From the NCBI RefSeq assembly GCF_017357105.1, contig NZ_CP071596.1, forward strand, positions 3,534,001-3,598,000: a DNA stretch of 64,000 bases, written 5' to 3'. The first letter of the stretch is position 1, and each line of letters opens with the position of its first letter. The notes beneath the pieces were generated by a model that had not been told where the DNA came from, did not search any database, and saw only the letters and a list, made by a program, of their open reading frames with translations. Below, in pieces: positions 1 to 64,000 of this stretch. A program made the position numbers and the translations under genes. This stretch comes from Natronosalvus caseinilyticus. GTDB taxonomy: Archaea > Halobacteriota > Halobacteria > Halobacteriales > Natrialbaceae.

Positions 1-2
1 AC

Positions 3-398
3 GATGCCACGCTGCGGGAGATTCTCGAGCGAGAGACGATTGCCGTCGTCGGCTGCTCGGGTACGCCCGGAAAGGCGGCCCACGACGTGCCGACGTACTT
101 ACACCAGCACGGTTACGACGTGGTCCCGGTCAACCCGTACGCCGACGAACTCCTCGGTCGCGAGGCGGTCGACGAACTCGCCGACGTCGACGAGGCGATC
201 GACGTCGTCTGCGTGTTTCGACCCAGCGAGGAGGTGTCGGGAATCGTCGACGCGGCCCTCGAGCGGGCGGACGCCGACGTCATCTGGACCCAGCTCGGAA
301 TTGTCGATCAGGACGCCGCCGAGCGAGCCGAGGACGCGGGGCGGACGGTCGTCCAGGATCGGTGTATGAAAGTCGAGCACCCGCGGTTGATGGCGTAG
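3..398 (+). CDS. CoA-binding domain protein (YccU-like), 5' end outside window
   Basis: The reading frame is open from the first bases, so the true start lies upstream of the window. The visible 131 residues form a Rossmann-type CoA-binding domain: a beta strand followed by the glycine turn VVGCSGTPGKAAHDVP, then a strand with VVPVNPYADELLG, and the late motif IWTQLGIVDQDAAERAEDAG with a conserved Cys near the end (DRCMKVEHPR). This matches the small stand-alone CoA-binding proteins of the YccU type (about 135-145 residues), so only a few residues are missing. The family binds CoA in the cytoplasm, but its cellular role is not established. It faces the cysteine synthase gene convergently across about 50 bp. 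Confidence 0.85.
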   Translation, partial: DATLREILERETIAVVGCSGTPGKAAHDVPTYLHQHGYDVVPVNPYADELLGREAVDELADVDEAIDVVCVFRPSEEVSGIVDAALERADADVIWTQLGIVDQDAAERAEDAGRTVVQDRCMKVEHPRLMA

Positions 399-447
399 CT
401 TGGGCAGTAGTAGAGGTTAGCAGGTTAGCGAACGAATCCGCGTTTCG

Positions 448-1428
448 TCACCCGTCCCACTCCTCGAACGAGCGATAGATCCCCTTCGAGAGGTAGCGCT
501 CGCTCGAGTCGGGGAACACCGTGACGACCGACTGGTGAGGGGCGTCGATCTCGCCGCTGGCGATCCCTTCGGCGACGTGTCGCGCGGCGACGCTGGCCGC
601 GCCGGCGCTCGAGGCGACGAGGTGGCCCTCCTCGGCGGCGAGACGGGCGAGTTCGTCGTGGGCCGCTCGGTCGCCAACTGCGAAGACGTCGTCGACGAGG
701 TCGGGGTCGAACAGTTCGTTCGTCTCCACGTTGTGCGTCCCGATGCCCTCGATCTTGTACTCGCCCTCCTCGCGATCCTCGCCGAGGAACTCGCCGTAGA
801 GAGAGCCCTCGGGTTCGACGGCGGCGACGTAGGTATCGGGGTCCCGTTCACGGGCGTAGCGAGCGAGACCCATGAGCGTCCCGGCCGTCCCACAGCCGGC
901 GACGACGGCGCCGACGCTTCCCTCGAGCGCCTCGTAGATTTCGGGGGCGGTCGTCTCGTAGTGGGCTTCGGTGTTGAGTGGGTTGGAGAACTGCTGGGGG
1001 ACGACGGCGTCGTCGAGTTCTTCGGCCAGCTGATGGGCCCGTTCGATTGCCCCGCCCATCCCGTCCGAGGTCGGCGTGTTGATGATCTCGGCGTCGAGCG
1101 CGGCCATCAGCTGCTGTTTCTCGACGCTGAAGCGCTCGGGGACGACGAAAATCGCGTCGAGTCCCAACTGGCCGGCGGCGACGGCGATGCCGATACCGGT
1201 GTTGCCGGCGGTCGGTTCGATGATCGTCCCGCCGGGTTCGACGTCGCCGCGCTCGAGCATCCGTTCGAGCATGTAGCGGCCGATACGGTCCTTGACGCTT
1301 CCCCCCGGGTTGAACGTCTCGAGTTTCGCGTAGATCGGGACGTCGGTCGGTCCCTCGTGGATCCGCACGAGCGGCGTTTCACCGATCGTCTCGAGCACCG
1401 AATCCAACGGTCGCTCGTAGGTCGTCAT
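448..1428 (-). CDS. Cysteine synthase family PLP enzyme
   Basis: This 326-residue protein is a fold-type II PLP enzyme of the cysteine synthase/cystathionine beta-synthase group. The PLP lysine is K46 in NPGGSVKDR, the substrate loop is PTAGNTG near residue 73, and the phosphate-binding glycine loop is GCGTAGT near residue 176. The likely reaction is O-acetylserine (or O-phosphoserine) plus sulfide to cysteine; which acceptor is used cannot be read from the sequence. There is no C-terminal CBS domain, so it is not a full cystathionine beta-synthase. The length is usual for CysK/CysM. The start ATG at 1428 puts the first conserved strand (ETIGETPLVRI) at the expected distance. Confidence 0.92.
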   Translation of the reverse strand: MTTYERPLDSVLETIGETPLVRIHEGPTDVPIYAKLETFNPGGSVKDRIGRYMLERMLERGDVEPGGTIIEPTAGNTGIGIAVAAGQLGLDAIFVVPERFSVEKQQLMAALDAEIINTPTSDGMGGAIERAHQLAEELDDAVVPQQFSNPLNTEAHYETTAPEIYEALEGSVGAVVAGCGTAGTLMGLARYARERDPDTYVAAVEPEGSLYGEFLGEDREEGEYKIEGIGTHNVETNELFDPDLVDDVFAVGDRAAHDELARLAAEEGHLVASSAGAASVAARHVAEGIASGEIDAPHQSVVTVFPDSSERYLSKGIYRSFEEWDG

Positions 1429-1596
1429 CGTGCTGGCAAATGTTACCCCTGTTGTTAGGTCTTCTCATCACCACTGGCGCGGGCGTCAGTTCGGAGCGCG
1501 AACTGCAGAAAAGGAGCGCTGAATCGAAACGTTTGACTCGAGCGGTGGCCGATACCGACACTGGATCGAATACCGACGCCGGATCGAAGCCGGTCG

Positions 1597-1935
1597 TTAC
1601 TCGCTCGGTTGGGCTGGCGCGTCGGTGTCTGCGTCTCCTTTCGCGTCCCCTTCCGACTGGGCTGATTCCTCCTCGGCGTCCGTTCCCTCCGGGTCGTCGA
1701 TCGCCGCATCGGCGAGGATCTGCTCGCCGTCGATTCCGTGCTCGTCGGCGATCGCGAGCAGGAGCGCCCGCTGTTCGGTGACGTTGTGGTCGAGCTTCGT
1801 CACCGTGTCGTGGGTGTCGTCGACTTCCTCCTCGAGGTGGATGATTCGCTGCTGGAGTTCCTGCACCTGGCGATACATGGCTTCCGCGCGATCCGAGAGG
1901 TTCTGGATCTTCTTGGCCGTACTACCGAGTCCCAT
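1597..1935 (-). CDS. Haloarchaeal coiled-coil protein (DUF5798-like)
   Basis: This 112-residue protein starts MGLGSTAKKIQNLSDRAEAM. A longer frame opens at 2028, but its extra residues are not protein-like and would overlap the divergent membrane-protein gene, so the Met at 1935 is preferred. Residues 5-60 have a heptad pattern typical of a coiled coil (KKIQNL, AEAMYRQVQELQQRI, LEEEVDD). The C-terminal 35 residues are an acidic, disordered tail rich in D, E, S and A. I recall a haloarchaea-restricted family, DUF5798, with this layout. The function is unknown; a structural or scaffold role is only a guess. Confidence 0.75.
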   Translation of the reverse strand: MGLGSTAKKIQNLSDRAEAMYRQVQELQQRIIHLEEEVDDTHDTVTKLDHNVTEQRALLLAIADEHGIDGEQILADAAIDDPEGTDAEEESAQSEGDAKGDADTDAPAQPSE

Positions 1936-2026
1936 ACCAGCCGATGTGCGCGCCAGCGGGTTGAGTGTTGTCCTCTGTCTCGAGCCAATCGTCGCAATTA
2001 ACCCATCCGCCTTCGATTCCTCGAGC

Positions 2027-2440
2027 ATGCACCCACACCAGCGCCCGCCTACGCTCGGGATCGTCGCGGCGCTCGCGTACGCGGCCGTCGCGCTCGCGCC
2101 CTACGTCCTCCTCGAGGTCGAGACGAGCGTCCTCGAGGAGTACTACGCCGCCGGACTCGCTGGCTCGAACCTGCTCTCGTTGTTCGCGCTCGTCGCGGTC
2201 GTCCTCTTCGCGGCGGGGAGGCAGACCAGGACCGAACCGGATCTGGTCGCCGGCGTGACGCTCGTGCTGGGACTCGTCCTGTTGCTCGTGACGGCCCAGT
2301 GGGCCGTCTCGGTCCCCGAAAGTGTCGTATTCGAGGGCGGCGTCGACTGGTTCGTGTACCATCGATGGCTCACGACCGCAATTTCGGCCCTGGTGCCCGC
2401 CGCTGCCGGCTGGTACGCGCTGGTACTCGACCTCGTCTAA
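2027..2440 (+). CDS. Four-helix membrane protein, haloarchaeal, function unknown
   Basis: The 137-residue product begins MHPHQRPPTLGIVAALAYAA and has four clear hydrophobic segments at about residues 10-28, 46-64, 75-95 and 115-135, with short polar loops, so it is an integral membrane protein. The frame extends 400 bp further upstream, but that part is the antisense shadow of the DUF5798-like gene; the ATG at 2027 is the first one after the opposite gene. No catalytic motif is visible. The intergenic space to the divergent gene at 1935 (about 90 bp) must hold both promoters. Confidence 0.7.
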   Translation: MHPHQRPPTLGIVAALAYAAVALAPYVLLEVETSVLEEYYAAGLAGSNLLSLFALVAVVLFAAGRQTRTEPDLVAGVTLVLGLVLLLVTAQWAVSVPESVVFEGGVDWFVYHRWLTTAISALVPAAAGWYALVLDLV

Positions 2441-2573
2441 CCTCGCTTCGGCCATCCCCCGCCGATCGCGAACTCGACTCAACAGGCTGAAAACTACCGC
2501 CGCCGTCACAGTCTCCCTGTTCTACCAATATTTCTACAGGAAAGCTTATGACGCGCTACTCAGGTTATCGGAT

Positions 2574-2903
2574 ATGGCACGTGACACTCCGGCTGCAGAC
2601 GACGCACAGACGCCACAGCACCACTCCACCCTTCCACACCTCGTGACAATCGTCGGTCGCGGAGTCCCCTCGAGCTTCGAAATCGCAGTCGACGGCGATC
2701 TCGAGATGGTCGACGACGAACCCACCGAGTCGGCTACCGTCGTCTCGGGAAGTGTCGCCGAAGGGTCGATCGACACCGGTGTCAGGCGGTTCCGATTCTC
2801 AGGCGAGATGGCGAACGTTCGCGTCGTCGACTGGAACGGGGAATCCGCACCCGACTCGACGAGCGTCCCGACGGTTCACATCGATTACGGCGTCACCAAC
2901 TGA
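2574..2903 (+). CDS. Small conserved haloarchaeal protein, function unknown
   Basis: The 109-residue acidic protein starts MARDTPAADDAQTP. After a disordered N-terminal 22 residues the pattern is beta-rich: LPHLVTIVGRG, SSFEIAVDGDLEMV, SATVVSGSVAEGSI, VRRFRFSGEMANVRVVDWNG, PTVHIDYG. This suggests a small beta-sandwich or barrel. A longer frame begins at 2322, but that part is in a region with no protein-like composition. The AT-rich stretch CAGGAAAGCTTATGACG lies about 20-35 bp before the chosen ATG and may contain the TATA element. I do not recognise a named family or function. Confidence 0.65.
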   Translation: MARDTPAADDAQTPQHHSTLPHLVTIVGRGVPSSFEIAVDGDLEMVDDEPTESATVVSGSVAEGSIDTGVRRFRFSGEMANVRVVDWNGESAPDSTSVPTVHIDYGVTN

Positions 2904-3064
2904 GTCTCTCGATTCTCCGCTGGATCGTGCGACCAGCGACAGCGACATCGCCCGGATACGTCCCATCGGACGATCGGGACGGTCGTCGCGGCCGCGGTCT
3001 CGATTGCGACCACGATCACGACCGTAACGACTACGTCTCGAGCATTCGTCGCGGTCGGTAACCC

Positions 3065-3643
3065 GTGTCCGACGCCGACTCGAGCGACACCGACCCGTCG
3101 CCCACCATCGACGACGAACTCCTCGCCCGCGCCCGGATCCACGCGCGAGACGTCGACATCGACGTCGACTGGGACCGCCTCGAGTGGGACGTCTCGGCGC
3201 GTGCGAAGCGCCGGGCGGGAGCCTGTCGTTGGCACGCCGACCGCGAGGTGGCGACCATCGTGCTCTCGCGGCGGGCCTACGAGGCCTACGACTGGGAGAC
3301 CTTCGCCGCGGTCGTTCGCCACGAACTGGTCCACGCCTGGGAGTACCAGCGCTTCGGCGAGTCGGGTCACGGCGAGCGATTTCGCCGCGTCGCCGCCGAA
3401 CTCGAGGCCCCGCGTCACTGCCCTTCCTTCGCGGACCCGCGGTACGTCCTGCGCTGTCTGAACGACGACTGCGACTGGCGGGCGAGTCGCCACCGCGCGT
3501 CGGCACCGGTGACGACGCCCGAACGGTACCGCTGTGGGAACTGCGGAAGCGACTACGCCGTCGAGCACGCCGAGAGCGGCCGGCGCTGGACGACTGCGAG
3601 CGAGTACGCCGGCACGAAGGCCGCCCTCGGCGACGACTGGTAG
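3065..3643 (+). CDS. SprT-like zinc metalloprotein
   Basis: This 192-residue protein uses a GTG start. It has the zincin signature HELVHAWEYQRFGESGHG (HExxH, residues about 88-92, with a third His ligand in SGHGERF). A C-terminal zinc ribbon follows, built from a Cys-x4-Cys-like pair (CLNDDC) and CGNCG. This is the SprT arrangement; the family includes SPRTN, which degrades DNA-protein crosslinks in eukaryotes, while prokaryotic SprT is poorly characterised. A cytoplasmic zinc peptidase acting on protein or protein-DNA adducts is the family-based inference. The gene stands alone, followed 100 bp later by the CARF-like regulator. Confidence 0.85.
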   Translation: MSDADSSDTDPSPTIDDELLARARIHARDVDIDVDWDRLEWDVSARAKRRAGACRWHADREVATIVLSRRAYEAYDWETFAAVVRHELVHAWEYQRFGESGHGERFRRVAAELEAPRHCPSFADPRYVLRCLNDDCDWRASRHRASAPVTTPERYRCGNCGSDYAVEHAESGRRWTTASEYAGTKAALGDDW

Positions 3644-3742
3644 CGGGAGAATCGACCCCGATACTCGGCGTTCGACATTCAGCAGCCGGTGGACGGAGAG
3701 GGAATCCCGTACAGTTATCTCCCTGCCGCGGACGGTCGTCGT

Positions 3743-4561
3743 ATGGACGTCGTCAAGCGCGTACACATCGTACCCCTCGGCTACGAGTTCGACCGCGTCC
3801 TCGAGCCGATTTGCGACCAGCGGGCCGACCTCGTCTACCTCCTCGAGCACCCGACGGACGATCCGGACCGGGTCGTCCCCGACTACCGCGAGGAGCTCGT
3901 CTCGGACCTCGAGTCGACTGCGACCACGGTTCGTCGCCGCGAGTGCGATCTGACGGACGTCTACGCCGTCCTCGGAGAGGTGACGACCCTGGCCGACGAG
4001 CACGCGACCGATTCCGTCTCCGTGAACGTCTCCGGCGGCGGCACCATCGCGGCCATCGGCGCGACCATGGCCTGCATGGACGTCTCGACCGACGCGACCG
4101 CCTACTACGTCGAACCCGAGGGGTACGCACACGATCCGACGATGGCACCGATCTCGAACGGGGCCGCGGACGTCTACAGTCTCCCGACCTATCCGATCGA
4201 ATCGCCCACCCGCGACCAGATCGCGATCATGGGCTTTCTCGCCGATCCCGCGGCCTGGGACGGCTATCACGAGGACCGGACGACGCCACCGAAGAAGAAA
4301 GACTGCATCGAGTTCGCCCGGGACGTCGGCCTCTCGTTCATGGCCGATCGCGCCCCGCCGGAGGCCCACCCCGGCGGTGAGGACAAGGGTGCCTTTCGCG
4401 TCCTCGACACGCACGTCCTGGATCCCCTCGAGACCGACGGCTACGTCGAGATCGAGTCGGTGGGTCGACGCCGCGTGATCACGCTCACCGAACAGGGCGA
4501 GAACGCCTACCGGGCGTTCAAGCACAAACTCGAGTACGCCGAGAACTATCCCGGCGAGTGA
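3743..4561 (+). CDS. HFX_2341-type regulator: CARF-like Rossmann domain + winged helix
   Basis: The 272-residue product (ATG at 3743; an upstream in-frame Met gives non-conserved residues) has two parts. Residues 1-160 form a Rossmann-like domain: strand VHIVPLGYEFDRV, strand ADLVYLLEHP, CDLTDVYAVLGEVTTLA, and a nucleotide/ligand loop VNVSGGGTIAAIGATMACMD. Residues 170-272 look like a winged helix, ending in a wing and helix TDGYVEIESVGRRRVITLTEQGENAYRAF. This matches the family named for Haloferax HFX_2341 (DUF6293). The N-terminal part resembles CARF ligand sensors of CRISPR ancillary regulators, so it probably binds a nucleotide-like ligand and DNA. No CRISPR locus is in the window, and its targets are unknown. 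Confidence 0.75.
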   Translation: MDVVKRVHIVPLGYEFDRVLEPICDQRADLVYLLEHPTDDPDRVVPDYREELVSDLESTATTVRRRECDLTDVYAVLGEVTTLADEHATDSVSVNVSGGGTIAAIGATMACMDVSTDATAYYVEPEGYAHDPTMAPISNGAADVYSLPTYPIESPTRDQIAIMGFLADPAAWDGYHEDRTTPPKKKDCIEFARDVGLSFMADRAPPEAHPGGEDKGAFRVLDTHVLDPLETDGYVEIESVGRRRVITLTEQGENAYRAFKHKLEYAENYPGE

Positions 4562-4651
4562 CGATGGTTCCTGTCCGCCCGACTGTTCGACGAGTGACGG
4601 CGACTCCCGTCCTCCCCGTCTGTTCGACGAGTCAGCGCGGCGAGTCCGGTT

Positions 4652-4909
4652 CTACTCCTCGGCCTGCCGAGTCACCGCACCGACGCGAATCCAGGGAGCG
4701 GTGATGGCAACGTACCCTGCCGCTCCGCCGACGAGGAGCGCGTAAAACGCCCACCTGGGCCAGGCCGTCTCGAGGAACAGCAGCGCCAGGAAGACCGTCC
4801 AGAGGGTGAGGATAGCGAGATCCGCGAGAAGGCGGATCCAGCCGAGGACGAGCGTCCGATACGTTCGCGCGCCGTCGGTCGAGTCGTGTCGTCGTGATGT
4901 GGTGGTCAT
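4652..4909 (-). CDS. Small two-helix membrane protein
   Basis: The 85-residue product has a basic, polar N-terminus (MTTTSRRHDSTDGARTYRT) followed by two hydrophobic helices, about residues 28-48 (LADLAILTLWTVFLALLFL) and 53-72 (AFYALLVGGAAGYVAITAPW). It lies about 55 bp upstream (transcriptionally) of nothing else in its orientation; the next gene on the same strand, at 4965, is transcribed towards it, so the two could form one unit. No function is recognisable. Confidence 0.6.
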   Translation of the reverse strand: MTTTSRRHDSTDGARTYRTLVLGWIRLLADLAILTLWTVFLALLFLETAWPRWAFYALLVGGAAGYVAITAPWIRVGAVTRQAEE

Positions 4910-4964
4910 TGGTTTGGCTGGTTCCGTGGGTTGGTATGGCGTTGGCGTTGGTTTTGACCTGCGT

Positions 4965-6134
4965 TCAGAAGTGAAACCCGTGCTGTTCGGTCAGCTGATA
5001 GGCCGCGATTCCCCAGACGTAGCTCTGTCCAGGCCACCAGGTTCGGGCGTTGTTGAAGCCCGCGATGAGAACGCTCCCGTCATCGCCGACCGGATCGGCG
5101 TGAAAGCTCACCGACCCGCTGTCGCCGTCGGCCATGTCCGTCTCGTCGCCCCATCGCAACTGGCCGCGTCGACACACCGAGCCGGTGAGACAGGAGACGG
5201 CGTCGATGCCCTGGATCTCGCCGCTTGTCTGACCGGTGAGCGCACCGACCTTCTCGAGGGGTTCGTCGCGGGCGACCAGGTCGGCCAGGCCGTATCGGGT
5301 GAACTGTCCCTGAATGTCGTACTGGCGGTCGCCGTCGATCGTGCTGCTCGGCCGGTACGGACCCGTCGGGTCGATGGTTACGACGTCCGCAACCGAATAG
5401 CTCCCGGTGACCGTTCCGAGTTCCGTTCGCTGGCCGTTCTCGAACGGGAGCGAGACGGTCGCCCCGTGCGCGTCCTCGACGCCGTCGAACGCGTGGTGGG
5501 CAGTCGAGAAGTAGCGAGTATTTGACCCGGGTTCGTACAGCGCCGGCCCGAGCGTAGCGATGCTCGTATCGGTCTCACAGGAGATGCCAGCTGGAACGAG
5601 CGTCGACGCCGGGTCACGCGCTCGACGGGGTTCGCGCTGGACGTCGTCCTCGAGTCCGTCGAGGTTTCGAATGGTATCGACGTTGATCGACACGCCGTCG
5701 ACGGCTCGATCGAGTACCTCGCGAACGGCGTCGGCTTCGACGGATACCTCGACCGTGATCGTCGCGCCACCGTCGTCGTACGTTCCCGGGACGACGGCAC
5801 TCCCGAGGTAGCCGGTGATCGTCGACTCCGCGAGGAGTTCGTTGAGTTCGAACGCTTTGGAGACGCTCGCGTACCACGACGCTGGCACCGATCGCGTGCG
5901 GGTGTCGACCGACCACGGGTCGTCGGGGTCCGTCCGAACGAGGGCCGTGACAACGGGCACCTCGCCGTCCGCTGCGGCGAGGAAGTCGTCGACGCCGAGG
6001 ACGCGAGCCAGGCCGAGGCTGTACCCCGCCGCGACGAGCGTCCGGATGAACTCCCGCCGGTCCATGCCGCGAGCGACCCGCTCACGGAGGGACGCCAGTC
6101 GCTGTTCGGTCGACCCGTCGGTATCAGAACTCAT
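4965..6134 (-). CDS. Trypsin-like protein with twin-arginine leader
   Basis: The 389-residue product starts at 6134 (MSSDTDGSTEQRL); a longer frame from 6230 only adds unlikely residues. Residues 25-47 read DRREFIRTLVAAGYSLGLARVLG: a twin arginine plus a moderately hydrophobic stretch, compatible with Tat export. The C-terminal half has chymotrypsin-fold landmarks: TAHHAF with His213/214, candidate Asp250 or Asp255 in SVADVVTIDP, and DGDSGS with Ser339. Two Cys (SCLTGSVC) sit just before the serine motif. So a complete His-Asp-Ser triad appears present, which suggests a secreted or membrane-facing serine protease of the S1 fold. Substrate unknown. The long N-terminal 200 residues have no domain I recognise. 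Confidence 0.65.
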   Translation of the reverse strand: MSSDTDGSTEQRLASLRERVARGMDRREFIRTLVAAGYSLGLARVLGVDDFLAAADGEVPVVTALVRTDPDDPWSVDTRTRSVPASWYASVSKAFELNELLAESTITGYLGSAVVPGTYDDGGATITVEVSVEADAVREVLDRAVDGVSINVDTIRNLDGLEDDVQREPRRARDPASTLVPAGISCETDTSIATLGPALYEPGSNTRYFSTAHHAFDGVEDAHGATVSLPFENGQRTELGTVTGSYSVADVVTIDPTGPYRPSSTIDGDRQYDIQGQFTRYGLADLVARDEPLEKVGALTGQTSGEIQGIDAVSCLTGSVCRRGQLRWGDETDMADGDSGSVSFHADPVGDDGSVLIAGFNNARTWWPGQSYVWGIAAYQLTEQHGFHF

Positions 6135-6531
6135 CGTGGCTCGAGAGACGAGCGTAGATGGCCCTCCTACGGGGAAAGCTAATTCTCCCGTACATCGACA
6201 GGTCGAGTGCACAGATCGAACAATCCACACTTACCCACTAAATTGGTGTACTTGCGTGATTCCGGGGATACACGTCGAACGTGTGCCACTGCGGCGGTGG
6301 TCACGACGGCCGATGTCCGGAACCGACCGCTGTCTCGCCCTCGTCTCACTGTCGCTTCGCGGCGCTCCCGATCGTTCCGCTCACCCTACTCTCCGGCGCG
6401 CAGAGTGATCGCCTCGAGAAATGTGATACGATACGTCGAGAGACTGTCTCGAGGATTGCGATACGGTATCACGAACCCCGCGACCGGGCAAAAGGGAAAA
6501 CGGTTTTTCCCCCCTCCTCGCAGAATTTGCC
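6135..6531. other. Divergent intergenic region with inverted repeats
   Basis: About 400 bp separate the trypsin-like gene (leftward) from the carboxylase gene (rightward). I find no convincing coding frame. Visible structure: a 15-bp inverted repeat ACACGT-CGA-ACGTGT at 6270-6284, and a nested palindrome at 6423-6472 (described separately). The stretch AAAAGGGAAAACGGTTTTTCC at about 6489-6510 is the most AT-rich part close to the carboxylase start and may contain its promoter. Confidence 0.5.
6423..6472. promoter_or_regulatory. Nested palindrome upstream of acyl-CoA carboxylase gene
   Basis: Perfect 7-bp outer arms GTGATAC (6423-6429) and GTATCAC (6466-6472) enclose perfect 6-bp inner arms TCGAGA (6436-6441) and TCTCGA (6447-6452). 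The element lies 60-110 bp before the carboxylase start at 6532. It could be a two-site operator for a dimeric regulator or a DNA/RNA hairpin. The binding protein is unknown; the assignment rests on symmetry alone. Confidence 0.4.
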
Positions 6532-8319
6532 ATGAACGTTCGTATCGGACCGGGTGCGTCCGACGAGGAGGCGTCGGCGATCGGGACGGCGCTGGCCGAG
6601 TACGTCGGGAACGAAGTCGAAGTGTACGTCGGGGACGGGGAGGAACCGGCCGTCGTCGTCTCGCCGCCGGAATCGAACTCGACCTCGAGTTCGAACGACG
6701 ACGACGGCGCCACAGGCGCCGCAGCCACCAATCAGGCTGTCGCCACGGCGTCCGCCACGGCGGACGACCTCGGCCCGACCGAACGCGAGGAGAAACTCCT
6801 CGAGGAAATCGAGGAGATCCTCGAGGGAGGTCACGAGAAGTACAAGGAACAGTTGCCCGAGGAGGGGAAACTGTTCGTCCGCGACCGGATCGACCTCTGG
6901 TTCGACGGCGAGAACAGCAAGTTCCTCTTCGAGGACGGGAAGTTCGCGGAGTTCGACGCGGACGACCGCCTCCCGGCGGACGCCCTGATCACGGGCGCAG
7001 CCACGTTCGAGGGCCGGGACCTGCACTTCATGGCCAACGACTACACCGTCAAGCGCGGATCGATGGCCGCCAAAGGCGTCGAGAAGTTCCTGCGAATGCA
7101 ACAGCGCGCCCTGAAGACTGGTCAGCCGGTGCTCTACCTGATGGACTCCTCCGGGGGACGAATCGACCAGCAGACCGGCTTCTTCGCCAACCGCGAGGGG
7201 ATCGGCAAGTACTACTACAACCACTCGATGCTCTCGGGGCGCGTCCCGCAGATCTGCGTCCTCTACGGACCCTGCATCGCCGGGGCAGCTTACACGCCCG
7301 TCTTCGCCGACTTCACCATCATGGTCGAGGGGATGTCCGCGATGGCCATCGCCTCGCCGCGGATGGTCGAGATGGTCACCGGCGAGAAGATCAGCATGCA
7401 GGAGCTCGGCGGCGCTCGCGTCCACGCGAGCGAGTCCGGCTCGGCCGACCTGGTCGCCACGGACGAGGAACACGCCCGGGAACTCGTCGCCCAGCTCGTC
7501 ACCTACCTGCCCGACAACGCCGACGAGAACCCGCCCCGTAGCGAGCCTCGAGCCCCCAAAAAGTCCCCGAACGGCATCGACTCCATCGTTCCCCAGCACC
7601 CCAACCGGGGCTACGACATGGTCGACGTCATCGAACGGGTCGTCGACGCGGGCAGTTACTTCGAGTTGAAACCCGACTACGGCAAAGAGATCATCACCGC
7701 CTACGCCCGGATCGACGGCCGCCCCGTCGGCATCGTCGCCAACCAGCCGGCCCACCGCGCGGGAGCCATCTTCCCCGACGCCGCCGAGAAGGCCGCCGAG
7801 TTCATCTGGAAGTCCGACGCGTTCAACGTCCCGCTGTTGTACCTGTGTGACACACCCGGCTTCATGGCCGGTTCCCAGGTCGAGAAGGACGCCATCCTCG
7901 AGAAAGGGAAGAAGTTCATCTACGCCACCTCGTCGGCGACGGTCCCGAAACAGACGGTCATCGTCCGGAAGGCCTACGGCGCGGGTATCTACGCGATGGG
8001 TGGCCCGGCCTACGATCCCGAGAGCATCATCGGCCTCCCGTCTGGCGAAATCGCCATCATGGGTCCCGAGGCGGCGATCAACGCCGTCTACGCCCGGAAA
8101 CTGGCGGAAATCGATGACGAAGACGAGCGCGCCGAGGAGGAGGCGCGCCTCCGCGAGGAGTACCGCGAGGACATCGACATCCACCGCATGGCCAGCGAGG
8201 TCGTCGTCGACGAGATCGTTCCCCCGAGTTCGCTCCGGGAGGAACTGGCCAACCGCTTCGCGTTCTACGAGGGCCTCGAGAAGGAACTGCCGAGCAAGAA
8301 ACACGGCACGATTCTGTGA
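6532..8319 (+). CDS. Acyl-CoA carboxylase carboxyltransferase, with epsilon-like N-terminal domain
   Basis: The 595-residue protein is a carboxyltransferase (beta) subunit of the propionyl/acetyl/acyl-CoA carboxylase type. Residues 85-595 hold the two crotonase-like halves: motifs GSMAAKGVEKFLRMQQ, MDSSGGRID, GPCIAGAAYTPVF, then SYFELKPDYGKEI, GIVANQPAHRAGAIFP, LCDTPGFMAG and GAGIYAMGGPAYDPE. Residues 1-45 (MNVRIGPGASDEEASAIGTA onward) resemble the small epsilon subunit of actinobacterial acyl-CoA carboxylases, joined by a Ser/Asn/Asp-rich linker (45-80). The enzyme transfers carboxyl from biotin to acyl-CoA, so it needs a biotin carboxylase/BCCP partner that is not encoded in this window. 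A role in propionyl-CoA/methylmalonyl-CoA metabolism is the usual haloarchaeal context; the actual substrate is unresolved. Confidence 0.88.
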   Translation: MNVRIGPGASDEEASAIGTALAEYVGNEVEVYVGDGEEPAVVVSPPESNSTSSSNDDDGATGAAATNQAVATASATADDLGPTEREEKLLEEIEEILEGGHEKYKEQLPEEGKLFVRDRIDLWFDGENSKFLFEDGKFAEFDADDRLPADALITGAATFEGRDLHFMANDYTVKRGSMAAKGVEKFLRMQQRALKTGQPVLYLMDSSGGRIDQQTGFFANREGIGKYYYNHSMLSGRVPQICVLYGPCIAGAAYTPVFADFTIMVEGMSAMAIASPRMVEMVTGEKISMQELGGARVHASESGSADLVATDEEHARELVAQLVTYLPDNADENPPRSEPRAPKKSPNGIDSIVPQHPNRGYDMVDVIERVVDAGSYFELKPDYGKEIITAYARIDGRPVGIVANQPAHRAGAIFPDAAEKAAEFIWKSDAFNVPLLYLCDTPGFMAGSQVEKDAILEKGKKFIYATSSATVPKQTVIVRKAYGAGIYAMGGPAYDPESIIGLPSGEIAIMGPEAAINAVYARKLAEIDDEDERAEEEARLREEYREDIDIHRMASEVVVDEIVPPSSLREELANRFAFYEGLEKELPSKKHGTIL

Positions 8320-8597
8320 TCCGGTAGGTGCATTCTGTGAGCCGGTAATCGGTCACTCGAGGCGTATTTCGACGTGCTCGTGAGTGAGTGTGGGAGATGC
8401 CAATCGCCCGCGAGTGCGGCCGACTACGAGTTCCTGCGAGTGTAGCTGACGCCAACCCTCTCGAGGCCTGTAGCGTCCGCTTACTCGCCAGTAACTCGAG
8501 CGTACACCGTCCTCGAGACTCCATAACAATAGCCGACTCTACGGTAGCGGGAGACGCTCTCGCTGGTTCGCGCCGGTTCGATTCCGGCAGGGAGCGT
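8320..8597. other. Intergenic region, no gene seen
   Basis: About 280 bp between the carboxylase stop and the DUF5658-like gene. The in-frame extension of the downstream gene through this region is not protein-like. An isolated tRNA T-arm-like hairpin, GCCGG-TTCGATT-CCGGC, is at 8572-8588, but no acceptor stem or anticodon arm accompanies it. I see no clear promoter. Confidence 0.4.
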
Positions 8598-8963
8598 ATG
8601 TCCACGGACGGCCTCCGCGCCCGGGTCCAGCGGTCTCGCCGCCTTCGACTCGAGACGGCCCGGATGGACGGCCTCGAGACCGCCCTCTGGCTGGTGGTCG
8701 CCGCCTCGCTCGTCGGTGACGTCGTCACGACGTTCGTCGGCCTCCAGCTCGGCCTCGCGGAGTCCAACCCCGTCGCCCGCGGGGTAATCGACAACTGGGG
8801 ACTCCTCGGGATGCTCGCGCTCAAGGCGGGTGCCGTCCTCGTCGCGCTCGTCTGCCGGACCGTCCTCGAACGAACCTACCGACCGATCATCCCGGCGGCG
8901 CTGGCGTTGCCGTGGGTTACGGCCGTGGTGCTCAACGTCTACCTGATCTCGTCGATTCTCTGA
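8598..8963 (+). CDS. Haloarchaeal membrane protein (DUF5658-like)
   Basis: The 121-residue product (ATG 8598, MSTDGLRARVQRSRR) has a basic N-terminus of about 30 residues, then hydrophobic segments at about 34-55, 70-92 and 97-119. The loop between the first two helices contains GDVVTTFVGLQLGLAESNPVARG, the N-P-x-A pattern seen in haloarchaeal DUF5658 proteins. The longer frame from 8388 lacks protein-like sequence. The function is unknown. It converges with the GNAT operon, whose last stop is at 9004. Confidence 0.7.
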   Translation: MSTDGLRARVQRSRRLRLETARMDGLETALWLVVAASLVGDVVTTFVGLQLGLAESNPVARGVIDNWGLLGMLALKAGAVLVALVCRTVLERTYRPIIPAALALPWVTAVVLNVYLISSIL

Positions 8964-9003
8964 GTCGGTGGCGTGAGAGCAACGGTCCGAGTCAGTGATC
9001 CGC

Positions 9004-9636
9004 TCACCGACTCGCCTCGAGCGACACCGCCGATCGCCTCTTCGACGGGTCGTAACTCGCTCGCGTGATCGTGTACCGCACCGCGTCGGTCGGTTCGTCG
9101 ACGGCCATCGTCCACCAGTTTCGGAGCCGACAGTCCCGGCTCCCGCCGAGGCGCTCGACGTACCGATCACACGCGCGCAGGGAGCGCTCGTTGTCCGCCC
9201 GGACGAGCACCGAGACGACCTCGAGCTCGAGTCGGTCGAACGCGAGGGTCACGAGTGCGTCGGCCCGCTCGCCCGAGTACCCCCGGCCCCAGAAGCGTTC
9301 GCGGAGCCAGATTCCCAGGTCGCCGGTTCGCTTCGCCCAGTCGACGCCGAGGCCGCAGGTGCCGGCGATTTCGTCGGCCCCGTCCTGGTCGTCCGTCGGT
9401 CGAATCACGTAGTCCGCCGACCGCGACTCGTTCCAGGCGTCCTCGCGGTTCTCGAGGAACTCGAGGGTCTCGTTCGGCGTCTCGTGTGGGTCCCAGGGCG
9501 TGTACCTCGTCACGTCGTCGATGGCGGGATCCGAGCCACAGATCCGGTAGTACCTCAGAGGGTCGACCGTCTCGCTCGAGAGTCGCTCCAGGCGGAGGCG
9601 GTCGGTTTCGATGGCGTCGGGAAAGAGGTGGCTCAT
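9004..9636 (-). CDS. GNAT acetyltransferase (RimJ/RimL-like), third of three paralogs
   Basis: The 210-residue protein starts MSHLFPDAIETDRLRLERLS, the typical RimJ/RimL-type N-terminus (TxRLxLR). The acetyl-CoA binding region reads GIWLRERFWGRGYSGERADA (about residues 115-134), the R/Q-x-x-G-x-G/A pyrophosphate loop. The C-terminus contains DNERSLRACDRYVERLGG. It overlaps the upstream gene by 4 bp, so the two are translationally coupled. The probable reaction is N-acetylation of an amine; whether the substrate is a ribosomal protein N-terminus or a small molecule is not visible. Confidence 0.88.
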   Translation of the reverse strand: MSHLFPDAIETDRLRLERLSSETVDPLRYYRICGSDPAIDDVTRYTPWDPHETPNETLEFLENREDAWNESRSADYVIRPTDDQDGADEIAGTCGLGVDWAKRTGDLGIWLRERFWGRGYSGERADALVTLAFDRLELEVVSVLVRADNERSLRACDRYVERLGGSRDCRLRNWWTMAVDEPTDAVRYTITRASYDPSKRRSAVSLEASR

Positions 9637-10343
9637 CGGTCCCGGTCAATGCCCTCGTCCGTTCGTTCTTCCCGGACTCCCGCGTCGAGTCGCCCTCGAG
9701 CCTCGTCCGAAAACGAGACGCCGACGTCCGGCCGATCATCGCACTCGCGGTACTCCTCCTGGGAGACACTGTAGCGATACAGGTCGATCGGCTCGCCGTC
9801 CTCGACGCGCCAGTTGCGGAGGAGCCCGTCGCGGCCGCCGCCGTGGGCCTCGGTGTAGCGTTCGATCGCGCGATTCGACTTCTCGTTGTCGACCAGCGCC
9901 GTGACGGCCACTAGCTCGAGATCCAGGCGCTCGAACGCGAGTTCCATAAACGCGGCCGCGCGCTCGCCGGAGTACCCGCGACCCCAGAAGCGCTTGCGGA
10001 ACCAGACGCCGAGGGTCATGGTTCGTTTCTCCCAGTCGACCGAGAAGCCGGCGTCGCCGGCGAACTCACCAGCGCCGTCTTCACCGTCCCGCAAATAGAT
10101 GGCGTAGGAGCCACCGCTCGAGTCGTCCCACTTCTCGCTGACGTACTCGAGGAACTCGAGGGTCTCCTTCGGCGTCTCGTGTGGATCCCAGGTGACGTAT
10201 TCGGTGACGTCCTCGATACCCGGATCCGACGAGCAGATCTCGAAGAGGTCGAAGAGGTCATCGTCGGTCTCGTCGACGTGGAGCGCCTCGAGACGGAGCC
10301 GGTCGGTTTCGATCACTTCGGGAAAGAGCGGATGCTCGGGCAT
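9633..10343 (-). CDS. GNAT acetyltransferase, second of three paralogs
   Basis: This 236-residue copy starts MPEHPLFPEVIETDRLRLEA, closely matching its neighbours. The acetyl-CoA loop is GVWFRKRFWGRGYSGERAAA, and NEKSNRAIERYTEAHGG matches the C-terminal helix of the family. It has about 25 extra acidic residues at the C-terminus (VSFSDEARGRLDAGVREERT). It overlaps the downstream gene by 4 bp and the upstream gene by 1 bp (stop/start), forming a compact three-gene operon of tandem duplicates. The target is unknown. Confidence 0.88.
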   Translation of the reverse strand: MPEHPLFPEVIETDRLRLEALHVDETDDDLFDLFEICSSDPGIEDVTEYVTWDPHETPKETLEFLEYVSEKWDDSSGGSYAIYLRDGEDGAGEFAGDAGFSVDWEKRTMTLGVWFRKRFWGRGYSGERAAAFMELAFERLDLELVAVTALVDNEKSNRAIERYTEAHGGGRDGLLRNWRVEDGEPIDLYRYSVSQEEYRECDDRPDVGVSFSDEARGRLDAGVREERTDEGIDRDR

Positions 10344-10945
10344 CAGGCCGCCACCCCCGCCCCGGCGTACTGCTCGCGGTCGATCGTGTACCGGCGAAGG
10401 TCGATCGGCTCGTCGTCGAGTACTCTCGCGTTCCGAATGCGGCCGTCGTACTGGCCACCGAAACGATCGACGTACCGCTCGATCGCTCGCCTCGATTGCT
10501 CGTTGTCGGGGTGACAGGAGACCACGACGACCTCCAGGTCGAGTCGTTCGAACGCCACCTCGAGGAGTGCTTCGGCACGCTCACCGGAGTAGCCCCGACC
10601 CCAAAACCGGGGGACGAGAGCGATCGCCAGTTCCGCCCGCCGGCAGTCCCAGTCGACGAACAGGGTCGTCGTTCCCGCCAGCTCATCGGCACCGTCTTCG
10701 CTCTCCCGAGGTCGAATGATGTAGATCGCCGACGATCCATCCTGGTGGTTTTCGCGTGCCGACTCGAGGAAGGAAAGCGGGTCGTAGGCGGTCTCGAAGG
10801 GCGTGATCAGGACGTACCGAAACGCCGATTCGAGTGCGTCGCCCGAGTATACTCCGTATAATTCTTCGATATCGACCGACTCGGGGTCGGCCAGTTCGAG
10901 ACGGAGCCGATCGGTCTCGATGGTCTCGGGAAAGAGCGTCGTCAT
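10343..10945 (-). CDS. GNAT acetyltransferase, first of three paralogs
   Basis: The 200-residue product is taken from the Met at 10945 (MTTLFPETIETDRLRLELAD), because this aligns exactly with the starts of the two downstream paralogs; the open frame continues much further upstream without protein-like sequence. The acetyl-CoA loop is ALVPRFWGRGYSGERAEALL. It is the promoter-proximal member of the operon 10945-9004. Divergence between the three copies outside the shared motifs suggests old duplication with separate substrates (inference). Confidence 0.85.
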   Translation of the reverse strand: MTTLFPETIETDRLRLELADPESVDIEELYGVYSGDALESAFRYVLITPFETAYDPLSFLESARENHQDGSSAIYIIRPRESEDGADELAGTTTLFVDWDCRRAELAIALVPRFWGRGYSGERAEALLEVAFERLDLEVVVVSCHPDNEQSRRAIERYVDRFGGQYDGRIRNARVLDDEPIDLRRYTIDREQYAGAGVAA

Positions 10946-11319
10946 ACGAGCGTGGATGGACGCGGAGTAAAAAGCGTTGACCCACCTGTGTTCCTCGCTA
11001 ACGAATGTACCACGGTCGATAGGGATACGATACTTTTCGAAGTATCGTCGTCTAGCGGGGGCGCTATCGTCTCGAGCGAGTCCCCGACCGACTCGAGTCG
11101 CCGTTCGTCGTCCGTTCGAGACTACGCGCTCGAACTGGCATTCGAAATCGAGTGGCGAAAGGAGTGGGCGAGGCGGTGAGTTGCCCTCGTTTCCCGGGAA
11201 CGAGGCGCGACGGGCCGAGACGACGCGCAATGCCGGTCGTGACGTGAAAAGCGTCTTGTAACCGGCGTCGGAAGGTGGGAGGCGAGCGAATAAAAACCCA
11301 GTGGTCTCGGCAGCGTAGC
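10946..11319. other. Intergenic region between nitrilase-family gene and GNAT operon
   Basis: About 375 bp without a convincing gene; frames here have low-quality, serine/arginine-rich translations. It contains the hairpin at 11027-11048. The region must hold the GNAT operon promoter and the 3' end of the nitrilase transcript. Confidence 0.5.
11027..11048. promoter_or_regulatory. Perfect 9-bp inverted repeat with TTCG loop
   Basis: The sequence reads ACGATACTT-TTCG-AAGTATCGT, a perfect 9-bp stem with a 4-base loop. It lies about 80-100 bp upstream of the GNAT operon start (10945) and 270 bp past the nitrilase-family stop. It could be an operator for a dimeric regulator or an RNA hairpin in the nitrilase 3' trailer. 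No poly-T run follows in the leftward direction, so a simple terminator is less likely. Confidence 0.4.
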
Positions 11320-12252
11320 CTACAGTCGCCGATCCCGCAGGGCCGGAAACCGCGACCGGACGTTCGAAACGGCCCCCGCATCGACGTTGGCCATCACGAG
11401 GGCGGGGTCGTCCCCGCTCGAGGCCAGCACCGTCCCCCAGGGATCGTAGACGGTCGACCGTCCGAGCAGCGTGGCCTCCTCGAACGACCCCGACCCGTTG
11501 ATCGTCGCCACGTAACACTGGTTCTCGATCGCTCGCGCTCGAGACAACGTCTGCCAGTGCTCGAGGCGCGGGTACGGCCACGCGCTCGGGACCAGGATCA
11601 ACTCGACGCCCTGGTCGACCAGCCGTCGGTACAGTTCCGGAAACCGCAGGTCGTAACACGTGCTCACGCCGACGGTGAGTCCGCAGACCGTCGCCGTGTC
11701 GATAGCCTCCCCGGGGACGAGGAGTTCGGTTTCGGCGGACTCGTACCCGAACAGGTGGTATTTCCGGTATACCAGTTCGAGGTCTCCTGACGAGGAGAGC
11801 AGTGCCGTGGTGTTCGCGTATCCCTCGTCGGCGGGCGTCTCCACCGAGTCGGTCGCCGCGAGGTCCTCGACGAAGCTGCCCGTGAGGACGGCGACATCGT
11901 TCTCGACAGCGGCGTCGCGAAGTCGGCCCAGGGTCTCCCCCTCGAGCGGTTCGGCGCTGCGGGCGTACAGGTCGAACTCGAAGTATCCCACCGTGAAGAG
12001 TTCGGGTAGAGCGACGAGGTCGGCGCCGCGAGCGGCCGCTCGTTCGATCGCGTCGACCGCCCGGTCGCGGTTGCCCTCGAGGTCGCCGGCCTCGACGGCC
12101 AGTTGTGCGAGTGCGAGGGAGATGCCCTCGCTCTCGTCCACGTCCTCGTGCGCGTGCTCACGCTCGTGCTTGCCCTCATCCTTGCCTTCGTGCTCGGCCG
12201 CTCCGTGCTCGTCCGTCGTCGCCTCCGCCGCCGCGTCGGTATTTTCGGTCAT
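11320..12252 (-). CDS. Carbon-nitrogen hydrolase (nitrilase superfamily)
   Basis: The 310-residue protein starts at 12252 (MTENTDAAAEATTDEHGAAE). The first 42 residues are an acidic, His-rich, disordered extension; the catalytic domain follows. The Glu-Lys-Cys triad is visible: Glu in LVALPELFTVGYFEFD, Lys in VYRKYHLFGYE, and Cys in GVSTCYDLRFPELYRRL. The STCYDLRFPE signature fits omega-amidase/NIT2-like or plant-type amidases rather than true nitrilases, so amide hydrolysis is expected; substrate unresolved. The last motif, ATLLGRSTVYDPWG, is also typical. It lies 64 bp downstream of the SRPBCC gene on the same strand and may share its transcript. Confidence 0.87.
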   Translation of the reverse strand: MTENTDAAAEATTDEHGAAEHEGKDEGKHEREHAHEDVDESEGISLALAQLAVEAGDLEGNRDRAVDAIERAAARGADLVALPELFTVGYFEFDLYARSAEPLEGETLGRLRDAAVENDVAVLTGSFVEDLAATDSVETPADEGYANTTALLSSSGDLELVYRKYHLFGYESAETELLVPGEAIDTATVCGLTVGVSTCYDLRFPELYRRLVDQGVELILVPSAWPYPRLEHWQTLSRARAIENQCYVATINGSGSFEEATLLGRSTVYDPWGTVLASSGDDPALVMANVDAGAVSNVRSRFPALRDRRL

Positions 12253-12316
12253 GGTGGTGTGTGAGTCCGTCGCGTGTCTCGTCTCCGTACTCGTAATCCG
12301 CCTGTCGGCGTCCCGA

Positions 12317-12742
12317 TCACTCGACCTCGCGCTCGAGTTCGCGCTGTAAGTTCTCGAGTTCACCGTCGAGGTTGCGCTTGAAGAAGCGTTCGACGCCCGG
12401 CAGGTGTCCGTCGACGACGAAGGTGTTCTCGAGGCGGCTTCCCCCGCTCGTCTCGATGATCTCGTGTTCGCCCGTGACGTCGAGCAGTTTCGATCGGCCG
12501 ACGAACTTGACGTACTCGGGCGGGCGCCTGGTGACGTCCTCGGTGTCGATGCTGACCGTCCGCGTTACCAGCGGAAGCGGGATCTCGACGTGCCAGGTCG
12601 CCCGTCGACCGTCGGGGTCGTCCGTCGTGAAGTCTTTGACGACGCTAATCGCTCGAGCGCGCTTTTCCGGATCGGCGATGAACGCCCAGACGCGCTCGGG
12701 TGGTGCCTGCAACTCGAACGACCGATCGATCCGGACAGTCAT
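12317..12742 (-). CDS. SRPBCC-fold protein (START/CoxG-like)
   Basis: The 141-residue product from the Met at 12742 starts MTVRIDRSFELQAPPERVWA, the classic START/polyketide-cyclase N-terminus (beta strand then APPERVWAFIADPEKRA). Further strands are RATWHVEIPLPLVTRTVSI and SRLENTFVVDGHLPGVERFF, and a long C-terminal helix closes the hydrophobic cavity. Members bind or transport a hydrophobic ligand, but the ligand here is unknown. A longer frame up to 12898 has low-quality sequence. Confidence 0.8.
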   Translation of the reverse strand: MTVRIDRSFELQAPPERVWAFIADPEKRARAISVVKDFTTDDPDGRRATWHVEIPLPLVTRTVSIDTEDVTRRPPEYVKFVGRSKLLDVTGEHEIIETSGGSRLENTFVVDGHLPGVERFFKRNLDGELENLQRELEREVE

Positions 12743-12907
12743 ACTCCTTTGTCGGTGGGTAAATGGTAAAAAGACGGTGAATCGAGCGAACCATCGTTCA
12801 CGCACGTGTCGATCGGTCGGCCGCCGAGCGACACACTCCCAGGGTGGGTCGGTGGTTCGACCGTGCCGCCGTGGGGCCGTGCCACCGATCGATCCCAACC
12901 CGAGCGA

Positions 12908-13132
12908 TTAACTCATCGTGACCTTCCAGGTCGTCGAGCGCGCGCGGCCCCACTTCTCGATGTCGATGTCCTCGGTCTTCTCGGCGAGGTGGGGGAGGCG
13001 GACGCCGACCTGTTTCGAGGAGAGGCCAATCGCTTTTGCGATGTTTTTCGCACGGAAGTACTGCTCGCCGCGGGCGGCGCTCTCACGGAGGTACGAGATT
13101 ATCCGCTGCTCTTCGTCGGAGTAGTCCGTCAT
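12908..13132 (-). CDS. Small winged-helix protein (DUF7123-like)
   Basis: The 74-residue product starts MTDYSDEEQRIISYLRESAA. The helix-turn-helix is AKNIAKAIGLSSKQVGVRLPHLAE (about residues 28-51), followed by a wing region with RARSTTWKVTM. It matches a family of very short haloarchaeal wHTH proteins that I recall as DUF7123. It is probably a DNA-binding protein with unknown targets. The longer frame to 13237 is not conserved-looking. Confidence 0.75.
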   Translation of the reverse strand: MTDYSDEEQRIISYLRESAARGEQYFRAKNIAKAIGLSSKQVGVRLPHLAEKTEDIDIEKWGRARSTTWKVTMS

Positions 13133-13260
13133 CGTCCGTATGTAAGATAGGTCGTCTGTGGCCTTAACTCTTGAGAGGGGTTTCAGCCGATGGGAGTCGA
13201 AGAGAACCACGTCAGTCGTCAGCCGTCCGCTCTCCATCGTCTGTCTCGAGTAACGTGCGA

Positions 13261-13446
13261 TCAGTGCCAGTAAAAGTGCATGCCGACGATCGCGAGGGCG
13301 CTGAACGTGACGGCTGCGGCGAAGCCCCAGGCCGCCTGAATCTCCGGTGCCGTCGTGAGCATCACGAGTGCGCTGAGGATCGCAACGGCGCCGAACACCA
13401 GCCCCACTCCGACCCCCTTGTCGGTCGTCTGCGTGTGGTCTGCCAT
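13261..13446 (-). CDS. Small two-helix membrane protein (DUF7525-like)
   Basis: The 61-residue product starts MADHTQTTDKGVGVGLVFGA. Two hydrophobic helices cover about 13-31 and 38-56 (WGFAAAVTFSALAIVGMHFYW). The pattern fits a short haloarchaea-specific membrane protein family (I recall DUF7525). No function can be assigned. Start chosen at 13446, since the 13 residues of the longer frame are not conserved-looking. Confidence 0.65.
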   Translation of the reverse strand: MADHTQTTDKGVGVGLVFGAVAILSALVMLTTAPEIQAAWGFAAAVTFSALAIVGMHFYWH

Positions 13447-13648
13447 GCTGGCGCGTTGTGTGGGGGCCTCCTTAATTGCATTCATTCGTCAGCGAGTCCG
13501 TTCGTTCGCGACAAAATTGCGGTCTTCCAGCCGAGCCAGCACGCCCCCTTCGCAGGTGCCTCGAGTGACGACGAAGCCACCGATACCTATTCCAGACAAT
13601 CCCGCACGTTTACAGTCTCGAGGTTCCAACGGATCTCACGACGAACGC

Positions 13649-14872
13649 ATGGTACTTCAGACACTCCGATCACTCTTTCTCGGGAGCGCGGTCCGAATCG
13701 TGGGAACCCTCGTGCTCGCCGTCGCCGTCACTATCGGCGGCGCGTTCGGTGCGGGAGTACTCGGCGTCCCCGCGCTCGAGTCGATGGACAACGAGTTCGG
13801 CGACGTCGACGACGAACGAACCGAAATTCTAACCGACCTGACGATTCACAATCCGAACCCGATCGGCCTGGGTTCCGCCGACGTCGACGCACAGTACGAC
13901 GTCAGGATGAACGGCGTCGAAATGGCCAACGGGAGCGGCGAGGACATCACCGTCGAGCCGGGCACGTCGACGGAATCGCTCCGGACCGAGATGCGAAACG
14001 AACGTATTCCCGACTGGTGGGTCACCCACATCGAAAACGGCGAGCAGACCCACGTCGAGATCGACGCGACCATCTCGAGCGGCCTCGTCGGCCGGTCGAC
14101 CGAGGTAACGAACGAGCAGACCGTCGAGACGGACCTCCTCTCGGCCTTTAACTCCGAGGAGACTCGACCGATCAACGCCAACCGGGCGCTCGTCGAGGAT
14201 CCAATCCTCTACGTCAACGCCACGCGAGGCCAGTGGGCTGGCGTCGACCAGCAACACACGGAACTTCGGCTCGAGTTCGACGTCTACAACCCAAAGAGCT
14301 ACGCAATACCGATGAGCCAGCTCGGCTACGAGATCACGATGAACGACGTGACCGTCGGCCTCGGCGAGAGCGACCGCGAGTACGTCCTCCAGCCCGGCGA
14401 GGAGACGACCATCGTGACGACGACGCGCATCGAGAACGAAAACCTCGACGACTGGTGGGTCACCCACATCGAAAACGAGCAGGTCTCGGATCTCCGAATC
14501 GAGTTCGATGCCACCTTCGAACTGGCCTCCGGCACGACGATCACGATTCCCCTCGAGTCGATGACCTACGAGGAGACGATGGAGACTGACATCTGGGGGA
14601 ACGACGAGGCCAGTGACGGAAGCGACGACGGCAGTGAGCCGGACTCGAGTGCGGATGCGGAAAACGAAACGGACTCGAGTGCAGGCGAGGACGACGAGGC
14701 GGAGTCGGGTGACGGTGGGGGCGACGAGTCAGACGACGGAACCGAGGACGGGGCAGACGACGAGACCGGGGACGGGACAGACGACGAGACCGGGGAGACC
14801 GGCAACGAAACAGACGACCAAGACGGGACCGACAGTGACGACGGGGACGACGACGGCCTCCTCGGTATCTAA
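13649..14872 (+). CDS. Membrane-anchored two-WHy-domain (LEA14-like) protein
   Basis: The 407-residue protein (ATG 13649) has one N-terminal membrane helix, about 10-38 (LGSAVRIVGTLVLAVAVTIG). Two water-stress/hypersensitive-response (WHy, LEA14-like) beta domains follow: about 55-165 (LTDLTIHNPNPIGLGSADVD) and 200-310 (LRLEFDVYNPKSYAIPMSQL). Each domain ends with a nearly identical DWWVTHIENGEQ / DWWVTHIENEQ segment, so the pair arose by duplication. Residues about 318-400 form a highly acidic D/E/G/S/T tail ending in DDDGLLGI. LEA14 domains are linked to desiccation tolerance in other organisms; the role at the haloarchaeal cell surface is not known. Confidence 0.8.
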   Translation: MVLQTLRSLFLGSAVRIVGTLVLAVAVTIGGAFGAGVLGVPALESMDNEFGDVDDERTEILTDLTIHNPNPIGLGSADVDAQYDVRMNGVEMANGSGEDITVEPGTSTESLRTEMRNERIPDWWVTHIENGEQTHVEIDATISSGLVGRSTEVTNEQTVETDLLSAFNSEETRPINANRALVEDPILYVNATRGQWAGVDQQHTELRLEFDVYNPKSYAIPMSQLGYEITMNDVTVGLGESDREYVLQPGEETTIVTTTRIENENLDDWWVTHIENEQVSDLRIEFDATFELASGTTITIPLESMTYEETMETDIWGNDEASDGSDDGSEPDSSADAENETDSSAGEDDEAESGDGGGDESDDGTEDGADDETGDGTDDETGETGNETDDQDGTDSDDGDDDGLLGI

Positions 14873-14913
14873 CCGGCGACAGGGTTTTGGTACCGGCACC
14901 TGTAGACCCCGAC

Positions 14914-15430
14914 ATGCAACGGAGTCAAACCGCTCCTGATCGCGTTCTTCTCGCGTAGTTCATCGACCAGCGACGGTCGAGACGATCACGAACACGCTCG
15001 ATCCGTCGACGATTCGGTCCCCGTTCGCGTTCGTTCCGGCGACGGCGACGGCATCACGCTGGACCTCGAGCACGCCTCCCACGACCTCACTCGCGAGGAG
15101 GCCCTGGCGGTCCAGTCGGCAATCGGCAACGCGTTGACCGATCGCCACGAGTACGTCCACACCGCCGGCACCCGGCGCGAGGACGGCACCTACGTGGTCT
15201 CCCGGCGCGGTGCCGACTCGGCGGGGAACCAGCAGGTGTTCGACTCGTTCGAGGCGCTCGAGTCACTGTACGCCGACCTTCCGAACCAGTTCGACGCCGA
15301 CGCGGTCGGTTGCCAGGGGGCGAAAATCACGGGCTCGAGGCGTCACATGCTGGTCCGCCACTTCGTCGAGCATCCGGCGTTCGACTGCCGACTCGTGAGT
15401 CGACGGCCGCTCGAGGTGGTCAAACGGTGA
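14914..15430 (+). CDS. Conserved haloarchaeal protein, start unresolved (possible 5' frameshift)
   Basis: From about 14990 the frame encodes a protein-like core: VPVRVRSGDGDGITLDLEHA, SHDLTREEALAVQSAIGNAL, then GTYVVSRRGADSAGNQQVF and GSRRHMLVRHFVEHPAFDC. I recall a short haloarchaeal family (DUF7528-type) of this layout. The frame is open from 14906, but no ATG, GTG or TTG precedes the conserved core; the first allowed start, a TTG at 15134, would remove a third of it. An ATG at 14914 lies in the neighbouring frame and stops at a TAG near 14956, so a one-base indel between about 14940 and 14990 would restore the gene. It is either a real 5' frameshift or a sequence error. Function unknown. 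Confidence 0.55.
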
Positions 15431-15488
15431 AACGGTAGCCGTCGATCGAGTGTTCACGAGACTCGAACACGACGGGGACTCGAGGATC

Positions 15489-16520
15489 TTATTTAATCGT
15501 CGTGTGCTCGGACTCCTCGTTCAGCGCCAGGTTTGCCGCAATCTCGACGTTTCGAATCGCGTACTGGGCCGTCTGCTGGAGGCTGACCAGCACCTCCCTG
15601 ACCTGCAGGAGGTCCTCGTTTTGCATCTCGGGCAAGTCCGCGAGGATCTCTCGTTCGCGGTCGGAAATGTCGTGGAACAGTTTGCGGGCCTCGATCGTCT
15701 TGTCGTAGTTGCGCTCGACGGCCGACTCGACGGCGAGGGCCGTGATCTCGTCGACGGCCTCCGTGAGTTCCCGAATTTCGCGCATCACCGACTTCTCGAC
15801 GTTGAGGGTGTGGCCCTCCGCTTCCATCACGATGTCGGCGATGTCCTCGGCGTTGTCCGCCGTCAACTCGAGGTTCTTCGCGATCGACCGGTAGCCGATC
15901 AGGGGGAAGCCCGACTCGAGACCGACCGCACGGGCGAGCGTGGGATTCTGGTACGCCGTGAAGATCAACCGCAGGAGGAGGACGAAGATCTTGTTTGCCT
16001 GGCGCTCCCGGTTGAGCGCCCGCTGGGCGAGGTCGGGATTGCCGTGAGCGAGCGCCTTGATCGCCTCCCCGCGCATCGTCCGGCCGGTTCGCTCGAGGCG
16101 CTCTAAGAGGTTGTCGAGGGTGAAGTCTTCGGGGTCGACCGAACACCGGATCGAGATGCTCTCGGGCGTTTCCTCGATGACGCCCAGGCCCATGAGCTGC
16201 GTCTCCGCCCGGTAGACCGCGTTGATGTGGGCGGACTCGAGGGCGCCGTCGGTACACTCGATGCGAATGACGCGCCGGCCGAGGACGTACTGGGCGACGA
16301 TGGCACGCTCGACCGCGTCGGCGTCCAGGTTGTCGGTTCGGATGGTGGCCTCGGTCTCCCCGAAGTTCGCCGATTCGGGCATCACCGTCAGCGTTCCCTT
16401 GCCGCCCATCCGCAGCGAGACCTCGTCGCCTTTCTCGACGCCGTGCTCGCTGGCCCACTCCGCCGGGAGGGTCATCGCCAGGGTGGACGGCCCGAGCCGC
16501 TGAACTTTCCGCGTCTCCAT
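15489..16520 (-). CDS. PhoU-domain regulator with AbrB/SpoVT-like N-terminus
   Basis: The 343-residue product begins METRKVQRLGPSTLAMTLPA, a swapped-hairpin AbrB-type DNA-binding domain (residues 1-50, with the strand VEKGDEVSLRMGGKGTLTVM). The remainder is helical, with a PhoU-type segment at about 215-330 (NLELTADNAEDIADIVMEAE, ISDREREILADLPEM). Archaeal proteins of this layout are annotated as phosphate uptake regulators; PhoU proteins link phosphate transport to signalling. No pst genes are nearby, so a phosphate role is inference from the family. Confidence 0.85.
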   Translation of the reverse strand: METRKVQRLGPSTLAMTLPAEWASEHGVEKGDEVSLRMGGKGTLTVMPESANFGETEATIRTDNLDADAVERAIVAQYVLGRRVIRIECTDGALESAHINAVYRAETQLMGLGVIEETPESISIRCSVDPEDFTLDNLLERLERTGRTMRGEAIKALAHGNPDLAQRALNRERQANKIFVLLLRLIFTAYQNPTLARAVGLESGFPLIGYRSIAKNLELTADNAEDIADIVMEAEGHTLNVEKSVMREIRELTEAVDEITALAVESAVERNYDKTIEARKLFHDISDREREILADLPEMQNEDLLQVREVLVSLQQTAQYAIRNVEIAANLALNEESEHTTIK

Positions 16521-16667
16521 GGCACGAGGTAGGCGCTGTCACACCTTAGTCCTGACTATACGGCCATTATTCGTTGCAGATTGTCCATGTGTACTAGTGT
16601 CTCTCGGTCCGTTCGAGCGCGACCTTATACGCCTCGTCGAACCGAGCGATTCGGACCTGCCGCTCGC

Positions 16668-17816
16668 TCAGACCACCTTCAACAACCGCGTCGTGAACCG
16701 ACCGGTGCGAACGTGCATCCACCCGCGGAGGGACTCGTCGACCGCCTCGTCGTCCGTATCGACCCGTAGCTGGCCGACGCCATCGAGTTTGTCGTCGCTG
16801 GCGACCACCTCGACGTCCGCTCGTTCGATCACCGCGGGGGAGAGCTGGTGGTTGCCCCGCCCGAAGACGAACCCCTGGCCGCCGATGGGCGAGACGACGA
16901 TCACCGCGGGTTCCTCGAGCACGGCGAGAATCTCGGACTCGCTCGCGTCGCGGGCCAGCACCTCGCCGCCGCGCCAGACGTCGACGCCCAGCGGCGAGGG
17001 GTCGATTCCGAGGGCGGACTCGATCGCGCCGACGGTGCTTCCGGGCCCGAAGACGTAGGTCGTTTCCGGGTCGATTTCGTCGGCGAACCCCTCTGCGAGC
17101 GCGTCGACGCTCCCGCTCGAGAGCTGTTTGCTCGACTGGACGCCGCTCGCAACGGGGACGGGGACGACTGCCCGGAGTTCGGCCCGGACCTCGCCTTCGC
17201 GGTAGGCATCCTCGTCGATGTCGTTGACCTCGCGGTCCTCGACGCGGTCGAACTCGGCGGCGATTCGTCCCGCGTCGGCCGGCGTGACGCCGAAGACGGA
17301 GGAGTAAATCTTCACGCCTGCAGGGACGCCGAGCATGGGCGTCTCCCTCTCACCGTCCTCGGAGAGCACCTCGGCCACGTCGACGGCCGTCCCGTCCCCG
17401 CCGACGAACAGCACGAGGTCGACGCCGCGCTCGAGGAACGCGCGGACGGCAGCTTTCGTGTCGTCGGCCGATGTCTCGGACGAATCGCCGTGGTCGTTCG
17501 TCTCGCTGTCCTCATTGCCCCCATCGGCTTCATCGCTCTCACTGCCTCCACCGGCGACGCGCGACGGGCCGTAGACCACCTCCGGGTCGTACCCCGCCGC
17601 TCGAGCCGCGTCCTCGCCCATGGGGCCCGCGGCGGTGTAGACGGTCAGCTCGGGTCGGCGCCGTGCAAGCGCCTCGAGGGCTTCGACCGCTCGCTCTGGC
17701 GCGCGCGGTTCGGCCCCGCGACGACGCGCTTCCGCGACCTTCCCGTCGGTTCCCTTGAGTCCGACGCGGCCGCCCATGCCGGCGATCGGATTGACGACGA
17801 CCCCGAGCGTGTCCAT
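16668..17816 (-). CDS. ATP-NAD kinase family protein
   Basis: The 382-residue product (Met at 17816) begins MDTLGVVVNPIAGMGGRVGL and contains the kinase signature LVLFVGGDGTAVDVAEVL (GGDGT, about residues 136-153), PMLGVPAGVKIYSS and VVSPIGGQGFVFGRGNHQLS. This is the archaeal/AcoX-like branch of ATP-NAD kinases rather than standard NadK. An acidic insertion of about 35 residues (GGGSESDEADGGNEDSETND) precedes the GGDGT loop and is probably a disordered halophilic loop. Phosphorylation of NAD or of another diol is the family inference; the substrate is not certain. Confidence 0.82.
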   Translation of the reverse strand: MDTLGVVVNPIAGMGGRVGLKGTDGKVAEARRRGAEPRAPERAVEALEALARRRPELTVYTAAGPMGEDAARAAGYDPEVVYGPSRVAGGGSESDEADGGNEDSETNDHGDSSETSADDTKAAVRAFLERGVDLVLFVGGDGTAVDVAEVLSEDGERETPMLGVPAGVKIYSSVFGVTPADAGRIAAEFDRVEDREVNDIDEDAYREGEVRAELRAVVPVPVASGVQSSKQLSSGSVDALAEGFADEIDPETTYVFGPGSTVGAIESALGIDPSPLGVDVWRGGEVLARDASESEILAVLEEPAVIVVSPIGGQGFVFGRGNHQLSPAVIERADVEVVASDDKLDGVGQLRVDTDDEAVDESLRGWMHVRTGRFTTRLLKVV

Positions 17817-17938
17817 GGGTGGCCATCGACCGCGCGGCAAAAAAAGCCGTGCGACTCGGCTGTCGACGGCCTGTGCTGTCGCTCGAGCACTCGAGCGGTT
17901 TCTGAACAGTTAAGAAGGGCGACGACACAGGTGTGGGC

Positions 17939-18061
17939 ATGGTCGACCTCACGCACGTCGTACTCGCCTCGGGCGACTTCCCAATCGAGATCGCCGGCTG
18001 GACCGTTCTCGTCGTCAGCCTCCTGATCACGGCGTTCTGGGCGCTGTACCTGTATCGCTGA
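17939..18061 (+). CDS. 40-residue single-helix membrane protein
   Basis: An ATG at 17939 opens a 40-codon frame: MVDLTHVVLASGDFPIEIAG, then a strong membrane helix (WTVLVVSLLITAFWALYLY) ending in R-stop. A TATA-like AGTTAAGAAG at about 17908-17917 lies about 27 bp before the ATG, the expected spacing for a leaderless haloarchaeal transcript. The stop abuts the convergent CinA-like gene (18062). No homologous function is recognised. A small membrane modulator is possible. Confidence 0.6.
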   Translation: MVDLTHVVLASGDFPIEIAGWTVLVVSLLITAFWALYLYR

Positions 18062-18763
18062 TCACTCCTCGACTTCCTCGACCTCCTCGACGCGCTCGCG
18101 GAGCCACGCCGTCGCCGCCTCGACGTCTGCCGGGTCGGGGCTCTGGACGGTGATCCGAACGGACTCGCCCGGGTAACTGCCGACGACCACGTCGAACTCC
18201 TCCTGGACGCCCTCGAGTCGGCCGACGAGCGCACTCTCCGGTTCGTCGGCGACGACGACCTCGCGGTGGCGGGGCTCTCCGTCGAATTCGTCGAGGACGG
18301 TCGCGAACATCGCCTCCATCTCCGCGGGCACGCCCGGGAGGACGTACACCGATTCGATGACGCACCCTGGTGCGACCCCCTCGACGTTGTGGAGGGGACG
18401 AGCACCCCGCGGCAGGTCGGCCGTCCCCGCGGTCAGGTCCTCGCGTGCGTACCCGCCCTCGGACTCCAGCCACGCGAGCGCCTCGTCGTTGCGCTCGAGC
18501 GACCGGCCGAAGGCGGCGGCGACGCCTTCCATCGTGCGGTCGTCGTGGGTGGGTCCGAGGCCGCCGGTGACGACGACCGCGTCGTACTCGGCCCGATACT
18601 CGTTGACGACGCGGGCGATGTCACCGACGCGATCCGGAAGCGTCGTCACGCGCTCGACGTCGATCCCCCGTTCGTCGAATTGAGCACAGAGCCAGGTGGC
18701 GTTCGTGTTCTCCGTCCGTCCGGCGAGCAGTTCGTCTCCGACCGTGACGACCGCGACGTTCAT
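18062..18763 (-). CDS. CinA/MoaB-like (molybdopterin-binding fold) protein
   Basis: The 233-residue product (Met at 18763) has the molybdopterin-binding domain of CinA/MoaB/MogA proteins: MNVAVVTVGDELLAGRTENT, then DAVVVTGGLGPTHDDRTMEG and VEGVAPGCVIESVYVLPGVPAEMEAMF. It corresponds to the COG1058 N-terminal domain of CinA, and the C-terminal PncC-type deamidase domain is absent. Bacterial COG1058 domains have been tied to ADP-ribose pyrophosphatase activity; whether that applies here is not known. A Glu/Val-rich end (EEVEEVEE) completes the protein. Confidence 0.82.
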   Translation of the reverse strand: MNVAVVTVGDELLAGRTENTNATWLCAQFDERGIDVERVTTLPDRVGDIARVVNEYRAEYDAVVVTGGLGPTHDDRTMEGVAAAFGRSLERNDEALAWLESEGGYAREDLTAGTADLPRGARPLHNVEGVAPGCVIESVYVLPGVPAEMEAMFATVLDEFDGEPRHREVVVADEPESALVGRLEGVQEEFDVVVGSYPGESVRITVQSPDPADVEAATAWLRERVEEVEEVEE

Positions 18764-18853
18764 ACCCGTGGTTGGGACCGCTGGTGGAAAGGTTGCTCGT
18801 CGGCCTGCGTCCTGGTATATAACTGTATGGGTAGAAACAGCCACAAGATTCAA

Positions 18854-18863
18854 TTCTTATAAT
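18854..18863 (+). promoter_or_regulatory. TATA-like element before HTH gene
   Basis: The AT-rich motif TTCTTATAAT lies about 20-26 bp upstream of the ATG at 18880 within a generally AT-rich leader. This supports a leaderless start for the HTH gene. Called from sequence pattern only. Confidence 0.45.
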
Positions 18864-18879
18864 TCACATAGCGAAGACA

Positions 18880-19239
18880 ATGATGACACGTGGTGGCTGG
18901 ACGGAACAACGGAATAGCGAATCAGATGCGCTTCTGTCGGCTCTCGGCAGCAAGTACAGTGCGGAAATTCTCTGTGCAGCAGGCACCCCCAAATCCGCAC
19001 AGGCGCTGAGCGAGGACATCGAGGTCCCGATCGCGACCTGCTATCGCCGGATCGAGGAACTCGTCGACGCCGGCTTGCTCGAGTGCGAGGGGCGACAGCT
19101 CTCGAACGAGGGGCGCCGGACGAACATCTACCGGCGAACGCTCGACGAGATCGAGGTCGACTTCTCCTCCGAGCGCCCACAGTTCTCTCAGAAGCGCCGA
19201 ACGGAAGCGAAGAATCGGCTCCAGGATCAGCTGCGGTGA
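18880..19239 (+). CDS. Winged-helix transcription regulator (ArsR-like)
   Basis: The 119-residue protein begins MMTRGGWTEQRNSESDALLS. The HTH is SAQALSEDIEVPIATCYRRIEELVDAGLL (about residues 41-69), followed by a wing (EGRRTNIYRRTLDEIEVDF). The first helix, LLSALGSKYSAEILCAAGTP, is the usual dimer/scaffold helix of haloarchaeal single-domain regulators. It could start one codon later, at the second Met. Its targets are unknown; it is a monocistronic unit. Confidence 0.78.
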   Translation: MMTRGGWTEQRNSESDALLSALGSKYSAEILCAAGTPKSAQALSEDIEVPIATCYRRIEELVDAGLLECEGRQLSNEGRRTNIYRRTLDEIEVDFSSERPQFSQKRRTEAKNRLQDQLR

Positions 19240-19430
19240 CGTCAACGTCGGGAAAGGGGGCCGACCGTTCGAATACGTGATCGTCGGATGTGGTGGAGAG
19301 GAGTTCGGGTTCGTTCTCGAGCGCGTCGCTGTGCCTGCAATCGCGTCGGGGCCATTTGCTACAGGCTATATAATCTATAGTATCGGCCGAGCGGACGAAC
19401 GGGCGACCACGAACCGCAGACGACCGTCGA

Positions 19431-20084
19431 TCACTCGAAGGGACGCGGCGGCAACCTGAGTTCGTCGAGTTCGGGGAGGTGCTTGACGTTGAAGACGACG
19501 GCCGCGTCGTCGGTGAGCGGCCGGCCGACACAGGAGAGGCGGATGCCGCGGTCGACCATCTCCTCGGGCAGGATGTGATCGACCGGCGTCGACAGGTCGC
19601 CCTCGAGCATCGCCACGGCGCAGTTCGCACAGGCGCCACCTCGACAGGCGTAGGGCCAGTCGAACCCCTCGTCCTCGGTGGCCTCGAGCAGCGTCTCGCC
19701 GGGGTCGACCTGGACGCGTCCGTAGTCGCTCGAGGCGAGGTCGGCTTCGGCCGCCTTCTCCAGGAGAGCGTCGTCCTCGAGGGCCCAGCCGTGGTCGGTG
19801 AGGGCGTCGTAGTTGAGGTAGGTGACCTCGGCGGTGTTCGAGGTGTCGTCGGATTCTGCCGCGCCGTTCGTCCCGGGTCCGGAGTCCACGGCGAAATCGC
19901 TTCGCTCGAGCGGCCCGGTATCGCCCACGAGCAGTTGCTCGCGTGCGGCGTGGACTTTCCTGAACTCGACGGTCGACCCGCCGTGGTCCGGGTGGGCTTC
20001 CTTCACCCGCTGGCGAAACGCGCGTTCGATTGCCGCGTCGTCCGCGCCGGGTTCGATCCGCAGAACGTCGAACGGGGACTCCAC
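19431..20084 (-). CDS. Ferredoxin with N-terminal J domain ([2Fe-2S])
   Basis: The 217-residue protein uses a GTG start at 20084. Residues 1-50 form a DnaJ-type J domain with the diagnostic HPD at 31-33 (KEAHPDHGG). After a Ser/Asp-rich linker, residues 85-217 form a plant-type [2Fe-2S] ferredoxin with cluster Cys at 147, 152, 155 and 185 (YACRGGACANC and LSCVG). The HPD implies a possible DnaK-stimulating or docking role; the ferredoxin part would carry electrons at low potential. A TATA-like GTATAC on the complementary strand at about 20110 fits a leaderless promoter. The fusion seems to be a haloarchaeal type rather than an assembly artefact, since both parts are intact. Confidence 0.88.
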   Translation of the reverse strand: MESPFDVLRIEPGADDAAIERAFRQRVKEAHPDHGGSTVEFRKVHAAREQLLVGDTGPLERSDFAVDSGPGTNGAAESDDTSNTAEVTYLNYDALTDHGWALEDDALLEKAAEADLASSDYGRVQVDPGETLLEATEDEGFDWPYACRGGACANCAVAMLEGDLSTPVDHILPEEMVDRGIRLSCVGRPLTDDAAVVFNVKHLPELDELRLPPRPFE

Positions 20085-20221
20085 AGTAGGGCTAGCGGGA
20101 TGGCGGTTGTATACTTTGCCCCAACGGTCGATCCCGCCGGTTGCGATAGCCGGTGGCGACCGTTGATTGGATAGCCGGCGGCGAGCGCAGTCTTTACGGT
20201 CCTCGCTTCGAACCGGGAGGT

Positions 20222-22075
20222 ATGCGACTCGAGGCGTACTGGGGCGTCGGGCCGAAGACCCGCGAAGCCCTCACCGACACGCTGGGGACCGAGCGGGCGA
20301 TCAGGGCGATCGAGGGCGGCGACGTACGGGCGTTGACCGACGCCGGTCTCTCGAGGGGGCGAGCGACCCGAATCCTCCGGCGAGCGACCGGCGGGGAGGG
20401 CATGGACACCCTCGCGACGAGCGACGCCCGGGCGGCGTACAAGGAACTCCTCGACCTGGCGGTCGACCACGCCGTGACCGACCGGGCGGCCGACCGCATC
20501 CGCGTGCTCACGCCCCTGACGAGCGTCGAGGCGATGGAGGCCCGGCTCGACGACGTGCTCGCGGCCCGGGACGCCTGGAAATCGCTCGCGGACGACGACC
20601 GCGAGACCGTCCTCGCGGCCTACGAGCAATACGACGACCGCGACGGGAGCGAACGCGCCGCCGTCGAGGCCGCGCTCGCGCTGTGCGAATCGGGAGTCGA
20701 GACGGGTCCCTTCGAGACCATCGCCGACCTCGAGACGGACGCGCTCGAGGCGGCCGCCGCGGCGCTGGGCGCGCTCAAAGACGGCCGCGTTCAGGAGGGG
20801 GCGGACGAGGAACTCGACCGGCTTCGCTCGGCGCTCGGCGCCGTCGAGGACATGGACGCCAACGCCCTCCAGGTGATCGAGGACCTGCGATCGGACGGTG
20901 TCGGCGACGTGACGGCCTTCCGGGACGCCTTCGAGGATCGATTACTCGAGGAGACCCAGGTCACGATCGACCAGGTCCGCGAGGCCATGCCGACCGAGGC
21001 GACGGATGCGACGGACTTCGTCGGCGGCACCCTCCGGAGCCTGCGATCGGATCTCACGAGCGCCGTCGACGAGCGCGAGGCGACCGTTCGAAGCGACCTC
21101 GAGACCACACTCGAGGACGCCCGCGAGGCGATCGACCGGGCGGTCGCGGCCGTCGACGACATCGCCTTCCACCTCTCGCTGGCCCGGTTCGCGCTGGCGT
21201 ACGACTGCACCCGGCCGACGTTCCGGACGGGCGACGAGGCCGCGGTTTCCGTCGTTCGGGCGACGAACGTCGCGCTGGCCGCTCGAGGCGAGTCGGTCCA
21301 GCCGGTGACCTACGCGCTGGGCGAGCACGGCGTGACGGGCGAGGCGCTCGATACGGAGGGAGTCGAAGCCCTCGAGGCTGGGGGCGGTACTGACGCCGCG
21401 ACCCGGATCGAACTCGAGCCCAGGAGCAACCCCGTCACAGAGGAGGAACTGCCGGGCGACGAACGCGTCGCCGTCCTCACCGGCGCCAACAGCGGCGGGA
21501 AGACGACGCTGCTCGAGACGCTGTGCCAGGTCGTCCTGCTGGCGACGATGGGGCTGCCCGTACCGGCCGACCGCGCCGAGGTGACGCCCGTCGACGCGCT
21601 CGTCTTCCACCGCCGGCACGCCAGTTTCAACGCCGGCGTCCTCGAGTCGACGCTGCGATCGATCGTCCCGCCGCTCTCGAGCGGCGGCCGAACCCTCATG
21701 CTCGTCGACGAGTTCGAGGCGATCACCGAACCTGGGAGCGCCGCCGACTTGCTCCACGGGCTCGTCCGGCTGACCGTCGAGCGCGACGCCCTGGGCGTCT
21801 TCGTCACCCACCTCGCGGACGACCTCGAGCCCCTGCCGCCCGAAGCCAGGGTGGACGGCATCTTCGCCGAGGGGCTGAACCCCGACCTCGAGTTGCTGGT
21901 CGACTACCAGCCCCGGTTCGGGACGGTTGGCCGGTCGACGCCGGAATTTATCGTCTCGCGGCTGGTGGCCAACGCCGAGGATCGGAGCGAACGGGCCGGG
22001 TTCGAGACGCTGGGCGAGGCGGTCGGCAACGACGTGATCCAGCGGACGCTCGCGGATGCGCGCTGGAGCGGATAG
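20222..22075 (+). CDS. MutS-related ATPase (MutS5-like)
   Basis: The 617-residue product from the ATG at 20222 (MRLEAYWGVGPKTREALTDT) carries an N-terminal helix-hairpin-helix-like segment, a long helical lever/clamp (about 100-360) and a C-terminal MutS ABC-type ATPase. Walker A is GANSGGKTTLL (about 422), Walker B is LMLVDEFEA (about 492), and VFVTHLADDLEPLP carries the switch His. There is no MutS mismatch-recognition domain (no FxE motif), so it belongs with MutS5-like or MutS2-like proteins and not with mismatch-initiating MutS1. A role in recombination intermediates or another DNA transaction is the family-based inference. It is divergent from the ferredoxin gene. Confidence 0.82.
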   Translation: MRLEAYWGVGPKTREALTDTLGTERAIRAIEGGDVRALTDAGLSRGRATRILRRATGGEGMDTLATSDARAAYKELLDLAVDHAVTDRAADRIRVLTPLTSVEAMEARLDDVLAARDAWKSLADDDRETVLAAYEQYDDRDGSERAAVEAALALCESGVETGPFETIADLETDALEAAAAALGALKDGRVQEGADEELDRLRSALGAVEDMDANALQVIEDLRSDGVGDVTAFRDAFEDRLLEETQVTIDQVREAMPTEATDATDFVGGTLRSLRSDLTSAVDEREATVRSDLETTLEDAREAIDRAVAAVDDIAFHLSLARFALAYDCTRPTFRTGDEAAVSVVRATNVALAARGESVQPVTYALGEHGVTGEALDTEGVEALEAGGGTDAATRIELEPRSNPVTEEELPGDERVAVLTGANSGGKTTLLETLCQVVLLATMGLPVPADRAEVTPVDALVFHRRHASFNAGVLESTLRSIVPPLSSGGRTLMLVDEFEAITEPGSAADLLHGLVRLTVERDALGVFVTHLADDLEPLPPEARVDGIFAEGLNPDLELLVDYQPRFGTVGRSTPEFIVSRLVANAEDRSERAGFETLGEAVGNDVIQRTLADARWSG

Positions 22076-22176
22076 GACCGGTTTCGGTCGCAGTCGCGGT
22101 CGTGCCCTGGAGACGATCGCGAACGTGCCGGTAGAATTACCCTTCTGAAGAACGAACCTCGAGCGACCCCGAAGCG

Positions 22177-23565
22177 ATGGCTCCCCGACTGCTCCACTAC
22201 TCCGACCTCGAGAACGCCTACGACGACCCCGCCCGCCTCGGCCGACTCGCGCACCTGATCCGCGAGTGCCGGGACGACGAGACCCTGCTCTGTGACACCG
22301 GCGACACCACCGCGCCGGGGCTGCTCTCGATGGAGACTCGCGGTCGCCACGTCGAACGATTCTACGAGGCCGTTGAACCCGACCTAGCGACCTTCGGCAA
22401 CCACGACTTCGACAACGGCCGGGACGCCCTCGAGTCCGTCGTCGCGAACTCCCCACAGACCTGGCTCACGGCGAACCTCCTCGAGTCGGCGACCGGCGAG
22501 CGGTTCGCCGGCGAGCGGGGCGTCGAACGGACCGCTATTCGATCCGTCGGCAGCACCCGAATCGGCTTCGTCGGCGTCACCGACCCCGAGACCGTTCGGC
22601 CGCATCCGTGCGCCCAGTCGCTGACGGCCGAGGACCCGATTCCGGCGGTCGAACGGGCGGTCGACGCGCTGGCAGACCGGGGTGCGGAGACCGTCGTCGT
22701 CCTCTCACACGCCGGCCACGCCGACGACGATATCGCTCGACTCGAGGGCGTCGACCTCGTGCTCGGCGGGCACGTCCACGACGTCCGGGCCGAGCGCGTC
22801 GACGGCACCCTCGTGGTCCGTCCCGGCCAGCGCGGGAGTCTGCTGGCCGAGGTTCGGCTGACTCCCGACGGCCCGATGGCCGACCTCCACGACGTGCCCG
22901 CCGCCCCGGTCGCGACCGACGTGGCCGACGCCTACCGCGACCTGCGGGCCGACCTCGGCCTCGAGCAACCGATCGCCGAAGCGCAGACGCCGATCCCTCG
23001 GACCGTCGATCAGTGTTATCCCGAGAGCGCAGTCGGCAACACTGTCGGCGACGCCATCCGCTGGGCCGCCGACGCCGACCTCGCGGTGTACAACGCGATG
23101 TCCCTGCGGGCCGGGCCACCGCTCTCCGGCGCCGTCACGGTCGGCGACCTCCGGTCGGCCGTCCCCTTCGACAACGAGATCCGAACCGCCCGACTGGACG
23201 GCGAGGAGGTCACCACCCTGCTCGAGAGCTTGGCGACGCCCGGCCCGGACCTCGAGGTGTTCGGCCACCTCAGCGGCGGACGCGTTCGCTGGCGTCGAAC
23301 CGAACGCGACCTCGAACTCGAGTCAGCGACGCTGGACGGGAGGTCGGTGGACCCGGGGGCGTCCTACACCGTGGCCGCGCCGGCGTTCGCGTTCGAGCAC
23401 CGGCTGTTCGACCCGCTCGAGCCCGACCGCGTCGTCGACGTCCACGGCCGATGTCACCCCGCGCTGGTCGAGTACGTCGCCCGGAACGGGCTCTCGACGG
23501 TCGAGGAGCGGATGACGGCGACCGTGGACGAGGCGCCAGAGGCGGTTCGGTCGCTCAGGGACTGA
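22177..23565 (+). CDS. 5'-nucleotidase/UshA-like metallophosphoesterase, cytoplasmic
   Basis: The 462-residue protein begins MAPRLLHYSDLENAYDDPAR with metal motif GDTTAPG, the GNHDFDNG signature and the histidine motifs VVLSHAGHADD and LVLGGHVHDV. The C-terminal half (about 265-455) is the 5'-nucleotidase domain: SAVGNTVGDAIRWAADADLA, LRAGPPLSGAVTVGDLRSAVPFDN. No signal peptide or anchor is visible, unlike periplasmic UshA, so it should act in the cytoplasm. Hydrolysis of nucleotides or related phosphoesters is likely; the substrate is unknown. It follows the MutS5-like gene by 100 bp on the same strand. Confidence 0.87.
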   Translation: MAPRLLHYSDLENAYDDPARLGRLAHLIRECRDDETLLCDTGDTTAPGLLSMETRGRHVERFYEAVEPDLATFGNHDFDNGRDALESVVANSPQTWLTANLLESATGERFAGERGVERTAIRSVGSTRIGFVGVTDPETVRPHPCAQSLTAEDPIPAVERAVDALADRGAETVVVLSHAGHADDDIARLEGVDLVLGGHVHDVRAERVDGTLVVRPGQRGSLLAEVRLTPDGPMADLHDVPAAPVATDVADAYRDLRADLGLEQPIAEAQTPIPRTVDQCYPESAVGNTVGDAIRWAADADLAVYNAMSLRAGPPLSGAVTVGDLRSAVPFDNEIRTARLDGEEVTTLLESLATPGPDLEVFGHLSGGRVRWRRTERDLELESATLDGRSVDPGASYTVAAPAFAFEHRLFDPLEPDRVVDVHGRCHPALVEYVARNGLSTVEERMTATVDEAPEAVRSLRD

Positions 23566-23684
23566 GCACGGCTCGAGGGAAGAGGGATTCCGTCGGTTTC
23601 CTCGACGCTCGAGAGACGACACCGGAGACGGCGCGTGGCGAGTAGCACACCCGTTCGAGCGCTCGACGATACCGTCTCGGCGTC

Positions 23685-24140
23685 TCAGTTCTCGTCGGTT
23701 CGAACGACGGACAGCCGAAAGTCGTCGAACTCGCGAATTACGTCGACGAACTCGCCCGGGTCGACCGGCTTCTCGAGGACCGCATCCTCGTCCGCATCGT
23801 GGTCGAGGTCGCGTGACTTGATGAGATCCTCGTTCATTCCCGATAGAATAATGACTGGGACGTCTTCCAGTTCCTCGTGGTATTTGATCTCGTGAAGCAC
23901 GTCTTCGCCGTCCACTCGCGGTAAATGGAGGTCCAGCAAGATGAGGTCCGGACGGGGTGCATCCTCGTACTCGTCGCGGCGGTGGATGAAGTCCAGCGCT
24001 GCCTGGCCGTCGGTGACGGTGTGGAGGTTGTTGGCGATGTGGCCGTCGCGGAAGGCTTCCTCGATGAGACGTACGTCTCCGGGGTTGTCTTCGACCAGTA
24101 ATAGTTGCGCTTCGGTGGGGGGCGAGGGGCGGCTACCCAT
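23685..24140 (-). CDS. Response regulator receiver, Rcp1-type, stand-alone
   Basis: The 151-residue receiver contains QLLLVEDNPGDVRLIEEAF (acidic pocket), the phosphoacceptor Asp in DLILLDLHLPRVDGEDVL, the Ser/Thr switch in VPVIILSGMNE and the Lys in VLEKPVDPGEF. There is no output domain. It is closely related to the receiver at 31838. It probably relays phosphate from a histidine kinase encoded elsewhere. A TATA-like CTTATACT on the minus strand, about 28 bp before the start, indicates a leaderless transcript. Confidence 0.9.
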   Translation of the reverse strand: MGSRPSPPTEAQLLLVEDNPGDVRLIEEAFRDGHIANNLHTVTDGQAALDFIHRRDEYEDAPRPDLILLDLHLPRVDGEDVLHEIKYHEELEDVPVIILSGMNEDLIKSRDLDHDADEDAVLEKPVDPGEFVDVIREFDDFRLSVVRTDEN

Positions 24141-24194
24141 AGTTGCATCTGCCGGCGGAAGAGTATAAGTGGCTCGCCTGGCTCCGTTTTCGGT

Positions 24195-24257
24195 TCACGG
24201 ATGTAGCAGGTGGAATAGGGCGAGGATAATCGCACCCTTCTTCGAGAGTCGTTTCAT
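24195..24257 (-). CDS. Possible 20-residue microprotein coupled to wHTH gene
   Basis: An ATG at 24257 overlaps the stop of the winged-helix gene as ATGA and opens a 20-codon frame, MKRLSKKGAIILALFHLLHP, then TGA. The peptide has a basic N-terminus and one hydrophobic stretch. The stop/start overlap is the same junction used by real operons in this window, which is the only support; length alone is not significant. Function unknown. Confidence 0.3.
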   Translation of the reverse strand: MKRLSKKGAIILALFHLLHP

Positions 24258-24475
24258 CCATCGTCCCCCACCTCGAGTCGCCGCCGTCCACGTTCGGTAA
24301 CCGCGTACACGCCCTGGGTGGACGGAGCCAGACAGCCCTCCTCGTAGAGGTGACTACACGCCAGGTCCACCGTCACCGGATGCGCCTCGAGACGGTCGGC
24401 GAGGTCGATCACGTGCATCGACGGCCCCTCCTCGAGGGCACGCAGGATCGGTCGCTCGAGGTGTTCCTGGTGCAT
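24254..24475 (-). CDS. Small winged-helix protein downstream of TFB
   Basis: The 73-residue product begins MHQEHLERPILRALEEGPSM. The HTH is VIDLADRLEAHPVTVDLACSHLYEEGCLA and the wing is STQGVYAVTERGRRRLEVG. It starts directly after the TFB stop (no spacer), so the two are co-transcribed and probably translationally coupled. It may modulate the TFB or respond with it (inference). The residues fit the PhiH1/MarR-like mini-wHTH proteins of haloarchaea. Confidence 0.78.
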   Translation of the reverse strand: MHQEHLERPILRALEEGPSMHVIDLADRLEAHPVTVDLACSHLYEEGCLAPSTQGVYAVTERGRRRLEVGDDG

Positions 24476-25477
24476 CTACTCGTCACCGTGCTTGCCGTAC
24501 ACCTCGAGCAGTTCCTGGTAGCGGTTCCGGATCGTGACCTCGCTCACGTTCGCGGCGTCGCTGACGGTCGCCTGGGTGACCGTCTCGTTCGCCAGGCGCG
24601 ACGCGGAGTAGACGGCCGCGGCCGCGAGCCCCGCCGGGCTCTTCCCGCTATGGACGCCGCGGTCCTTCGCCGTCTCGAGCATCTCGCGGGCGAGGCGCTC
24701 GGCGTCGTTGCTGACCTCGAGGTCCGAGGCGTACTGGCGGAGGTAGTGAACCGGATCGGCCGGCTCCATCGCGAGCCCGAGTTCCTGGGAGACGTACCGA
24801 TAGGCCCGCTGGATCGGCAGTTTCTCGACCCGGCTGACCGTCTCGAACTCGACCAGTGTGCGCGGAGTGTCGTGCTGGCGGGCGGCAGCGTACAGGCAGG
24901 CGGTCGTCATCGCCTCGATCGATCGCCCGGGGAGCAGTTCCTCCTCGACGGCTCGCCGATAGAGGACGCCAGCCGTCTCGCGGCACGGGTCCGGCAACCC
25001 GAGCGCCGACGCCATGCGCTCGAGTTCCCCGAACGCCTGTTTGAGGTTTCGCTCCTGAGCGCTCTTCGTCCGGAAGCGTTCGTCCCAGGTTCGCAGCCGC
25101 TGGAACTGTGCCCGTTTCTGAGACGAGAGACGATTGCCGTAGGCATCCTCGTTGCGCCAGTCGATGACGGTGCTGAGCCCCTTGTCGTGCATCAGATCGC
25201 TGGTCGGCGCGCCGACGCGGCTTCGCGCGTTCGACTCCGCGTCGGAGAACGACCGCCACTCGGGGCCGCGATCGATCTCGTCGTCGTCGAGGACGAGTCC
25301 GCACGCGACACACGCACGCTCGCCGTGCTCCGCGTCGTGCGCGATTCGCCCGTCACACTCCGGACACGTCCGAACCCGAGCGTCGCTGGTCGTCTGGTCA
25401 CTCTGCTCAGTTCGGTTGCGCTGCTCGGTCCGGTCGGTCGCTTCCTCGTCGGTCTGGGTGGCGAGTGTCTCGTTCAT
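24476..25477 (-). CDS. Transcription initiation factor TFB (TFIIB homolog)
   Basis: The 333-residue protein has a 35-residue polar N-terminus, a zinc ribbon (CPECDGRIAHDAEHGERACVACG), the B-reader/linker segment (RGPEWRSFSDAES, TVIDWRNEDAYGN) and two cyclin folds (about 125-220 and 225-320: MTTACLYAAARQHDTPRTLVE, GLAAAAVYSASRLANETVTQ). The final HTH, VSEVTIRNRYQELLEVY, reads the BRE element. TFB recruits RNA polymerase to TBP-bound promoters. Haloarchaea carry several TFB paralogs with different promoter preferences, so this may be a specialised one. It is followed directly by a winged-helix gene. Confidence 0.92.
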   Translation of the reverse strand: MNETLATQTDEEATDRTEQRNRTEQSDQTTSDARVRTCPECDGRIAHDAEHGERACVACGLVLDDDEIDRGPEWRSFSDAESNARSRVGAPTSDLMHDKGLSTVIDWRNEDAYGNRLSSQKRAQFQRLRTWDERFRTKSAQERNLKQAFGELERMASALGLPDPCRETAGVLYRRAVEEELLPGRSIEAMTTACLYAAARQHDTPRTLVEFETVSRVEKLPIQRAYRYVSQELGLAMEPADPVHYLRQYASDLEVSNDAERLAREMLETAKDRGVHSGKSPAGLAAAAVYSASRLANETVTQATVSDAANVSEVTIRNRYQELLEVYGKHGDE

Positions 25478-25715
25478 CGGTGGATCGTCAACGATCGGCG
25501 GTCAGCGGTCGGCAGCCGCCGGGCCGCCTGTGGTTGTCTAGCGCTATTCCGGAGCGACCCATGAACGAACGGCAGATTCCCATCGACTGGGAACCGACCC
25601 GAACGTCGTGGTGACGTCGTTTGCAGCTGTACTCGAGTGTCGGCGAACCGGGACCGCTCGAGCGACGGAAGACGGAAGACGGAAATTACTGGTCCCCTCC
25701 CGATGCCCTTCCTGT

Positions 25716-26129
25716 ATGAGCCAGCACGCGATCACCCTCGCCGTCCTCGCCATGTGCGCCTGGGGCCTCTGGACGGTCCTCGCGAACGAAGCGACCCGGA
25801 CGATCGACCCGAAACTCGCGATGATCCTCTCGTACGCCGCGAGCGTGCTCATCGCACTCGGCTACATCGCTGCGCAGAACGAACCGCTGGCGCTCGAGCG
25901 AACGGGCGTCACCTACGCACTCGCGGCCGGCGTCTTCGCCGGGGTCGGCGCCGTCGCGTTTTACGCGGGCCTGAGCGCCGGACGAGTCGGCGTCGTTGCC
26001 ACCATCTCGGCGCTGTACTTCGTCGTCGCGACGATCATCGGCGTCGTCGTCCTGGGCGAATCCCTGACGATCCAGAACGTGGCCGGGATCGGATTCGCCG
26101 TCCTCGCCGTCGTCTTGCTCGCGAACTGA
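25716..26129 (+). CDS. EamA/DMT-type 5-TM membrane protein
   Basis: The 137-residue product (ATG 25716, MSQHAITLAVLAMCAWGLWT) has five hydrophobic segments: about 4-20, 31-50, 60-80, 86-106 and 115-135. This is a half-size DMT (EamA) protein with one repeat, which would need to dimerise to form a transporter. The helix pair ending GESLTIQNVAGIGFAVLAVV is typical of EamA repeats. Substrate unknown. About 240 bp upstream separate it from the divergent TFB gene. Confidence 0.8.
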   Translation: MSQHAITLAVLAMCAWGLWTVLANEATRTIDPKLAMILSYAASVLIALGYIAAQNEPLALERTGVTYALAAGVFAGVGAVAFYAGLSAGRVGVVATISALYFVVATIIGVVVLGESLTIQNVAGIGFAVLAVVLLAN

Positions 26130-26216
26130 CGTCCTCCCCCGCCTCGAGCGGGCTGTTCGCGATTTCCTCGAGCGGGCTGCTCACTCTCCTGACGAGAGCG
26201 ATGAATCGATCGCCTT

Positions 26217-26537
26217 TCAGGCCCGCTGGACGACGACCAGCCCGGAGCCGTAGACGGTGACGGTACATCCCTCGAGCGTGAACATCACCAGGCCGTCTCC
26301 GGCGTACCGATTCGCGTCGGTCCGGGAAAAGAGGCTGTTGAGCGAGTCCGGATCGAGTCGGTCGTAGAGGCGCTCGACGCGGGTTTCGTCCTGGTCGGTG
26401 ATCTCGGCGACGGCCTCGACGATCCTGGTCGCGAGGTCCTCACCGTCGTCGCCGTCCGCCCAGTCGTGGGTGAACGACGTCGTTCGTGGAACGGTTGCAG
26501 CTGGCGTGCCGGGGTGGGTCGATGATGGTGCTGTCAT
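26217..26537 (-). CDS. HalOD1 output-domain protein
   Basis: The 106-residue product has an N-terminal disordered stretch, then a HalOD1-type domain (about 40-106): LATRIVEAVAEITDQDETRV, LYDRLDPDSLNSLF, and the paired strands GLVMFTLEGCTVTVYGSGLVVV. HalOD1 domains occur alone or fused to receivers and are proposed haloarchaeal signal-output modules. A palindrome is present 21-35 bp before the start (26558-26572). Confidence 0.85.
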   Translation of the reverse strand: MTAPSSTHPGTPAATVPRTTSFTHDWADGDDGEDLATRIVEAVAEITDQDETRVERLYDRLDPDSLNSLFSRTDANRYAGDGLVMFTLEGCTVTVYGSGLVVVQRA

Positions 26538-26805
26538 GGGTATCAGTCGTGGAAACGGTCACATCGTGTGACGGACCAGTTGCTATGTTGGAATGTACAA
26601 TAAAGGCTTGTGAGACGCGTTACACGAATTTGTCCTACAAAATAAAGTCCGAACGGGGGGCGTGCGGGCGACGGCCCCGGGGACGTTGTCTTACGGCGTT
26701 CCCTCTCTCGATTCACATACTGAAGTGAGTGACCTCTAGTTATTATCTTCCTCAGACAGGCAGGAATGTACGAATTACACCGCAGACTCACTCGATGGTC
26801 GGACG
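26538..26805. other. AT-rich intergenic region
   Basis: About 270 bp between the HalOD1 start and the Nth stop. It holds the palindrome GTCACA-TCG-TGTGAC at 26558-26572 and several AT-rich patches (ACAATAAAGG, ACAAAATAAAG near 26597-26648). No frame here is convincing; base composition is clearly more AT-rich than the flanking genes. Confidence 0.5.
26558..26572. promoter_or_regulatory. Palindrome before HalOD1 gene
   Basis: Perfect 6-bp arms GTCACA/TGTGAC with a 3-bp spacer, located 21-35 bp before the HalOD1 start on the minus strand. The position overlaps where a TATA or operator would be expected. A dimeric regulator could bind here; the regulator is unknown. Confidence 0.4.
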
Positions 26806-27648
26806 TCAGGGCTCCTCGTCAGCTGCCTCTGGAGCGTCCGCCGGGTCGACGACCTCGCCCGTCTCGGGATAGACGCCGACCTGGTCGCAGACGTCGGCCA
26901 TCGGGCACGCCTCGGGATCCTCGAGGCACGCCGGCGTGCGCGCCGTGCAGAACTCCCGGCCGAACTGGATGCTGGCGGTGTGGCCGAAGCCGCACTTCTC
27001 TGCTGGAACGTCCCGCTCGAGTACCTCGCGAACGCCCTCGTGGTCGGCGTCGGCGGGGGCGATGCCGAGCCGGCGGTAGATGCGGTGAACGTGCGTGTCG
27101 ACGGGGAAGACGCCGTTTCGACCGCCGGCGAACAGGAGCACGCAGTCGGCCGTCTTGGGTCCGACGCCCGAGACTGAGAGCAGCGTCTGCCGAACCTCGG
27201 CGGGGTCGCTCTCGCGAACGAACGCGTCGAAGGCGGCCGCCGAGCCCCAGCGCTCGAGGACCCAGTCGGCGGCGGTCTGGATGACCTCGGACTTTTGATT
27301 GTACAGCCCGGCCGGCTGGATGGTCTCCGCGAGTCTCGCGCGTTCGGCGTCGGCGAGCGCGGCTGCGAGGTCGGTTTCCGTCTCTGGACCACCGTATCGC
27401 TCGAGCAGGGCGTCGTGGGCGGGCTGACTCGCCACGTCGCTCGTGTTCTGGCTCAGGATCGTCCGGACGAGACACTCGAAGGCGTCCTGTCCACCGTAGG
27501 TCTTCTGCCAGTAGCGTTCACCCAGGCGATCGACGACGAGTTCGGCCCGCGTGTCCGCGGTCGCGGGGTCGAAGGTAGCCGCCGTGCCGCCGCCGTCGGC
27601 GCCACCGCTGATGTTCACCGCGGGTTCGGGGTCGGCCTCGTCTGGCAT
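26806..27648 (-). CDS. nth: Endonuclease III (base-excision DNA glycosylase/AP lyase)
   Basis: The 280-residue protein has a 30-residue acidic N-terminal extension, then the HhH-GPD fold: FECLVRTILSQNTSDVASQP, the hairpin LLSVSGVGPKTADCVLLFAG with the catalytic Lys, and Asp in GVFPVDTHVHRIYRRLG. A [4Fe-4S] loop follows (CTARTPACLEDPEACPMADVC). Both catalytic residues and all cluster cysteines appear present. It removes oxidised pyrimidines and cleaves AP sites. It lies immediately before the PolB2 cassette but on the opposite strand. Confidence 0.92.
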   Translation of the reverse strand: MPDEADPEPAVNISGGADGGGTAATFDPATADTRAELVVDRLGERYWQKTYGGQDAFECLVRTILSQNTSDVASQPAHDALLERYGGPETETDLAAALADAERARLAETIQPAGLYNQKSEVIQTAADWVLERWGSAAAFDAFVRESDPAEVRQTLLSVSGVGPKTADCVLLFAGGRNGVFPVDTHVHRIYRRLGIAPADADHEGVREVLERDVPAEKCGFGHTASIQFGREFCTARTPACLEDPEACPMADVCDQVGVYPETGEVVDPADAPEAADEEP

Positions 27649-27914
27649 GCTCGAGGGTAGCCGCTACGGTCACAAAACGGCGCCGGAATCACGGCTGGCA
27701 GGCGCCGGCTCGATGAGTGCCTCGAGTACGTCGTCGGAGCACCATTTGCTAGTTCGTCGACGGCTGCCCTCGAGTTTCGGAAACGATTTCGGAAAGAACG
27801 TTTTCCGCGTTATACGCTCCAAGACCCCCGATATGAGTACTTCACCAGTTATCGGAAATTTCGGAAACGGCCCCCCGATAGTTATCCCGGCCGTGCTCGA
27901 CCGATCGGATAGCC
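27649..27914. promoter_or_regulatory. Regulatory region of PolB2 cassette with TTTCGGAAA boxes
   Basis: The 266-bp divergent space holds three perfect copies of TTTCGGAAA (27775-27783, 27787-27795, 27859-27867) and a near-copy TATCGGAAA (27850-27858). The first two are 12 bp apart, start to start; the last two are 9 bp apart. Each is a half-symmetric TTTC-G-GAAA. Possible TATA motifs are GTTATAC at about 27809 and ATAGTTAT at about 27878, the latter about 30 bp before the ATG at 27915. These clustered boxes look like an operator array for the cassette; the regulator is unknown. Confidence 0.55.
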
Positions 27915-28679
27915 ATGACGATAATCACACACGATTCGACGCTCGAGTCCGGACTCACGCTGCTTCGAACGCCGTCACGACGGTCGGCCGCGGTTCACCG
28001 ACTCGTCTGTGAGTATCTGGCCGACGTCCATGCGTCTCCCGGGCGGTCGGACCGGCCGGCCGAGAAACCGGCGACCGCGGGCAGTTCCCGCGGTCGAGCC
28101 TACTGGATCGACGCCGGCAACGTCGCCTCGACACACGCCCTCTACGAGTGTGCACCGGGGTCCGGTAGAGCGCTCGAGCGACTGCGGATCGCCCGGGCGT
28201 TCACCGCCTACCAGCACCACTCGCTGGTCCGGGCGGTCGTGCGACGAGCCGACGCCGACACCCCGCTCGTGATCGCGCCGAACGTCGCCTCGCTCTACCG
28301 GGACGGCGACCTCCGCGAGTGGGAACGGACGGATCTGCTCGCGTCGACGCTCGCCGTCCTGGGTGAACTCGGTCGCGGCCTCGAGTGTCCCGTCGTGATC
28401 ACTGCGGGCCCGAACGTCCCCGGGACGACCGTCGAGCGCCTCGAAGCCGCGGCGGACTCGACCATCGAGTGTACGCGCACCCGCGAGGGGCTGCGGTTCG
28501 AGGGGGAGGGGTTCGAGACGATGGGCTACTGGCACGGTCCCGTCTGGCAGACGACGATCCCCTACTGGGTCAACCTCTTCGGAGCCGTCGATCCAGAGCG
28601 GCCGTGGGAGCCCAGGACGGAGACGGAGACGGGGACCGACCACCCGTCGATCGACCCGCTCGAGGGGGTGCTCGCCTGA
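27915..28679 (+). CDS. RecA/RadA-like protein without Walker A (PolB2-associated)
   Basis: The 254-residue product lines up in outline with the RadA core: AYWIDAGNVASTHALYECAP resembles the strand of RadA with IDTEN, ALERLRIARAFTAYQHHSLV resembles the RARAFN motif, and LVIAPNVASLYRDGDLREWE and CPVVITAGPNVPG follow the later strand order. The expected P-loop near the N-terminus is absent; LLRTPSRRSAAVHRLV stands where GxxGxGKT should be. So it is probably a non-hydrolysing, RecA-fold partner protein, as bacterial ImuA is. It overlaps the next gene by 1 bp. The family assignment is by pattern, so a search is needed to confirm it. Confidence 0.6.
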   Translation: MTIITHDSTLESGLTLLRTPSRRSAAVHRLVCEYLADVHASPGRSDRPAEKPATAGSSRGRAYWIDAGNVASTHALYECAPGSGRALERLRIARAFTAYQHHSLVRAVVRRADADTPLVIAPNVASLYRDGDLREWERTDLLASTLAVLGELGRGLECPVVITAGPNVPGTTVERLEAAADSTIECTRTREGLRFEGEGFETMGYWHGPVWQTTIPYWVNLFGAVDPERPWEPRTETETGTDHPSIDPLEGVLA

Positions 28680-29068
28680 TGGGGCGAACCAACCCCACCT
28701 ATCGCGACGCGCTCCGGCGGCTGGAGGACGACTGGAAACCGATGCGACGCGCGTTGCGCCGGGAGCGCCAGGCCGACTTCGATCGCCTCTTCGAGCGGGC
28801 GCGGAACGTGGCCGACGCGGCGGGGTACGCGAACGCGGCGGACCCCGAGCGGGCGCTGGTGCTGTCGCTGCTGGTGGCCCACGAGACGGCGATCCGACGG
28901 CTCGAAGCGCGGGTGGCGACGCTCGAGTCGGCACTGGATTCGCTCGAGGCCGAGGTTGACAGCGACATCGACATCGGCCCCGACGCCGATACGGACGCCG
29001 GTTCGAGAGCCGACGCCGACCCGGACGCCGAATCGAGAGCCAGCACCGGAGGAGGCGACCAGCCGTGA
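28679..29068 (+). CDS. Small helical protein between RecA-like and PolB2 genes
   Basis: The 129-residue protein starts MGRTNPTYRDALRRLEDDWK. Residues 1-85 are helical and charged (DDWKPMRRALRRERQADFDR), with a coiled-coil segment at about 65-90 (TAIRRLEARVATLESALDSL). The rest is an acidic D/A/S-rich tail. Its stop overlaps the GTG of polB2 by 4 bp, and its start overlaps the RecA-like gene by 1 bp, which indicates a stoichiometric partner in one complex. I do not recognise a family. Confidence 0.75.
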   Translation: MGRTNPTYRDALRRLEDDWKPMRRALRRERQADFDRLFERARNVADAAGYANAADPERALVLSLLVAHETAIRRLEARVATLESALDSLEAEVDSDIDIGPDADTDAGSRADADPDAESRASTGGGDQP

Positions 29069-31371
29069 CCTTCACCCTCGAGTTCGAAGACGGCCTCGTC
29101 AGGGAGTGGACGCTCGAGGGCGAGGAGGGAGACGGCGATTCGGACGACGACCTCCCTGGCGCGACCTTCGAGGAACGCACCGACTACGTCCCCGCGCTGT
29201 TCGTCGACGGCCCGCTCGAAGCGCTCGAGGCCCTCCGAGACGCCCTCGCCTCGGATCCCAAAGTGTGCGAGACGGCGTTCGAGAACCGCTACCCGAGTCT
29301 GCACGCCCACCACGCCGACGACCCCTCGAGAATGCTCCGCGTCGGCCTCGAGCGCGTCGACGAGGTTCGGACGCTGGCCGCGGAAATTCGAGGCGTCTAC
29401 GGTCGCGAGCACCACGCCCCCGGGACCCTCCGCCTGTTCGACGTCGATCTCACGCCCGGCTTTCGGTATTGCCTCGACGAGGAGATCGACCCCGCGCCGA
29501 GTCGACCCCTCCGGACCCTCGAGATTACCGTCGACGACCGGGCGCTCGCGTCGGGCGACCTCTCGAGCCTCGAGATCGACGGCGAGTCGGTGACCGGCGA
29601 TCCGGCGGACGTCCTCTGGTCGCTCGGTCGGCGACTCGAGCGCCGCGACCCCGACGTGCTCGTGGTGAGCCACGGCGACCTCGTGCCGGCCGTCGAGCGG
29701 GCGGCGGCCGCCGCGGGCCTCGAGGGCGTCCACCTCGGGCGACTCCCCGGCTGGACGAAGCTGGCGGGCGAGAGCACGTACGCGAGTTACGGACAGGTCG
29801 GCCACTCCCCGGCGCGCTACCGGGTTCCGGGCCGAGCGATCGTCGACCGATCGAACAGCTTCCTGTGGCACCAGTCCGGGCTCGCCGGCCTCGAGTACCT
29901 GGTCCAGCGGTCTCGAAAACCCCTTCAGGAGGCGTCCTGGGCCAGTATCGGGTCCGTGCTGACGGCGATCCAGATCCGTGAGGCGCGGGCGTGGGGCGTT
30001 CCCGCCCCGCTCAACAAGTGGGATCCCGAGGTGTTCAAGGACGTCTCGACGCTGCACGCGGCCGACCGCGGCGGGTTCACGTTCGCCCCCGAGGTTGGCC
30101 TCCACGAGGACGTCCACGAACTCGACTTCGCCTCGCTGTACCCGCGGATCATCTGCCGACACAACGTGAGTCCGGAGACCGTCGGCTGCCAGGGAGGGTG
30201 CCGGGACATCCGTCCGACCCTCGGAACTGGCCGCGAGGACGGGTCGGTCCCCGAACTCGAGTACGACGTCTGCGCGACTGACGGTTTCCTCCCGGCGGTG
30301 TTGCGTCCCCTGCTCGACCGCCGGGCGGCCTGCAAGCGCCGACTCCGCGACGACCCGGGCGAGGACGAGGCTGCTCGGCTGCGGGCCGAGTCCGGCGCGA
30401 TCAAGTGGGTGCTCGTCTCCTGTTTCGGCTACCAGGGCTACCGCAACGCGAAGTTCGGGCGCATCGAGTGCCACGAGGCGATCAACGCCCACGCCCGCGA
30501 GATTGCCCTCCGGGCCAAGGAACGCCTCGAGGACGCCGGCTGGCGAATCGTCCACGGCATCGTCGACAGCCTCTGGGTGACGCCGCGAGTCGACGAGCCC
30601 GATCCGCTCGAGGGTGTGATCGCCGAGATCAGTCGCGACGCCGGTATCGACATCGAGCACGACGGACGCTACGAGTGGGTGTGTTTCGTGCCGTTGCGGG
30701 AGTCGAGCGGCGGCGAGGGCGAGCGCAGGAGCGAAAGCGGAATCGCGACCACCGCCGTCAGTGCTGGCGCCGGCGCCGGTGCACTCACGAAATACGTCGG
30801 CAAACGGACGACCGGCGAGTTCAAAGTCCGCGGCCTCGAGTGTCGTCAGCGCCACACGCCGGCGTTCGTGGCCGACTGCCAGCGCGAGTTTCTCGAGGTG
30901 CTCGACGAGACCCGCGACCCGGCCGCCGTCTGTGACCACCTCGCCCGTCGGCTGGGTGACCTCCGTCGCGGCGCGGTCGACCGCGACGACCTGGTGATCA
31001 CGAAACGCGTCTCGAGACCGCTCGAGGCGTACAGCCAGGAGACGCACGTCGTGGGTGCGTTGCGCCGGTACGAACGGCACGACGTCCCCCGGCGGCCGGG
31101 ACAGGCCGTCGAGTACGTCGTCGTCGACGACGGTGCGACGCGGACCGAGGAGCGCGTACGTCTTGCGTTCGAGAATGCGGATGCAGGCCGTGAGCATACG
31201 GTATCGGACTCCGACGGGAAACAACGAGACAGATACGACGTCGACTACTACGCGACCCTGCTGCTCCGCGCGGCCGAGAGCGTCACCGCCGCCCTGGGAT
31301 GGGATCGGTCGCGAATCCGGCGCGCCCTCGAAGACGATCGGACGGTTTCGCTGTCGGTATTTACCCGATAA
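29065..31371 (+). CDS. polB2: B-family DNA polymerase, PolB2 type, with altered catalytic motifs
   Basis: The 768-residue protein uses a GTG start behind a GGAGGAGG-type SD. Region II/motif A is ELDFASLYPRIICRHNVS, with its Asp intact. Motif B is KWVLVSCFGYQGYRNAKFG; the conserved Asn-Ser-Tyr-Gly becomes Val-Ser-Cys-Phe-Gly, with the first Lys kept. Motif C reads HGIVDSLWV where YGDTDS is canonical, so only the second Asp remains. The exonuclease region (LFDVDLTPGFRYC, SHGDLVPAV) also lacks the usual DIE and NxxxFD patterns. This matches archaeal PolB2, often called catalytically degenerate. It could still work in translesion synthesis or as a scaffold. Promoter-proximal partners are the RecA-like and small helical proteins. 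Confidence 0.85.
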   Translation: MTFTLEFEDGLVREWTLEGEEGDGDSDDDLPGATFEERTDYVPALFVDGPLEALEALRDALASDPKVCETAFENRYPSLHAHHADDPSRMLRVGLERVDEVRTLAAEIRGVYGREHHAPGTLRLFDVDLTPGFRYCLDEEIDPAPSRPLRTLEITVDDRALASGDLSSLEIDGESVTGDPADVLWSLGRRLERRDPDVLVVSHGDLVPAVERAAAAAGLEGVHLGRLPGWTKLAGESTYASYGQVGHSPARYRVPGRAIVDRSNSFLWHQSGLAGLEYLVQRSRKPLQEASWASIGSVLTAIQIREARAWGVPAPLNKWDPEVFKDVSTLHAADRGGFTFAPEVGLHEDVHELDFASLYPRIICRHNVSPETVGCQGGCRDIRPTLGTGREDGSVPELEYDVCATDGFLPAVLRPLLDRRAACKRRLRDDPGEDEAARLRAESGAIKWVLVSCFGYQGYRNAKFGRIECHEAINAHAREIALRAKERLEDAGWRIVHGIVDSLWVTPRVDEPDPLEGVIAEISRDAGIDIEHDGRYEWVCFVPLRESSGGEGERRSESGIATTAVSAGAGAGALTKYVGKRTTGEFKVRGLECRQRHTPAFVADCQREFLEVLDETRDPAAVCDHLARRLGDLRRGAVDRDDLVITKRVSRPLEAYSQETHVVGALRRYERHDVPRRPGQAVEYVVVDDGATRTEERVRLAFENADAGREHTVSDSDGKQRDRYDVDYYATLLLRAAESVTAALGWDRSRIRRALEDDRTVSLSVFTR

Positions 31372-31434
31372 GCGACGAGTAGACTGTCTCGACCGCTACA
31401 TTTACCCGAGCAGATCACCTTTTCGACGCTAGCG

Positions 31435-31848
31435 ATGGCGAGCAGGGAGCAGGCATCCGGCGACCGGTGCGCTCACCTGGATCGACGGGAGACCGTCGTC
31501 GAACCGGAAGCGATGACCGGGGAGCGCGATAGGGTGGTGACGGTCACGTCGTTGTCGGCGGTCGCATCACTGCCAGCGGTGGCCAGTGGCGAACGTCGGC
31601 CGCGACGCCTCCTGACGAACCCGACCGACACCGCGATCACGGACGCCGAAACCGAGCCACCAAGCGTTCATAGTGACGCGACGCGGAACGAACACGTGTG
31701 GACGGTCGCGGTGAGCGATACCGAGATCGAGACGACGCTCGAGACGGGATCGACGGTCCAGTTCACGCTCCCGACCGCCGCCCACGCCGAACGGAAACGG
31801 GACCACGAGAACGACGATAGACACGAGGACACTACTCATGCACTCTGA
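31435..31848 (+). pseudogene. Decayed histidine kinase remnant
   Basis: A 137-codon frame retains pieces of a GHKL kinase: SLPAVAS-like lead, then PRRLLTNPTDTAITDAETEP (compare LLTNLxxNAIxHAxTEP of the N box), PPSVHSDATRNEHVWTVAVSDTEI, and the end LETGSTVQFTLPTA, typical of a kinase C-terminus. The D/F/G2 boxes between the two parts are missing. It overlaps the receiver gene at 31838 by 11 bp, as a kinase would before its partner. So this looks like the deleted remnant of the cognate kinase; an expressed short protein is possible but unlikely to bind ATP. Confidence 0.6.
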
Positions 31849-32281
31849 CCCGATCGATATACTGCTCGTCGAGGACAACCCCGGCGACGTCCGACTCACC
31901 AAGGAAGCGTTCAAGGAGGGACGGATCGACAACACCATTCACGTCGCCCGAAACGGCGTCGACGCGCTGTCGTTCCTCTACCGGCGAGACGGCTACGAGG
32001 ACGCCCCCCGTCCCGACCTGATCCTGCTCGATCTGAATCTACCCCGGAAGAACGGCGAGGAGGTGCTCGAGGAACTCAAGGATGACCCCACGCTCAGGCG
32101 CATTCCCACGGTCGTTTTGACGAGTTCCGAGGCCGAAGAGGACGTGGTCAGGTCCTACGAGAAGTACGCGAACGCCTACCTCACGAAACCGATCAACCCG
32201 GACGAGTTCATCGAGGTCGTCCGGTCGTTCGAAAGCTTCTGGCTGTCGGTCGTCAACCTGCCGCCAGCGGAGGACCAATGA
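31838..32281 (+). CDS. Response regulator receiver, Rcp1-type
   Basis: The 147-residue single-domain receiver reads DILLVEDNPGDVRLTKEAFK, then the phosphoacceptor DLILLDLNLPRKNGEEVL, TVVLTSSEAEEDVVRSY with switch Thr/Ser, and the Lys in AYLTKPINPDEF. It is strongly similar to the receiver at 23685. Its stop overlaps the Bat-like regulator by 4 bp (ATGA), so the two are made together. Without its kinase (see 31435-31848) it probably receives phosphate from another kinase. Confidence 0.9.
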   Translation: MHSDPIDILLVEDNPGDVRLTKEAFKEGRIDNTIHVARNGVDALSFLYRRDGYEDAPRPDLILLDLNLPRKNGEEVLEELKDDPTLRRIPTVVLTSSEAEEDVVRSYEKYANAYLTKPINPDEFIEVVRSFESFWLSVVNLPPAEDQ

Positions 32282-34101
32282 GCGGGGACGACTCCCTCGA
32301 AATTTTGCTCATCGAGGACAATCCAGGCGACGCCCGTCTCATCGAGGAGATGCTCTCGGGCGTCGAGGAGTTGAACCGGCGACTCGGATCGGACTCCTCA
32401 GACGGCGAGTCGCCGGTCGTTCACCACGAGACGCGACTCGAGGACGGCCTCGCGTATCTCGACTCCCCCGACGTCGGAGCCACGTCGTCGACCGACGGGA
32501 ACGACCCCGACGCTACGCTGCCGACTGGCCCCGGTCCCGCGTCCGCGTCCGCATCCGCGCCTCCGTCTACATCCGACTCCGGGTCCGAGTCCGCATCTGC
32601 ATCCACGTCCGCATCGACCCCCTCGATCAACGTCGTCCTCCTCGACCTGAACCTCCCCGACAGCGCCGGGCTCGAGACGCTAACGGCCGTTCTCGAGAGC
32701 GACGCGACGGCCCCGGTCATCGTCCTGACCGGACTGCAAGACAGCGACGCGGGAATCGAGGCCATCTCGCGGGGTGCCCAGGAGTACCTCGTAAAAGACG
32801 AGGTGACCAGCCCAATGCTCGTCCGGACAATCGCTCACGCCATCAAGCGCCACGAGCAGCTCATCGAACGCGAGCGCCGACGCGAGGAACTCGAGGCGCT
32901 CAACCGACTCAACCGGATCGGCCAGGAAATCACCCGCGACGCGATCACGACCAGCAGCCGCGAGGCGCTCGAGCAGGCGGTCTGCGATCGGCTCGCCGCC
33001 GACGACGCCTACCGGTTCGTCTGGATCGGCGACGTCAGCCCCGGGAGCTCCCAGATCGTTCCCAGGGCAGCGGCCGGCGTCGAAGACGGGTACCTGGACG
33101 AGATTACGATCACCGACGACGACGGCGAACACGGCAGCGGACCGACCGCCCTCGCGATCGAGACGGAGGAGATTCAGGTCGTTCGAGACATCGAGCACGA
33201 CTCGTCCTACGAACCCTGGCGGGAGTCGGCACGAGAGCGCTCGTTTCGATCGTCGGCAGCGATCCCGATCCTCCACGACAACGTCCGGTACGGTATCCTG
33301 AACGTGTACTCGTCTCGACCACACGCGTTTACCGAGTACGAGCAGACGCTCCTGGGTCGGCTCGGCGACGTCATCGGGCACGCGATTGCGGCGCTCGAGC
33401 GAAAGGACGCGCTCCTCTCGGACGCCGTCCTCGAACTCGAGTTCCGGGTCGAGGGTGCGATCGAACCACTCGTCGAGGCGACGGCCAGGGAGTCGGCCGA
33501 GGTCACGATCGAGCAGTTCATCCGATCCGGCGATCGCATTCTGGCGTACGGCTCCGCCGAGGGCATCGACCACGAGGAGCTGGGCTCGGCGATCGACCGC
33601 ACGGACGACCTCGAGGAGTTTCGCGTCCTCACCCCCGGACGAAACGAGTACGACTTCGAACTCACGAAGACGGGCGACATCGAGCTATTCGAGACGGTCG
33701 CCTCCCGCGGCGGTCGCGTCAAGTCCGCCCGGATCGACGACGGGACGTTTCGGCTGGTCATCGAACTCTCCCAGCAGAGCGAGACGGCGCGGGTCATCGA
33801 GACCGTCGAATCGATCTGCCCGGGGGCGACCTACGCCGCCCAGCGGACGACCGATCGCTCGAGTCCGTCGATTCCCAGCCCGGGCTTGCTCGAGACGAAG
33901 CTGACCGACCGACAGTACGAGGCCCTCGAGACGGCCTACATGTCGGGCTTTTTCGAGTGGCCGCGAACGAGCACGGGCGAGGAAGTCGCCGAGCGCCTCG
34001 ACATCTCGCCGGCGACGTTCACCCAGCACCTACGAGCGGCCGAGCAGAAGTTCTTCGATTCGGTGTTTTCGGCGTCCGAGTCCGACGAGGGCGGCGAGTA
34101 G
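32278..34101 (+). CDS. Receiver-GAF-HTH_10 regulator (Bat/bacterioopsin-activator type)
   Basis: The 607-residue protein has four parts. The N-terminal receiver (LEILLIEDNPGDARLIEEML, later VVLLDLNLPDSAGLETLTA) is split by an insertion of about 60 residues rich in S, A and P. A GAF domain follows (about 200-370; EALEQAVCDRLAADDAYRFV). A Bat-type middle domain comes next (about 380-530; ELEFRVEGAIEPLVEATARE). The C-terminal HTH_10 is LTDRQYEALETAYMSGFFEW, with the recognition region DISPATFTQHLRAAEQ. Such proteins regulate bacterioopsin and other genes in response to light, oxygen or redox. Targets here are unknown. Confidence 0.85.
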   Translation: MSGDDSLEILLIEDNPGDARLIEEMLSGVEELNRRLGSDSSDGESPVVHHETRLEDGLAYLDSPDVGATSSTDGNDPDATLPTGPGPASASASAPPSTSDSGSESASASTSASTPSINVVLLDLNLPDSAGLETLTAVLESDATAPVIVLTGLQDSDAGIEAISRGAQEYLVKDEVTSPMLVRTIAHAIKRHEQLIERERRREELEALNRLNRIGQEITRDAITTSSREALEQAVCDRLAADDAYRFVWIGDVSPGSSQIVPRAAAGVEDGYLDEITITDDDGEHGSGPTALAIETEEIQVVRDIEHDSSYEPWRESARERSFRSSAAIPILHDNVRYGILNVYSSRPHAFTEYEQTLLGRLGDVIGHAIAALERKDALLSDAVLELEFRVEGAIEPLVEATARESAEVTIEQFIRSGDRILAYGSAEGIDHEELGSAIDRTDDLEEFRVLTPGRNEYDFELTKTGDIELFETVASRGGRVKSARIDDGTFRLVIELSQQSETARVIETVESICPGATYAAQRTTDRSSPSIPSPGLLETKLTDRQYEALETAYMSGFFEWPRTSTGEEVAERLDISPATFTQHLRAAEQKFFDSVFSASESDEGGE

Positions 34102-34238
34102 GCGACGCGTCGGACGGGCGACTCGAGACGTGCTCGGGACGCGCTCGAGATACGCTCGAAACCCACTCGAGACGCAATCGTGCCCGTCCCGAGCCCGCAA
34201 TCGAACCGCTTACCCCCGACCGCTGGCTACGCGCTCGT

Positions 34239-35348
34239 ATGAGCCGGTCCAGGTCGGACGGGAGGCAGAGCGACGGGAGAGAGACGATCGTCGACGTCCA
34301 CGCCGACGACCTCGAGAAATCCTACGGGGAAACTGTCGCGCTCTCGGGCGTCTCGCTGACCGTCGATCCGGGTGAAGTCGTCGGCCTCATCGGGCCCAAC
34401 GGGGCCGGAAAGACGACGTTCGTCCGGGCGCTGACCGGCACGACCGTCCCAGATTCGGGGTCCGTGGCGATCCTCGGCACTGAGCCGTCGGCCGTCGACC
34501 GGAACCGGCTGTCCGTCCTGCCACAGGACTTCTCGCCGCCGGATCGACTCACCGCGCGCGAATTGCTCGCGTACTACGCCGGCCTGTACGACGACGCGCG
34601 CGACCCCGAAACCGTCCTCGAGGACGTCGGGCTCGAGACCGCCGGTGACACGTGGTACGAGAACCTCTCCGGCGGCCAGCAACGGCGGGTCTGCGTCGGC
34701 GCGACGCTGGTCAACGATCCCGACCTGCTCTTCCTCGACGAGCCGACGACCGGCATCGACCCTGCGGGTCGACGAACCGTGTGGCGCCTGCTCGAGGCCC
34801 TCGCGGCCGGCGGGACGACTATCGTCCTTACGACCCACGACATGGCCGAGGCCGAACGCCTCGCCGACCGGGTCGGCCTGCTCGCGAACGGGTCGCTCCT
34901 GGCGCAGGGAGCGCCCGCCGAACTCGTCGCCGAGCACGGCGGCTCGAGTCGTTTGCGGATCGAACTCGAGTCGGCCGGCGACAGTGCCGACGGCGGCGAC
35001 GAGCCCAGCCGGCGGAACGCCGACACCAGGGCCGATCCTCACCCCGCCGACACCGGAGCCGATAGCGACGTCCCCGCAGCGACCGACGCCCTCGAGTCGC
35101 TCCCCTACCCCGTCGACTCGAGCCCGGCTGAACTCGTCGTCCGAGACCTCCCGCCAACCGACATCGGCGACGTGGTCGAAGCCCTCGAGGCCGCGGGCGT
35201 GAGCTACACCGGCCTCGAGTGGAGCGAGCCGAGCCTCGAGGACGTCTACCTGGCGCTGGCGGGCGACCTCGAGAGTGCCGGCGGCTCCCTCGAGGATACC
35301 GACGAGCGTACTCCCGAGGTCCTCGATCGGGGAGGTGACCCGCGATGA
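34239..35348 (+). CDS. ABC transporter ATP-binding protein
   Basis: The 369-residue product (ATG 34239) has Walker A GPNGAGKTTFV (about residues 53-63), Q-loop LPQDFSPP, signature LSGGQQRRVCVG, Walker B LLFLDEPTTG and the switch His in LTTHDMAEAERLADR. The C-terminal extension (about 235-369) has a disordered, D/A/P-rich insertion and ends in the DrrA-type regulatory part GLEWSEPSLEDVYLAL. It forms a type-2 (drug/export-like) ABC exporter with the permease at 35345, overlapping by 4 bp. Substrate unknown. Confidence 0.9.
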   Translation: MSRSRSDGRQSDGRETIVDVHADDLEKSYGETVALSGVSLTVDPGEVVGLIGPNGAGKTTFVRALTGTTVPDSGSVAILGTEPSAVDRNRLSVLPQDFSPPDRLTARELLAYYAGLYDDARDPETVLEDVGLETAGDTWYENLSGGQQRRVCVGATLVNDPDLLFLDEPTTGIDPAGRRTVWRLLEALAAGGTTIVLTTHDMAEAERLADRVGLLANGSLLAQGAPAELVAEHGGSSRLRIELESAGDSADGGDEPSRRNADTRADPHPADTGADSDVPAATDALESLPYPVDSSPAELVVRDLPPTDIGDVVEALEAAGVSYTGLEWSEPSLEDVYLALAGDLESAGGSLEDTDERTPEVLDRGGDPR

Positions 35349-36124
35349 GCCGCCTCGGCCGCCTTCAGGCCCAGATCGACGCCGACTGGCGGTCGTTCAC
35401 CCGTCGACGGACCGCCGTCTTCTTCACGTTCTTCTTCCCCGTCATCCTGATCGTCATCTTCGGCGCCCTCGTGCGCACCGATCCGACCGGTGGCGGCCTC
35501 TTCGCCGAGCCGGCGGCCTACTACGTCCCCGGCTACCTCGCCGTCGTCGTCCTCTTCACGCCGTTCTCGCGGCTCGGGAGCGAGGTCGCCCGCCACCGCG
35601 AGGGGAACCGCTTCGAGAAACTGGCGACGACCCCGCTCTCCCGCGCCGAGTGGCTGGGCTCCCAGACCGTCGTCAACGCGATCATCATCAGCCTGGCGAG
35701 CCTGCTGATCCTCGCGCTCGTCGTTCTCCTCACGGGCACCGAGATCGTCTACTCGCCGCTGGTCGTCCCGTACGTGTTCGTCGGCGTCGTCTGCTTCTGT
35801 GGCATCGGGGCGATGCTGGGGAGTTACACCGACTCCCAGGACGGCGCCGTCGCCGCGAGCAACGCCCTCGGGCTTCCCCTGCTCTTTCTCTCCGAGACGT
35901 TCGTCCCGCTCGAGCAACTGCCCGGCTGGTTCGAGCCGGTCGTGGCCCTCTCGCCGCTGACGTACTTCGCTCGCGGCGTCCGCGCGGTCACGTATCCGGG
36001 GGCGGCATCTGGCACCGCGGGCGTCGCCGGGGTCGATCCGGCGCTCGGGAACCTCGCGGTCCTCGCGGTCCTCGCCGTCCTGACGTTCGCGCTGGGGGCT
36101 CGGTCCATTCCGCGGACGGACTGA
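35345..36124 (+). CDS. ABC transporter permease (ABC-2 type)
   Basis: The 259-residue membrane protein begins MSRLGRLQAQIDADWRSFTR, then the TM helix TAVFFTFFFPVILIVIFGAL. Five further helices follow at about 55-75, 100-120, 130-150, 165-190 and 232-250. The loop before the last helices has LGLPLLFLSETFVPLEQLPG, a typical ABC-2 sequence. A GGGGAGGTGA Shine-Dalgarno sequence precedes the ATG. It is the membrane partner of the ATPase at 34239; export is the likely direction. Confidence 0.88.
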   Translation: MSRLGRLQAQIDADWRSFTRRRTAVFFTFFFPVILIVIFGALVRTDPTGGGLFAEPAAYYVPGYLAVVVLFTPFSRLGSEVARHREGNRFEKLATTPLSRAEWLGSQTVVNAIIISLASLLILALVVLLTGTEIVYSPLVVPYVFVGVVCFCGIGAMLGSYTDSQDGAVAASNALGLPLLFLSETFVPLEQLPGWFEPVVALSPLTYFARGVRAVTYPGAASGTAGVAGVDPALGNLAVLAVLAVLTFALGARSIPRTD

Positions 36125-36137
36125 GGGGAGGTGAAAG

Positions 36138-36587
36138 CTACTCGACCACATCGGCCATCCGCTCGCTGAAGTCCCAGCCGTAGACGACGTCGGGGTCGAC
36201 GGTGATCGTCACCTCGTTACGATCTTTTTCGAGCAACGAGCGCGCGAGTCTCGAGTCTGTCCCGTCGAGGTATCGCTCGAGCAGTTCGCGCAGGACCGCT
36301 TTCTCGGGATCCGGATCGACCGTCGCCGTCCCCGACCCGCGGACGCCGGCGTACGGGGGATCGTTGGTCGAAACCTCGAACGCGACGCTCGAATCGTGCT
36401 CGAGGTACCGAACGACGTCGGCGTCCGCGCCGGTCGCACACCGAAAAACGCCGTCGCGGTACTGGAACCACAGCGAGAGCATCCAGAGACGGCCTGCAGG
36501 CGTGTGACAGGCGAGGCGAATCGGAACCGTCGCCTCGTCGAGATAGTCGTCGATTTCCGCCCTCGAGAACGAGTCGCGAATCTTCAT
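36138..36587 (-). CDS. PPOX-type flavin-binding protein (split-barrel)
   Basis: The 149-residue product (Met at 36587) has the split-barrel FMN-binding fold: VPIRLACHTPAGRLWMLSLW, FQYRDGVFRCATGADADVVR, VAFEVSTNDPPYAGVRGSGT, and VTITVDPDVVYGWDFSERM. Family members (pyridoxamine 5'-phosphate oxidase-like) use FMN or F420, but no activity can be inferred directly. It converges with the ABC permease gene. Confidence 0.8.
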   Translation of the reverse strand: MKIRDSFSRAEIDDYLDEATVPIRLACHTPAGRLWMLSLWFQYRDGVFRCATGADADVVRYLEHDSSVAFEVSTNDPPYAGVRGSGTATVDPDPEKAVLRELLERYLDGTDSRLARSLLEKDRNEVTITVDPDVVYGWDFSERMADVVE

Positions 36588-36696
36588 GGAGTCCCTATCG
36601 ACGAGTCGAGGTAAAAAGCCGCCACCCAGTGTGGGTCTGTGCCGTGGAAAGGGCGACGCTTCCGAGCGACTCGAGTCACTCCCCCTTCCCTCCGAG

Positions 36697-37752
36697 TCAG
36701 TCTTCACCGTCCTCTTCGACCGGCGGCCAGTACCATGCGTCGGCCCTGACGACACCGAGGAGGTGCCGACGCCGCGTCTCGGATTCCTCGAGAACCCGCT
36801 CGAAGTCGTCGTCCGATACCGTGTCGATGCCGGCCTCGCGCAAGCGGTCGAGATCGGGCGGCGGCGGCGCCTCCGTAGTCGGTTCGATGAACGCCGAGTC
36901 GAGCGTCTCGAGGTAGTCGTCCGTGCTCGAGCGGGCGTGGGTGAGGACCGTCTCGTTCGGACGGTTCTCCGCCTCGACGGCGTACCGGAGGAGCGTGAGC
37001 GACTCGTCGAGAATCGGCACCGCCATCGCGGAGGCCCGGTCACCCTGCTCGCTGTGGTAGTAGTGCAAGATCGGGTAGGACTTGTGCTGTTCGGCTAGCT
37101 GGCTCAACTGCGTCGCGAGCGACTCGAGGGGGCGCTCGAGGCCCTCGAAGGAGTCGCCGTCCCACCCCGTCCTGACGAACGCTTCGCTGCTGTTCCCCAG
37201 TCCCGTGACGTCGCTGGCGAACGATCGCTTCGACGAGACGGCGCCCAGCACCGTGATCACGTAGGAGACGCCGAGGGTCACGAGCGCCATCCCCGTCGCC
37301 GTCGTGAACGAACTCGCGATTTCCCAGGTGCTCGAGGTCGGCGTGTAGTCGCCGTTGCCGCTGGTGAACATCGTGTACGCGACGTAGTAGAGCCGCCCCG
37401 CCCAGTCGGCCGGAGCGCTCGTCTGGGTGCTCCGGAGCGCGACGTCGCCGCCGGCGAAGAGGAACGTCCAGCCGAGCCAGAGGAGCCCGATCCACATGGC
37501 GAGCGTGAGGGTGAGGATCAGCGGGCCGGCCGTGCTGAGCGCTCGCGGTCGGCTCCGACCCACGACACGAAGTATCCGCCAGGTGCCCGTCGTCAGATGC
37601 CTGGAGAGCGGCCCGGCGCCGCCGTCGACCCAGAGCGTCGTCCAGATGATGTCGACGATTACGGCGATCAAGAGGACGGCGCCAAGTCCGAGGTACAGCC
37701 ACTGCATACCTCGTTTCACGGGGCCGATATCCGTCAAAGGATCGCGTGACAA
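36697..37752 (-). CDS. Potassium channel family protein with atypical filter
   Basis: The 351-residue protein has N-terminal membrane helices at about 17-38, 75-100 and 155-180. Between the second and third lies a pore loop, YVAYTMFTSGNGDYTP, in place of the canonical TVGYGD. The C-terminal 170 residues are cytoplasmic and helical (LESLATQLSQLAEQHKSYPI), with no clear RCK domain. This is the two-TM-pore type of haloarchaeal K+ channel. The substituted Val-Tyr of the filter may change selectivity or conductance. Confidence 0.8.
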   Translation of the reverse strand: MSRDPLTDIGPVKRGMQWLYLGLGAVLLIAVIVDIIWTTLWVDGGAGPLSRHLTTGTWRILRVVGRSRPRALSTAGPLILTLTLAMWIGLLWLGWTFLFAGGDVALRSTQTSAPADWAGRLYYVAYTMFTSGNGDYTPTSSTWEIASSFTTATGMALVTLGVSYVITVLGAVSSKRSFASDVTGLGNSSEAFVRTGWDGDSFEGLERPLESLATQLSQLAEQHKSYPILHYYHSEQGDRASAMAVPILDESLTLLRYAVEAENRPNETVLTHARSSTDDYLETLDSAFIEPTTEAPPPPDLDRLREAGIDTVSDDDFERVLEESETRRRHLLGVVRADAWYWPPVEEDGED

Positions 37753-37850
37753 TGCCCGCTGTCGGCCCGCTGTCGGATCCGCTAGCCTCGAGCCTGATCG
37801 ACGGTCGACGACCGACGACGTGCTCGAGGTGCCGACTCTCAGCGACCAGC

Positions 37851-37894
37851 CGACGACCAGCCGACGATCAGCCGACGATCAGCCGACGATCAGC
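37851..37894. repeat. Four 11-bp tandem repeats across the DUF420 stop codon
   Basis: Units are CGACGACCAGC (37851-37861) then three copies of CGACGATCAGC (37862-37894); a partial unit precedes at about 37842. On the coding strand of the DUF420 gene this is repeated GCTGATCGTCG. The unit length (11) is not a multiple of 3, so copy-number change would shift the stop codon and the C-terminus. Confidence 0.75.
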
Positions 37895-38481
37895 CAGCTA
37901 AACTCGTATGTGTAGACGTGATCGAGCAGCAGGTACGTGACGACGCCGAGGACGAGGCTCAGGAGCCACGAGCCGGCGGCAAATCGCCCGACTCGAGCGT
38001 GGGCCGTCCTTCGCAGTTCCGTGGGGGTGTGCGTCAGCCCGAGCAATAGCGCGTAGAGCACCAGTGGGACGGCGACGATCGACAGCAGGATGTGGATCGC
38101 GAGCATGAGCAGGTAGGCGGTCCGCACGAGGTCGGGCCCGACGAAGGATTTGGTCCCGCCACCACCCACCCGAATCAGGTAGACCACGAGAAACAGGAGG
38201 ATGAGCGCGAACGCGGTCAACATCGCTAAGCGGTGTTTCTCGACCTCGCCGTTACGAATCCAGTACCAGCCAGCGGCGAGGAAGACGGTCGTCGTCGCGT
38301 TGATGAGCGCGATGACGCTCGAGAAGACGTTGACCTGTGCGTTCGTCAGGTCGGGGTAGATGGGCAGATCGAGCAAGAACGTTCCCAGGACGAGTCCGTA
38401 GCCGACGACCGTCAGGAGGATCGTCGCCCGGAGCGGGTTGTTCCTGATCCGCCGTTTCGCGGTCGCGGTTGCGATGGCCAT
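37879..38481 (-). CDS. DUF420 membrane protein (heme-copper oxidase-linked)
   Basis: The 200-residue protein has five or six hydrophobic helices (about 18-38, 50-70, 82-105, 122-148 and 168-195). The conserved histidines in KHRLAMLTAFAL, LAIHILLSIVAVPLVLYALLL and LLLDHVYTYEF fit DUF420, a CtaM-like family linked to cytochrome oxidase assembly or function. Its last residues, WLIVG, are encoded by the first copy of the 11-bp tandem repeat at 37851-37894, which runs past the stop. Basic N-terminus KRRIRNNPLR. Confidence 0.82.
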   Translation of the reverse strand: MAIATATAKRRIRNNPLRATILLTVVGYGLVLGTFLLDLPIYPDLTNAQVNVFSSVIALINATTTVFLAAGWYWIRNGEVEKHRLAMLTAFALILLFLVVYLIRVGGGGTKSFVGPDLVRTAYLLMLAIHILLSIVAVPLVLYALLLGLTHTPTELRRTAHARVGRFAAGSWLLSLVLGVVTYLLLDHVYTYEFSWLIVG

Positions 38482-38838
38482 TGTCGGAGGTTTGAACGCG
38501 TTTCGTATCTGTCTTGCCCTTTTCCCGCTAGCCGTCTGGTTCTCTCGATTCTCGACGCCCGACGGCCCCGCTCTGGCAGTCGGTTTCGCACTATACTATA
38601 TGTTTTATAGTAATACGTTCATCGTCGGACCTGCCTCTCGAGGTGACTCGAGCCCGGTACCAAAATCTCCGCAGCGTCCACTCGCGTCGGCGTGCGGGTT
38701 CGCGGTCGCAATTGCGCGGAGCGCCACCTTTTTGCTCGCGTACCGCCCAGGGTCGAGCACATGGTCGCACAGACGATGGATCGAGTTCCGCGTGTTTTCT
38801 AGTTACAGCCGTCTAGCCGTCGCACAGGGTGATCGCCG
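38482..38838. other. AT-rich divergent intergenic region with inverted repeat
   Basis: About 360 bp between the DUF420 start and the DUF7388-like gene. An inverted repeat, ACTATA-TGTTT-TATAGT, spans 38595-38611 inside a highly AT-rich patch. It may be an operator around a TATA box. Frames in this region are weak; a 13-codon frame at 38761 is not credible. The T5 run at about 38729 could terminate a transcript. Confidence 0.45.
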
Positions 38839-39621
38839 ATGCTGACGAGCACCGCCGCCGTCGCGCGAGCGGGCCTCGACGGCATCGCCGTCAAACCCGC
38901 CGAGTGTGACGTCCTGGACGCCCGAGACGTCCCCGTCGACACGGTCGCCGTCGACTACGAGGGACGAGACCACCTGCCGAGCGCCGAGACCCTCGAGGCA
39001 CTCGCCCGGACGGCCGACGTCCGGGTCACGGCGCCGGTCCGCGCCGACGGGTTCGACCCCCTGGGGGACGACTCCCTGCTCTCGGCGCTGCCCGAGACCG
39101 TCGGCCGCGTCTTCGTCGCCGGCCACCCGGCCTACCTGACCGACGCCGAACGCGAGCGGGCGGTCGCCCCGCGCCTCGGGGCCGCCCTGAAGACCGCACC
39201 GGACGCCTGGGTCGGCACCGAGAGCGTCGAGCGCGTCGCAATGGCGACCGGCGCGGCCCAGTACGACCTGCTCTCGCGGAGGACCGAGCGCGAGCTCCGG
39301 GCTATCCGCGCAGCGGGCTTTCCGGGCGAGATCGCCGTCTACGCGCCGACGGTCCTCACCGACGATGAGGACGCCGTCCTGGACGCCGTGGGCGCCTACG
39401 TCTCGAGGCGCCGGCCCGTCTCGCGAGCGCTGCCCGAAGGTGCGCCCGTCGATTCGACCGCGAAGGGCCGAGCGCGGGAAGTACTGCTGGCCGCTGCGAA
39501 GGACTTCGCCCTCGTGGGAACCGAGCGCGAGGTCGCCCAGCGGACGGACGCGCTCCGAGAGGCGGGCGCGACCACGGTCGTCGGCTACCCGGCCCAGGGG
39601 CTCGAGTCGTTGCTCGAGTGA
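38839..39621 (+). CDS. Haloarchaeal TIM-barrel-like protein (DUF7388-like)
   Basis: The 260-residue protein begins MLTSTAAVARAGLDGIAVKP with alternating strands and helices: VDTVAVDYEGRDHLPSAETL, DVRVTAPVRADGFDPLGDDS, VGRVFVAGHPAYL, GEIAVYAPTVLTDDEDAVLD, REVLLAAAKDFALVG. This looks like a TIM-barrel (luciferase-like or aldolase-like) domain. I recall a haloarchaeal family (DUF7388) near F420 or radical SAM genes. Reaction unknown. It lies 100 bp upstream of the creatininase-type gene on the same strand. Confidence 0.7.
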   Translation: MLTSTAAVARAGLDGIAVKPAECDVLDARDVPVDTVAVDYEGRDHLPSAETLEALARTADVRVTAPVRADGFDPLGDDSLLSALPETVGRVFVAGHPAYLTDAERERAVAPRLGAALKTAPDAWVGTESVERVAMATGAAQYDLLSRRTERELRAIRAAGFPGEIAVYAPTVLTDDEDAVLDAVGAYVSRRRPVSRALPEGAPVDSTAKGRAREVLLAAAKDFALVGTEREVAQRTDALREAGATTVVGYPAQGLESLLE

Positions 39622-39717
39622 TTCTCGGCCCAGATCCACCCTCGACGGTCCGACACGAGCCGACGTTTCAGCGAGAAACCACCTACACGTAAGTGCCCCG
39701 AACGCCCACGGTGGCAC

Positions 39718-40482
39718 ATGACACTGCTCGCCGAACAGACGACCACGGCGGCCGCCGACACGCTCGAGGCCGCCGAGGTCGCCGTCCTCCCGACCGGGAG
39801 CACCGAACAGCACGGCCCGGCCCTACCGCTGGGCATGGACCACATGGCCGCGCAGGCGTTCGCCCGAACGGCCACCGACCGCGAGGACGCCGTCGTGCTC
39901 CCGACGGTACCGGTCGGCGTCTCCGTCCACCACCGCCAGTTCGACGGGACGCTCTTCGTAAGCGAGGAGACCTTCGAGCGCTACGTCCGGGAAACGCTCT
40001 CGAGCGTCGCCGAACACGGCGTCCAGAAGGCCGTCGTGGTCAACGGCCACGGCGGCAACTCGAGTGCACTGAACCGGGTCGCTCGTACCCTTCGGGACGA
40101 GGAAACGGCCTTCGCGCCGCCGTGGAACTGGTGGGATAGCGTGGGCGACCTCGCCGACGACCTCTTCGACGAGAACGGCGGCCACGCCGACGCGATGGAG
40201 TCGAGCGTCCTCTGGCACGTCCGCGAGGACCTGATTCGACCGGACCGACTCGAGGAGGCCGAATCGGGCGCCGGCGAGGGCTGGGGCGAGGCGGTCCACG
40301 GTGCGAACGTCGGCTTCGACACCATCGACTTCTCGGAGACCGGTGCGGTCGGGAAGCCGACCCAGGCCGACCCCGCGAAGGGCGAACGGCTGTTCGAGGC
40401 CGCCAGCGACGAACTCCACGCGCTGCTCGACTGGCTGGCGGCACGACCGCTCGAGGACTGCTGGCCCACGGGTCACGTATGA
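39718..40482 (+). CDS. Creatininase family protein (MftE/ArfB-like)
   Basis: The 254-residue amidohydrolase has the family metal motifs: VLPTGSTEQHGPALPLGMDH (Glu, His, Asp), VSVHHRQFDGTLFVS and VVVNGHGGNSSALNR, and NGGHADAMESSVLWH. Creatininase family members open cyclic amides (creatinine), process mycofactocin peptide (MftE) or deformylate riboflavin precursors (ArfB). With an FAD oxidoreductase overlapping by 4 bp, a substrate processing pair is likely. Exact substrate unknown. Confidence 0.85.
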   Translation: MTLLAEQTTTAAADTLEAAEVAVLPTGSTEQHGPALPLGMDHMAAQAFARTATDREDAVVLPTVPVGVSVHHRQFDGTLFVSEETFERYVRETLSSVAEHGVQKAVVVNGHGGNSSALNRVARTLRDEETAFAPPWNWWDSVGDLADDLFDENGGHADAMESSVLWHVREDLIRPDRLEEAESGAGEGWGEAVHGANVGFDTIDFSETGAVGKPTQADPAKGERLFEAASDELHALLDWLAARPLEDCWPTGHV

Positions 40483-41714
40483 GTGGAAGCGGACTCGACG
40501 CGAAAAACGAGGGGGCGGAGACGATCTCCGAACACGAACTCGCCGTCGGCGCCGACGCGTTCGTCGACCGCGGCGCCGGCCTCGAGGTCGCCGTCGTCGG
40601 CGCCGGTGCCGTGGGCGCGACGGCCGCCTACGACCTCGCTCGCGAGGGCGCCGACGTCACGCTCTACGAGAAGGGGCAGGTCGCGGGCGGCTCGAGCGGC
40701 CGCGCCGCCGGCGTCTGTTACAACGCGTTTGCCGACGACCTCGACGCCGAAATCGGCGCGGCAGCGATCGAGCGCTTCCGATCGCTCTCGAGCGACGACA
40801 CCTTCCCCTTCGTGGAGTGTCCGTACGTCTGGCTCGCCCGCGAGGGCGACGAGCGGCGAGCGGCACACATCCGGGAGGGGATCGAGGCGATGCAGTCTCG
40901 AGGGGTGGTGGCCCTCGAGGTCGACGCCGACGAACTCGCCGAGCGGTTCCCGCACCTGCGAACCGACGACGTCGCCGTCGCCGGCATCGCCGGGGCCGCG
41001 GGCTACACCGACCCGGCGCGGTACACGGCCTGCCTCGCCGCCGCGGCCAGCGGCGCGGGCGCGACCGTCGAGACGGACGCCCCGGTCGAGGTTCGCGTCG
41101 ATCCGCCGCGCGTGGTTCGCGAGGGGACGGAGCGAGAACGAGAGTTCGACGCCGTCCTCGTCGCCGCCGGCGGACATACGAAGGCCGTCCTCGAAGCGGC
41201 GGGACTCCCCATCGCGATGAAACCCTATCGCGTCCAGGCGATGACGGCGACCGGGGACCTCCCAGAGCCGATGTGTTACGACGCGACGGACGGCTTCTAC
41301 GCCCGACCGCATCCGGACGGCCTGCTCGCGGGCAACGGCACCGAGGAACGCGAGATCGATCCTGACGACTACGAGCGAGGAGCGAACCCCGGATTCGCCG
41401 ACGAACTGTGCGAGCGCGTCGCCCACCGGTTCCCCGAGGCCGAACTGGGTGAGGCGGAGATCACCCGCGCCTGGGCCGGCGTCTGCACCGCGACGCCCGA
41501 CGGGGACCCGCTCGTGGGCGAACGCCACGACGGCCTGTACGTGGCGACGGGGTTCCAGGGTCACGGCTTCATGCGCGCGCCGGCCATCGGCGCCAGAATC
41601 GCGGACGAGATCCTCGGTGGTGAGGGCATTCCGGCGTTCGACCCCACTCGGTTTACGGGAACCGAATCCTTCGACGTCGTCGAGGGAATGGCTATCGAGG
41701 ACGAGCCACGGTAG
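40479..41714 (+). CDS. FAD-dependent oxidoreductase (DAO family)
   Basis: The 411-residue protein has the Rossmann FAD motif VAVVGAGAVGATAAYDLARE at about 35-55, then EKGQVAGGSSGRAAGVCYN. The C-terminal motif AGVCTATPDGDPLVGERHDG and GLYVATGFQGHGFMRAPAIG is the usual DAO/glycine-oxidase end. It probably oxidises an amine or amino acid (sarcosine/glycine-type). Coupled to the creatininase-like gene (4-bp overlap), it could act on creatinine-, N-methyl- or hydantoin-derived products (inference). The first 30 residues form a polar extension. Confidence 0.87.
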   Translation: MSGSGLDAKNEGAETISEHELAVGADAFVDRGAGLEVAVVGAGAVGATAAYDLAREGADVTLYEKGQVAGGSSGRAAGVCYNAFADDLDAEIGAAAIERFRSLSSDDTFPFVECPYVWLAREGDERRAAHIREGIEAMQSRGVVALEVDADELAERFPHLRTDDVAVAGIAGAAGYTDPARYTACLAAAASGAGATVETDAPVEVRVDPPRVVREGTEREREFDAVLVAAGGHTKAVLEAAGLPIAMKPYRVQAMTATGDLPEPMCYDATDGFYARPHPDGLLAGNGTEEREIDPDDYERGANPGFADELCERVAHRFPEAELGEAEITRAWAGVCTATPDGDPLVGERHDGLYVATGFQGHGFMRAPAIGARIADEILGGEGIPAFDPTRFTGTESFDVVEGMAIEDEPR

Positions 41715-41854
41715 CGGGTGTCCGGCCACGCACTCCGTTCGGGATTCGGACTCGAGGGCGGGCGGTTGGCGTCGCTCGAGACTCGATACCGATCGATTGT
41801 GCCGGAAAGAGACATTCGAGACCGAAAGCGAGAAAACGACCGCTGACAGCCCGG

Positions 41855-42358
41855 TTAATCGTCGACGACGACCTGCTCGGCGCCCGGCTTGAGATCCGAC
41901 GGCGCCATGGCGTCGGGATTCCCCTCGAGAGCGTCGTCTTCGGCGGCCGCCGGGGCTTCCTCGGCCCCGTCGCTATCGATAGAGCCCTCCTTCGGAATCG
42001 TGATCTGCAGGGTTCCGACGTCGGTGAGCGTCGCGGTGCCGGCGTCGGGATTGACGAGCGCGTCGTCGGGCAGGGTCGTTTTGCCGTCGAGGGTCATCCC
42101 GCGACCGGGAAAGCGCATCTCGAAGCCGTCGTGATACGCTCGATAGCGCTCGACTCGTACCTTGACGGTGCCGTCGATGTACCGGACCTGCAGGTCTCCG
42201 GGTTCGGCGCCGGCGGCATCGAAGACGACGAGATACGACTCCTCGCTCTCGAGGACGTCGACGGGTAGCGAACGGTGCTCCTGAACGTGGCTGCGTGCGC
42301 GACCGACCTGTCGGTAAAGCGTGTCGCCGACGGTTTCGCGCAGCGATCTGAGACTCAC
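41855..42358 (-). CDS. Hsp20/alpha-crystallin family chaperone
   Basis: The 167-residue protein uses a GTG start behind an AGGTGA Shine-Dalgarno. The alpha-crystallin domain covers about 30-122: LPVDVLESEESYLVVFDAAG, DLQVRYIDGTVKVRVERYRA, FPGRGMTLDGKTTLPDDALV, and TLTDVGTLQITIPKEG. The IxI-like motif ends the domain and is followed by an acidic tail. Small heat-shock proteins bind unfolded proteins and form oligomers. Heat control is not visible in the sequence. Between 42359 and 42517 lie TATA-like elements. Confidence 0.85.
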   Translation of the reverse strand: MSLRSLRETVGDTLYRQVGRARSHVQEHRSLPVDVLESEESYLVVFDAAGAEPGDLQVRYIDGTVKVRVERYRAYHDGFEMRFPGRGMTLDGKTTLPDDALVNPDAGTATLTDVGTLQITIPKEGSIDSDGAEEAPAAAEDDALEGNPDAMAPSDLKPGAEQVVVDD

Positions 42359-42517
42359 TTGTTGTCACCTCGCGGGGAGTGGGACGGGCGGCCTGTACTG
42401 GTGGGAGGGCTCCCCTGTATACCGATACCACGTCCACCTTGTTATTCTTTTTGGATCTTCTAAATAAACGTCAGACGCTGTTCGACGCGTTGACGTGACC
42501 AGCGACTCCGAGAGGAA

Positions 42518-42676
42518 TTATACTTCGATCTCCTCGAGACACTCGGTCCCCCCGCAGACCGGACACGAGAGGTCGCTCACGCCGTGGTCCTCCGGGACGT
42601 CGTAGGTGTAGTGGTTCTCGAACATGTCGAGGAAGCAGTCCTCGTCCGTGCACGCGATTTCCTTCGTCGGTGGCAT
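42518..42676 (-). CDS. 52-residue zinc-finger protein (DUF7559-like)
   Basis: The product begins MPPTKEIACTDEDCFLDMFE and has two Cys pairs, CTDEDC and CPVCGG, consistent with one zinc site, followed by ECLEEIEV. It fits a short haloarchaeal zinc-ribbon family (I recall DUF7559). Start chosen at 42676; a longer frame to 42706 adds unconvincing residues. Function unknown; nucleic acid or protein binding is likely. Confidence 0.7.
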   Translation of the reverse strand: MPPTKEIACTDEDCFLDMFENHYTYDVPEDHGVSDLSCPVCGGTECLEEIEV

Positions 42677-42832
42677 ACGCCAGGGTAGCGCGGGCAGCGG
42701 TATCAAAGCACGGTTCGCGGCACCGGAGGCGGTCGGGAGCCATCGCCGTCGTAGTGGGACACCTACGATGGTCGAGACGAACGCGACTCACGGACAGTCA
42801 CGGTTTTACGCCTCGGGGCGCTACCTCGAGCC

Positions 42833-44563
42833 ATGACCGACCCCGAAACGCTCGCGGTGACCGTCGTCGACGGCTACGTCGACGAACCGGCTCACTTCGG
42901 GGTCCCGCCGTACGTGTCGACGTACCCGCGCTACACGGCCGGGGCGCTCGTCGACGCCGGCGTTCCGCCCGAGCGAATCACCTACCACACGATCGACGGC
43001 CTGCGCGAGGTTCCCGACCGCTGGCGGGACGTCGACGAGGCCGACCTGTTGATCTACCTCGGCGGGATGACCGTCCCCGGCAAGTACGTCGGCGGAACGC
43101 CCGCCGAACCCGGCGAGGTCCGGAAACTGGCCTGGACGGCCGGCGGCACGAGCCTGATGGGTGGCCCCGTCAAGTTCGGCGTCGGCGACGCCAACGAGGG
43201 GGCGACCGAGACCGAGCGCCAGGACCTGGACTTCGACTTCGTCGCGAAGGGGGACGTCGAGGCCGCCGTCTACGACCTCCTCGAGAGCGGTCTCGAGGGC
43301 TTCAACAACCGGATGCGCGACGTCCCCGAAGCCACGCGGTGGGCCCGGAAAGGTGCGTTCATCGTCGAACAGCACCCGAACCATCCCGACTACCTCATCT
43401 GCGAACTCGAGACTTCACGTGGCTGTGCCTACCGGTGTTCGTTCTGCACGGAGCCGCTGTACGGCAACCCCTCGTTCCGGCCGCCCGAATCCGTGATCGA
43501 CGAGGTCGACGCGCTCTCCGACTACGGCGTGAAACACTTCCGCCTCGGCCGCCAGGCCGACATCCTCGCTTACGGCGGCGACGGGGAGGCCCCGAACCCC
43601 GACGCCCTCCGGGAGCTCTACGGCGGGATTCGGGAAGTGGCCCCCGACCTCGAGACGCTCCACCTCGACAACATGAATCCGGTCACCATCGCGAACTGGC
43701 CCGAGGCCTCGCGGGAGGGAATCCGGATCATCGCCGAGCACAACACGCCCGGCGACACGGCCGCGTTCGGCCTCGAGTCCGCGGACCCGGTGGTCCAGGA
43801 GGCGAACAACCTCAACGTCACTGCCGAGGAGTGTCTCGAAGCGGTTCGCGTCGTCAACGAGGAAGGCGGCTGGCGACCCGGCGAGCAACCGGGGAGCGGT
43901 CCCTCGCTGCCGGCCGACCTCGAGGAGGAGCCGCCACGCCTCCCGAAACTCCTCCCCGGCATCAACCTGCTCCACGGCCTGCTCGAGGAACGCGAGGAGA
44001 CCTACGACCACAACCTCGAGTTCCTCAGGCGGGTCTACGACGAGGGGCTAGTGCTCCGGCGAGTGAACATCAGGCAGGTGATGGCCTTCGACGGTACCGA
44101 GATGTCCGACACCGGGGCCTCCATCGCCAGAGAGCACAAGAAGCTGTTCAAGCGGTACAAGCGCGAGGTCCGCGAGACCGTCGACAACCCGATGCTCGAG
44201 CGCGTCGCACCGGCCGGTACCGTGCTATCGGACGTCCACCTCGAGTACCACCAGGACGGCCACACGTTCGGCCGCCAGCTGGGGACCTATCCCCTGCTGG
44301 TCGGGATTCCCGGCGAACGCCCGCTCGGGTCGACGATCGACGTGGCCGTCGTCGATCACGGCTACCGATCCGTCACGGGCGTCCCGTACCCGCTCGACCT
44401 CAACGCGGCGTCGATGGACGAATTGACGGCGATCCCCGGCGTCGGCGACCGCACCGCGGGTGACATCATCGTCGACCGACCCCACGAATCGATGCCCGAC
44501 CTCGAGTCGACGGTCGACGTCTCGGTGTTCGCGACGCTCTCTCAGCCCTCCGCGCTGGACTGA
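42833..44563 (+). CDS. Radical SAM protein with C-terminal helix-hairpin-helix
   Basis: The 576-residue protein has an N-terminal B12-binding-like Rossmann region (about 1-180; YTAGALVDAGVPPERITYHT), the radical SAM cluster motif SRGCAYRCSFCTEP (CxxxCxxC, about residues 201-208), and the barrel (FRLGRQADILAYGGDGEAPN, ETLHLDNMNPVTIANWPEA). The region about 440-510 has TRAM-like strands. The C-terminus (about 525-555) is a helix-hairpin-helix: LNAASMDELTAIPGVGDRTAG. This layout matches a haloarchaeal/archaeal group that is probably nucleic-acid-modifying (inference). Substrate unknown. A TRAM protein gene follows. Confidence 0.85.
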   Translation: MTDPETLAVTVVDGYVDEPAHFGVPPYVSTYPRYTAGALVDAGVPPERITYHTIDGLREVPDRWRDVDEADLLIYLGGMTVPGKYVGGTPAEPGEVRKLAWTAGGTSLMGGPVKFGVGDANEGATETERQDLDFDFVAKGDVEAAVYDLLESGLEGFNNRMRDVPEATRWARKGAFIVEQHPNHPDYLICELETSRGCAYRCSFCTEPLYGNPSFRPPESVIDEVDALSDYGVKHFRLGRQADILAYGGDGEAPNPDALRELYGGIREVAPDLETLHLDNMNPVTIANWPEASREGIRIIAEHNTPGDTAAFGLESADPVVQEANNLNVTAEECLEAVRVVNEEGGWRPGEQPGSGPSLPADLEEEPPRLPKLLPGINLLHGLLEEREETYDHNLEFLRRVYDEGLVLRRVNIRQVMAFDGTEMSDTGASIAREHKKLFKRYKREVRETVDNPMLERVAPAGTVLSDVHLEYHQDGHTFGRQLGTYPLLVGIPGERPLGSTIDVAVVDHGYRSVTGVPYPLDLNAASMDELTAIPGVGDRTAGDIIVDRPHESMPDLESTVDVSVFATLSQPSALD

Positions 44564-44645
44564 CGGCCAGCCCGAATCGGGAGCATTTCGGGCCGATCGA
44601 GTCCGTAATTGGGCGATATCGGTCGGTAGTACTATTACACATGCG

Positions 44646-45152
44646 ATGCAGACTGAAATCGAGGGTCTACCTGTGGAAATATCTGAAAAACTCCTGTGTC
44701 TGTTTAGCACAGAAGTGTCGGAAGAGGACGACCGTTACGTCATCGAAATACCGCGTCAGGAGATCGATACGGGGGACGTCGAACCCGGGGAGGTGCTCCG
44801 CGTCGCGCTCATCTCGCGTGAACGCGCGGCCTCGAGCGTCGACACCGACGCTGGAACCGCGAGTGCCAGCGGGACCGGAACCGGAACCGGAACCGGGACC
44901 GGCGCCGACGGCTCGGGGACGGCGTCGTCACGGACGACCTCGCCATCGGAACCGCAGCCGCCGGTCGACGTCGGCGAAACCCGCTACGTCGAGATCGAAG
45001 ACATCGGCAAGCAGGGCGACGGGATCGCTCGCGTCGAACGCGGGTACGTCATCATCGTCCCCGGTGCAGACGTTGGTGACCGCGTGAAGATAGAGGTCAG
45101 CGAGGTCAAGTCGAATTTCGCCGTCGGCGAGATTATCGAGGAGACGTTCTGA
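44646..45152 (+). CDS. TRAM-domain protein
   Basis: The 168-residue protein (ATG 44646, MQTEIEGLPVEISEKLLCLF) ends in a TRAM domain (about 108-168): RYVEIEDIGKQGDGIARVER, GYVIIVPGADVGDRVKIEVS, FAVGEIIEE. TRAM domains bind RNA; stand-alone ones act as RNA chaperones in archaea. A Gly-Thr-repeat linker (GTGTGTGTGTG-like, 70-100) joins it to the N-terminal domain. It is the natural partner of the radical SAM protein upstream, though the 80-bp gap could hold its own promoter (GTACTATTAC). Confidence 0.8.
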   Translation: MQTEIEGLPVEISEKLLCLFSTEVSEEDDRYVIEIPRQEIDTGDVEPGEVLRVALISRERAASSVDTDAGTASASGTGTGTGTGTGADGSGTASSRTTSPSEPQPPVDVGETRYVEIEDIGKQGDGIARVERGYVIIVPGADVGDRVKIEVSEVKSNFAVGEIIEETF

Positions 45153-45192
45153 CCGTTTTTCTCGAGATCACGTCCCCGATCTAGGTTCTGGT

Positions 45193-45276
45193 CGGCTACT
45201 AGCTATTGCCTACCAGCTGCCGGCTACCAGCTACCGGCTATCAGTTATCGGGTATCGGCTATCAGTTATCAGCGGC
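45193..45276. repeat. Degenerate CTAnCAGCTAnCGG tandem repeats
   Basis: Between the convergent TRAM and YkgJ genes there are repeated CGGCTACTAGCTATTGC, CTACCAGCTGC, CGGCTACCAGCTAC and CGGCTATCAGTTATCGGG units. The motif contains AGCT/CAGTTATC near-palindromes and varies by a few bases per unit. It could be a terminator region or a fossil array; no function is known. Confidence 0.5.
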
Positions 45277-45370
45277 AAATGTCGACTCACATTGGCGAGC
45301 GATTGCCGACGAACTGCTGTCAGCGGATCGCACCCGGAATTGAGCGACAACCGTCCCACCGCGGTTCCGG

Positions 45371-46084
45371 TTACTCGTCCTCGAGTCGGCTCCCGTCTGG
45401 CCGTTTCGCCCCCTCCGAATCGTGGACGACGACCGTCTCGTCGCCACCTGCGGCCGCGGGCGAGTAATTCTCGACAACCGCGATCGCTTCCTCGAGTTCG
45501 CGAACGGCCCGAGTTTTCAGCGCACGAGCAAGGTCTTCGGCCTCGCCCCTCGAAATATCGCGGCCGAGCCCCTCGCACTCGTGCGCACGGACGATCCCGG
45601 ACTCGTCGACGGCGTCGCCCATCGGCTGGCTGGTTCCCGCGAGTGCAACGCTGAACGGGTAGGTCCGGCAGATCAGCGGGCGATCCTCGTGGACGGTACA
45701 GGCGCCGACGCCGTCGTCTTCGGTGTAGAACGTGCAGTCCCCGCAGTCGTCGGTCTGGAGCGCCCACTCGAAGGTCTCGCCCTCGAGTCCGTCCGAGCCC
45801 TCGGTCAGGCCGTAGGGCATCGGTCGGGCGACGTCGCGCCAGTCGTAGCTGGTGTCCTCGCTCGAGGCGTCTTGGGATGCGTCGTTCGACTCACCGAGTT
45901 CGCGCACCTCGTCGGGAAACACCGTCGCGGTGTGCTCGTCCTCCCCGTGCCCTCGACAACACGCGCCACAGCGAGTGCACTCGAAGCCGATGGACTCGAT
46001 GGCCGTCGCCAGGTCGTCGACCGACAGCGCACGGGCGCGCTCGAGTTCGTCCTCGAGTGACGTCGAGGGTGATTCGCTGCTCAC
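45371..46084 (-). CDS. YkgJ-type Fe-S/zinc cysteine-cluster protein
   Basis: The 237-residue protein contains the signature FECTRCGACCRGHGE (near residue 34), DCGDCTFYTEDDGVGACTVH and RPLICRTYPFSVAL, i.e. the 8-Cys YkgJ (UPF0153) cluster. These proteins are thought to bind Fe-S or zinc; the physiological role is unclear. The first 25 residues are helical (LEDELERARALSVDDLATAI); the tail is acidic. Convergent with the TRAM gene across the repeat region. Confidence 0.85.
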   Translation of the reverse strand: MSSESPSTSLEDELERARALSVDDLATAIESIGFECTRCGACCRGHGEDEHTATVFPDEVRELGESNDASQDASSEDTSYDWRDVARPMPYGLTEGSDGLEGETFEWALQTDDCGDCTFYTEDDGVGACTVHEDRPLICRTYPFSVALAGTSQPMGDAVDESGIVRAHECEGLGRDISRGEAEDLARALKTRAVRELEEAIAVVENYSPAAAGGDETVVVHDSEGAKRPDGSRLEDE

Positions 46085-46120
46085 GGATACGTGTCGTCGG
46101 TGGCGACAGCGGGGGATAAG

Positions 46121-46951
46121 TCACTCGTCACGGGCGCGCCTGCTCCCTGCCCCTCCCTCTCTGGCTCTTCCTGTCACATCGGTCCGCGCGCCATCCCAGG
46201 TCACCGCCCCCTCGACGGCGAGTTTCTCGAGGTGAGCCTCGACCGTCGCGCCAGCAAGATCCCGGACGCCATCGAGCGGTTTGTCGTACGCCGCGTCGAG
46301 AATCGCGTCGATAGTCCGGGCACCCCCGTCGACGGCCGCGAGGACGCGACGCTCGCGCTGCTTCCGGTGTTCGAGGAGGGCAGCAAGTCGTTCGCGTGGG
46401 TCCGCTACGGGCGGGCCGTGTCCCGGATAGAGTCGCGGAGGGCCTCGAGCGTAGAGCCGTCGAAGCGTACTCAGATACGCGCGCATGTCGCCCTCGGGGG
46501 CGCCGACGGCGACGCTTCCCTCGGTGACGGCGCAGTCGCCGACGAGCACCGCACCCGTTTTCCGCTCGACGAACGCGAGATGGTCCGGGGCGTGGCCGGG
46601 GGCGTCGAGAACCTGGAGGGAGCCGCCACCGACCTCGAGAACGTCCCCCGGGGAGAGGGTCGCGTCCGCTCGAACGCCCGTGGCGGCTTCGAATCGGAAG
46701 TCTCGACCGTAGCGCGCCCAGACCGTCGCCTCGAGCTCCGCGGCGTACGACGAGACGGCGCCGACGTGGTCGGGGTGGGTGTGGGTGACCACGACGTGGC
46801 CGACCCCGCGCTCGCGAACGATTCGGTCGAGGTCGGGCGTTCGACCGGCCGGATCGACGAGGATAGCCGGGTCCTCGCCGACGACGTAGGCGTTCGTGTG
46901 GCCGCCGGGTGCCCGCGTCGAGACCGGGATCGGGTGGCGCGTGATCGTCAT
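46121..46951 (-). CDS. MBL-fold metallo-hydrolase
   Basis: The 276-residue protein has the metallo-beta-lactamase motif HVVVTHTHPDHVGAVSSYAA (HxHxDH), APGHAPDHLAFVERKTGAVL, GDCAVTEGSVAVGAPEGDMRA and LYPGHGPPVADP, with a dinuclear-metal site. The C-terminal helical domain (LEHRKQRERRVLAAVDGGAR) is typical of the LACTB2-like group. Hydrolysis of a thioester or RNA-type substrate is the family possibility. It ends 36 bp from the YkgJ start. Confidence 0.87.
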   Translation of the reverse strand: MTITRHPIPVSTRAPGGHTNAYVVGEDPAILVDPAGRTPDLDRIVRERGVGHVVVTHTHPDHVGAVSSYAAELEATVWARYGRDFRFEAATGVRADATLSPGDVLEVGGGSLQVLDAPGHAPDHLAFVERKTGAVLVGDCAVTEGSVAVGAPEGDMRAYLSTLRRLYARGPPRLYPGHGPPVADPRERLAALLEHRKQRERRVLAAVDGGARTIDAILDAAYDKPLDGVRDLAGATVEAHLEKLAVEGAVTWDGARTDVTGRAREGGAGSRRARDE

Positions 46952-47058
46952 CGGGTCACGGTTGGGACTCGGAGATGCTGAAAATGGCGGTGTCGGCGAG
47001 CGACACCGGGAGTATGGCAGGGTGCAGTTCGCAGTCGGTACGTAAGTGGAGTTCGCGA

Positions 47059-47340
47059 TCAGTGCTGGAGGTAGTAGACCTGCTTGCGCGCGTCGCGGAA
47101 ACTGTACCGCGAGTCCACCAGGTCGACTTCCTCGAGGCGGTTGAGCGCGTACCGGACGGTCCGGTCGGGCAGGAGCGATTCCTCGGCGAGTTGTCCCTGC
47201 GAGAGCGGGGAATCGGATTCGAGAACCTTCGCGACGAGTTTCGCACTCGGTGGCAGATCGCGGAGGCGGTCGCGGTATTCGGCCTCGGAGAGAACCTCCT
47301 CGGCGGCTACGGCATGGTCGTCAGCGGTACTCATGCTCAT
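47059..47340 (-). CDS. Winged-helix/MarR-like transcription regulator
   Basis: The 93-residue protein (Met at 47340; the next Met at 47334 is a possible alternative) has a winged helix: AKLVAKVLESDSPLSQGQLAEESLLPDRTVRYALNRLEEV, then wing SRYSFRDARKQVYYL. It is likely a stand-alone DNA-binding regulator. The AT-rich divergent region (47341-47475) includes CCCTATATGGG on the coding strand and serves this gene and the PPOX gene. Confidence 0.8.
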   Translation of the reverse strand: MSMSTADDHAVAAEEVLSEAEYRDRLRDLPPSAKLVAKVLESDSPLSQGQLAEESLLPDRTVRYALNRLEEVDLVDSRYSFRDARKQVYYLQH

Positions 47341-47475
47341 ACCACACACGATCCGAGACGTACTGGTAAACCTTCCCTATATGGGGATACGAACAATTGA
47401 GATTATAATAGGTGTTTAAGGCACATACCTATCCGGCGCCCGAGGACCTTTTTCGCGGCGCCTCAAGACGAGCGT

Positions 47476-47880
47476 ATGGACTCTATCCCAGCGGGATTTG
47501 CGGACCTCTTCGAACGGAAAACTGTCGCTCACCTCGCGACCGTCATGCCGGACGGCACGCCGCAGGTGACGCCGGTCTGGATCGACCGTGACGAAGACGG
47601 GTACGTCCTCGTGAACACGGCCCGAAATCGCCAGAAAGAGCGAAACGTTCGCCAGAACGAGAAGGTCGGCGTCTCGATTCCCGATCCCGAGGATCCGTAC
47701 CGGTACCTCTCGATTCGCGGAGAAGTCGAGGAAGTCACGGCCGAGGGGGCAGTCGAGCACATCGACGAGTTGACCCGGCGGTACTTCGAGCGCGAGGAAT
47801 ACCCGCATCACGGCGAGGAAGCGGGTGAACGCGTTATTCTACGGATTCGACCCGATCGCGTGGTCGCGAACGGTGACTGA
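47476..47880 (+). CDS. PPOX-class F420/FMN-dependent oxidoreductase
   Basis: The 134-residue split-barrel protein begins MDSIPAGFADLFERKTVAHL and has the FMN/F420 motifs ATVMPDGTPQVTPVWIDRDE, NTARNRQKERNVRQNEKVGV and RYLSIRGEVEEVTAEGAVEH. It matches the TIGR03618/F420-dependent PPOX group. The cofactor cannot be told from sequence with certainty. Divergent from the winged-helix gene. Confidence 0.87.
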   Translation: MDSIPAGFADLFERKTVAHLATVMPDGTPQVTPVWIDRDEDGYVLVNTARNRQKERNVRQNEKVGVSIPDPEDPYRYLSIRGEVEEVTAEGAVEHIDELTRRYFEREEYPHHGEEAGERVILRIRPDRVVANGD

Positions 47881-47912
47881 CTCGAGACGCACTCGAGACA
47901 CCCACTGCGATT

Positions 47913-48050
47913 TCAGAACCGTCCTGGTTCCCGGTAGGTGCCGATCGCGCCGTGACAGTCGGGACAGTGGACGATCAGGAGGTCGCCGGTTTCGTGACGG
48001 ATGAGCGCCGAGGTCTCGACCGTTCGCTTGCAGTACGGGCAGGTGGGCAT
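47913..48050 (-). CDS. 45-residue zinc-ribbon protein
   Basis: Reverse-strand ATG at 48050 opens MPTCPYCKRTVETSALIRHE, then DLLIVHCPDCHGAIGTYREP and GRF before a stop at 47913. The two CxxC pairs (CPYC, CPDC) are 22 residues apart, exactly a single-zinc ribbon. Codon use and composition match the genome. It is divergent from the methyltransferase gene by about 90 bp. Confidence 0.72.
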   Translation of the reverse strand: MPTCPYCKRTVETSALIRHETGDLLIVHCPDCHGAIGTYREPGRF

Positions 48051-48107
48051 ACTATGCAGTACGGTACCACGGCACAAAACTCGTTCTGTCGAACCGACTC
48101 CAGTATC

Positions 48108-48117
48108 GTTTTATCCT
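48108..48117 (+). promoter_or_regulatory. TATA-like element before methyltransferase
   Basis: CGTTTTATCC lies about 28 bp upstream of the GTG at 48142. This spacing supports the GTG as the true, leaderless start rather than upstream codons. Pattern-based call. Confidence 0.45.
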
Positions 48118-48141
48118 CCGGCCCGTGTAGGTTCGCTCAGT

Positions 48142-48846
48142 GTGAAAGGACAGGAATGGTACCAGGCCGACGACGTCGCCCAGGAGTACGACGAGAAACG
48201 ATTCTCCCGCGGCGGGCAGCTAATCGACCGCCGGGAGAAAGCCGCGGTCCTCGACGCGCTCGGTCCGCTCGAGGATCAGGACGTACTCGAAATCGCCTGT
48301 GGTACCGGGCGATTCACGGTGATGCTGGCCCAGGAAGGGGCAAACGTCGTCGGGCTCGACATCTCCGCAGCGATGTTACAGCAGGGACGCCGAAAAGCGA
48401 AAGCCGCCGGCGTCTCGGGAACGCTCGAGTTTCTCCGCGGTGACGCGGGCCGGCTACCGTTCCCGGACGACCACTTCGATACCGTCGTCGCGATGCGCTT
48501 TTTCCACCTCGCGGACGACCCGGCGGCGTTCTTGAGCGAGATGAAACGCGTCTCCCGCGAACGAATCGTCTTCGACACGTTCAACCGATTCAGCACGCGA
48601 AGCGTCTACAACTGGGCGCTACCGATGGGATCGCGGCTGTACTCGAAGAGCGAAGTGAGCATCTTGCTGGCGAAAAACGGTCTCGAACTGGTCGACGTCG
48701 AGGACGACTTCCTCGTCCCCTACGGACTCTATCGCGCGATCCCGAATGCGTTCGCGTCACCGATCCGAGCGATCGACCGGGCAGTCGGTCGACTCCCGCT
48801 GAGCGACCACCTGATGTCGGTCTCGTACTGGAACGTCAGGCTCTGA
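48142..48846 (+). CDS. Class I SAM-dependent methyltransferase
   Basis: The 234-residue protein is started at a GTG (MKGQEWYQADDVAQEYDEKR). Motif I is VLEIACGTGRFTVMLAQEGA, post-I GLDISAAMLQQGR, and motif II/III LPFPDDHFDTVVAMRFFHLA, so it binds S-adenosylmethionine. The C-terminal half (LYSKSEVSILLAKNGLELVD) fits UbiE-like or glycosyl/quinone-type methyltransferases. Substrate unknown; the neighbouring glycosyltransferase (48935) suggests cell-surface modification, but this is only proximity. Confidence 0.87.
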   Translation: MKGQEWYQADDVAQEYDEKRFSRGGQLIDRREKAAVLDALGPLEDQDVLEIACGTGRFTVMLAQEGANVVGLDISAAMLQQGRRKAKAAGVSGTLEFLRGDAGRLPFPDDHFDTVVAMRFFHLADDPAAFLSEMKRVSRERIVFDTFNRFSTRSVYNWALPMGSRLYSKSEVSILLAKNGLELVDVEDDFLVPYGLYRAIPNAFASPIRAIDRAVGRLPLSDHLMSVSYWNVRL

Positions 48847-48900
48847 GACGGCGCTCTCGCGTCATGTCGGCAGAACTGACTGTATCAACGCGAACCCGGT

Positions 48901-48910
48901 CTATTTTTAG
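48901..48910 (+). promoter_or_regulatory. TATA-like element before glycosyltransferase
   Basis: CTATTTTTAG lies about 30 bp before the ATG at 48935, the expected spacing for a leaderless haloarchaeal promoter. Pattern-based call. Confidence 0.45.
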
Positions 48911-48934
48911 TATCGGTGTCGTTTACACGTTCGT

Positions 48935-49879
48935 ATGGACGCGACGCTCTCGGTGGTCGTCTCGACGCTGAACGACCGGGAGCGGTTGCTCTCGTGCCTG
49001 GACGCCCTCGACGACCGGCTCCCAGCCTCGAGCGAAGTGATCGTCGTCAACGGGCCGTCCTCGGACGGGACGACGGGGGCCGTCCGCGAGCGCGACGACG
49101 TCGACGTGCTCGTCGAGATTTCGGATCGCGCCCGCAACGTCTCGCGGAACGCAGGCCTCGAGGCGGCGACCGGCGACGTGGTCGTCTTCCTCACCGGCGA
49201 GTACGTCGTCGAACCCGGATGGTACGACGCCCTCGAGACAGCCATCACCGGTCACGCGGAGGTCGTTACGGGCCCGATCCGGGGGCAAACGGATCGCGGC
49301 CCGCGAGGGACCGACTCGACGTCGATCGTCGGCCGGTCGGTCACCCTCTTCGAGGGCGCCAACGTCGCGTTCGATCGGACGGTGCTCGAGGACCTCGACG
49401 GGTTCGACGAGTACGTGCCGACCGCGGGTGCCCAGGACTGCTCCCATCGACTCGCCGGACTGGGCTTCGACGTGACCTGGCTCCCCGAGATGGCGGTCCG
49501 AAGCGAGGTCGGAACCGACGGCGGCACGCCCGACCGGGACTGGGGCGATCGGTACCAGTCGCTCGGCTACCGACTGACCAAGAACTACGGGCCTAGGCCG
49601 ACCGCACTCGGTCGCCTCGTCTGTCGAGCGATTGCCGACGCCGCGAGCGGCGCTCGCGCCATCTTTTCAGGCGAGGGGACGCCGACGAACTGGCTCGGGA
49701 ACGGCGTCGACGTGCTCCAGGGATCGGCTCGCGGCCTCGTCGACGGGTTTCGAGCCCGCTACGACGATCGGACCCCGAGACGGAACCCGAACGGGGTCTC
49801 GACGCGCCACGATCGAGCCGTCCGCGTGTACGACCGTCGGTCCACCGACGGCGAGAATCCGGACGCCGCCCCGGAGTGA
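48935..49879 (+). CDS. Family 2 glycosyltransferase
   Basis: The 314-residue protein begins MDATLSVVVSTLNDRERLLS, with VIVVNGPSSDGTTGAVRERD (DxD-like region), NVSRNAGLEAATGDVVVFLT and VAFDRTVLEDLDGFDEYVPT (acceptor-site region), all GT2/GT-A landmarks. The catalytic D/ED pair is in GAQDCSHRLAGLGFD. There are no clear membrane helices, so it is cytosolic or peripheral. It could take part in N-glycosylation or polysaccharide synthesis. The tail (about 250-314) is Arg-rich. Confidence 0.85.
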   Translation: MDATLSVVVSTLNDRERLLSCLDALDDRLPASSEVIVVNGPSSDGTTGAVRERDDVDVLVEISDRARNVSRNAGLEAATGDVVVFLTGEYVVEPGWYDALETAITGHAEVVTGPIRGQTDRGPRGTDSTSIVGRSVTLFEGANVAFDRTVLEDLDGFDEYVPTAGAQDCSHRLAGLGFDVTWLPEMAVRSEVGTDGGTPDRDWGDRYQSLGYRLTKNYGPRPTALGRLVCRAIADAASGARAIFSGEGTPTNWLGNGVDVLQGSARGLVDGFRARYDDRTPRRNPNGVSTRHDRAVRVYDRRSTDGENPDAAPE

Positions 49880-49923
49880 CCGAGACGGGCGAGTACTGCG
49901 CGTACAGATACAGAGTGAGAATC

Positions 49924-49930
49924 CTTATAC
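49924..49930 (+). promoter_or_regulatory. TATA-like element before purK
   Basis: CTTATAC lies about 27 bp upstream of the purK ATG at 49954. This indicates a leaderless purK-purE transcript. Pattern-based call. Confidence 0.45.
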
Positions 49931-49953
49931 CCGACCGCTGAGAATCGCCGGAC

Positions 49954-51132
49954 ATGACGACTCTCGAGTCACCTGGCCCGACGGTCGGCGTCGTCGGCGG
50001 CGGGCAACTCGGCCGAATGCTCGCCGAGGCCGCCTCGCCGCTCGGCGTCGACGTGATCGTCCTCGATCCGACGCCAGACTGCCCAGCCGCGGGCGTCAGC
50101 CGCGACCAGCTCGTGGGGGACTTCGACGACGAGGCCCGCATTCAGGAGCTCGCCGAACGCGCCGACGTCCTCACCTTCGAGATCGAACTCGCCGACCAGG
50201 ACGCCCTCGAGCGCGTCCGCGAGGAGACCGGCGTCCCCGTCCACCCCGATCCGGCGACGCTGCGGACGATTCACGACAAACTGGTCCAGAAGCGCGAACT
50301 CGAGGGCGCCGGAGTGCCGGTGCCGCCGTTTCGGGCGGTCGAGGACGCCGCCGACGTTCGCGAGGCCATCGACGACTACGGTGCCCCAGTGATGCTCAAG
50401 GCCCGAACCGGCGGGTACGACGGGCGCGGAAACGTCCCCGTCGAGTCGAAAGCCGACGCCGAAGCCGCCCTCGAGGCCGTGGCCGGGCCGGCGATGGTCG
50501 AGTCCTTCGTCGACTTCGAGCGCGAGATTTCGGTCATCGCGGCCAAGGGCTACGGCGAGACGGCAACGTTCCCCGTCGGGGAGAACGTCCACGAAGACGA
50601 GATTCTGCGAGAGACCGTCGTTCCCGCCCGCTCGAGCGACGCCGTGCTCGAACGCGCCCGCGAGGTCGCCGAGGACGTGCTCGAGGTGATGGAGGGGCGC
50701 GGAATATACGGAATCGAGTTGTTCGAAACCCGGGACGGGGAGATTCTACTGAACGAAATCGCCCCGCGTCCACACAATTCGGGTCACTGGACCATCGAGG
50801 GCGCCCGCACCTCGCAGTTCGAACAGCACGTACGGGCGGTCCTGGGGTGGCCTCTCGGTTCGACCGCCCTTCGGGTGCCGACGGTCTCGACGAACTTGCT
50901 CGCCGACGTCGAGGAGCCACGACCGGCCGCCCTCGAAAACGTCGAACGAATCCTCGAGGCGCCCGCCGCGAGCCTCCACTGGTACGGCAAGCGGGAGGCC
51001 CGGCCGCTCCGGAAGATGGGCCACGTCACGGTGACCGCCGACGGCGACGAGACGCGCGAGGATCAGACACGCGAGGAACTGCTCGAGCGCGCCCGCGGGC
51101 TTCGAGACGCGGTGGCGTTCGAAAGTCAGTGA
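49954..51132 (+). CDS. purK: N5-carboxyaminoimidazole ribonucleotide synthase
   Basis: The 392-residue ATP-grasp enzyme begins GVVGGGQLGRMLAEAASPLG and has TLRTIHDKLVQKRELEGAGV, VMLKARTGGYDGRGNVPVES (ATP-grasp lid), GIYGIELFETRDGEILLNEI and ARPHNSGHWTIEGARTSQFEQH (PurK C-terminal signature). It forms N5-CAIR from AIR, ATP and bicarbonate in purine synthesis. It is followed after 39 bp by purE. Confidence 0.95.
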   Translation: MTTLESPGPTVGVVGGGQLGRMLAEAASPLGVDVIVLDPTPDCPAAGVSRDQLVGDFDDEARIQELAERADVLTFEIELADQDALERVREETGVPVHPDPATLRTIHDKLVQKRELEGAGVPVPPFRAVEDAADVREAIDDYGAPVMLKARTGGYDGRGNVPVESKADAEAALEAVAGPAMVESFVDFEREISVIAAKGYGETATFPVGENVHEDEILRETVVPARSSDAVLERAREVAEDVLEVMEGRGIYGIELFETRDGEILLNEIAPRPHNSGHWTIEGARTSQFEQHVRAVLGWPLGSTALRVPTVSTNLLADVEEPRPAALENVERILEAPAASLHWYGKREARPLRKMGHVTVTADGDETREDQTREELLERARGLRDAVAFESQ

Positions 51133-51171
51133 ACGCATCAGAACAGAAACACGACCAGAGACATCACACAG

Positions 51172-51804
51172 ATGGCAGACACCGTATCCGACCTCATCGA
51201 CCGACTGCACCGCGAAGCCGACCAGGACCGACCCACCGAGGAGACCCCCGACGTGGGCATCGTCATGGGTAGCGACTCCGACCTCGAGGTCATGCTGACC
51301 GGCGGTCGGCGACCCGGCGCCTACGACGCCCTCGTCGGCGAACTCGGCTTCGGTGAACAGACCGACTACGAGAACCCGCCCGAGGAGCGCTTCACCTTCG
51401 AGACCTACGTCACCTCCGCTCACCGCACGCCCGACCTGATGGCGGCCTACGCCGAGACGGCCGAGGACCGCGGCCTCGAGGTACTCATCGCCGGCGCGGG
51501 CGGGAAATCGGCGGACCTGCCGAACATGACGGCCTCCATCGCCTATCCCCTGCCCGTCATCGGCGTCCCCGTCCAGGAGAAGTCCGTCGACAGCGTCATC
51601 GGGATGCCGACGGGCGCCCCGCTCACGGCCGTCGACGCGGGCAAGTCGTTCAACGCGGCGCTGTCGGCCGCCCAGATTCTCGCCCGCCAGCACGACGAGA
51701 TTCGCGAGCGGTTAGTGGCCTACCACGAGAACCTCCAGCTCAAGGTCGGCGCCGTCTCGAAGCGGCTCCATGACGGTGGTGTGACGACCTACCGCGAGGA
51801 GTAG
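51172..51804 (+). CDS. purE: N5-CAIR mutase / AIR carboxylase
   Basis: The 210-residue protein has an N-terminal extension of about 25 residues, then PurE motifs: VGIVMGSDSDLEVM, TYVTSAHRTPDLMAAYAETA, LIAGAGGKSADLPNMTASI and LPVIGVPVQEKSVDSV, with GMPTGAPL. An insertion between GSDSDLEVM and the HRTP segment (RRPGAYDALVGELGFGEQTD) makes it longer than bacterial PurE (about 160-170). It converts N5-CAIR to CAIR. Co-directional with purK. Confidence 0.93.
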   Translation: MADTVSDLIDRLHREADQDRPTEETPDVGIVMGSDSDLEVMLTGGRRPGAYDALVGELGFGEQTDYENPPEERFTFETYVTSAHRTPDLMAAYAETAEDRGLEVLIAGAGGKSADLPNMTASIAYPLPVIGVPVQEKSVDSVIGMPTGAPLTAVDAGKSFNAALSAAQILARQHDEIRERLVAYHENLQLKVGAVSKRLHDGGVTTYREE

Positions 51805-51818
51805 CCGGCGACCGTCGC

Positions 51819-51903
51819 GTGGCCACTCGTCGGACCGGATTGAGGCCGCGCCTCGACACCGATAGGTGGCCTCGCGTCGAACCGGATCGAAGCCACACCT
51901 CGA
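51819..51903. repeat. 38-bp imperfect direct repeat, two copies
   Basis: Copy 1 is 51819-51856 and copy 2 is 51866-51903. The two share GTGGCC-, CGTCG-ACCGGAT-GA-GCC and CCTCGA and differ at about 8 positions. The arrangement looks like a recent local duplication. It lies between purE and the nuo promoter. Confidence 0.6.
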
Positions 51904-52044
51904 GCGACGGCATACCGGCCGCATTCTGCCGTTTTTTCCCGCCTCGACGGCGACGACCGTTCGGGGCGGCTGACTCTCACTCGAGCGATCCGTTCGCAAG
52001 GGGCTCCAGCGGGTCGAAATCGGGCGAAAAACAAAGAATCAACC

Positions 52045-52053
52045 CTTATATGG
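52045..52053 (+). promoter_or_regulatory. TATA-like element of the nuo operon
   Basis: CTTATATGG-type motif about 31 bp before the nuoA ATG at 52084. This is the likely start of one long nuo transcript. Pattern-based call. Confidence 0.5.
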
Positions 52054-52083
52054 GTGCGTTTCCAACCCCCGAACGTTACGGAG

Positions 52084-52497
52084 ATGAACGATTGGATAGC
52101 TATCGGGGCGCTGGCGCTCGTGGGGCTACTGATTCCGCTCAGCATGATGGCGGCATCGTACCTCTTGCGGCCGACCGTCCCCGAGACGAGCAAACGTGCC
52201 ACCTACGAGAGTGGCGAGGTGCCGACCGGCGGGACGCGCATTCGGTTCAACATCCAGTACTACATGGTTGCGATGCTTTTCCTCGTTTTCGACATCGAGA
52301 CCGTCCTGTTGTTCCCCTGGGCAGTCACCTACGCCGATGCGCTCGGAGCCGAGGAGTACGGACTCGCGTCCACACTGGGTCCGATGTTGCTCTTCGTCGC
52401 CATCCTCGTCGTCGGACTCGCGTGGGCCTGGCGCAACGGTGCCGTACAGTGGGCGAAATCGCCCCAGCAGGTCGAATCCGAGGTCGATCGACCATGA
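52084..52497 (+). CDS. nuoA: NADH dehydrogenase-like complex subunit A
   Basis: The 137-residue membrane protein (ATG 52084, MNDWIAIGALALVGLLIPLS) has three helices (about 5-26, 58-80, 93-114). The loop KRATYESGEVPTGGTRIRFN and the helix-2 start YYMVAMLFLVFDIETVLLFPW with conserved acids match NuoA. It is a proton-translocating complex I membrane subunit near the quinone site. The stop overlaps nuoB by 4 bp (ATGA). Confidence 0.95.
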   Translation: MNDWIAIGALALVGLLIPLSMMAASYLLRPTVPETSKRATYESGEVPTGGTRIRFNIQYYMVAMLFLVFDIETVLLFPWAVTYADALGAEEYGLASTLGPMLLFVAILVVGLAWAWRNGAVQWAKSPQQVESEVDRP

Positions 52498-53198
52498 GTA
52501 ACCAACCAACCCAACAAATTTACGAGAGTACCGCTCCCTCGACAGCGGACCGCGACGCCCGCATGGGTGCCGGCGTCGACGCCAGGATGAACTCGAAGCT
52601 GCGGGAGGCGTTCGGAGCCTCGCCGTTCATCCTCACCAAGTTCGACCAGTTCATGAACTGGGTCCGTGGGTCGTCGATGTTCATGCTGCAGTTCGGCATC
52701 GCCTGCTGCAGCATCGAGATGATTCACACGTACGCGATCAAACACGACCTCGATCGATTCGGGGCCGGCGTCCCCCGCGCGTCGCCGCGACAGGCCGACG
52801 TCATGATCGTTCCCGGGACCATCGTCTCGAAGTTCGGACCGCGCATGAAGCGTGTCTACGACCAGATGCCCGAACCCAAGTTCGTCGTCGGCATGGGCTC
52901 GTGTACGATCTCCGGCGGTCCGTTCCAGGAAGGGTACAACGTCGTGAAGGGTGCCGAGGAGATCATCCCGGTCGACATCCACGTTCCGGGCTGTCCACCA
53001 CGGCCAGAGGCGCTCATCTACGGCGTCGCCAAACTCCAGGAGCGCATCGCCAACGGCGAGTCCTCGCCGGTCGTCGTCAAACCCTACGAACTCGAGGAGT
53101 TCGGCGACCTCCCACGGGACGAACTCGTTCAGAAACTGGCAGCCGAAATCGACGAGGAAGACCTCGTCATGCGGTACAACTGGGGTGACTCGCCATGA
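52494..53198 (+). CDS. nuoB: NADH dehydrogenase-like complex subunit B
   Basis: The 234-residue peripheral subunit carries the N2 cluster ligands: [10 protein letters not shown] (CC), [15 protein letters not shown] and [11 protein letters not shown]. The N-terminal 35 residues are a polar extension. It receives electrons and passes them to quinone in complex I. It overlaps nuoA and nuoCD by 4 bp each. Confidence 0.95.
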
Positions 53199-54850
53199 GT
53201 ACTGAACTCGAACCCCGAGGGGGGCTCGAGGTCTCCGAGGACGAACTCGAGGCACTGATCGGCGACCGCGCGCTCGCGCGAGACGATCACATGAACGCGC
53301 CCGGCTTCGTTATTCGGCCGGACGCCGTCCAGGACGTGCTCTTCGACCTCCGCGACGAGGCCGGCTTCGACTACCTCTCCTGCGTGACGGCCCAGCAGTA
53401 CGCGGACCGTTACGAGTCTATCTACCACCTCAAGAAGTACGACGACCCGACCCAGGAGGTCAGCGTCGTCGTCCCGACGTCGACTGACGACCCCGTCAGC
53501 CAGACGGCCGAACCCGTCTTCCGGGCGGCCGACTGGGCCGAACGCGAGAACTTCGACCTCGTCGGCATCGATTACGAAGGCCACCCGGACCCGCGACGGA
53601 TTCTCCTGCCCGAGACCTGGCAAGGACACCCGCTTTCGAACGACTACAACCAGGAGAAACCGCAAGTCGTGACGCTGTCGGAACACGCCAACCCGCTCCA
53701 GCCCGACCACCACGATTCGGACACGGACACGATGTTCCTGAACGTCGGGCCCCACCACCCGGCGACCCACGGCGTGTTGCACGTCAAGACCGTCCTCGAC
53801 GGCGAGACGGTCGTCGACGTCGACCCGGACATCGGCTACCTCCACCGCTGTGAGGAGCAGATGTGCCAGCAGGGCACCTACCGCCACCAGATCATGCCCT
53901 ATCCCGACCGCTGGGACTACGTCTCGGCCGGCCTGCTCAACGAGTGGGCCTACGCCCGGGCCGTCGAGGACCTCGCGGACATCGAGGTCCCCGAGTACGC
54001 CCAGGTCATCCGGACGATGGGCGCAGAACTGTGCCGGATCGCCGCGCACATGCTGGCGCTCGGTACCTTCGCGCTGGACGTCTTCGGCGACTTCACCGCC
54101 GTCTTCCAGTACGCGTTCCGCGACCGCGAGGTCGTCCAGGACATCTTAGAGGACCTCACGGGCCAGCGGCTCATGTTCAACTACTTCCGCCTGGGCGGCG
54201 TCGCCTGGGACCTGCCCGAACCCCGCGAGGAGTTCTTCGAGAAGACGCGGGACTTCCTCGACGACCTCCCCCAGAAGGTCGCAGAGTACGAGGACCTGAT
54301 CGTCACCAACGAAATCTTCCAGATCCGGTGTGTCGACACCGGCATCCTCGAGCCGGAGGTCGCCAAATCCTACGGCGCGACCGGCCCGACCGCTCGCGGC
54401 TCCGGGGTCGACATCGACCTCCGGCGGGACGACCCCTACGGCTACTACGAGAACCTCGAGTGGAACGTCATCACCGAAGACGGGATGGACAACTACTCGC
54501 GCGTGCTCGTGCGCATGCAGGAAGTCGAAGAGAGCGCGAAGATCATCGAGCAGTGTGTCGACTTGCTCGAGGACTGGCCCGAGGACGACCGGGAGATCCA
54601 GAGTAACGTCCCCCGGACGCTCAAGCCGCCGGCGGACACGGAAGTTTACCGCGGTGTCGAAGCAGCCAAGGGCGAACTCGGCATCTACATCCGTTCGGAC
54701 GGAACGGACAAGCCCGGCCGCTTCAAGATCCGCAGTCCGTGTTTCCACAACCTCTCGGCACTACCCGAGATGACCCGCGGCGAGTACATCCCGGACCTGA
54801 TCGCCTCGCTCGGGAGCCTCGACATCGTGCTCGGGGAGGTGGATCGATGA
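53195..54850 (+). CDS. nuoCD: Fused NADH dehydrogenase-like subunits C and D
   Basis: The 551-residue protein fuses NuoC (about 1-160; [20 protein letters not shown]) and NuoD (about 175-551; [80 protein letters not shown]). NuoD carries the quinone-site His/Tyr region. This fused form is usual in haloarchaea. It overlaps nuoB and nuoH by 4 bp. Confidence 0.94.
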
Positions 54851-55965
54851 CCGCGGCAGGTCTGTCCCCGCTCCAGAGCGACAGCGGCCCCTTGCTCCCC
54901 GAACGCCTCGGGGACCTGACCGGGCTCAACAACCTCGGATTCGGCGGCGAACTGATCGCGACGTTACTCGCGGCAGCCTTCGTCGGCACGTTCATGTTGA
55001 CGATGACCGCCGTCGCCGGTCCGTGGGCGAAACGGAAGATCACGGCCGCGTTCACCGACCGAATCGCGGTCAACCGAATCGGTCCGTTCGGCCTGTTGAT
55101 CATCGTCGCCGACGCCGTTCGCCTGCTCTCGAAGGAACTCATCATCCCCGAGAACGCCGACCGCCCGGCGTACGACCTCGCGCCGATCGTCATCGCCGCG
55201 TCCGCATTGCTCGGATTCGCCGTCATCCCGATGGGATCCGGCATCCACCTCGCGGACCCCGAGGTCGGACTGGCGTACGTCTTCGCCGTCGCCGGCATCG
55301 CTAGCGTCGGCCTCGTGATGGCCGGCTACGCCTCCGCGAACAAGTACTCGATGCTCGGCGGCCTGCGCGCGGTCGCCCAGAACGTCGCCTACGAGATCCC
55401 GCTCGTCGTCACGGGGATGTCCGTCGTCATCTTCGCCGGCACCCTGCAGATGAGTGAAATCGTGGCCGCACAGGCCGAGACGCTGATCAGCCTCGGCGGC
55501 CTCGACATTCCGATGTGGTACGCGTTCGTCAACCCGTTCGCGTTCGTCCTCTTCCTCGTGGCGAACGTGGCGGAGGTCGGCCGTAACCCGTTCGACACGC
55601 CCGAGGCGCCGACCGAACTCGTTGCTGGCTACCAGACCGAGTACTCGAGCGTCTACTTCGTCCTGATCTACCTCGGGGAGTTCATCCACATTTTCCTCGG
55701 CGGGGCGATCATCGCGACGATCTTCCTCGGTGGCCCGGCCGGCCCGGTACTTCCGGGTATCGTCTGGTTCACCATCAAGATCTGGGGCGTCTTCCTGTTC
55801 ACCCAGTGGCTCCGCTCGGCGCTTCCGCGCGTCAGAATCGATCAGCTCATCGAGATCGGCTGGAAGGGGATGCTCGTGCTCGCCTTCGCCAACCTGGTGT
55901 TCACGGCGATCATCGTGGGTCTCCTCGAGACCGATCTCGCCCTCGCGATGGTGGTATTCCCATGA
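54847..55965 (+). CDS. nuoH: NADH dehydrogenase-like complex subunit H
   Basis: The 372-residue membrane protein has about eight helices. Landmarks are [60 protein letters not shown] and [20 protein letters not shown], all conserved NuoH quinone-chamber segments. A GGGGAGGTGG Shine-Dalgarno lies before the ATG. Overlaps nuoCD and nuoI by 4 bp. Confidence 0.95.
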
Positions 55966-56423
55966 TCGGACTCCTCAAATCCATGGCCACGACGATGAAA
56001 CACGCACTGGACGGCAACACCTTCACGGTGGAGTACCCCGAGACGACACCGGACGTCTCGCCGCGGTTCCGCGGCGTCCACAAGTTCAGCCAGGAGCGCT
56101 GTATCTGGTGTCGCCAGTGTGAGAACGTCTGTCCGAACGACACGATCCAGATCGTCACGGACGCCCAACGAAACGGCGAACAGTACAACCTCCACATCGG
56201 CCAGTGCGTCTACTGCCGACTCTGTGAGGAGGTCTGTCCCGTCGACGCCATCTTGCTCACCCAGAACTTCGAGTTCACGGGCGACACGAAACACGACCTC
56301 GTCTACAACAAAGAGCAGCTGAAGGCCGTTCCGTGGTACAAGGACATCGATCCGCTCGAGTCCCGGGAACCCGACCGCGGCGGCTGGATCGGCGAGGGCG
56401 AAGGAGAGGTCGACTACCAGTAA
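55962..56423 (+). CDS. nuoI: NADH dehydrogenase-like complex subunit I
   Basis: The 153-residue protein has two [4Fe-4S] motifs: CIWCRQCENVCPND and CVYCRLCEEVCPVD. They form clusters N6a/N6b in the peripheral arm. The N-terminus has a moderately hydrophobic segment ([15 protein letters not shown]). It overlaps nuoH by 4 bp; a 62-bp gap follows before nuoJ1. Confidence 0.95.
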   Translation: MIGLLKSMATTMKHALDGNTFTVEYPETTPDVSPRFRGVHKFSQERCIWCRQCENVCPNDTIQIVTDAQRNGEQYNLHIGQCVYCRLCEEVCPVDAILLTQNFEFTGDTKHDLVYNKEQLKAVPWYKDIDPLESREPDRGGWIGEGEGEVDYQ

Positions 56424-56485
56424 CACCAGTTAGAGACCAGCCCATCTCGAAATCTACAAAGGGCATACAACACCAGACAACACCA

Positions 56486-56764
56486 ATGACATACGAGCTG
56501 ATCGCGTTCGCACTGTTCGCGTTCGTCACGCTGGGCAGTGCAGTTGGCGTCGTGCTCATGCAGGATCCGTGGCATTCGGCGCTCCTGCTGGGCGTGTCGC
56601 TGACGAGCGTCGCGGTCTACTACGTGATGTTGGCGGCGGAGTTCGTCGCCATGATGCAGATTCTCGTCTACGTGGGCGGGGTTCTCATCCTCATTACGTT
56701 CGCCGTGATGCTCACGCAGGCGGAGAAGGAATCGGAACCGGACGAGGAGGTGCCGCGGGCATGA
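56486..56764 (+). CDS. nuoJ1: NADH dehydrogenase-like complex subunit J, N-terminal part
   Basis: The 92-residue membrane protein (ATG 56486, MTYELIAFALFAFVTLGSAV) has three helices, including LAAEFVAMMQILVYVGGVLI, the NuoJ motif AEF..QI.VYVGG. NuoJ is split here into two adjacent genes (J1/J2). The stop overlaps nuoJ2 by 4 bp. Confidence 0.9.
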   Translation: MTYELIAFALFAFVTLGSAVGVVLMQDPWHSALLLGVSLTSVAVYYVMLAAEFVAMMQILVYVGGVLILITFAVMLTQAEKESEPDEEVPRA

Positions 56765-57162
56765 CGACGGGCCCGAAGCTCCGACTCGGAACGAGCCTGG
56801 TACCCGGCGTGCTCGCCGTGGTACTCTTCGCGATGATGGCGCTGATCACGTGGAACGCCGGCCTCGGCAACATGGTCGGCTTCCCCGAGGGCGTGTCGAT
56901 CACCGCCGAGATCGGCTACGCGATGTTCGATTACACGGCGCTGCAGTCGGGCGAGATGGGAATGGGCAACACCGAGCCGTTCCTCTTCTCGTTCCTGCTG
57001 ATCGCCGTCGTCCTCGACGCCGCCCTCGACGCCTCGCTCGTGCTCGCAAAGCGCGAAGAGGCTGGCGAACCCGTCACCGCGCTCTCGACGCAGAGTCAGC
57101 CGGCGGACTCGAGCCGGAGTGGGAGCGCCGAAGCCGCCACCGACGGAGGTGAGGACCGGTGA
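56761..57162 (+). CDS. nuoJ2: NADH dehydrogenase-like complex subunit J, C-terminal part
   Basis: The 133-residue protein has helices at about 12-32 (VPGVLAVVLFAMMALITW) and 78-102 (FLFSFLLIAVVLDAALDASL). It corresponds to the last helices of NuoJ and adds a Ser/Ala/Asp-rich tail. The paired split arrangement matches haloarchaeal nuo clusters. It overlaps nuoJ1 and nuoK by 4 bp. Confidence 0.88.
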   Translation: MTTGPKLRLGTSLVPGVLAVVLFAMMALITWNAGLGNMVGFPEGVSITAEIGYAMFDYTALQSGEMGMGNTEPFLFSFLLIAVVLDAALDASLVLAKREEAGEPVTALSTQSQPADSSRSGSAEAATDGGEDR

Positions 57163-57464
57163 CCGTCGCGGTCACGTCCTACGTCCTGCTGGCGATGGCC
57201 CTGTTCTGTATCGGGCTGTTCGGCGTCCTGACGCGTCGCAACGCACTGATGTTCCTGATGTCCGTCGAGTTGATGCTGAACGCGGCCAACGTCAATCTGA
57301 TCGCGTTCTCGTCCTATCACGGCAATCTCACGGGGCAGGTGTTCGCCCTGTTTACGATGGCGCTGGCGGCTGCAGAGGTCGCCGTCGGCCTCGGGATCAT
57401 CCTGGTGCTGTATCGAAACTTCCGTGACGTCGACGTCACGGTTCCGTCGGCAATGAGGTGGTAA
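57159..57464 (+). CDS. nuoK: NADH dehydrogenase-like complex subunit K
   Basis: The 101-residue, three-helix protein uses a GTG start behind a GGAGGTGAG Shine-Dalgarno. Conserved Glu residues of the proton channel lie in MFLMSVELMLNAANVNLIAF and ALAAAEVAVGLGIILVLYRN. Antiporter-like subunit of the membrane arm. Confidence 0.93.
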   Translation: MTVAVTSYVLLAMALFCIGLFGVLTRRNALMFLMSVELMLNAANVNLIAFSSYHGNLTGQVFALFTMALAAAEVAVGLGIILVLYRNFRDVDVTVPSAMRW

Positions 57465-57468
57465 TTCT

Positions 57469-59505
57469 ATGGAAACTGCATTCGATCTGGCGCCGGCAAT
57501 CGTCCTCCTGCCGCTCGCGGCGTTCGTCGTCGCGTTGCTCTTCGGCGACTACATGCCGAAGAAGGGCGCACTCGCCGGCATCGTCGCGACCGCCGGGTCG
57601 CTGGTCCTGTCATTGTTCGTGCTGGCAGGCGTCGCGACCGGCGGCCAGCGACAGGAGACGTACTTCACGTGGGTGGCCGGCGACGCGCTGAGTCAGACCG
57701 GCGAGGAGACGATCGAGTTCACGTTCGGCATCCTGCTCGACCCGCTGTCGGCACTGATGCTCGTCATCGTGACGCTCATCGCGTTCCTCGTCCACCTGTT
57801 CAGTCTCGGCTACATGAACGCCGAAGGTGAAACGGGGCTGCGACGCTACTACGCCGAGCTGGGGCTGTTTACGTTCAGCATGCTCGCGTTCGTCGTCGCG
57901 GACAACTTGCTGATGGCGTTCATGTTCTTCGAACTGGTAGGTCTCTGTTCGTACCTGCTCATCGGCTTCTGGTTCCGCACCGAATCCGCGCCATCGGCCG
58001 CGAAGAAGGCGTTCCTGGTGACCCGTTTCGGGGACTACTTCTTCCTCATCGGCGTCGTCGCCATCGGTGCGACCTTCGGCACCCTCGCCTTCCAGGGCGA
58101 CGGCTCGTTCGTCGCCGCCGCCGAGGAAGCGATCAGCAACGAGGAGACCCTGTTCGGCTTCGACGCCCAGACCTGGGTGACGATCACCGGCCTGCTCGTC
58201 CTGGGCGGGGTCATCGGGAAGTCCGCGCAGTTCCCGCTGCACACCTGGCTCCCGGACGCGATGGAGGGTCCGACCACGGTGTCGGCCCTGATCCACGCCG
58301 CGACGATGGTCGCCGCCGGGGTCTACCTCGTCGCCCGCATGTTCGGCTTCTACGCCCAGTCGCCGACGGCGCTCGCGGTCATCGCCTTCACCGGCGGCTT
58401 CACCGCACTCTTCGCCGCGACGATGGGCGTCGTCAAAGACGACATCAAGCAGGTGCTCGCGTACTCGACCATCAGCCAGTACGGCTACATGATGCTCGGA
58501 CTGGGCGTCGGCGGCTACGTCGCTGGCGTCTTCCACCTGATGAACCACGCCTTCTTCAAGGCGCTCCTGTTCCTCGGCGCCGGGGCCGTCATCGTCCTCA
58601 TGCACCACGAACAGGACATGTGGAAGATGGGCGGGCTCAAGGACAGAGCCCCCGTCGTCTACTACACGTTCCTCGCGGGCGCACTCGCGCTCGCGGGCAT
58701 CGTCCCGTTCTCGGGCTTCTGGTCGAAAGACGAGATCCTCTACGACGCTCTCATCGTCGGCCTCGAGCAGCCGATCTTCCTCGCAGCGTACGCGATGGGC
58801 CTGATCGCCGTGTTCTTCACCGGCTTCTACACCTTCCGGATGGTCTTCCTGACCTTCCACGGTGAACCCCGGACGGAGACCGCGCGCAACCCCCACCCGG
58901 TCGGGTTGCCGATCAAGATTCCGCTCGCGACGCTGGGCGTGCTGGCGCTGGTCGCCGGCGCTGCCAACCTCGCGCCGATCTACAAGCTCACCGGCGCCGA
59001 GATCACGTTCCTCGAGTTCTGGCTCGACGGCGAGTACGGCGGGTTCTCCGACCTGACCTACCACGCCTACCACGACGCCGTGGCGTTCGAGGAGGGCTAC
59101 ATCGGCTCCGAGACGATCACGCTCTTGCTCGGCGCCGGCCTCTCGCTCGGCCTCGCGCTCGCGGGCGCCGGCCTCGCGTACATCCTGTACAACGTACCCG
59201 ACCCGGTCCCACACACCCAGAACCTGGGCAGCGCGCGAACCGTCCTGCGCAGCAACTACTACCAGGACGAGTACCAGGTCTGGCTCGCCGAGAAGTTCAC
59301 GCTGCCGGTGGCTCGAGCCGCCGACCGCTTCGACCAGACGGTCATCGACGGCGTCGTCAACGGCGTCTCGAGCGTGAGCCTCTTTAGCGGAAGCCGCGTG
59401 AAGCGGTTGCAGACCGGTGTCGTGACGAACTACGCGGCACTGATCATCGTCGGGTTCATCGCGTTGCTTGTGGTGCTCGGCGTGCTCGGAGGGTGGTTCG
59501 TATGA
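57469..59505 (+). CDS. nuoL: NADH dehydrogenase-like complex subunit L
   Basis: The 678-residue antiporter-like membrane subunit has at least 14 helices. Conserved segments are MFFELVGLCSYLLIGFWFRT, GKSAQFPLHTWLPDAMEGPT, VSALIHAATMVAAGVYLVAR, GVVKDDIKQVLAYSTISQYG and NHAFFKALLFLGAGAV, with the channel Lys/Glu. It forms the distal pump and the long lateral helix near the C-terminus. Overlaps nuoM by 4 bp. Confidence 0.95.
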   Translation: METAFDLAPAIVLLPLAAFVVALLFGDYMPKKGALAGIVATAGSLVLSLFVLAGVATGGQRQETYFTWVAGDALSQTGEETIEFTFGILLDPLSALMLVIVTLIAFLVHLFSLGYMNAEGETGLRRYYAELGLFTFSMLAFVVADNLLMAFMFFELVGLCSYLLIGFWFRTESAPSAAKKAFLVTRFGDYFFLIGVVAIGATFGTLAFQGDGSFVAAAEEAISNEETLFGFDAQTWVTITGLLVLGGVIGKSAQFPLHTWLPDAMEGPTTVSALIHAATMVAAGVYLVARMFGFYAQSPTALAVIAFTGGFTALFAATMGVVKDDIKQVLAYSTISQYGYMMLGLGVGGYVAGVFHLMNHAFFKALLFLGAGAVIVLMHHEQDMWKMGGLKDRAPVVYYTFLAGALALAGIVPFSGFWSKDEILYDALIVGLEQPIFLAAYAMGLIAVFFTGFYTFRMVFLTFHGEPRTETARNPHPVGLPIKIPLATLGVLALVAGAANLAPIYKLTGAEITFLEFWLDGEYGGFSDLTYHAYHDAVAFEEGYIGSETITLLLGAGLSLGLALAGAGLAYILYNVPDPVPHTQNLGSARTVLRSNYYQDEYQVWLAEKFTLPVARAADRFDQTVIDGVVNGVSSVSLFSGSRVKRLQTGVVTNYAALIIVGFIALLVVLGVLGGWFV

Positions 59506-61028
59506 TGATCGAGACGCTACTCGCAGTCACGTTTGTGGGCGCGCTGGTGACGTTCCTCGCGCCCAACCGTATCGCCGGAAAACTAGCCTTTGCGATCAGC
59601 CTCGTGCCGGTCGCGCTGTCGGTCTGGCTGTTCACTGCCTTCGACGGCAGCGGGAACGCGTTAGTCGACGGCGGCACGCTCGCATTCGAGTCCCGAACGA
59701 CCTGGATCGAACTCGGCGCCTACGAGATTTCGTGGTACGTCGGGCTCGACGGCATCAGCCTGCCGCTGGTCGTCCTGACGACGGTCCTCTCGACGCTCGC
59801 GATCTTGAGTTCGTGGACGCCGATCGACACGCGCCAGTCGCAGTTCTACGGCCTGATCCTGTTCATCGAGGCGAACCTGATCGGCGTCTTCGCTGCGCTG
59901 GACTTCTTCGTCTGGTTCATCTTCTGGGAGGCCGTCCTCATCCCGATGTACTTGCTGATCGGGGTCTGGGGCGGCCCGCGCCGGAAGTACGCCGCGATCA
60001 AGTTCTTCGTCTACACGAACGTCGCCTCGCTGCTAATGTTCGGGGCGTTCATGACGCTCGTCTTCAGCCTCGACGTCTCGTCGTTCGCGCTCACGGAGAT
60101 TACGCAGGCGATGCTCGCGGGTGGCCCCGAGGGATTCGCCGGCGTCGCCGGTAGCACGGTCGCCTCGCTGGTGTTCATCGCGATGTTCATCGGCTTCGCC
60201 GTGAAGGTCCCCGTGGTGCCGTTCCACACCTGGCTGCCCGACGCTCACGTCGAGGCACCGACGCCAGCGTCGGTGCTCCTGGCGGGCGTCCTGCTGAAGA
60301 TGGGGACCTACGCCCTGCTCCGGTTCAACTTCACGATGTTCCCCGAGCAGGTCGAGCTGTACGCGATTCCGATCGCAGCCATCGCCGTGATCAGCGTCAT
60401 CTACGGCGCGATGTTGGCGCTGGCCCAGACGGACCTCAAGCGGATCGTCGCCTACTCCTCTGTCTCGTCGATGGGCTACGTGATCCTCGGCCTGATCGCG
60501 TTCACTCACTTCGGCGTGGGCGGCGCGACCTTCCAGATGGTTTCCCACGGCCTGATCTCGGGCCTGATGTTCATGGCCGTCGGCGTGATCTACAACGCCA
60601 CCCACACCCGGATGGTTACCGACATGTCCGGGATGGCCGACAAGATGCCCATCGCCGTCGGTATCCTCATCGCCGGCGCGTTCGGCTACATGGGCCTGCC
60701 GCTGATGAGCGGCTTCGCGGCGGAGTACTTCATCTTCTTCGGGACCTTCGGTTCCGAGGTGCTGACGTACGCGCCGCTGTTTACCGGCCTGGCGATGTTC
60801 GGCATCGTCATCGTCGCCGGCTACCTGCTGTTCGCGATGCAGCGGACGCTGTTTGGCCCCTTCCGGCTCGAGACCGACTACGAAATCGGTCGCGCGCCGT
60901 TCCACGACGTCGCGCCGATGTTCGTGTTGCTGGGGCTGATCATCGCCCTCGGCGTCGCACCGGAGTTGATCTTCGACATGATCCTTGACGCAGTCGATCC
61001 GATCCTCGAACAGGGAGGTGGTGCCTGA
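59502..61028 (+). CDS. nuoM: NADH dehydrogenase-like complex subunit M
   Basis: The 508-residue antiporter-like subunit has the motifs FIFWEAVLIPMYLLIGVWGG, VPVVPFHTWLPDAHVEAPTP, SVLLAGVLLKMGTYALLRFN, LAQTDLKRIVAYSSVSSMGY and VSHGLISGLMFMAVGVIYNA. Proton translocation in the membrane arm. Starts at 59502 (MMIETLLAV) overlapping nuoL by 4 bp; the stop overlaps nuoN by 1 bp. Confidence 0.95.
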   Translation: MMIETLLAVTFVGALVTFLAPNRIAGKLAFAISLVPVALSVWLFTAFDGSGNALVDGGTLAFESRTTWIELGAYEISWYVGLDGISLPLVVLTTVLSTLAILSSWTPIDTRQSQFYGLILFIEANLIGVFAALDFFVWFIFWEAVLIPMYLLIGVWGGPRRKYAAIKFFVYTNVASLLMFGAFMTLVFSLDVSSFALTEITQAMLAGGPEGFAGVAGSTVASLVFIAMFIGFAVKVPVVPFHTWLPDAHVEAPTPASVLLAGVLLKMGTYALLRFNFTMFPEQVELYAIPIAAIAVISVIYGAMLALAQTDLKRIVAYSSVSSMGYVILGLIAFTHFGVGGATFQMVSHGLISGLMFMAVGVIYNATHTRMVTDMSGMADKMPIAVGILIAGAFGYMGLPLMSGFAAEYFIFFGTFGSEVLTYAPLFTGLAMFGIVIVAGYLLFAMQRTLFGPFRLETDYEIGRAPFHDVAPMFVLLGLIIALGVAPELIFDMILDAVDPILEQGGGA

Positions 61029-62635
61029 TGGTTAACGCACTCGTGCCGGCGGAGTGGCTCGCACTCGCGCCGACGCTCGCGCTGGCCCTGACCGCCATGG
61101 TATTGTTCGTCTTCGACAGCATCAGCCCGCGGTCGACGAACCGCCCGGCGCTCGCTGGCATCGCCGCCACCGGCGCCATCGTCTCGCTCGCCATCGCGGT
61201 CTGGTTCGCCGTCGCGGGAACCGGCTCCGAGAACGCCGACGCTGGCTACGACCTCTGGTTCGTCGTCGGCGAGTCCCAGGCCGGGGCCGGCGCCATCGAC
61301 CTCTTCGGCGGCCAGATGATCGTCGACCAGATGGCGCTGTTCTTCATGATCGTCGTCGCCGTCGTCACCGCGATGGTGGCGATCGCGAGCTACGACTACA
61401 TGGCCGGACACACCTACCAGGCCGAGTACTACTCGCTGCTCTTGCTCGCGGCGACCGGGATGTCGACGATGGCCGCGGCGAACAGCCTCGTCACCATCTT
61501 TCTCGCCCTCGAGCTGGCGAGTCTCCCCTCTTACGCGCTCGTGTCCATCCTCAAGACCAACCGTGGGAGCGTCGAGGCCGGTCTGAAGTACTTCCTGATC
61601 GGCGCGTTCTCCTCGGCCATCTTCGTCTTCGGGATCAGCCTCGTCTACGGCGTCACCGGCCACCTGCAACTCGAGGCCATCGCCGACGTCGTCACGGGCG
61701 AGGCCGAGCCCGGATCGGGCCACGACGTCTCCGAGATGGGCGGTCTGCTCGGACTGGGGCTCCTGATGCTCATCGGTGGCTTCGCGTACAAGACCTCGAG
61801 CGTACCCTTCCACTTTTGGGCGCCGGAGGCCTACGAGGGGGCGCCGGCACCGATCTCGGCGTTCCTCTCCTCGGCCTCGAAGGCCGCCGGCTTCGTGATC
61901 CTCTTTCGCGTGTTCACGACGGCGTTCCCGCTTGAGGCGACGGCCGAGATCATCGGCCTCGAGTGGACTCACGCGTTCATCATCCTGGCCATCGTCACGA
62001 TGACGGTCGGGAACTTCGCGGCGGCCACCCAGGAGAACGTCAAGCGAATGCTCGCGTACTCCTCGGTCGGGCACGCGGGCTACGCGCTGATCGGGCTGGC
62101 GGGGCTGACCGTCGACGGCGGCGAACTCGTTCTCGGCGCCGCGATGATGCACCTGCTGGTCTACGGCTTCATGAACACCGGCGCGTTCCTGTTCGTCGCC
62201 CTGGCGGAGTACTGGGGCGTCGGCCGAACGTTCGAGGACTACAACGGCCTCGCGGCCCGGGCGCCCGTCGCCTGTGCCGCCCTGGCCGTGTTCATGTTCA
62301 GCCTCGCCGGCATCCCGCCCTTCGGCGGCTTCTGGAGCAAGTACTTCCTGTTCACGGGCTCCCTCGAGGCGGCGTCGGCCAACCCCGCGATGTTGATCGT
62401 CGCGGCCGCGCTGGTGGTCAACAGCGCGCTGTCGCTGTACTACTACTCGCGGCTCGTGAAGGCCGTCTGGATCGACGACCCAGTCTCGGGCGTCGACCGG
62501 GACTTCGGCGGCTCGCCGACGGGACTGTACGCGGCCATCGTCTTCGCCGCCGTGATGACGCTCGTTCTGTTGCCCGGCTTCGGGCCGGTTGCGGACCTCG
62601 CGATCGACGCGGCGAGTGCGGTCGTCGTCTCCTGA
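61028..62635 (+). CDS. nuoN: NADH dehydrogenase-like complex subunit N
   Basis: The 535-residue antiporter-like subunit has LTIFLALELASLPSYALVSI-like segment (residues about 157-176), SVPFHFWAPEAYEGAPAPIS, FLSSASKAAGFVILFRVFTT, QENVKRMLAYSSVGHAGYAL and LVYGFMNTGAFLFVALAEYW. A GGGAGGTGG Shine-Dalgarno precedes the ATG. It ends the nuo operon; the DHH gene begins 41 bp later on the same strand. Confidence 0.95.
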   Translation: MVNALVPAEWLALAPTLALALTAMVLFVFDSISPRSTNRPALAGIAATGAIVSLAIAVWFAVAGTGSENADAGYDLWFVVGESQAGAGAIDLFGGQMIVDQMALFFMIVVAVVTAMVAIASYDYMAGHTYQAEYYSLLLLAATGMSTMAAANSLVTIFLALELASLPSYALVSILKTNRGSVEAGLKYFLIGAFSSAIFVFGISLVYGVTGHLQLEAIADVVTGEAEPGSGHDVSEMGGLLGLGLLMLIGGFAYKTSSVPFHFWAPEAYEGAPAPISAFLSSASKAAGFVILFRVFTTAFPLEATAEIIGLEWTHAFIILAIVTMTVGNFAAATQENVKRMLAYSSVGHAGYALIGLAGLTVDGGELVLGAAMMHLLVYGFMNTGAFLFVALAEYWGVGRTFEDYNGLAARAPVACAALAVFMFSLAGIPPFGGFWSKYFLFTGSLEAASANPAMLIVAAALVVNSALSLYYYSRLVKAVWIDDPVSGVDRDFGGSPTGLYAAIVFAAVMTLVLLPGFGPVADLAIDAASAVVVS

Positions 62636-62676
62636 ATACCCGGTAGCTTTTACCCTGTTCGGTGGAAATCCGCGGT

Positions 62677-64000
62677 ATGGTCTCCCGGCTCGTCCTCGGA
62701 TGTGGGGACGTCGGACAACGCGTCGTCGAGCGGCTGCCGGACTCGGCCCCGCCACCCCTTCGATCGACCGCCGGCTCCGCCACGACGGCACGTGATCGCA
62801 AGACGTTGTTCGTCGTCTCGAGAGACGAAGACGTGGTCGAGACGCTTCGGGAGGAGAACGTGCGAGCTCGGCAAGGCGAGCCGTCGGAGCGGTCGCTTCT
62901 CGAAAACCTCGAACTGGAGTTCGAATCCGGCTCGCCGGATCTCGTGTTCGTCGCCGGTGACGACAGTGGCGAGAACCGGCGGACGCTCGAGACGGCGCGA
63001 GCGGTATTTCCCGACGCGATATTCGTGGCGTACGTGGGTGAGAGCGAGTCCGAAGCGGACCGCCAGGACGACAGACGAACCATCGAACGGCAGGCGACCC
63101 ACGTCGTCGATTCGATCGAAACCGTCGTCGAGTGGGTCGCCGAGCGTACGGTCTCACAGGGGGCCCAGAAGGCGATCGAACTGCGGGCCCACCTCTCTCA
63201 GATCACGGGGACGCTCGCCGTCATCGCGCACGATAACCCCGATCCGGACGCCATCGCGAGCGCCGTCGCGCTGGTCGAACTCGCCGAGAGCGTCGGCGTC
63301 GAGGCCGAGGCCTGTTACTACGGCGAGATTTCCCACCAGGAGAACCGGGCGATGGTCAACTTGCTGGACCTCGACCTTCGCACACTCGAGCCGACGGACT
63401 CGCTGGAAGCGTACGATGCGTTCGCGCTCGTCGACCACTCTCGACCCGGCGTGAACGACCAGCTTCCGGCGGATCTCGATATCGACATCGTGATCGACCA
63501 CCACCCGCCGCGCGGACCGGTCCCGGGCGAGTTCTACGACCTCCGCCAGCGCGTCGGCGCGACGAGTACGGTCCTCACCGAGTACCTCGAGTACTTCGGG
63601 ATCGACGTCGATAGCCAGATTGCGACGGCGTTGCTCTACGGGATTCGCGTCGATACCAGGGACTTCACCCGGGAAATCTCACCACCCGATTTCGAGGCTG
63701 CTGCAATGCTCTGGGACGCCGTCGACTTCGCGACGCTCCGAAAGATCGAGTACCCGACCGTCGAGGGCGACACCCTCGATACCGTCGCGCGAGCGATCAA
63801 GAACCGCGTCCAGCGTGGATCGGTGATCGCCGCCAGCGCCGGACGCATCACTGACCGCGACGCGCTGCCCCAGGCAGCCGACCAACTGCTCGCCATGGAT
63901 GGCATCGACACGACCCTGGTATTCGGCTTTCGTGACGAGATGGTGTTCGTCTCGGCGCGTTCACGTGGGAACGACCTCGACCTCGGGGAGACGCTTCGCG
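62677..64000 (+). CDS. TrkA-N Rossmann + DHH phosphoesterase, 3' end outside window
   Basis: The visible 441 residues (ATG 62677, MVSRLVLGCGDVGQRVVERL) start with a Rossmann fold, then a DHH phosphoesterase: VIAHDNPDPDAIASAVALVE (motif I), AYDAFALVDHSRPGVNDQ (motif II), DIDIVIDHHPPRGPVPGEFY (DHH motif) and ATALLYGIRVDTRDFTREIS (motif IV). This fusion acts on phosphodiesters such as short oligonucleotides or cyclic dinucleotides. NAD-type binding is suggested by the N-terminal fold. The DHHA1 part is cut by the window end. Confidence 0.88.
   Translation, partial: MVSRLVLGCGDVGQRVVERLPDSAPPPLRSTAGSATTARDRKTLFVVSRDEDVVETLREENVRARQGEPSERSLLENLELEFESGSPDLVFVAGDDSGENRRTLETARAVFPDAIFVAYVGESESEADRQDDRRTIERQATHVVDSIETVVEWVAERTVSQGAQKAIELRAHLSQITGTLAVIAHDNPDPDAIASAVALVELAESVGVEAEACYYGEISHQENRAMVNLLDLDLRTLEPTDSLEAYDAFALVDHSRPGVNDQLPADLDIDIVIDHHPPRGPVPGEFYDLRQRVGATSTVLTEYLEYFGIDVDSQIATALLYGIRVDTRDFTREISPPDFEAAAMLWDAVDFATLRKIEYPTVEGDTLDTVARAIKNRVQRGSVIAASAGRITDRDALPQAADQLLAMDGIDTTLVFGFRDEMVFVSARSRGNDLDLGETLR

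Follow-up and report, generated by a model that had tools for sequence, protein, structure and literature searches.

Genes of the locus and their products

In the window, the 64,000-nucleotide stretch of the Natronosalvus caseinilyticus genome analyzed here, three genes on the plus strand lie end to end between positions 27915 and 31371. The open reading frames run from 27915 to 28679, 28679 to 29068 and 29065 to 31371, so that the first pair shares 1 bp (tgATG) and the second pair 4 bp (GTGA), confirming the overlaps described in an earlier reading of the sequence alone. The genes encode, in order, the proteins iRadA, PPB2 and PolB2. This order is kept on one strand at 69 of 80 named haloarchaeal loci; among 193 genomes, 122 carry PolB2, 116 carry iRadA and 113 carry both (lists compared by hand). 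Conservation of the trio as a block, which the sequence-only reading had proposed as a check, thus speaks in its favor and argues that the grouping is not due to chance. From the overlaps and this conserved order, we predict that the three genes form a single operon. A second copy of the mutasome is present on another contig of the same genome.

The first gene (27915–28679, plus strand) encodes a 254-residue inactive RadA (iRadA, arCOG07763-like). Searched as a single sequence, the protein matches RadB no more than weakly (TIGR02237, E = 0.01). A profile built from 49 of its relatives and searched against the PDB recovers RadA and RAD51 structures, the best RadA match having E = 1.1e-11, and the AF2 model (pLDDT 86) matches DMC1, RAD51 and RadA in Foldseek with E of approximately 1e-10. 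The Walker A motif (P-loop) is absent from the window protein and was found by motif search in 0 of 70 relatives, and the N-terminal oligomerization domain is likewise missing. These results bear out the earlier description of a RecA/RadA-like protein that lacks a P-loop, including its suggested test by structure prediction. We also considered an active RadA/RadB recombinase (a RadB paralogue) and rejected it on the missing P-loop in the window protein and the 70 relatives.

The second gene (28679–29068, plus strand) encodes PPB2 (Partner of PolB2, arCOG07300-like), a protein of 129 residues that begins with an MGRT arm (codons at 28679–28690, plus strand), a motif defined in PMC11791011. MGRT, R3 and R9 are invariant in 26 of 26 aligned sequences, and GRT is found in 70 of 76. 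Judged from its sequence, PPB2 looks helical or coiled coil, in agreement with the earlier account of it as a small protein of this type.

The third gene (29065–31371, plus strand; GTG start) encodes PolB2, a B-family DNA polymerase of 768 residues that scores 811 bits, above the cut-off, against NF004418 and also matches PF00136; its AF2 model (pLDDT 85) matches 9N and KOD Pol in Foldseek with E of approximately 1e-36. Motif A, DFASLYP (30124–30144, plus strand), keeps the catalytic Asp354 in alignments that include Pyrococcus abyssi Pol B. In motif C, HGIVDS (30553–30570, plus strand), the first aspartate of DxD is replaced by Ile499 and the second, Asp501, is kept, as aligned with the P. 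abyssi enzyme; HG[IV]VDS is found in 79 of 80 PolB2 sequences. The exonuclease active site is lost as well, with Asp141 and Glu143 of the ExoI motif of P. abyssi Pol B falling opposite Thr151 and Asp153 in a profile alignment read by hand. Asp334 and Arg335 (30064–30069, plus strand) form the D(K/R) motif, a modeled contact with PPB2 that lies within a DRGG sequence present in 80 of 80 proteins. Directly 5' of this loop, F324-K-D-V (30034–30045, plus strand) is a candidate Rad51-oligomerization-like (FxxA-like) segment, assigned from the alignment and the region described in PMC11791011. The C-terminal LSVF (31351–31362, plus strand) is a candidate degenerate clamp (PCNA)-binding motif; 59 of 80 PolB2 sequences end in a [LI]x[AST][FYW] pattern.

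Promoter element and a putative damage regulon

The proximal promoter element (27853–27884, plus strand), which the sequence-only reading does not mention, lies 30 nt 5' of the iRadA ATG and consists of a tandem CGGAA with a 9-bp period, a 14-nt spacer and a TATA-like GTTA. Farther upstream is a distal tandem, TTCGGAAAC, with a 12-bp period (27776–27795, plus strand), which is found in 8 of 16 CGGAA-type promoters, that of the window included. A generic CGGAA pair (CGGAAN{3,9}CGGAA) is common in the N. caseinilyticus genome, occurring at 154 places, and we therefore restricted the analysis to pairs that have the fixed spacer and the TATA-like box. In 2.17 Mb scanned, this strict element occurs 34 times, 33 of them directly 5' of an iRadA or an Orc gene and the other 5' of PolB2 (locus L107). 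The 193 genomes contain 67 matches, against 5 for a reversed control pattern, and all 55 of 55 sites have a spacing of exactly 14 nt in a search that allowed 13–15. Regulon-type genes, namely iRadA, Orc1/Cdc6-like, lone PPB2 and integrase-bearing elements, follow 49 of the 67 matches; the remaining 18 have no fitting gene. As the pattern was derived from iRadA promoters, the 27 iRadA matches among the 49 are not independent, and the 22 others are. When viral contigs were scanned, the matches listed were scattered over unrelated contigs. We found no description of the element in the limited literature that our search covered.

The Orc protein (P0004) contains Cdc6_lid and AAA_22 domains and matches Cdc6 homologues in the PDB with E = 1e-24. 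Intact copies occur in relatives and, in this genome, on contig C2 beside the second mutasome. The chromosomal gene (G000:C1, about 265 residues) appears truncated. In relatives, the Orc and mutasome promoters have the CGGAA element in common; in this genome, the mutasome promoter has it and the promoter of the chromosomal Orc gene does not. The damage regulator of Sulfolobus is an Orc1-type protein, Orc1-2, which acts with the DDRE element (PMC9738581). By analogy, we propose that the Orc1/Cdc6-like gene with a CGGAA promoter most likely encodes the damage-responsive regulator. There is, in our estimate, an even chance of a wider haloarchaeal SOS-like regulon. In it, an Orc1/Cdc6-type regulator would recognize a tandem CGGAA operator at a strict 14 nt on the 5' side of the TATA-like box, and DNA damage would turn on the PolB2 mutasome, the gene of the regulator itself, additional PPB2 genes and the integrases of integrated elements.

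Less probably, in our view, CGGAA is not a damage switch but serves some other control, such as replication state, and is read by a factor other than Orc. Consistent with that alternative, mutasomes of other families are preceded by a different element, tandem ACTTTC, which also lies 5' of radA and further genes of DNA maintenance; the operon can thus be under the control of more than one regulator. However, the CGGAA element is rare (0–4 per genome) and stands mostly before mutasome, Orc, lone PPB2 and integrase genes, a set that fits a damage response. We also considered the Sulfolobus ANTTTC motif as a common element and discarded it for promoters of the CGGAA type; it does occur within the ACTTTC repeats of the other families.

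Identity as a PolB2 mutasome and proposed mechanism

The kind of complex encoded here is already published: the system of PolB2, the inactive RadA "iRadA" and "PPB2" was described by Makarova 2014 (PMC4104785) and Timinskas 2025 (PMC11791011), the latter with a modeled complex of the same three parts. The trio carries every sequence hallmark of this mutasome that we examined, and it agrees with PMC11791011 in its three families, their order and the missing P-loop. The archaeal mutasome proposed from the sequence alone is therefore supported, and what had been a candidate is a known system. Taken as a whole, the locus is very probably a haloarchaeal PolB2 mutasome for damage tolerance, whose transcription would be switched through the CGGAA site.

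An older reading (Rogozin 2008, Makarova 2014) holds that PolB2 is catalytically dead and that the trio serves stalled forks or replication initiation as a scaffold or a regulator. Earlier authors called the polymerase inactive because the first aspartate of motif C is lost; the IVD sequence, the missing ExoI site and the adjoining Orc genes, which point to a link with replication (PMC4104785), all fit that view. We nevertheless judge it unlikely. The polymerase core (DFxSLYP, Lys447 and the DRGG loop) is among the best-conserved parts of PolB2, with Asp354, Lys447 and Asp501 invariant across 41 sequences, and Sulfolobus Dpo2, which bears an equivalent substitution, is reported to have activity and to be required for targeted mutagenesis (PMC11791011). 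The earlier label of a degenerate B-family polymerase thus stands for the family and for the altered motif C and ExoI sites, but not for the strongly conserved core.

Published models of homologues suggest that iRadA, an ATPase-dead RadA fold, would bind PolB2 through the Rad51-like β–α segment, and that a PPB2 trimer would place one MGRT arm between iRadA and PolB2, near the DNA. As inferred from Sulfolobus PolB2/Dpo2, PolB2 would extend primer ends that are mispaired or blocked by a lesion, so that damage is tolerated at the cost of mutations. Transcription of the trio would be switched through the tandem CGGAA site that its promoter has in common with the Orc1/Cdc6-like gene. The Sulfolobus mutasome is damage-inducible and required for targeted mutagenesis (cited in PMC11791011). 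According to a review, polB2 of Haloferax volcanii (HVO_A0065) can be deleted and is therefore not essential there (PMC7776575). Haloarchaea, among them some that are amenable to genetics, share this error-prone B-family complex with Sulfolobus, and its mechanism can therefore be tested at moderate temperature.

Comparison with known systems

The bacterial ImuA–ImuB–DnaE2 cassette follows the same logic as the trio, joining in one operon a polymerase, a RecA-like protein that lacks normal ATPase function and a partner, with a proposed role in induced mutagenesis. The two differ in that the polymerase family and the second subunit are unrelated, and the haloarchaeal protein is of the archaeal RadA type rather than RecA/ImuA. 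True membership or kinship is effectively excluded, since the polymerase is B-family and not a C-family DnaE2, the 129-residue helical protein matches no Y-family model in Pfam or NCBIfam and so is no ImuB, and iRadA is nearest to RadA/RAD51/RadB; the parallel drawn in the sequence-only reading holds as one of analogues, not relatives. In Escherichia coli Pol V (UmuD'2C–RecA), a polymerase, a small oligomeric partner and a RecA-family protein are arranged in a similar way (Timinskas 2025, PMC11791011). Pol V differs in having a Y-family polymerase and a RecA that is an active recombinase. We know of no relationship between UmuD and PPB2.

For the regulatory side, a 2023 study by Chen reportedly describes an SNJ2-like provirus module in a haloarchaeon with an Orc1/Cdc6 homologue as a damage-activated switch; this module is said to be virus-borne and to control an integrase. 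If CGGAA is a damage operator, it would offer a sequence handle on the control of mutagenesis in euryarchaea, which to our knowledge lack LexA. It would also connect damage signaling with a protein of the origin-recognition type in two archaeal lineages far removed from each other, and would link that protein to integrated elements being released. Like the Sulfolobus Orc1-2 regulon, the haloarchaeal set combines an Orc1/Cdc6-type gene and damage-response genes with a common short element near the TATA box. The Sulfolobus DDRE is the hexamer ANTTTC, whereas haloarchaea have a tandem CGGAA at a fixed 14-nt spacing, and the Orc likeness is one of protein type.

The closest match is the published archaeal and bacterial PolB2 mutasome, including the Sulfolobus Dpo2 operon, which the trio resembles in its three families, MGRT arm, D(K/R) motif, substituted DxD and lack of a P-loop and ExoI, and the gene order is one of the known variants. 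Relative to that complex, the locus differs only in details of lineage: the haloarchaeal sequences, the 1- and 4-bp overlaps, the Natrialbaceae-type promoter element and the second copy on another contig. What goes beyond the published mutasome is the conserved CGGAA element before iRadA and the Orc1/Cdc6-type gene, which hints at an SOS-like regulon.

The iRadA, PPB2 and PolB2 genes

The three mutasome genes of the window (contig 1 of a 4.2-Mb genome, positions 3,534,001-3,598,000, from a haloarchaeon judging from its relatives) lie head to tail on the plus strand: iRadA at 27915-28679 (ORF1, 254 aa), PPB2 at 28679-29068 (ORF2, 129 aa) and PolB2 at 29065-31371 (ORF3, 768 aa, with a GTG start). 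These coordinates bear out the overlaps of 1 bp (tgATG) and 4 bp (GTGA) noticed in the sequence-only reading. Divergent from the operon, at 26806-27648 on the minus strand, lies a gene whose sequence suggests an Endonuclease III-like product. The trio is also conserved as a block, with the same order and a common strand at 69 of 80 named haloarchaeal loci collected via PolB2, a few of which carry other DNA between PPB2 and PolB2. This intervening DNA measures 1-4 kb at L107, L113, L114, L123, L140, L141 and L145, and the separate PolB2 of L107 has its own copy of the CGGAA element. When gene lists were compared across 193 genomes of the class, PolB2 occurred in 122, iRadA in 116 and both in 113. 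The window's genome holds a second iRadA-PPB2-PolB2 set on the minus strand of its other contig, C2, at ~37.2-40.6 kb.

The first protein had been read as RecA/RadA-like without a P-loop, and both parts of that description hold. ORF1 alone gives a weak RadB match (E=0.01), and single members of its family match RadB in 26 of 49 cases and RAD51 in 12 of 49, while a profile of the 49 members matches RadA at E=1.1e-11. The predicted model of ORF1 (pLDDT 86) matches DMC1, RAD51 and RadA at E~1e-10, and Walker A is absent both from ORF1 and from all 70 iRadA relatives. On this evidence the RecA fold of ORF1 is genuine, and its P-loop has been lost.

PPB2 begins with MGRTNPTYR, a type of N-terminal arm that defines PPB2 in published models (PMC11791011). 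Residues M1, G2, R3, T4 and R9 are invariant in 26/26 aligned relatives, and GRT stands at the start of 70 of 76.

With 811 bits, ORF3 exceeds the cut-off of NF004418, the NCBI model for type B DNA polymerase, and it also has a PF00136 match. When 41 haloarchaeal PolB2 relatives are combined into a profile, this reaches the structures of archaeal Pol B with E=1.7e-76; the AlphaFold model of ORF3 (pLDDT 85) matches the polymerases 9N, Pfu and KOD with E~1e-36. Aligned to P. abyssi Pol B, motif A (DFASLYP) retains its aspartate, D354, whereas motif C reads HGIVDS instead of YIDTDG, with the first catalytic aspartate replaced by isoleucine and the second (D501) retained; the ExoI D/E pair corresponds to T151/D153. 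Relatives have such features in common, with HG[IV]VDS in 79/80 and DRGG in 80/80. The altered motif C and ExoI site agree with the earlier description of the polymerase as degenerate, but its core ranks among the best-conserved regions of the protein, which argues against decay.

The CGGAA promoter element

Tandem CGGAA is common to the upstream regions of mutasome relatives. In the window, the element (CGGAAATTTCGGAAACGGCCCCCCGATAGTTA) occupies 27853-27884 on the plus strand, 30 nt ahead of the iRadA ATG, with a second CGGAA pair starting at 27778 and 27790. Five CGGAA copies occur in 315 bp against 0.6 expected, and 5000 sequences simulated with a first-order Markov model did not yield the full element once. 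A search of the 193 genomes for CGGAA-N(2-4)-CGGAA-N14-[CG]TTA returned 67 matches, against 5 for the reversed pattern as control. Downstream lay iRadA in 27 cases, which are partly circular in that the pattern was derived from iRadA promoters. The Orc1/Cdc6-like protein (12), PolB2 as first gene (2), lone PPB2 (2) and integrase-bearing elements (5, assigned by a common conserved leader) played no part in that derivation; another Cdc6-like protein followed once, and 18 matches had no fitting gene. Both tested elements of the five (L253, L255) have a Pfam integrase match.

In the 2.17 Mb of the 80 named loci, a strict form that also accepts T before TTA occurs 34 times: 16 ahead of iRadA, 17 ahead of Orc and once ahead of PolB2, this last at 122 bp before the matched start and first classed as "other". 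Although 13-15 nt was permitted, every one of the 55 sites inspected (34 iRadA, 21 Orc) has a spacer of exactly 14 nt ahead of the TATA-like box. Kinship among the sequences inflates the counts. The lone PPB2-like genes (L247, L248) have an MGKT arm and the element at the usual 26-nt gap to ATG. The integrated elements, all from Natrialbaceae (L250-L253, L255), combine the CGGAA element with the conserved leader (CCGACGGAC/CCAACGGAC) and are possibly released upon DNA damage.

Orc as candidate regulator and a second promoter class

Many loci have an Orc gene upstream of the mutasome and sharing its strand, and arORC2 genes near the PolB2 operon were already reported by Makarova et al. 2014 (PMC4104785). 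A promoter element common to Orc and mutasome is not described in the literature searched, of which coverage was partial. One such Orc protein, P0004 of locus L208, is 335 aa long; it contains the AAA+ and lid domains of Cdc6, and its structural matches are archaeal Cdc6/Orc1 proteins. The chromosomal copy of the window's genome (L245/L267; C1:2585-3355, minus strand) seems to be truncated, at ~265 aa against 335 aa, and is without the CGGAA element, unlike its relatives in most other genera. An intact copy adjoins the C2 mutasome; that locus (L268, C2 ~37177-42834) comprises the complete second trio and the Orc gene, and its promoter has CTGAAACG-CGGAAGCGACACGCCGCGGCTTA. In Sulfolobus, the Orc1-type protein Orc1-2 controls damage-response genes and binds ANTTTC, a hexamer within its own promoter (PMC9738581), a parallel that suggests the haloarchaeal Orc as a candidate reader of the CGGAA element.

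At 11 loci from other families, tandem ACTTTC replaces CGGAA in the mutasome promoter. In the extracted DNA, an Orc gene is found at 0/11 of these loci versus 27/44 CGGAA loci (Fisher p=3e-4, kinship ignored). The existence of two promoter classes points to two or more regulators of haloarchaeal mutasomes. ACTTTCACTTYCRCTCCG is present in 93 of 193 genomes (reversed control, 0), and a close variant stands in the radA promoter of the window's genome. Genes behind ACTTTCACTTYCRCTCCG include one for a GHKL-ATPase protein resembling topoisomerase VI B and another, without a Pfam match, that we take to be RPA-like. Tandem ACTTTCACTTTCACTCCG (L269-L298), of which the same radA promoter (L148) holds a close variant, is present in half of the haloarchaea, at roughly one copy per genome, and seems to mark a distinct regulon with genes for DNA maintenance and for small zinc proteins.

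Comparison with known systems

Makarova et al. 2014 (PMC4104785) described, haloarchaea included, an operon in which PolB2 is accompanied by arCOG07300 and by an inactivated RadA (arCOG07763 and others). Timinskas et al. 2025 (PMC11791011) renamed the partner proteins PPB2 and iRadA, termed the complex a mutasome and modelled it with AlphaFold as a heteropentamer; work cited there found Sulfolobus Dpo2 (PolB2) to be active, damage-induced and required for targeted mutagenesis. The trio had been proposed as an archaeal mutasome analogous to ImuA-ImuB-DnaE2, a proposal that fits this published complex. The window trio would work like the bacterial set and differs from it in polymerase family and second gene, a mismatch that rules out membership and leaves it an analogue. 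Judged by sequence, it is instead a further instance of the PolB2 mutasome, since it has every feature of that already known system that sequence can test.
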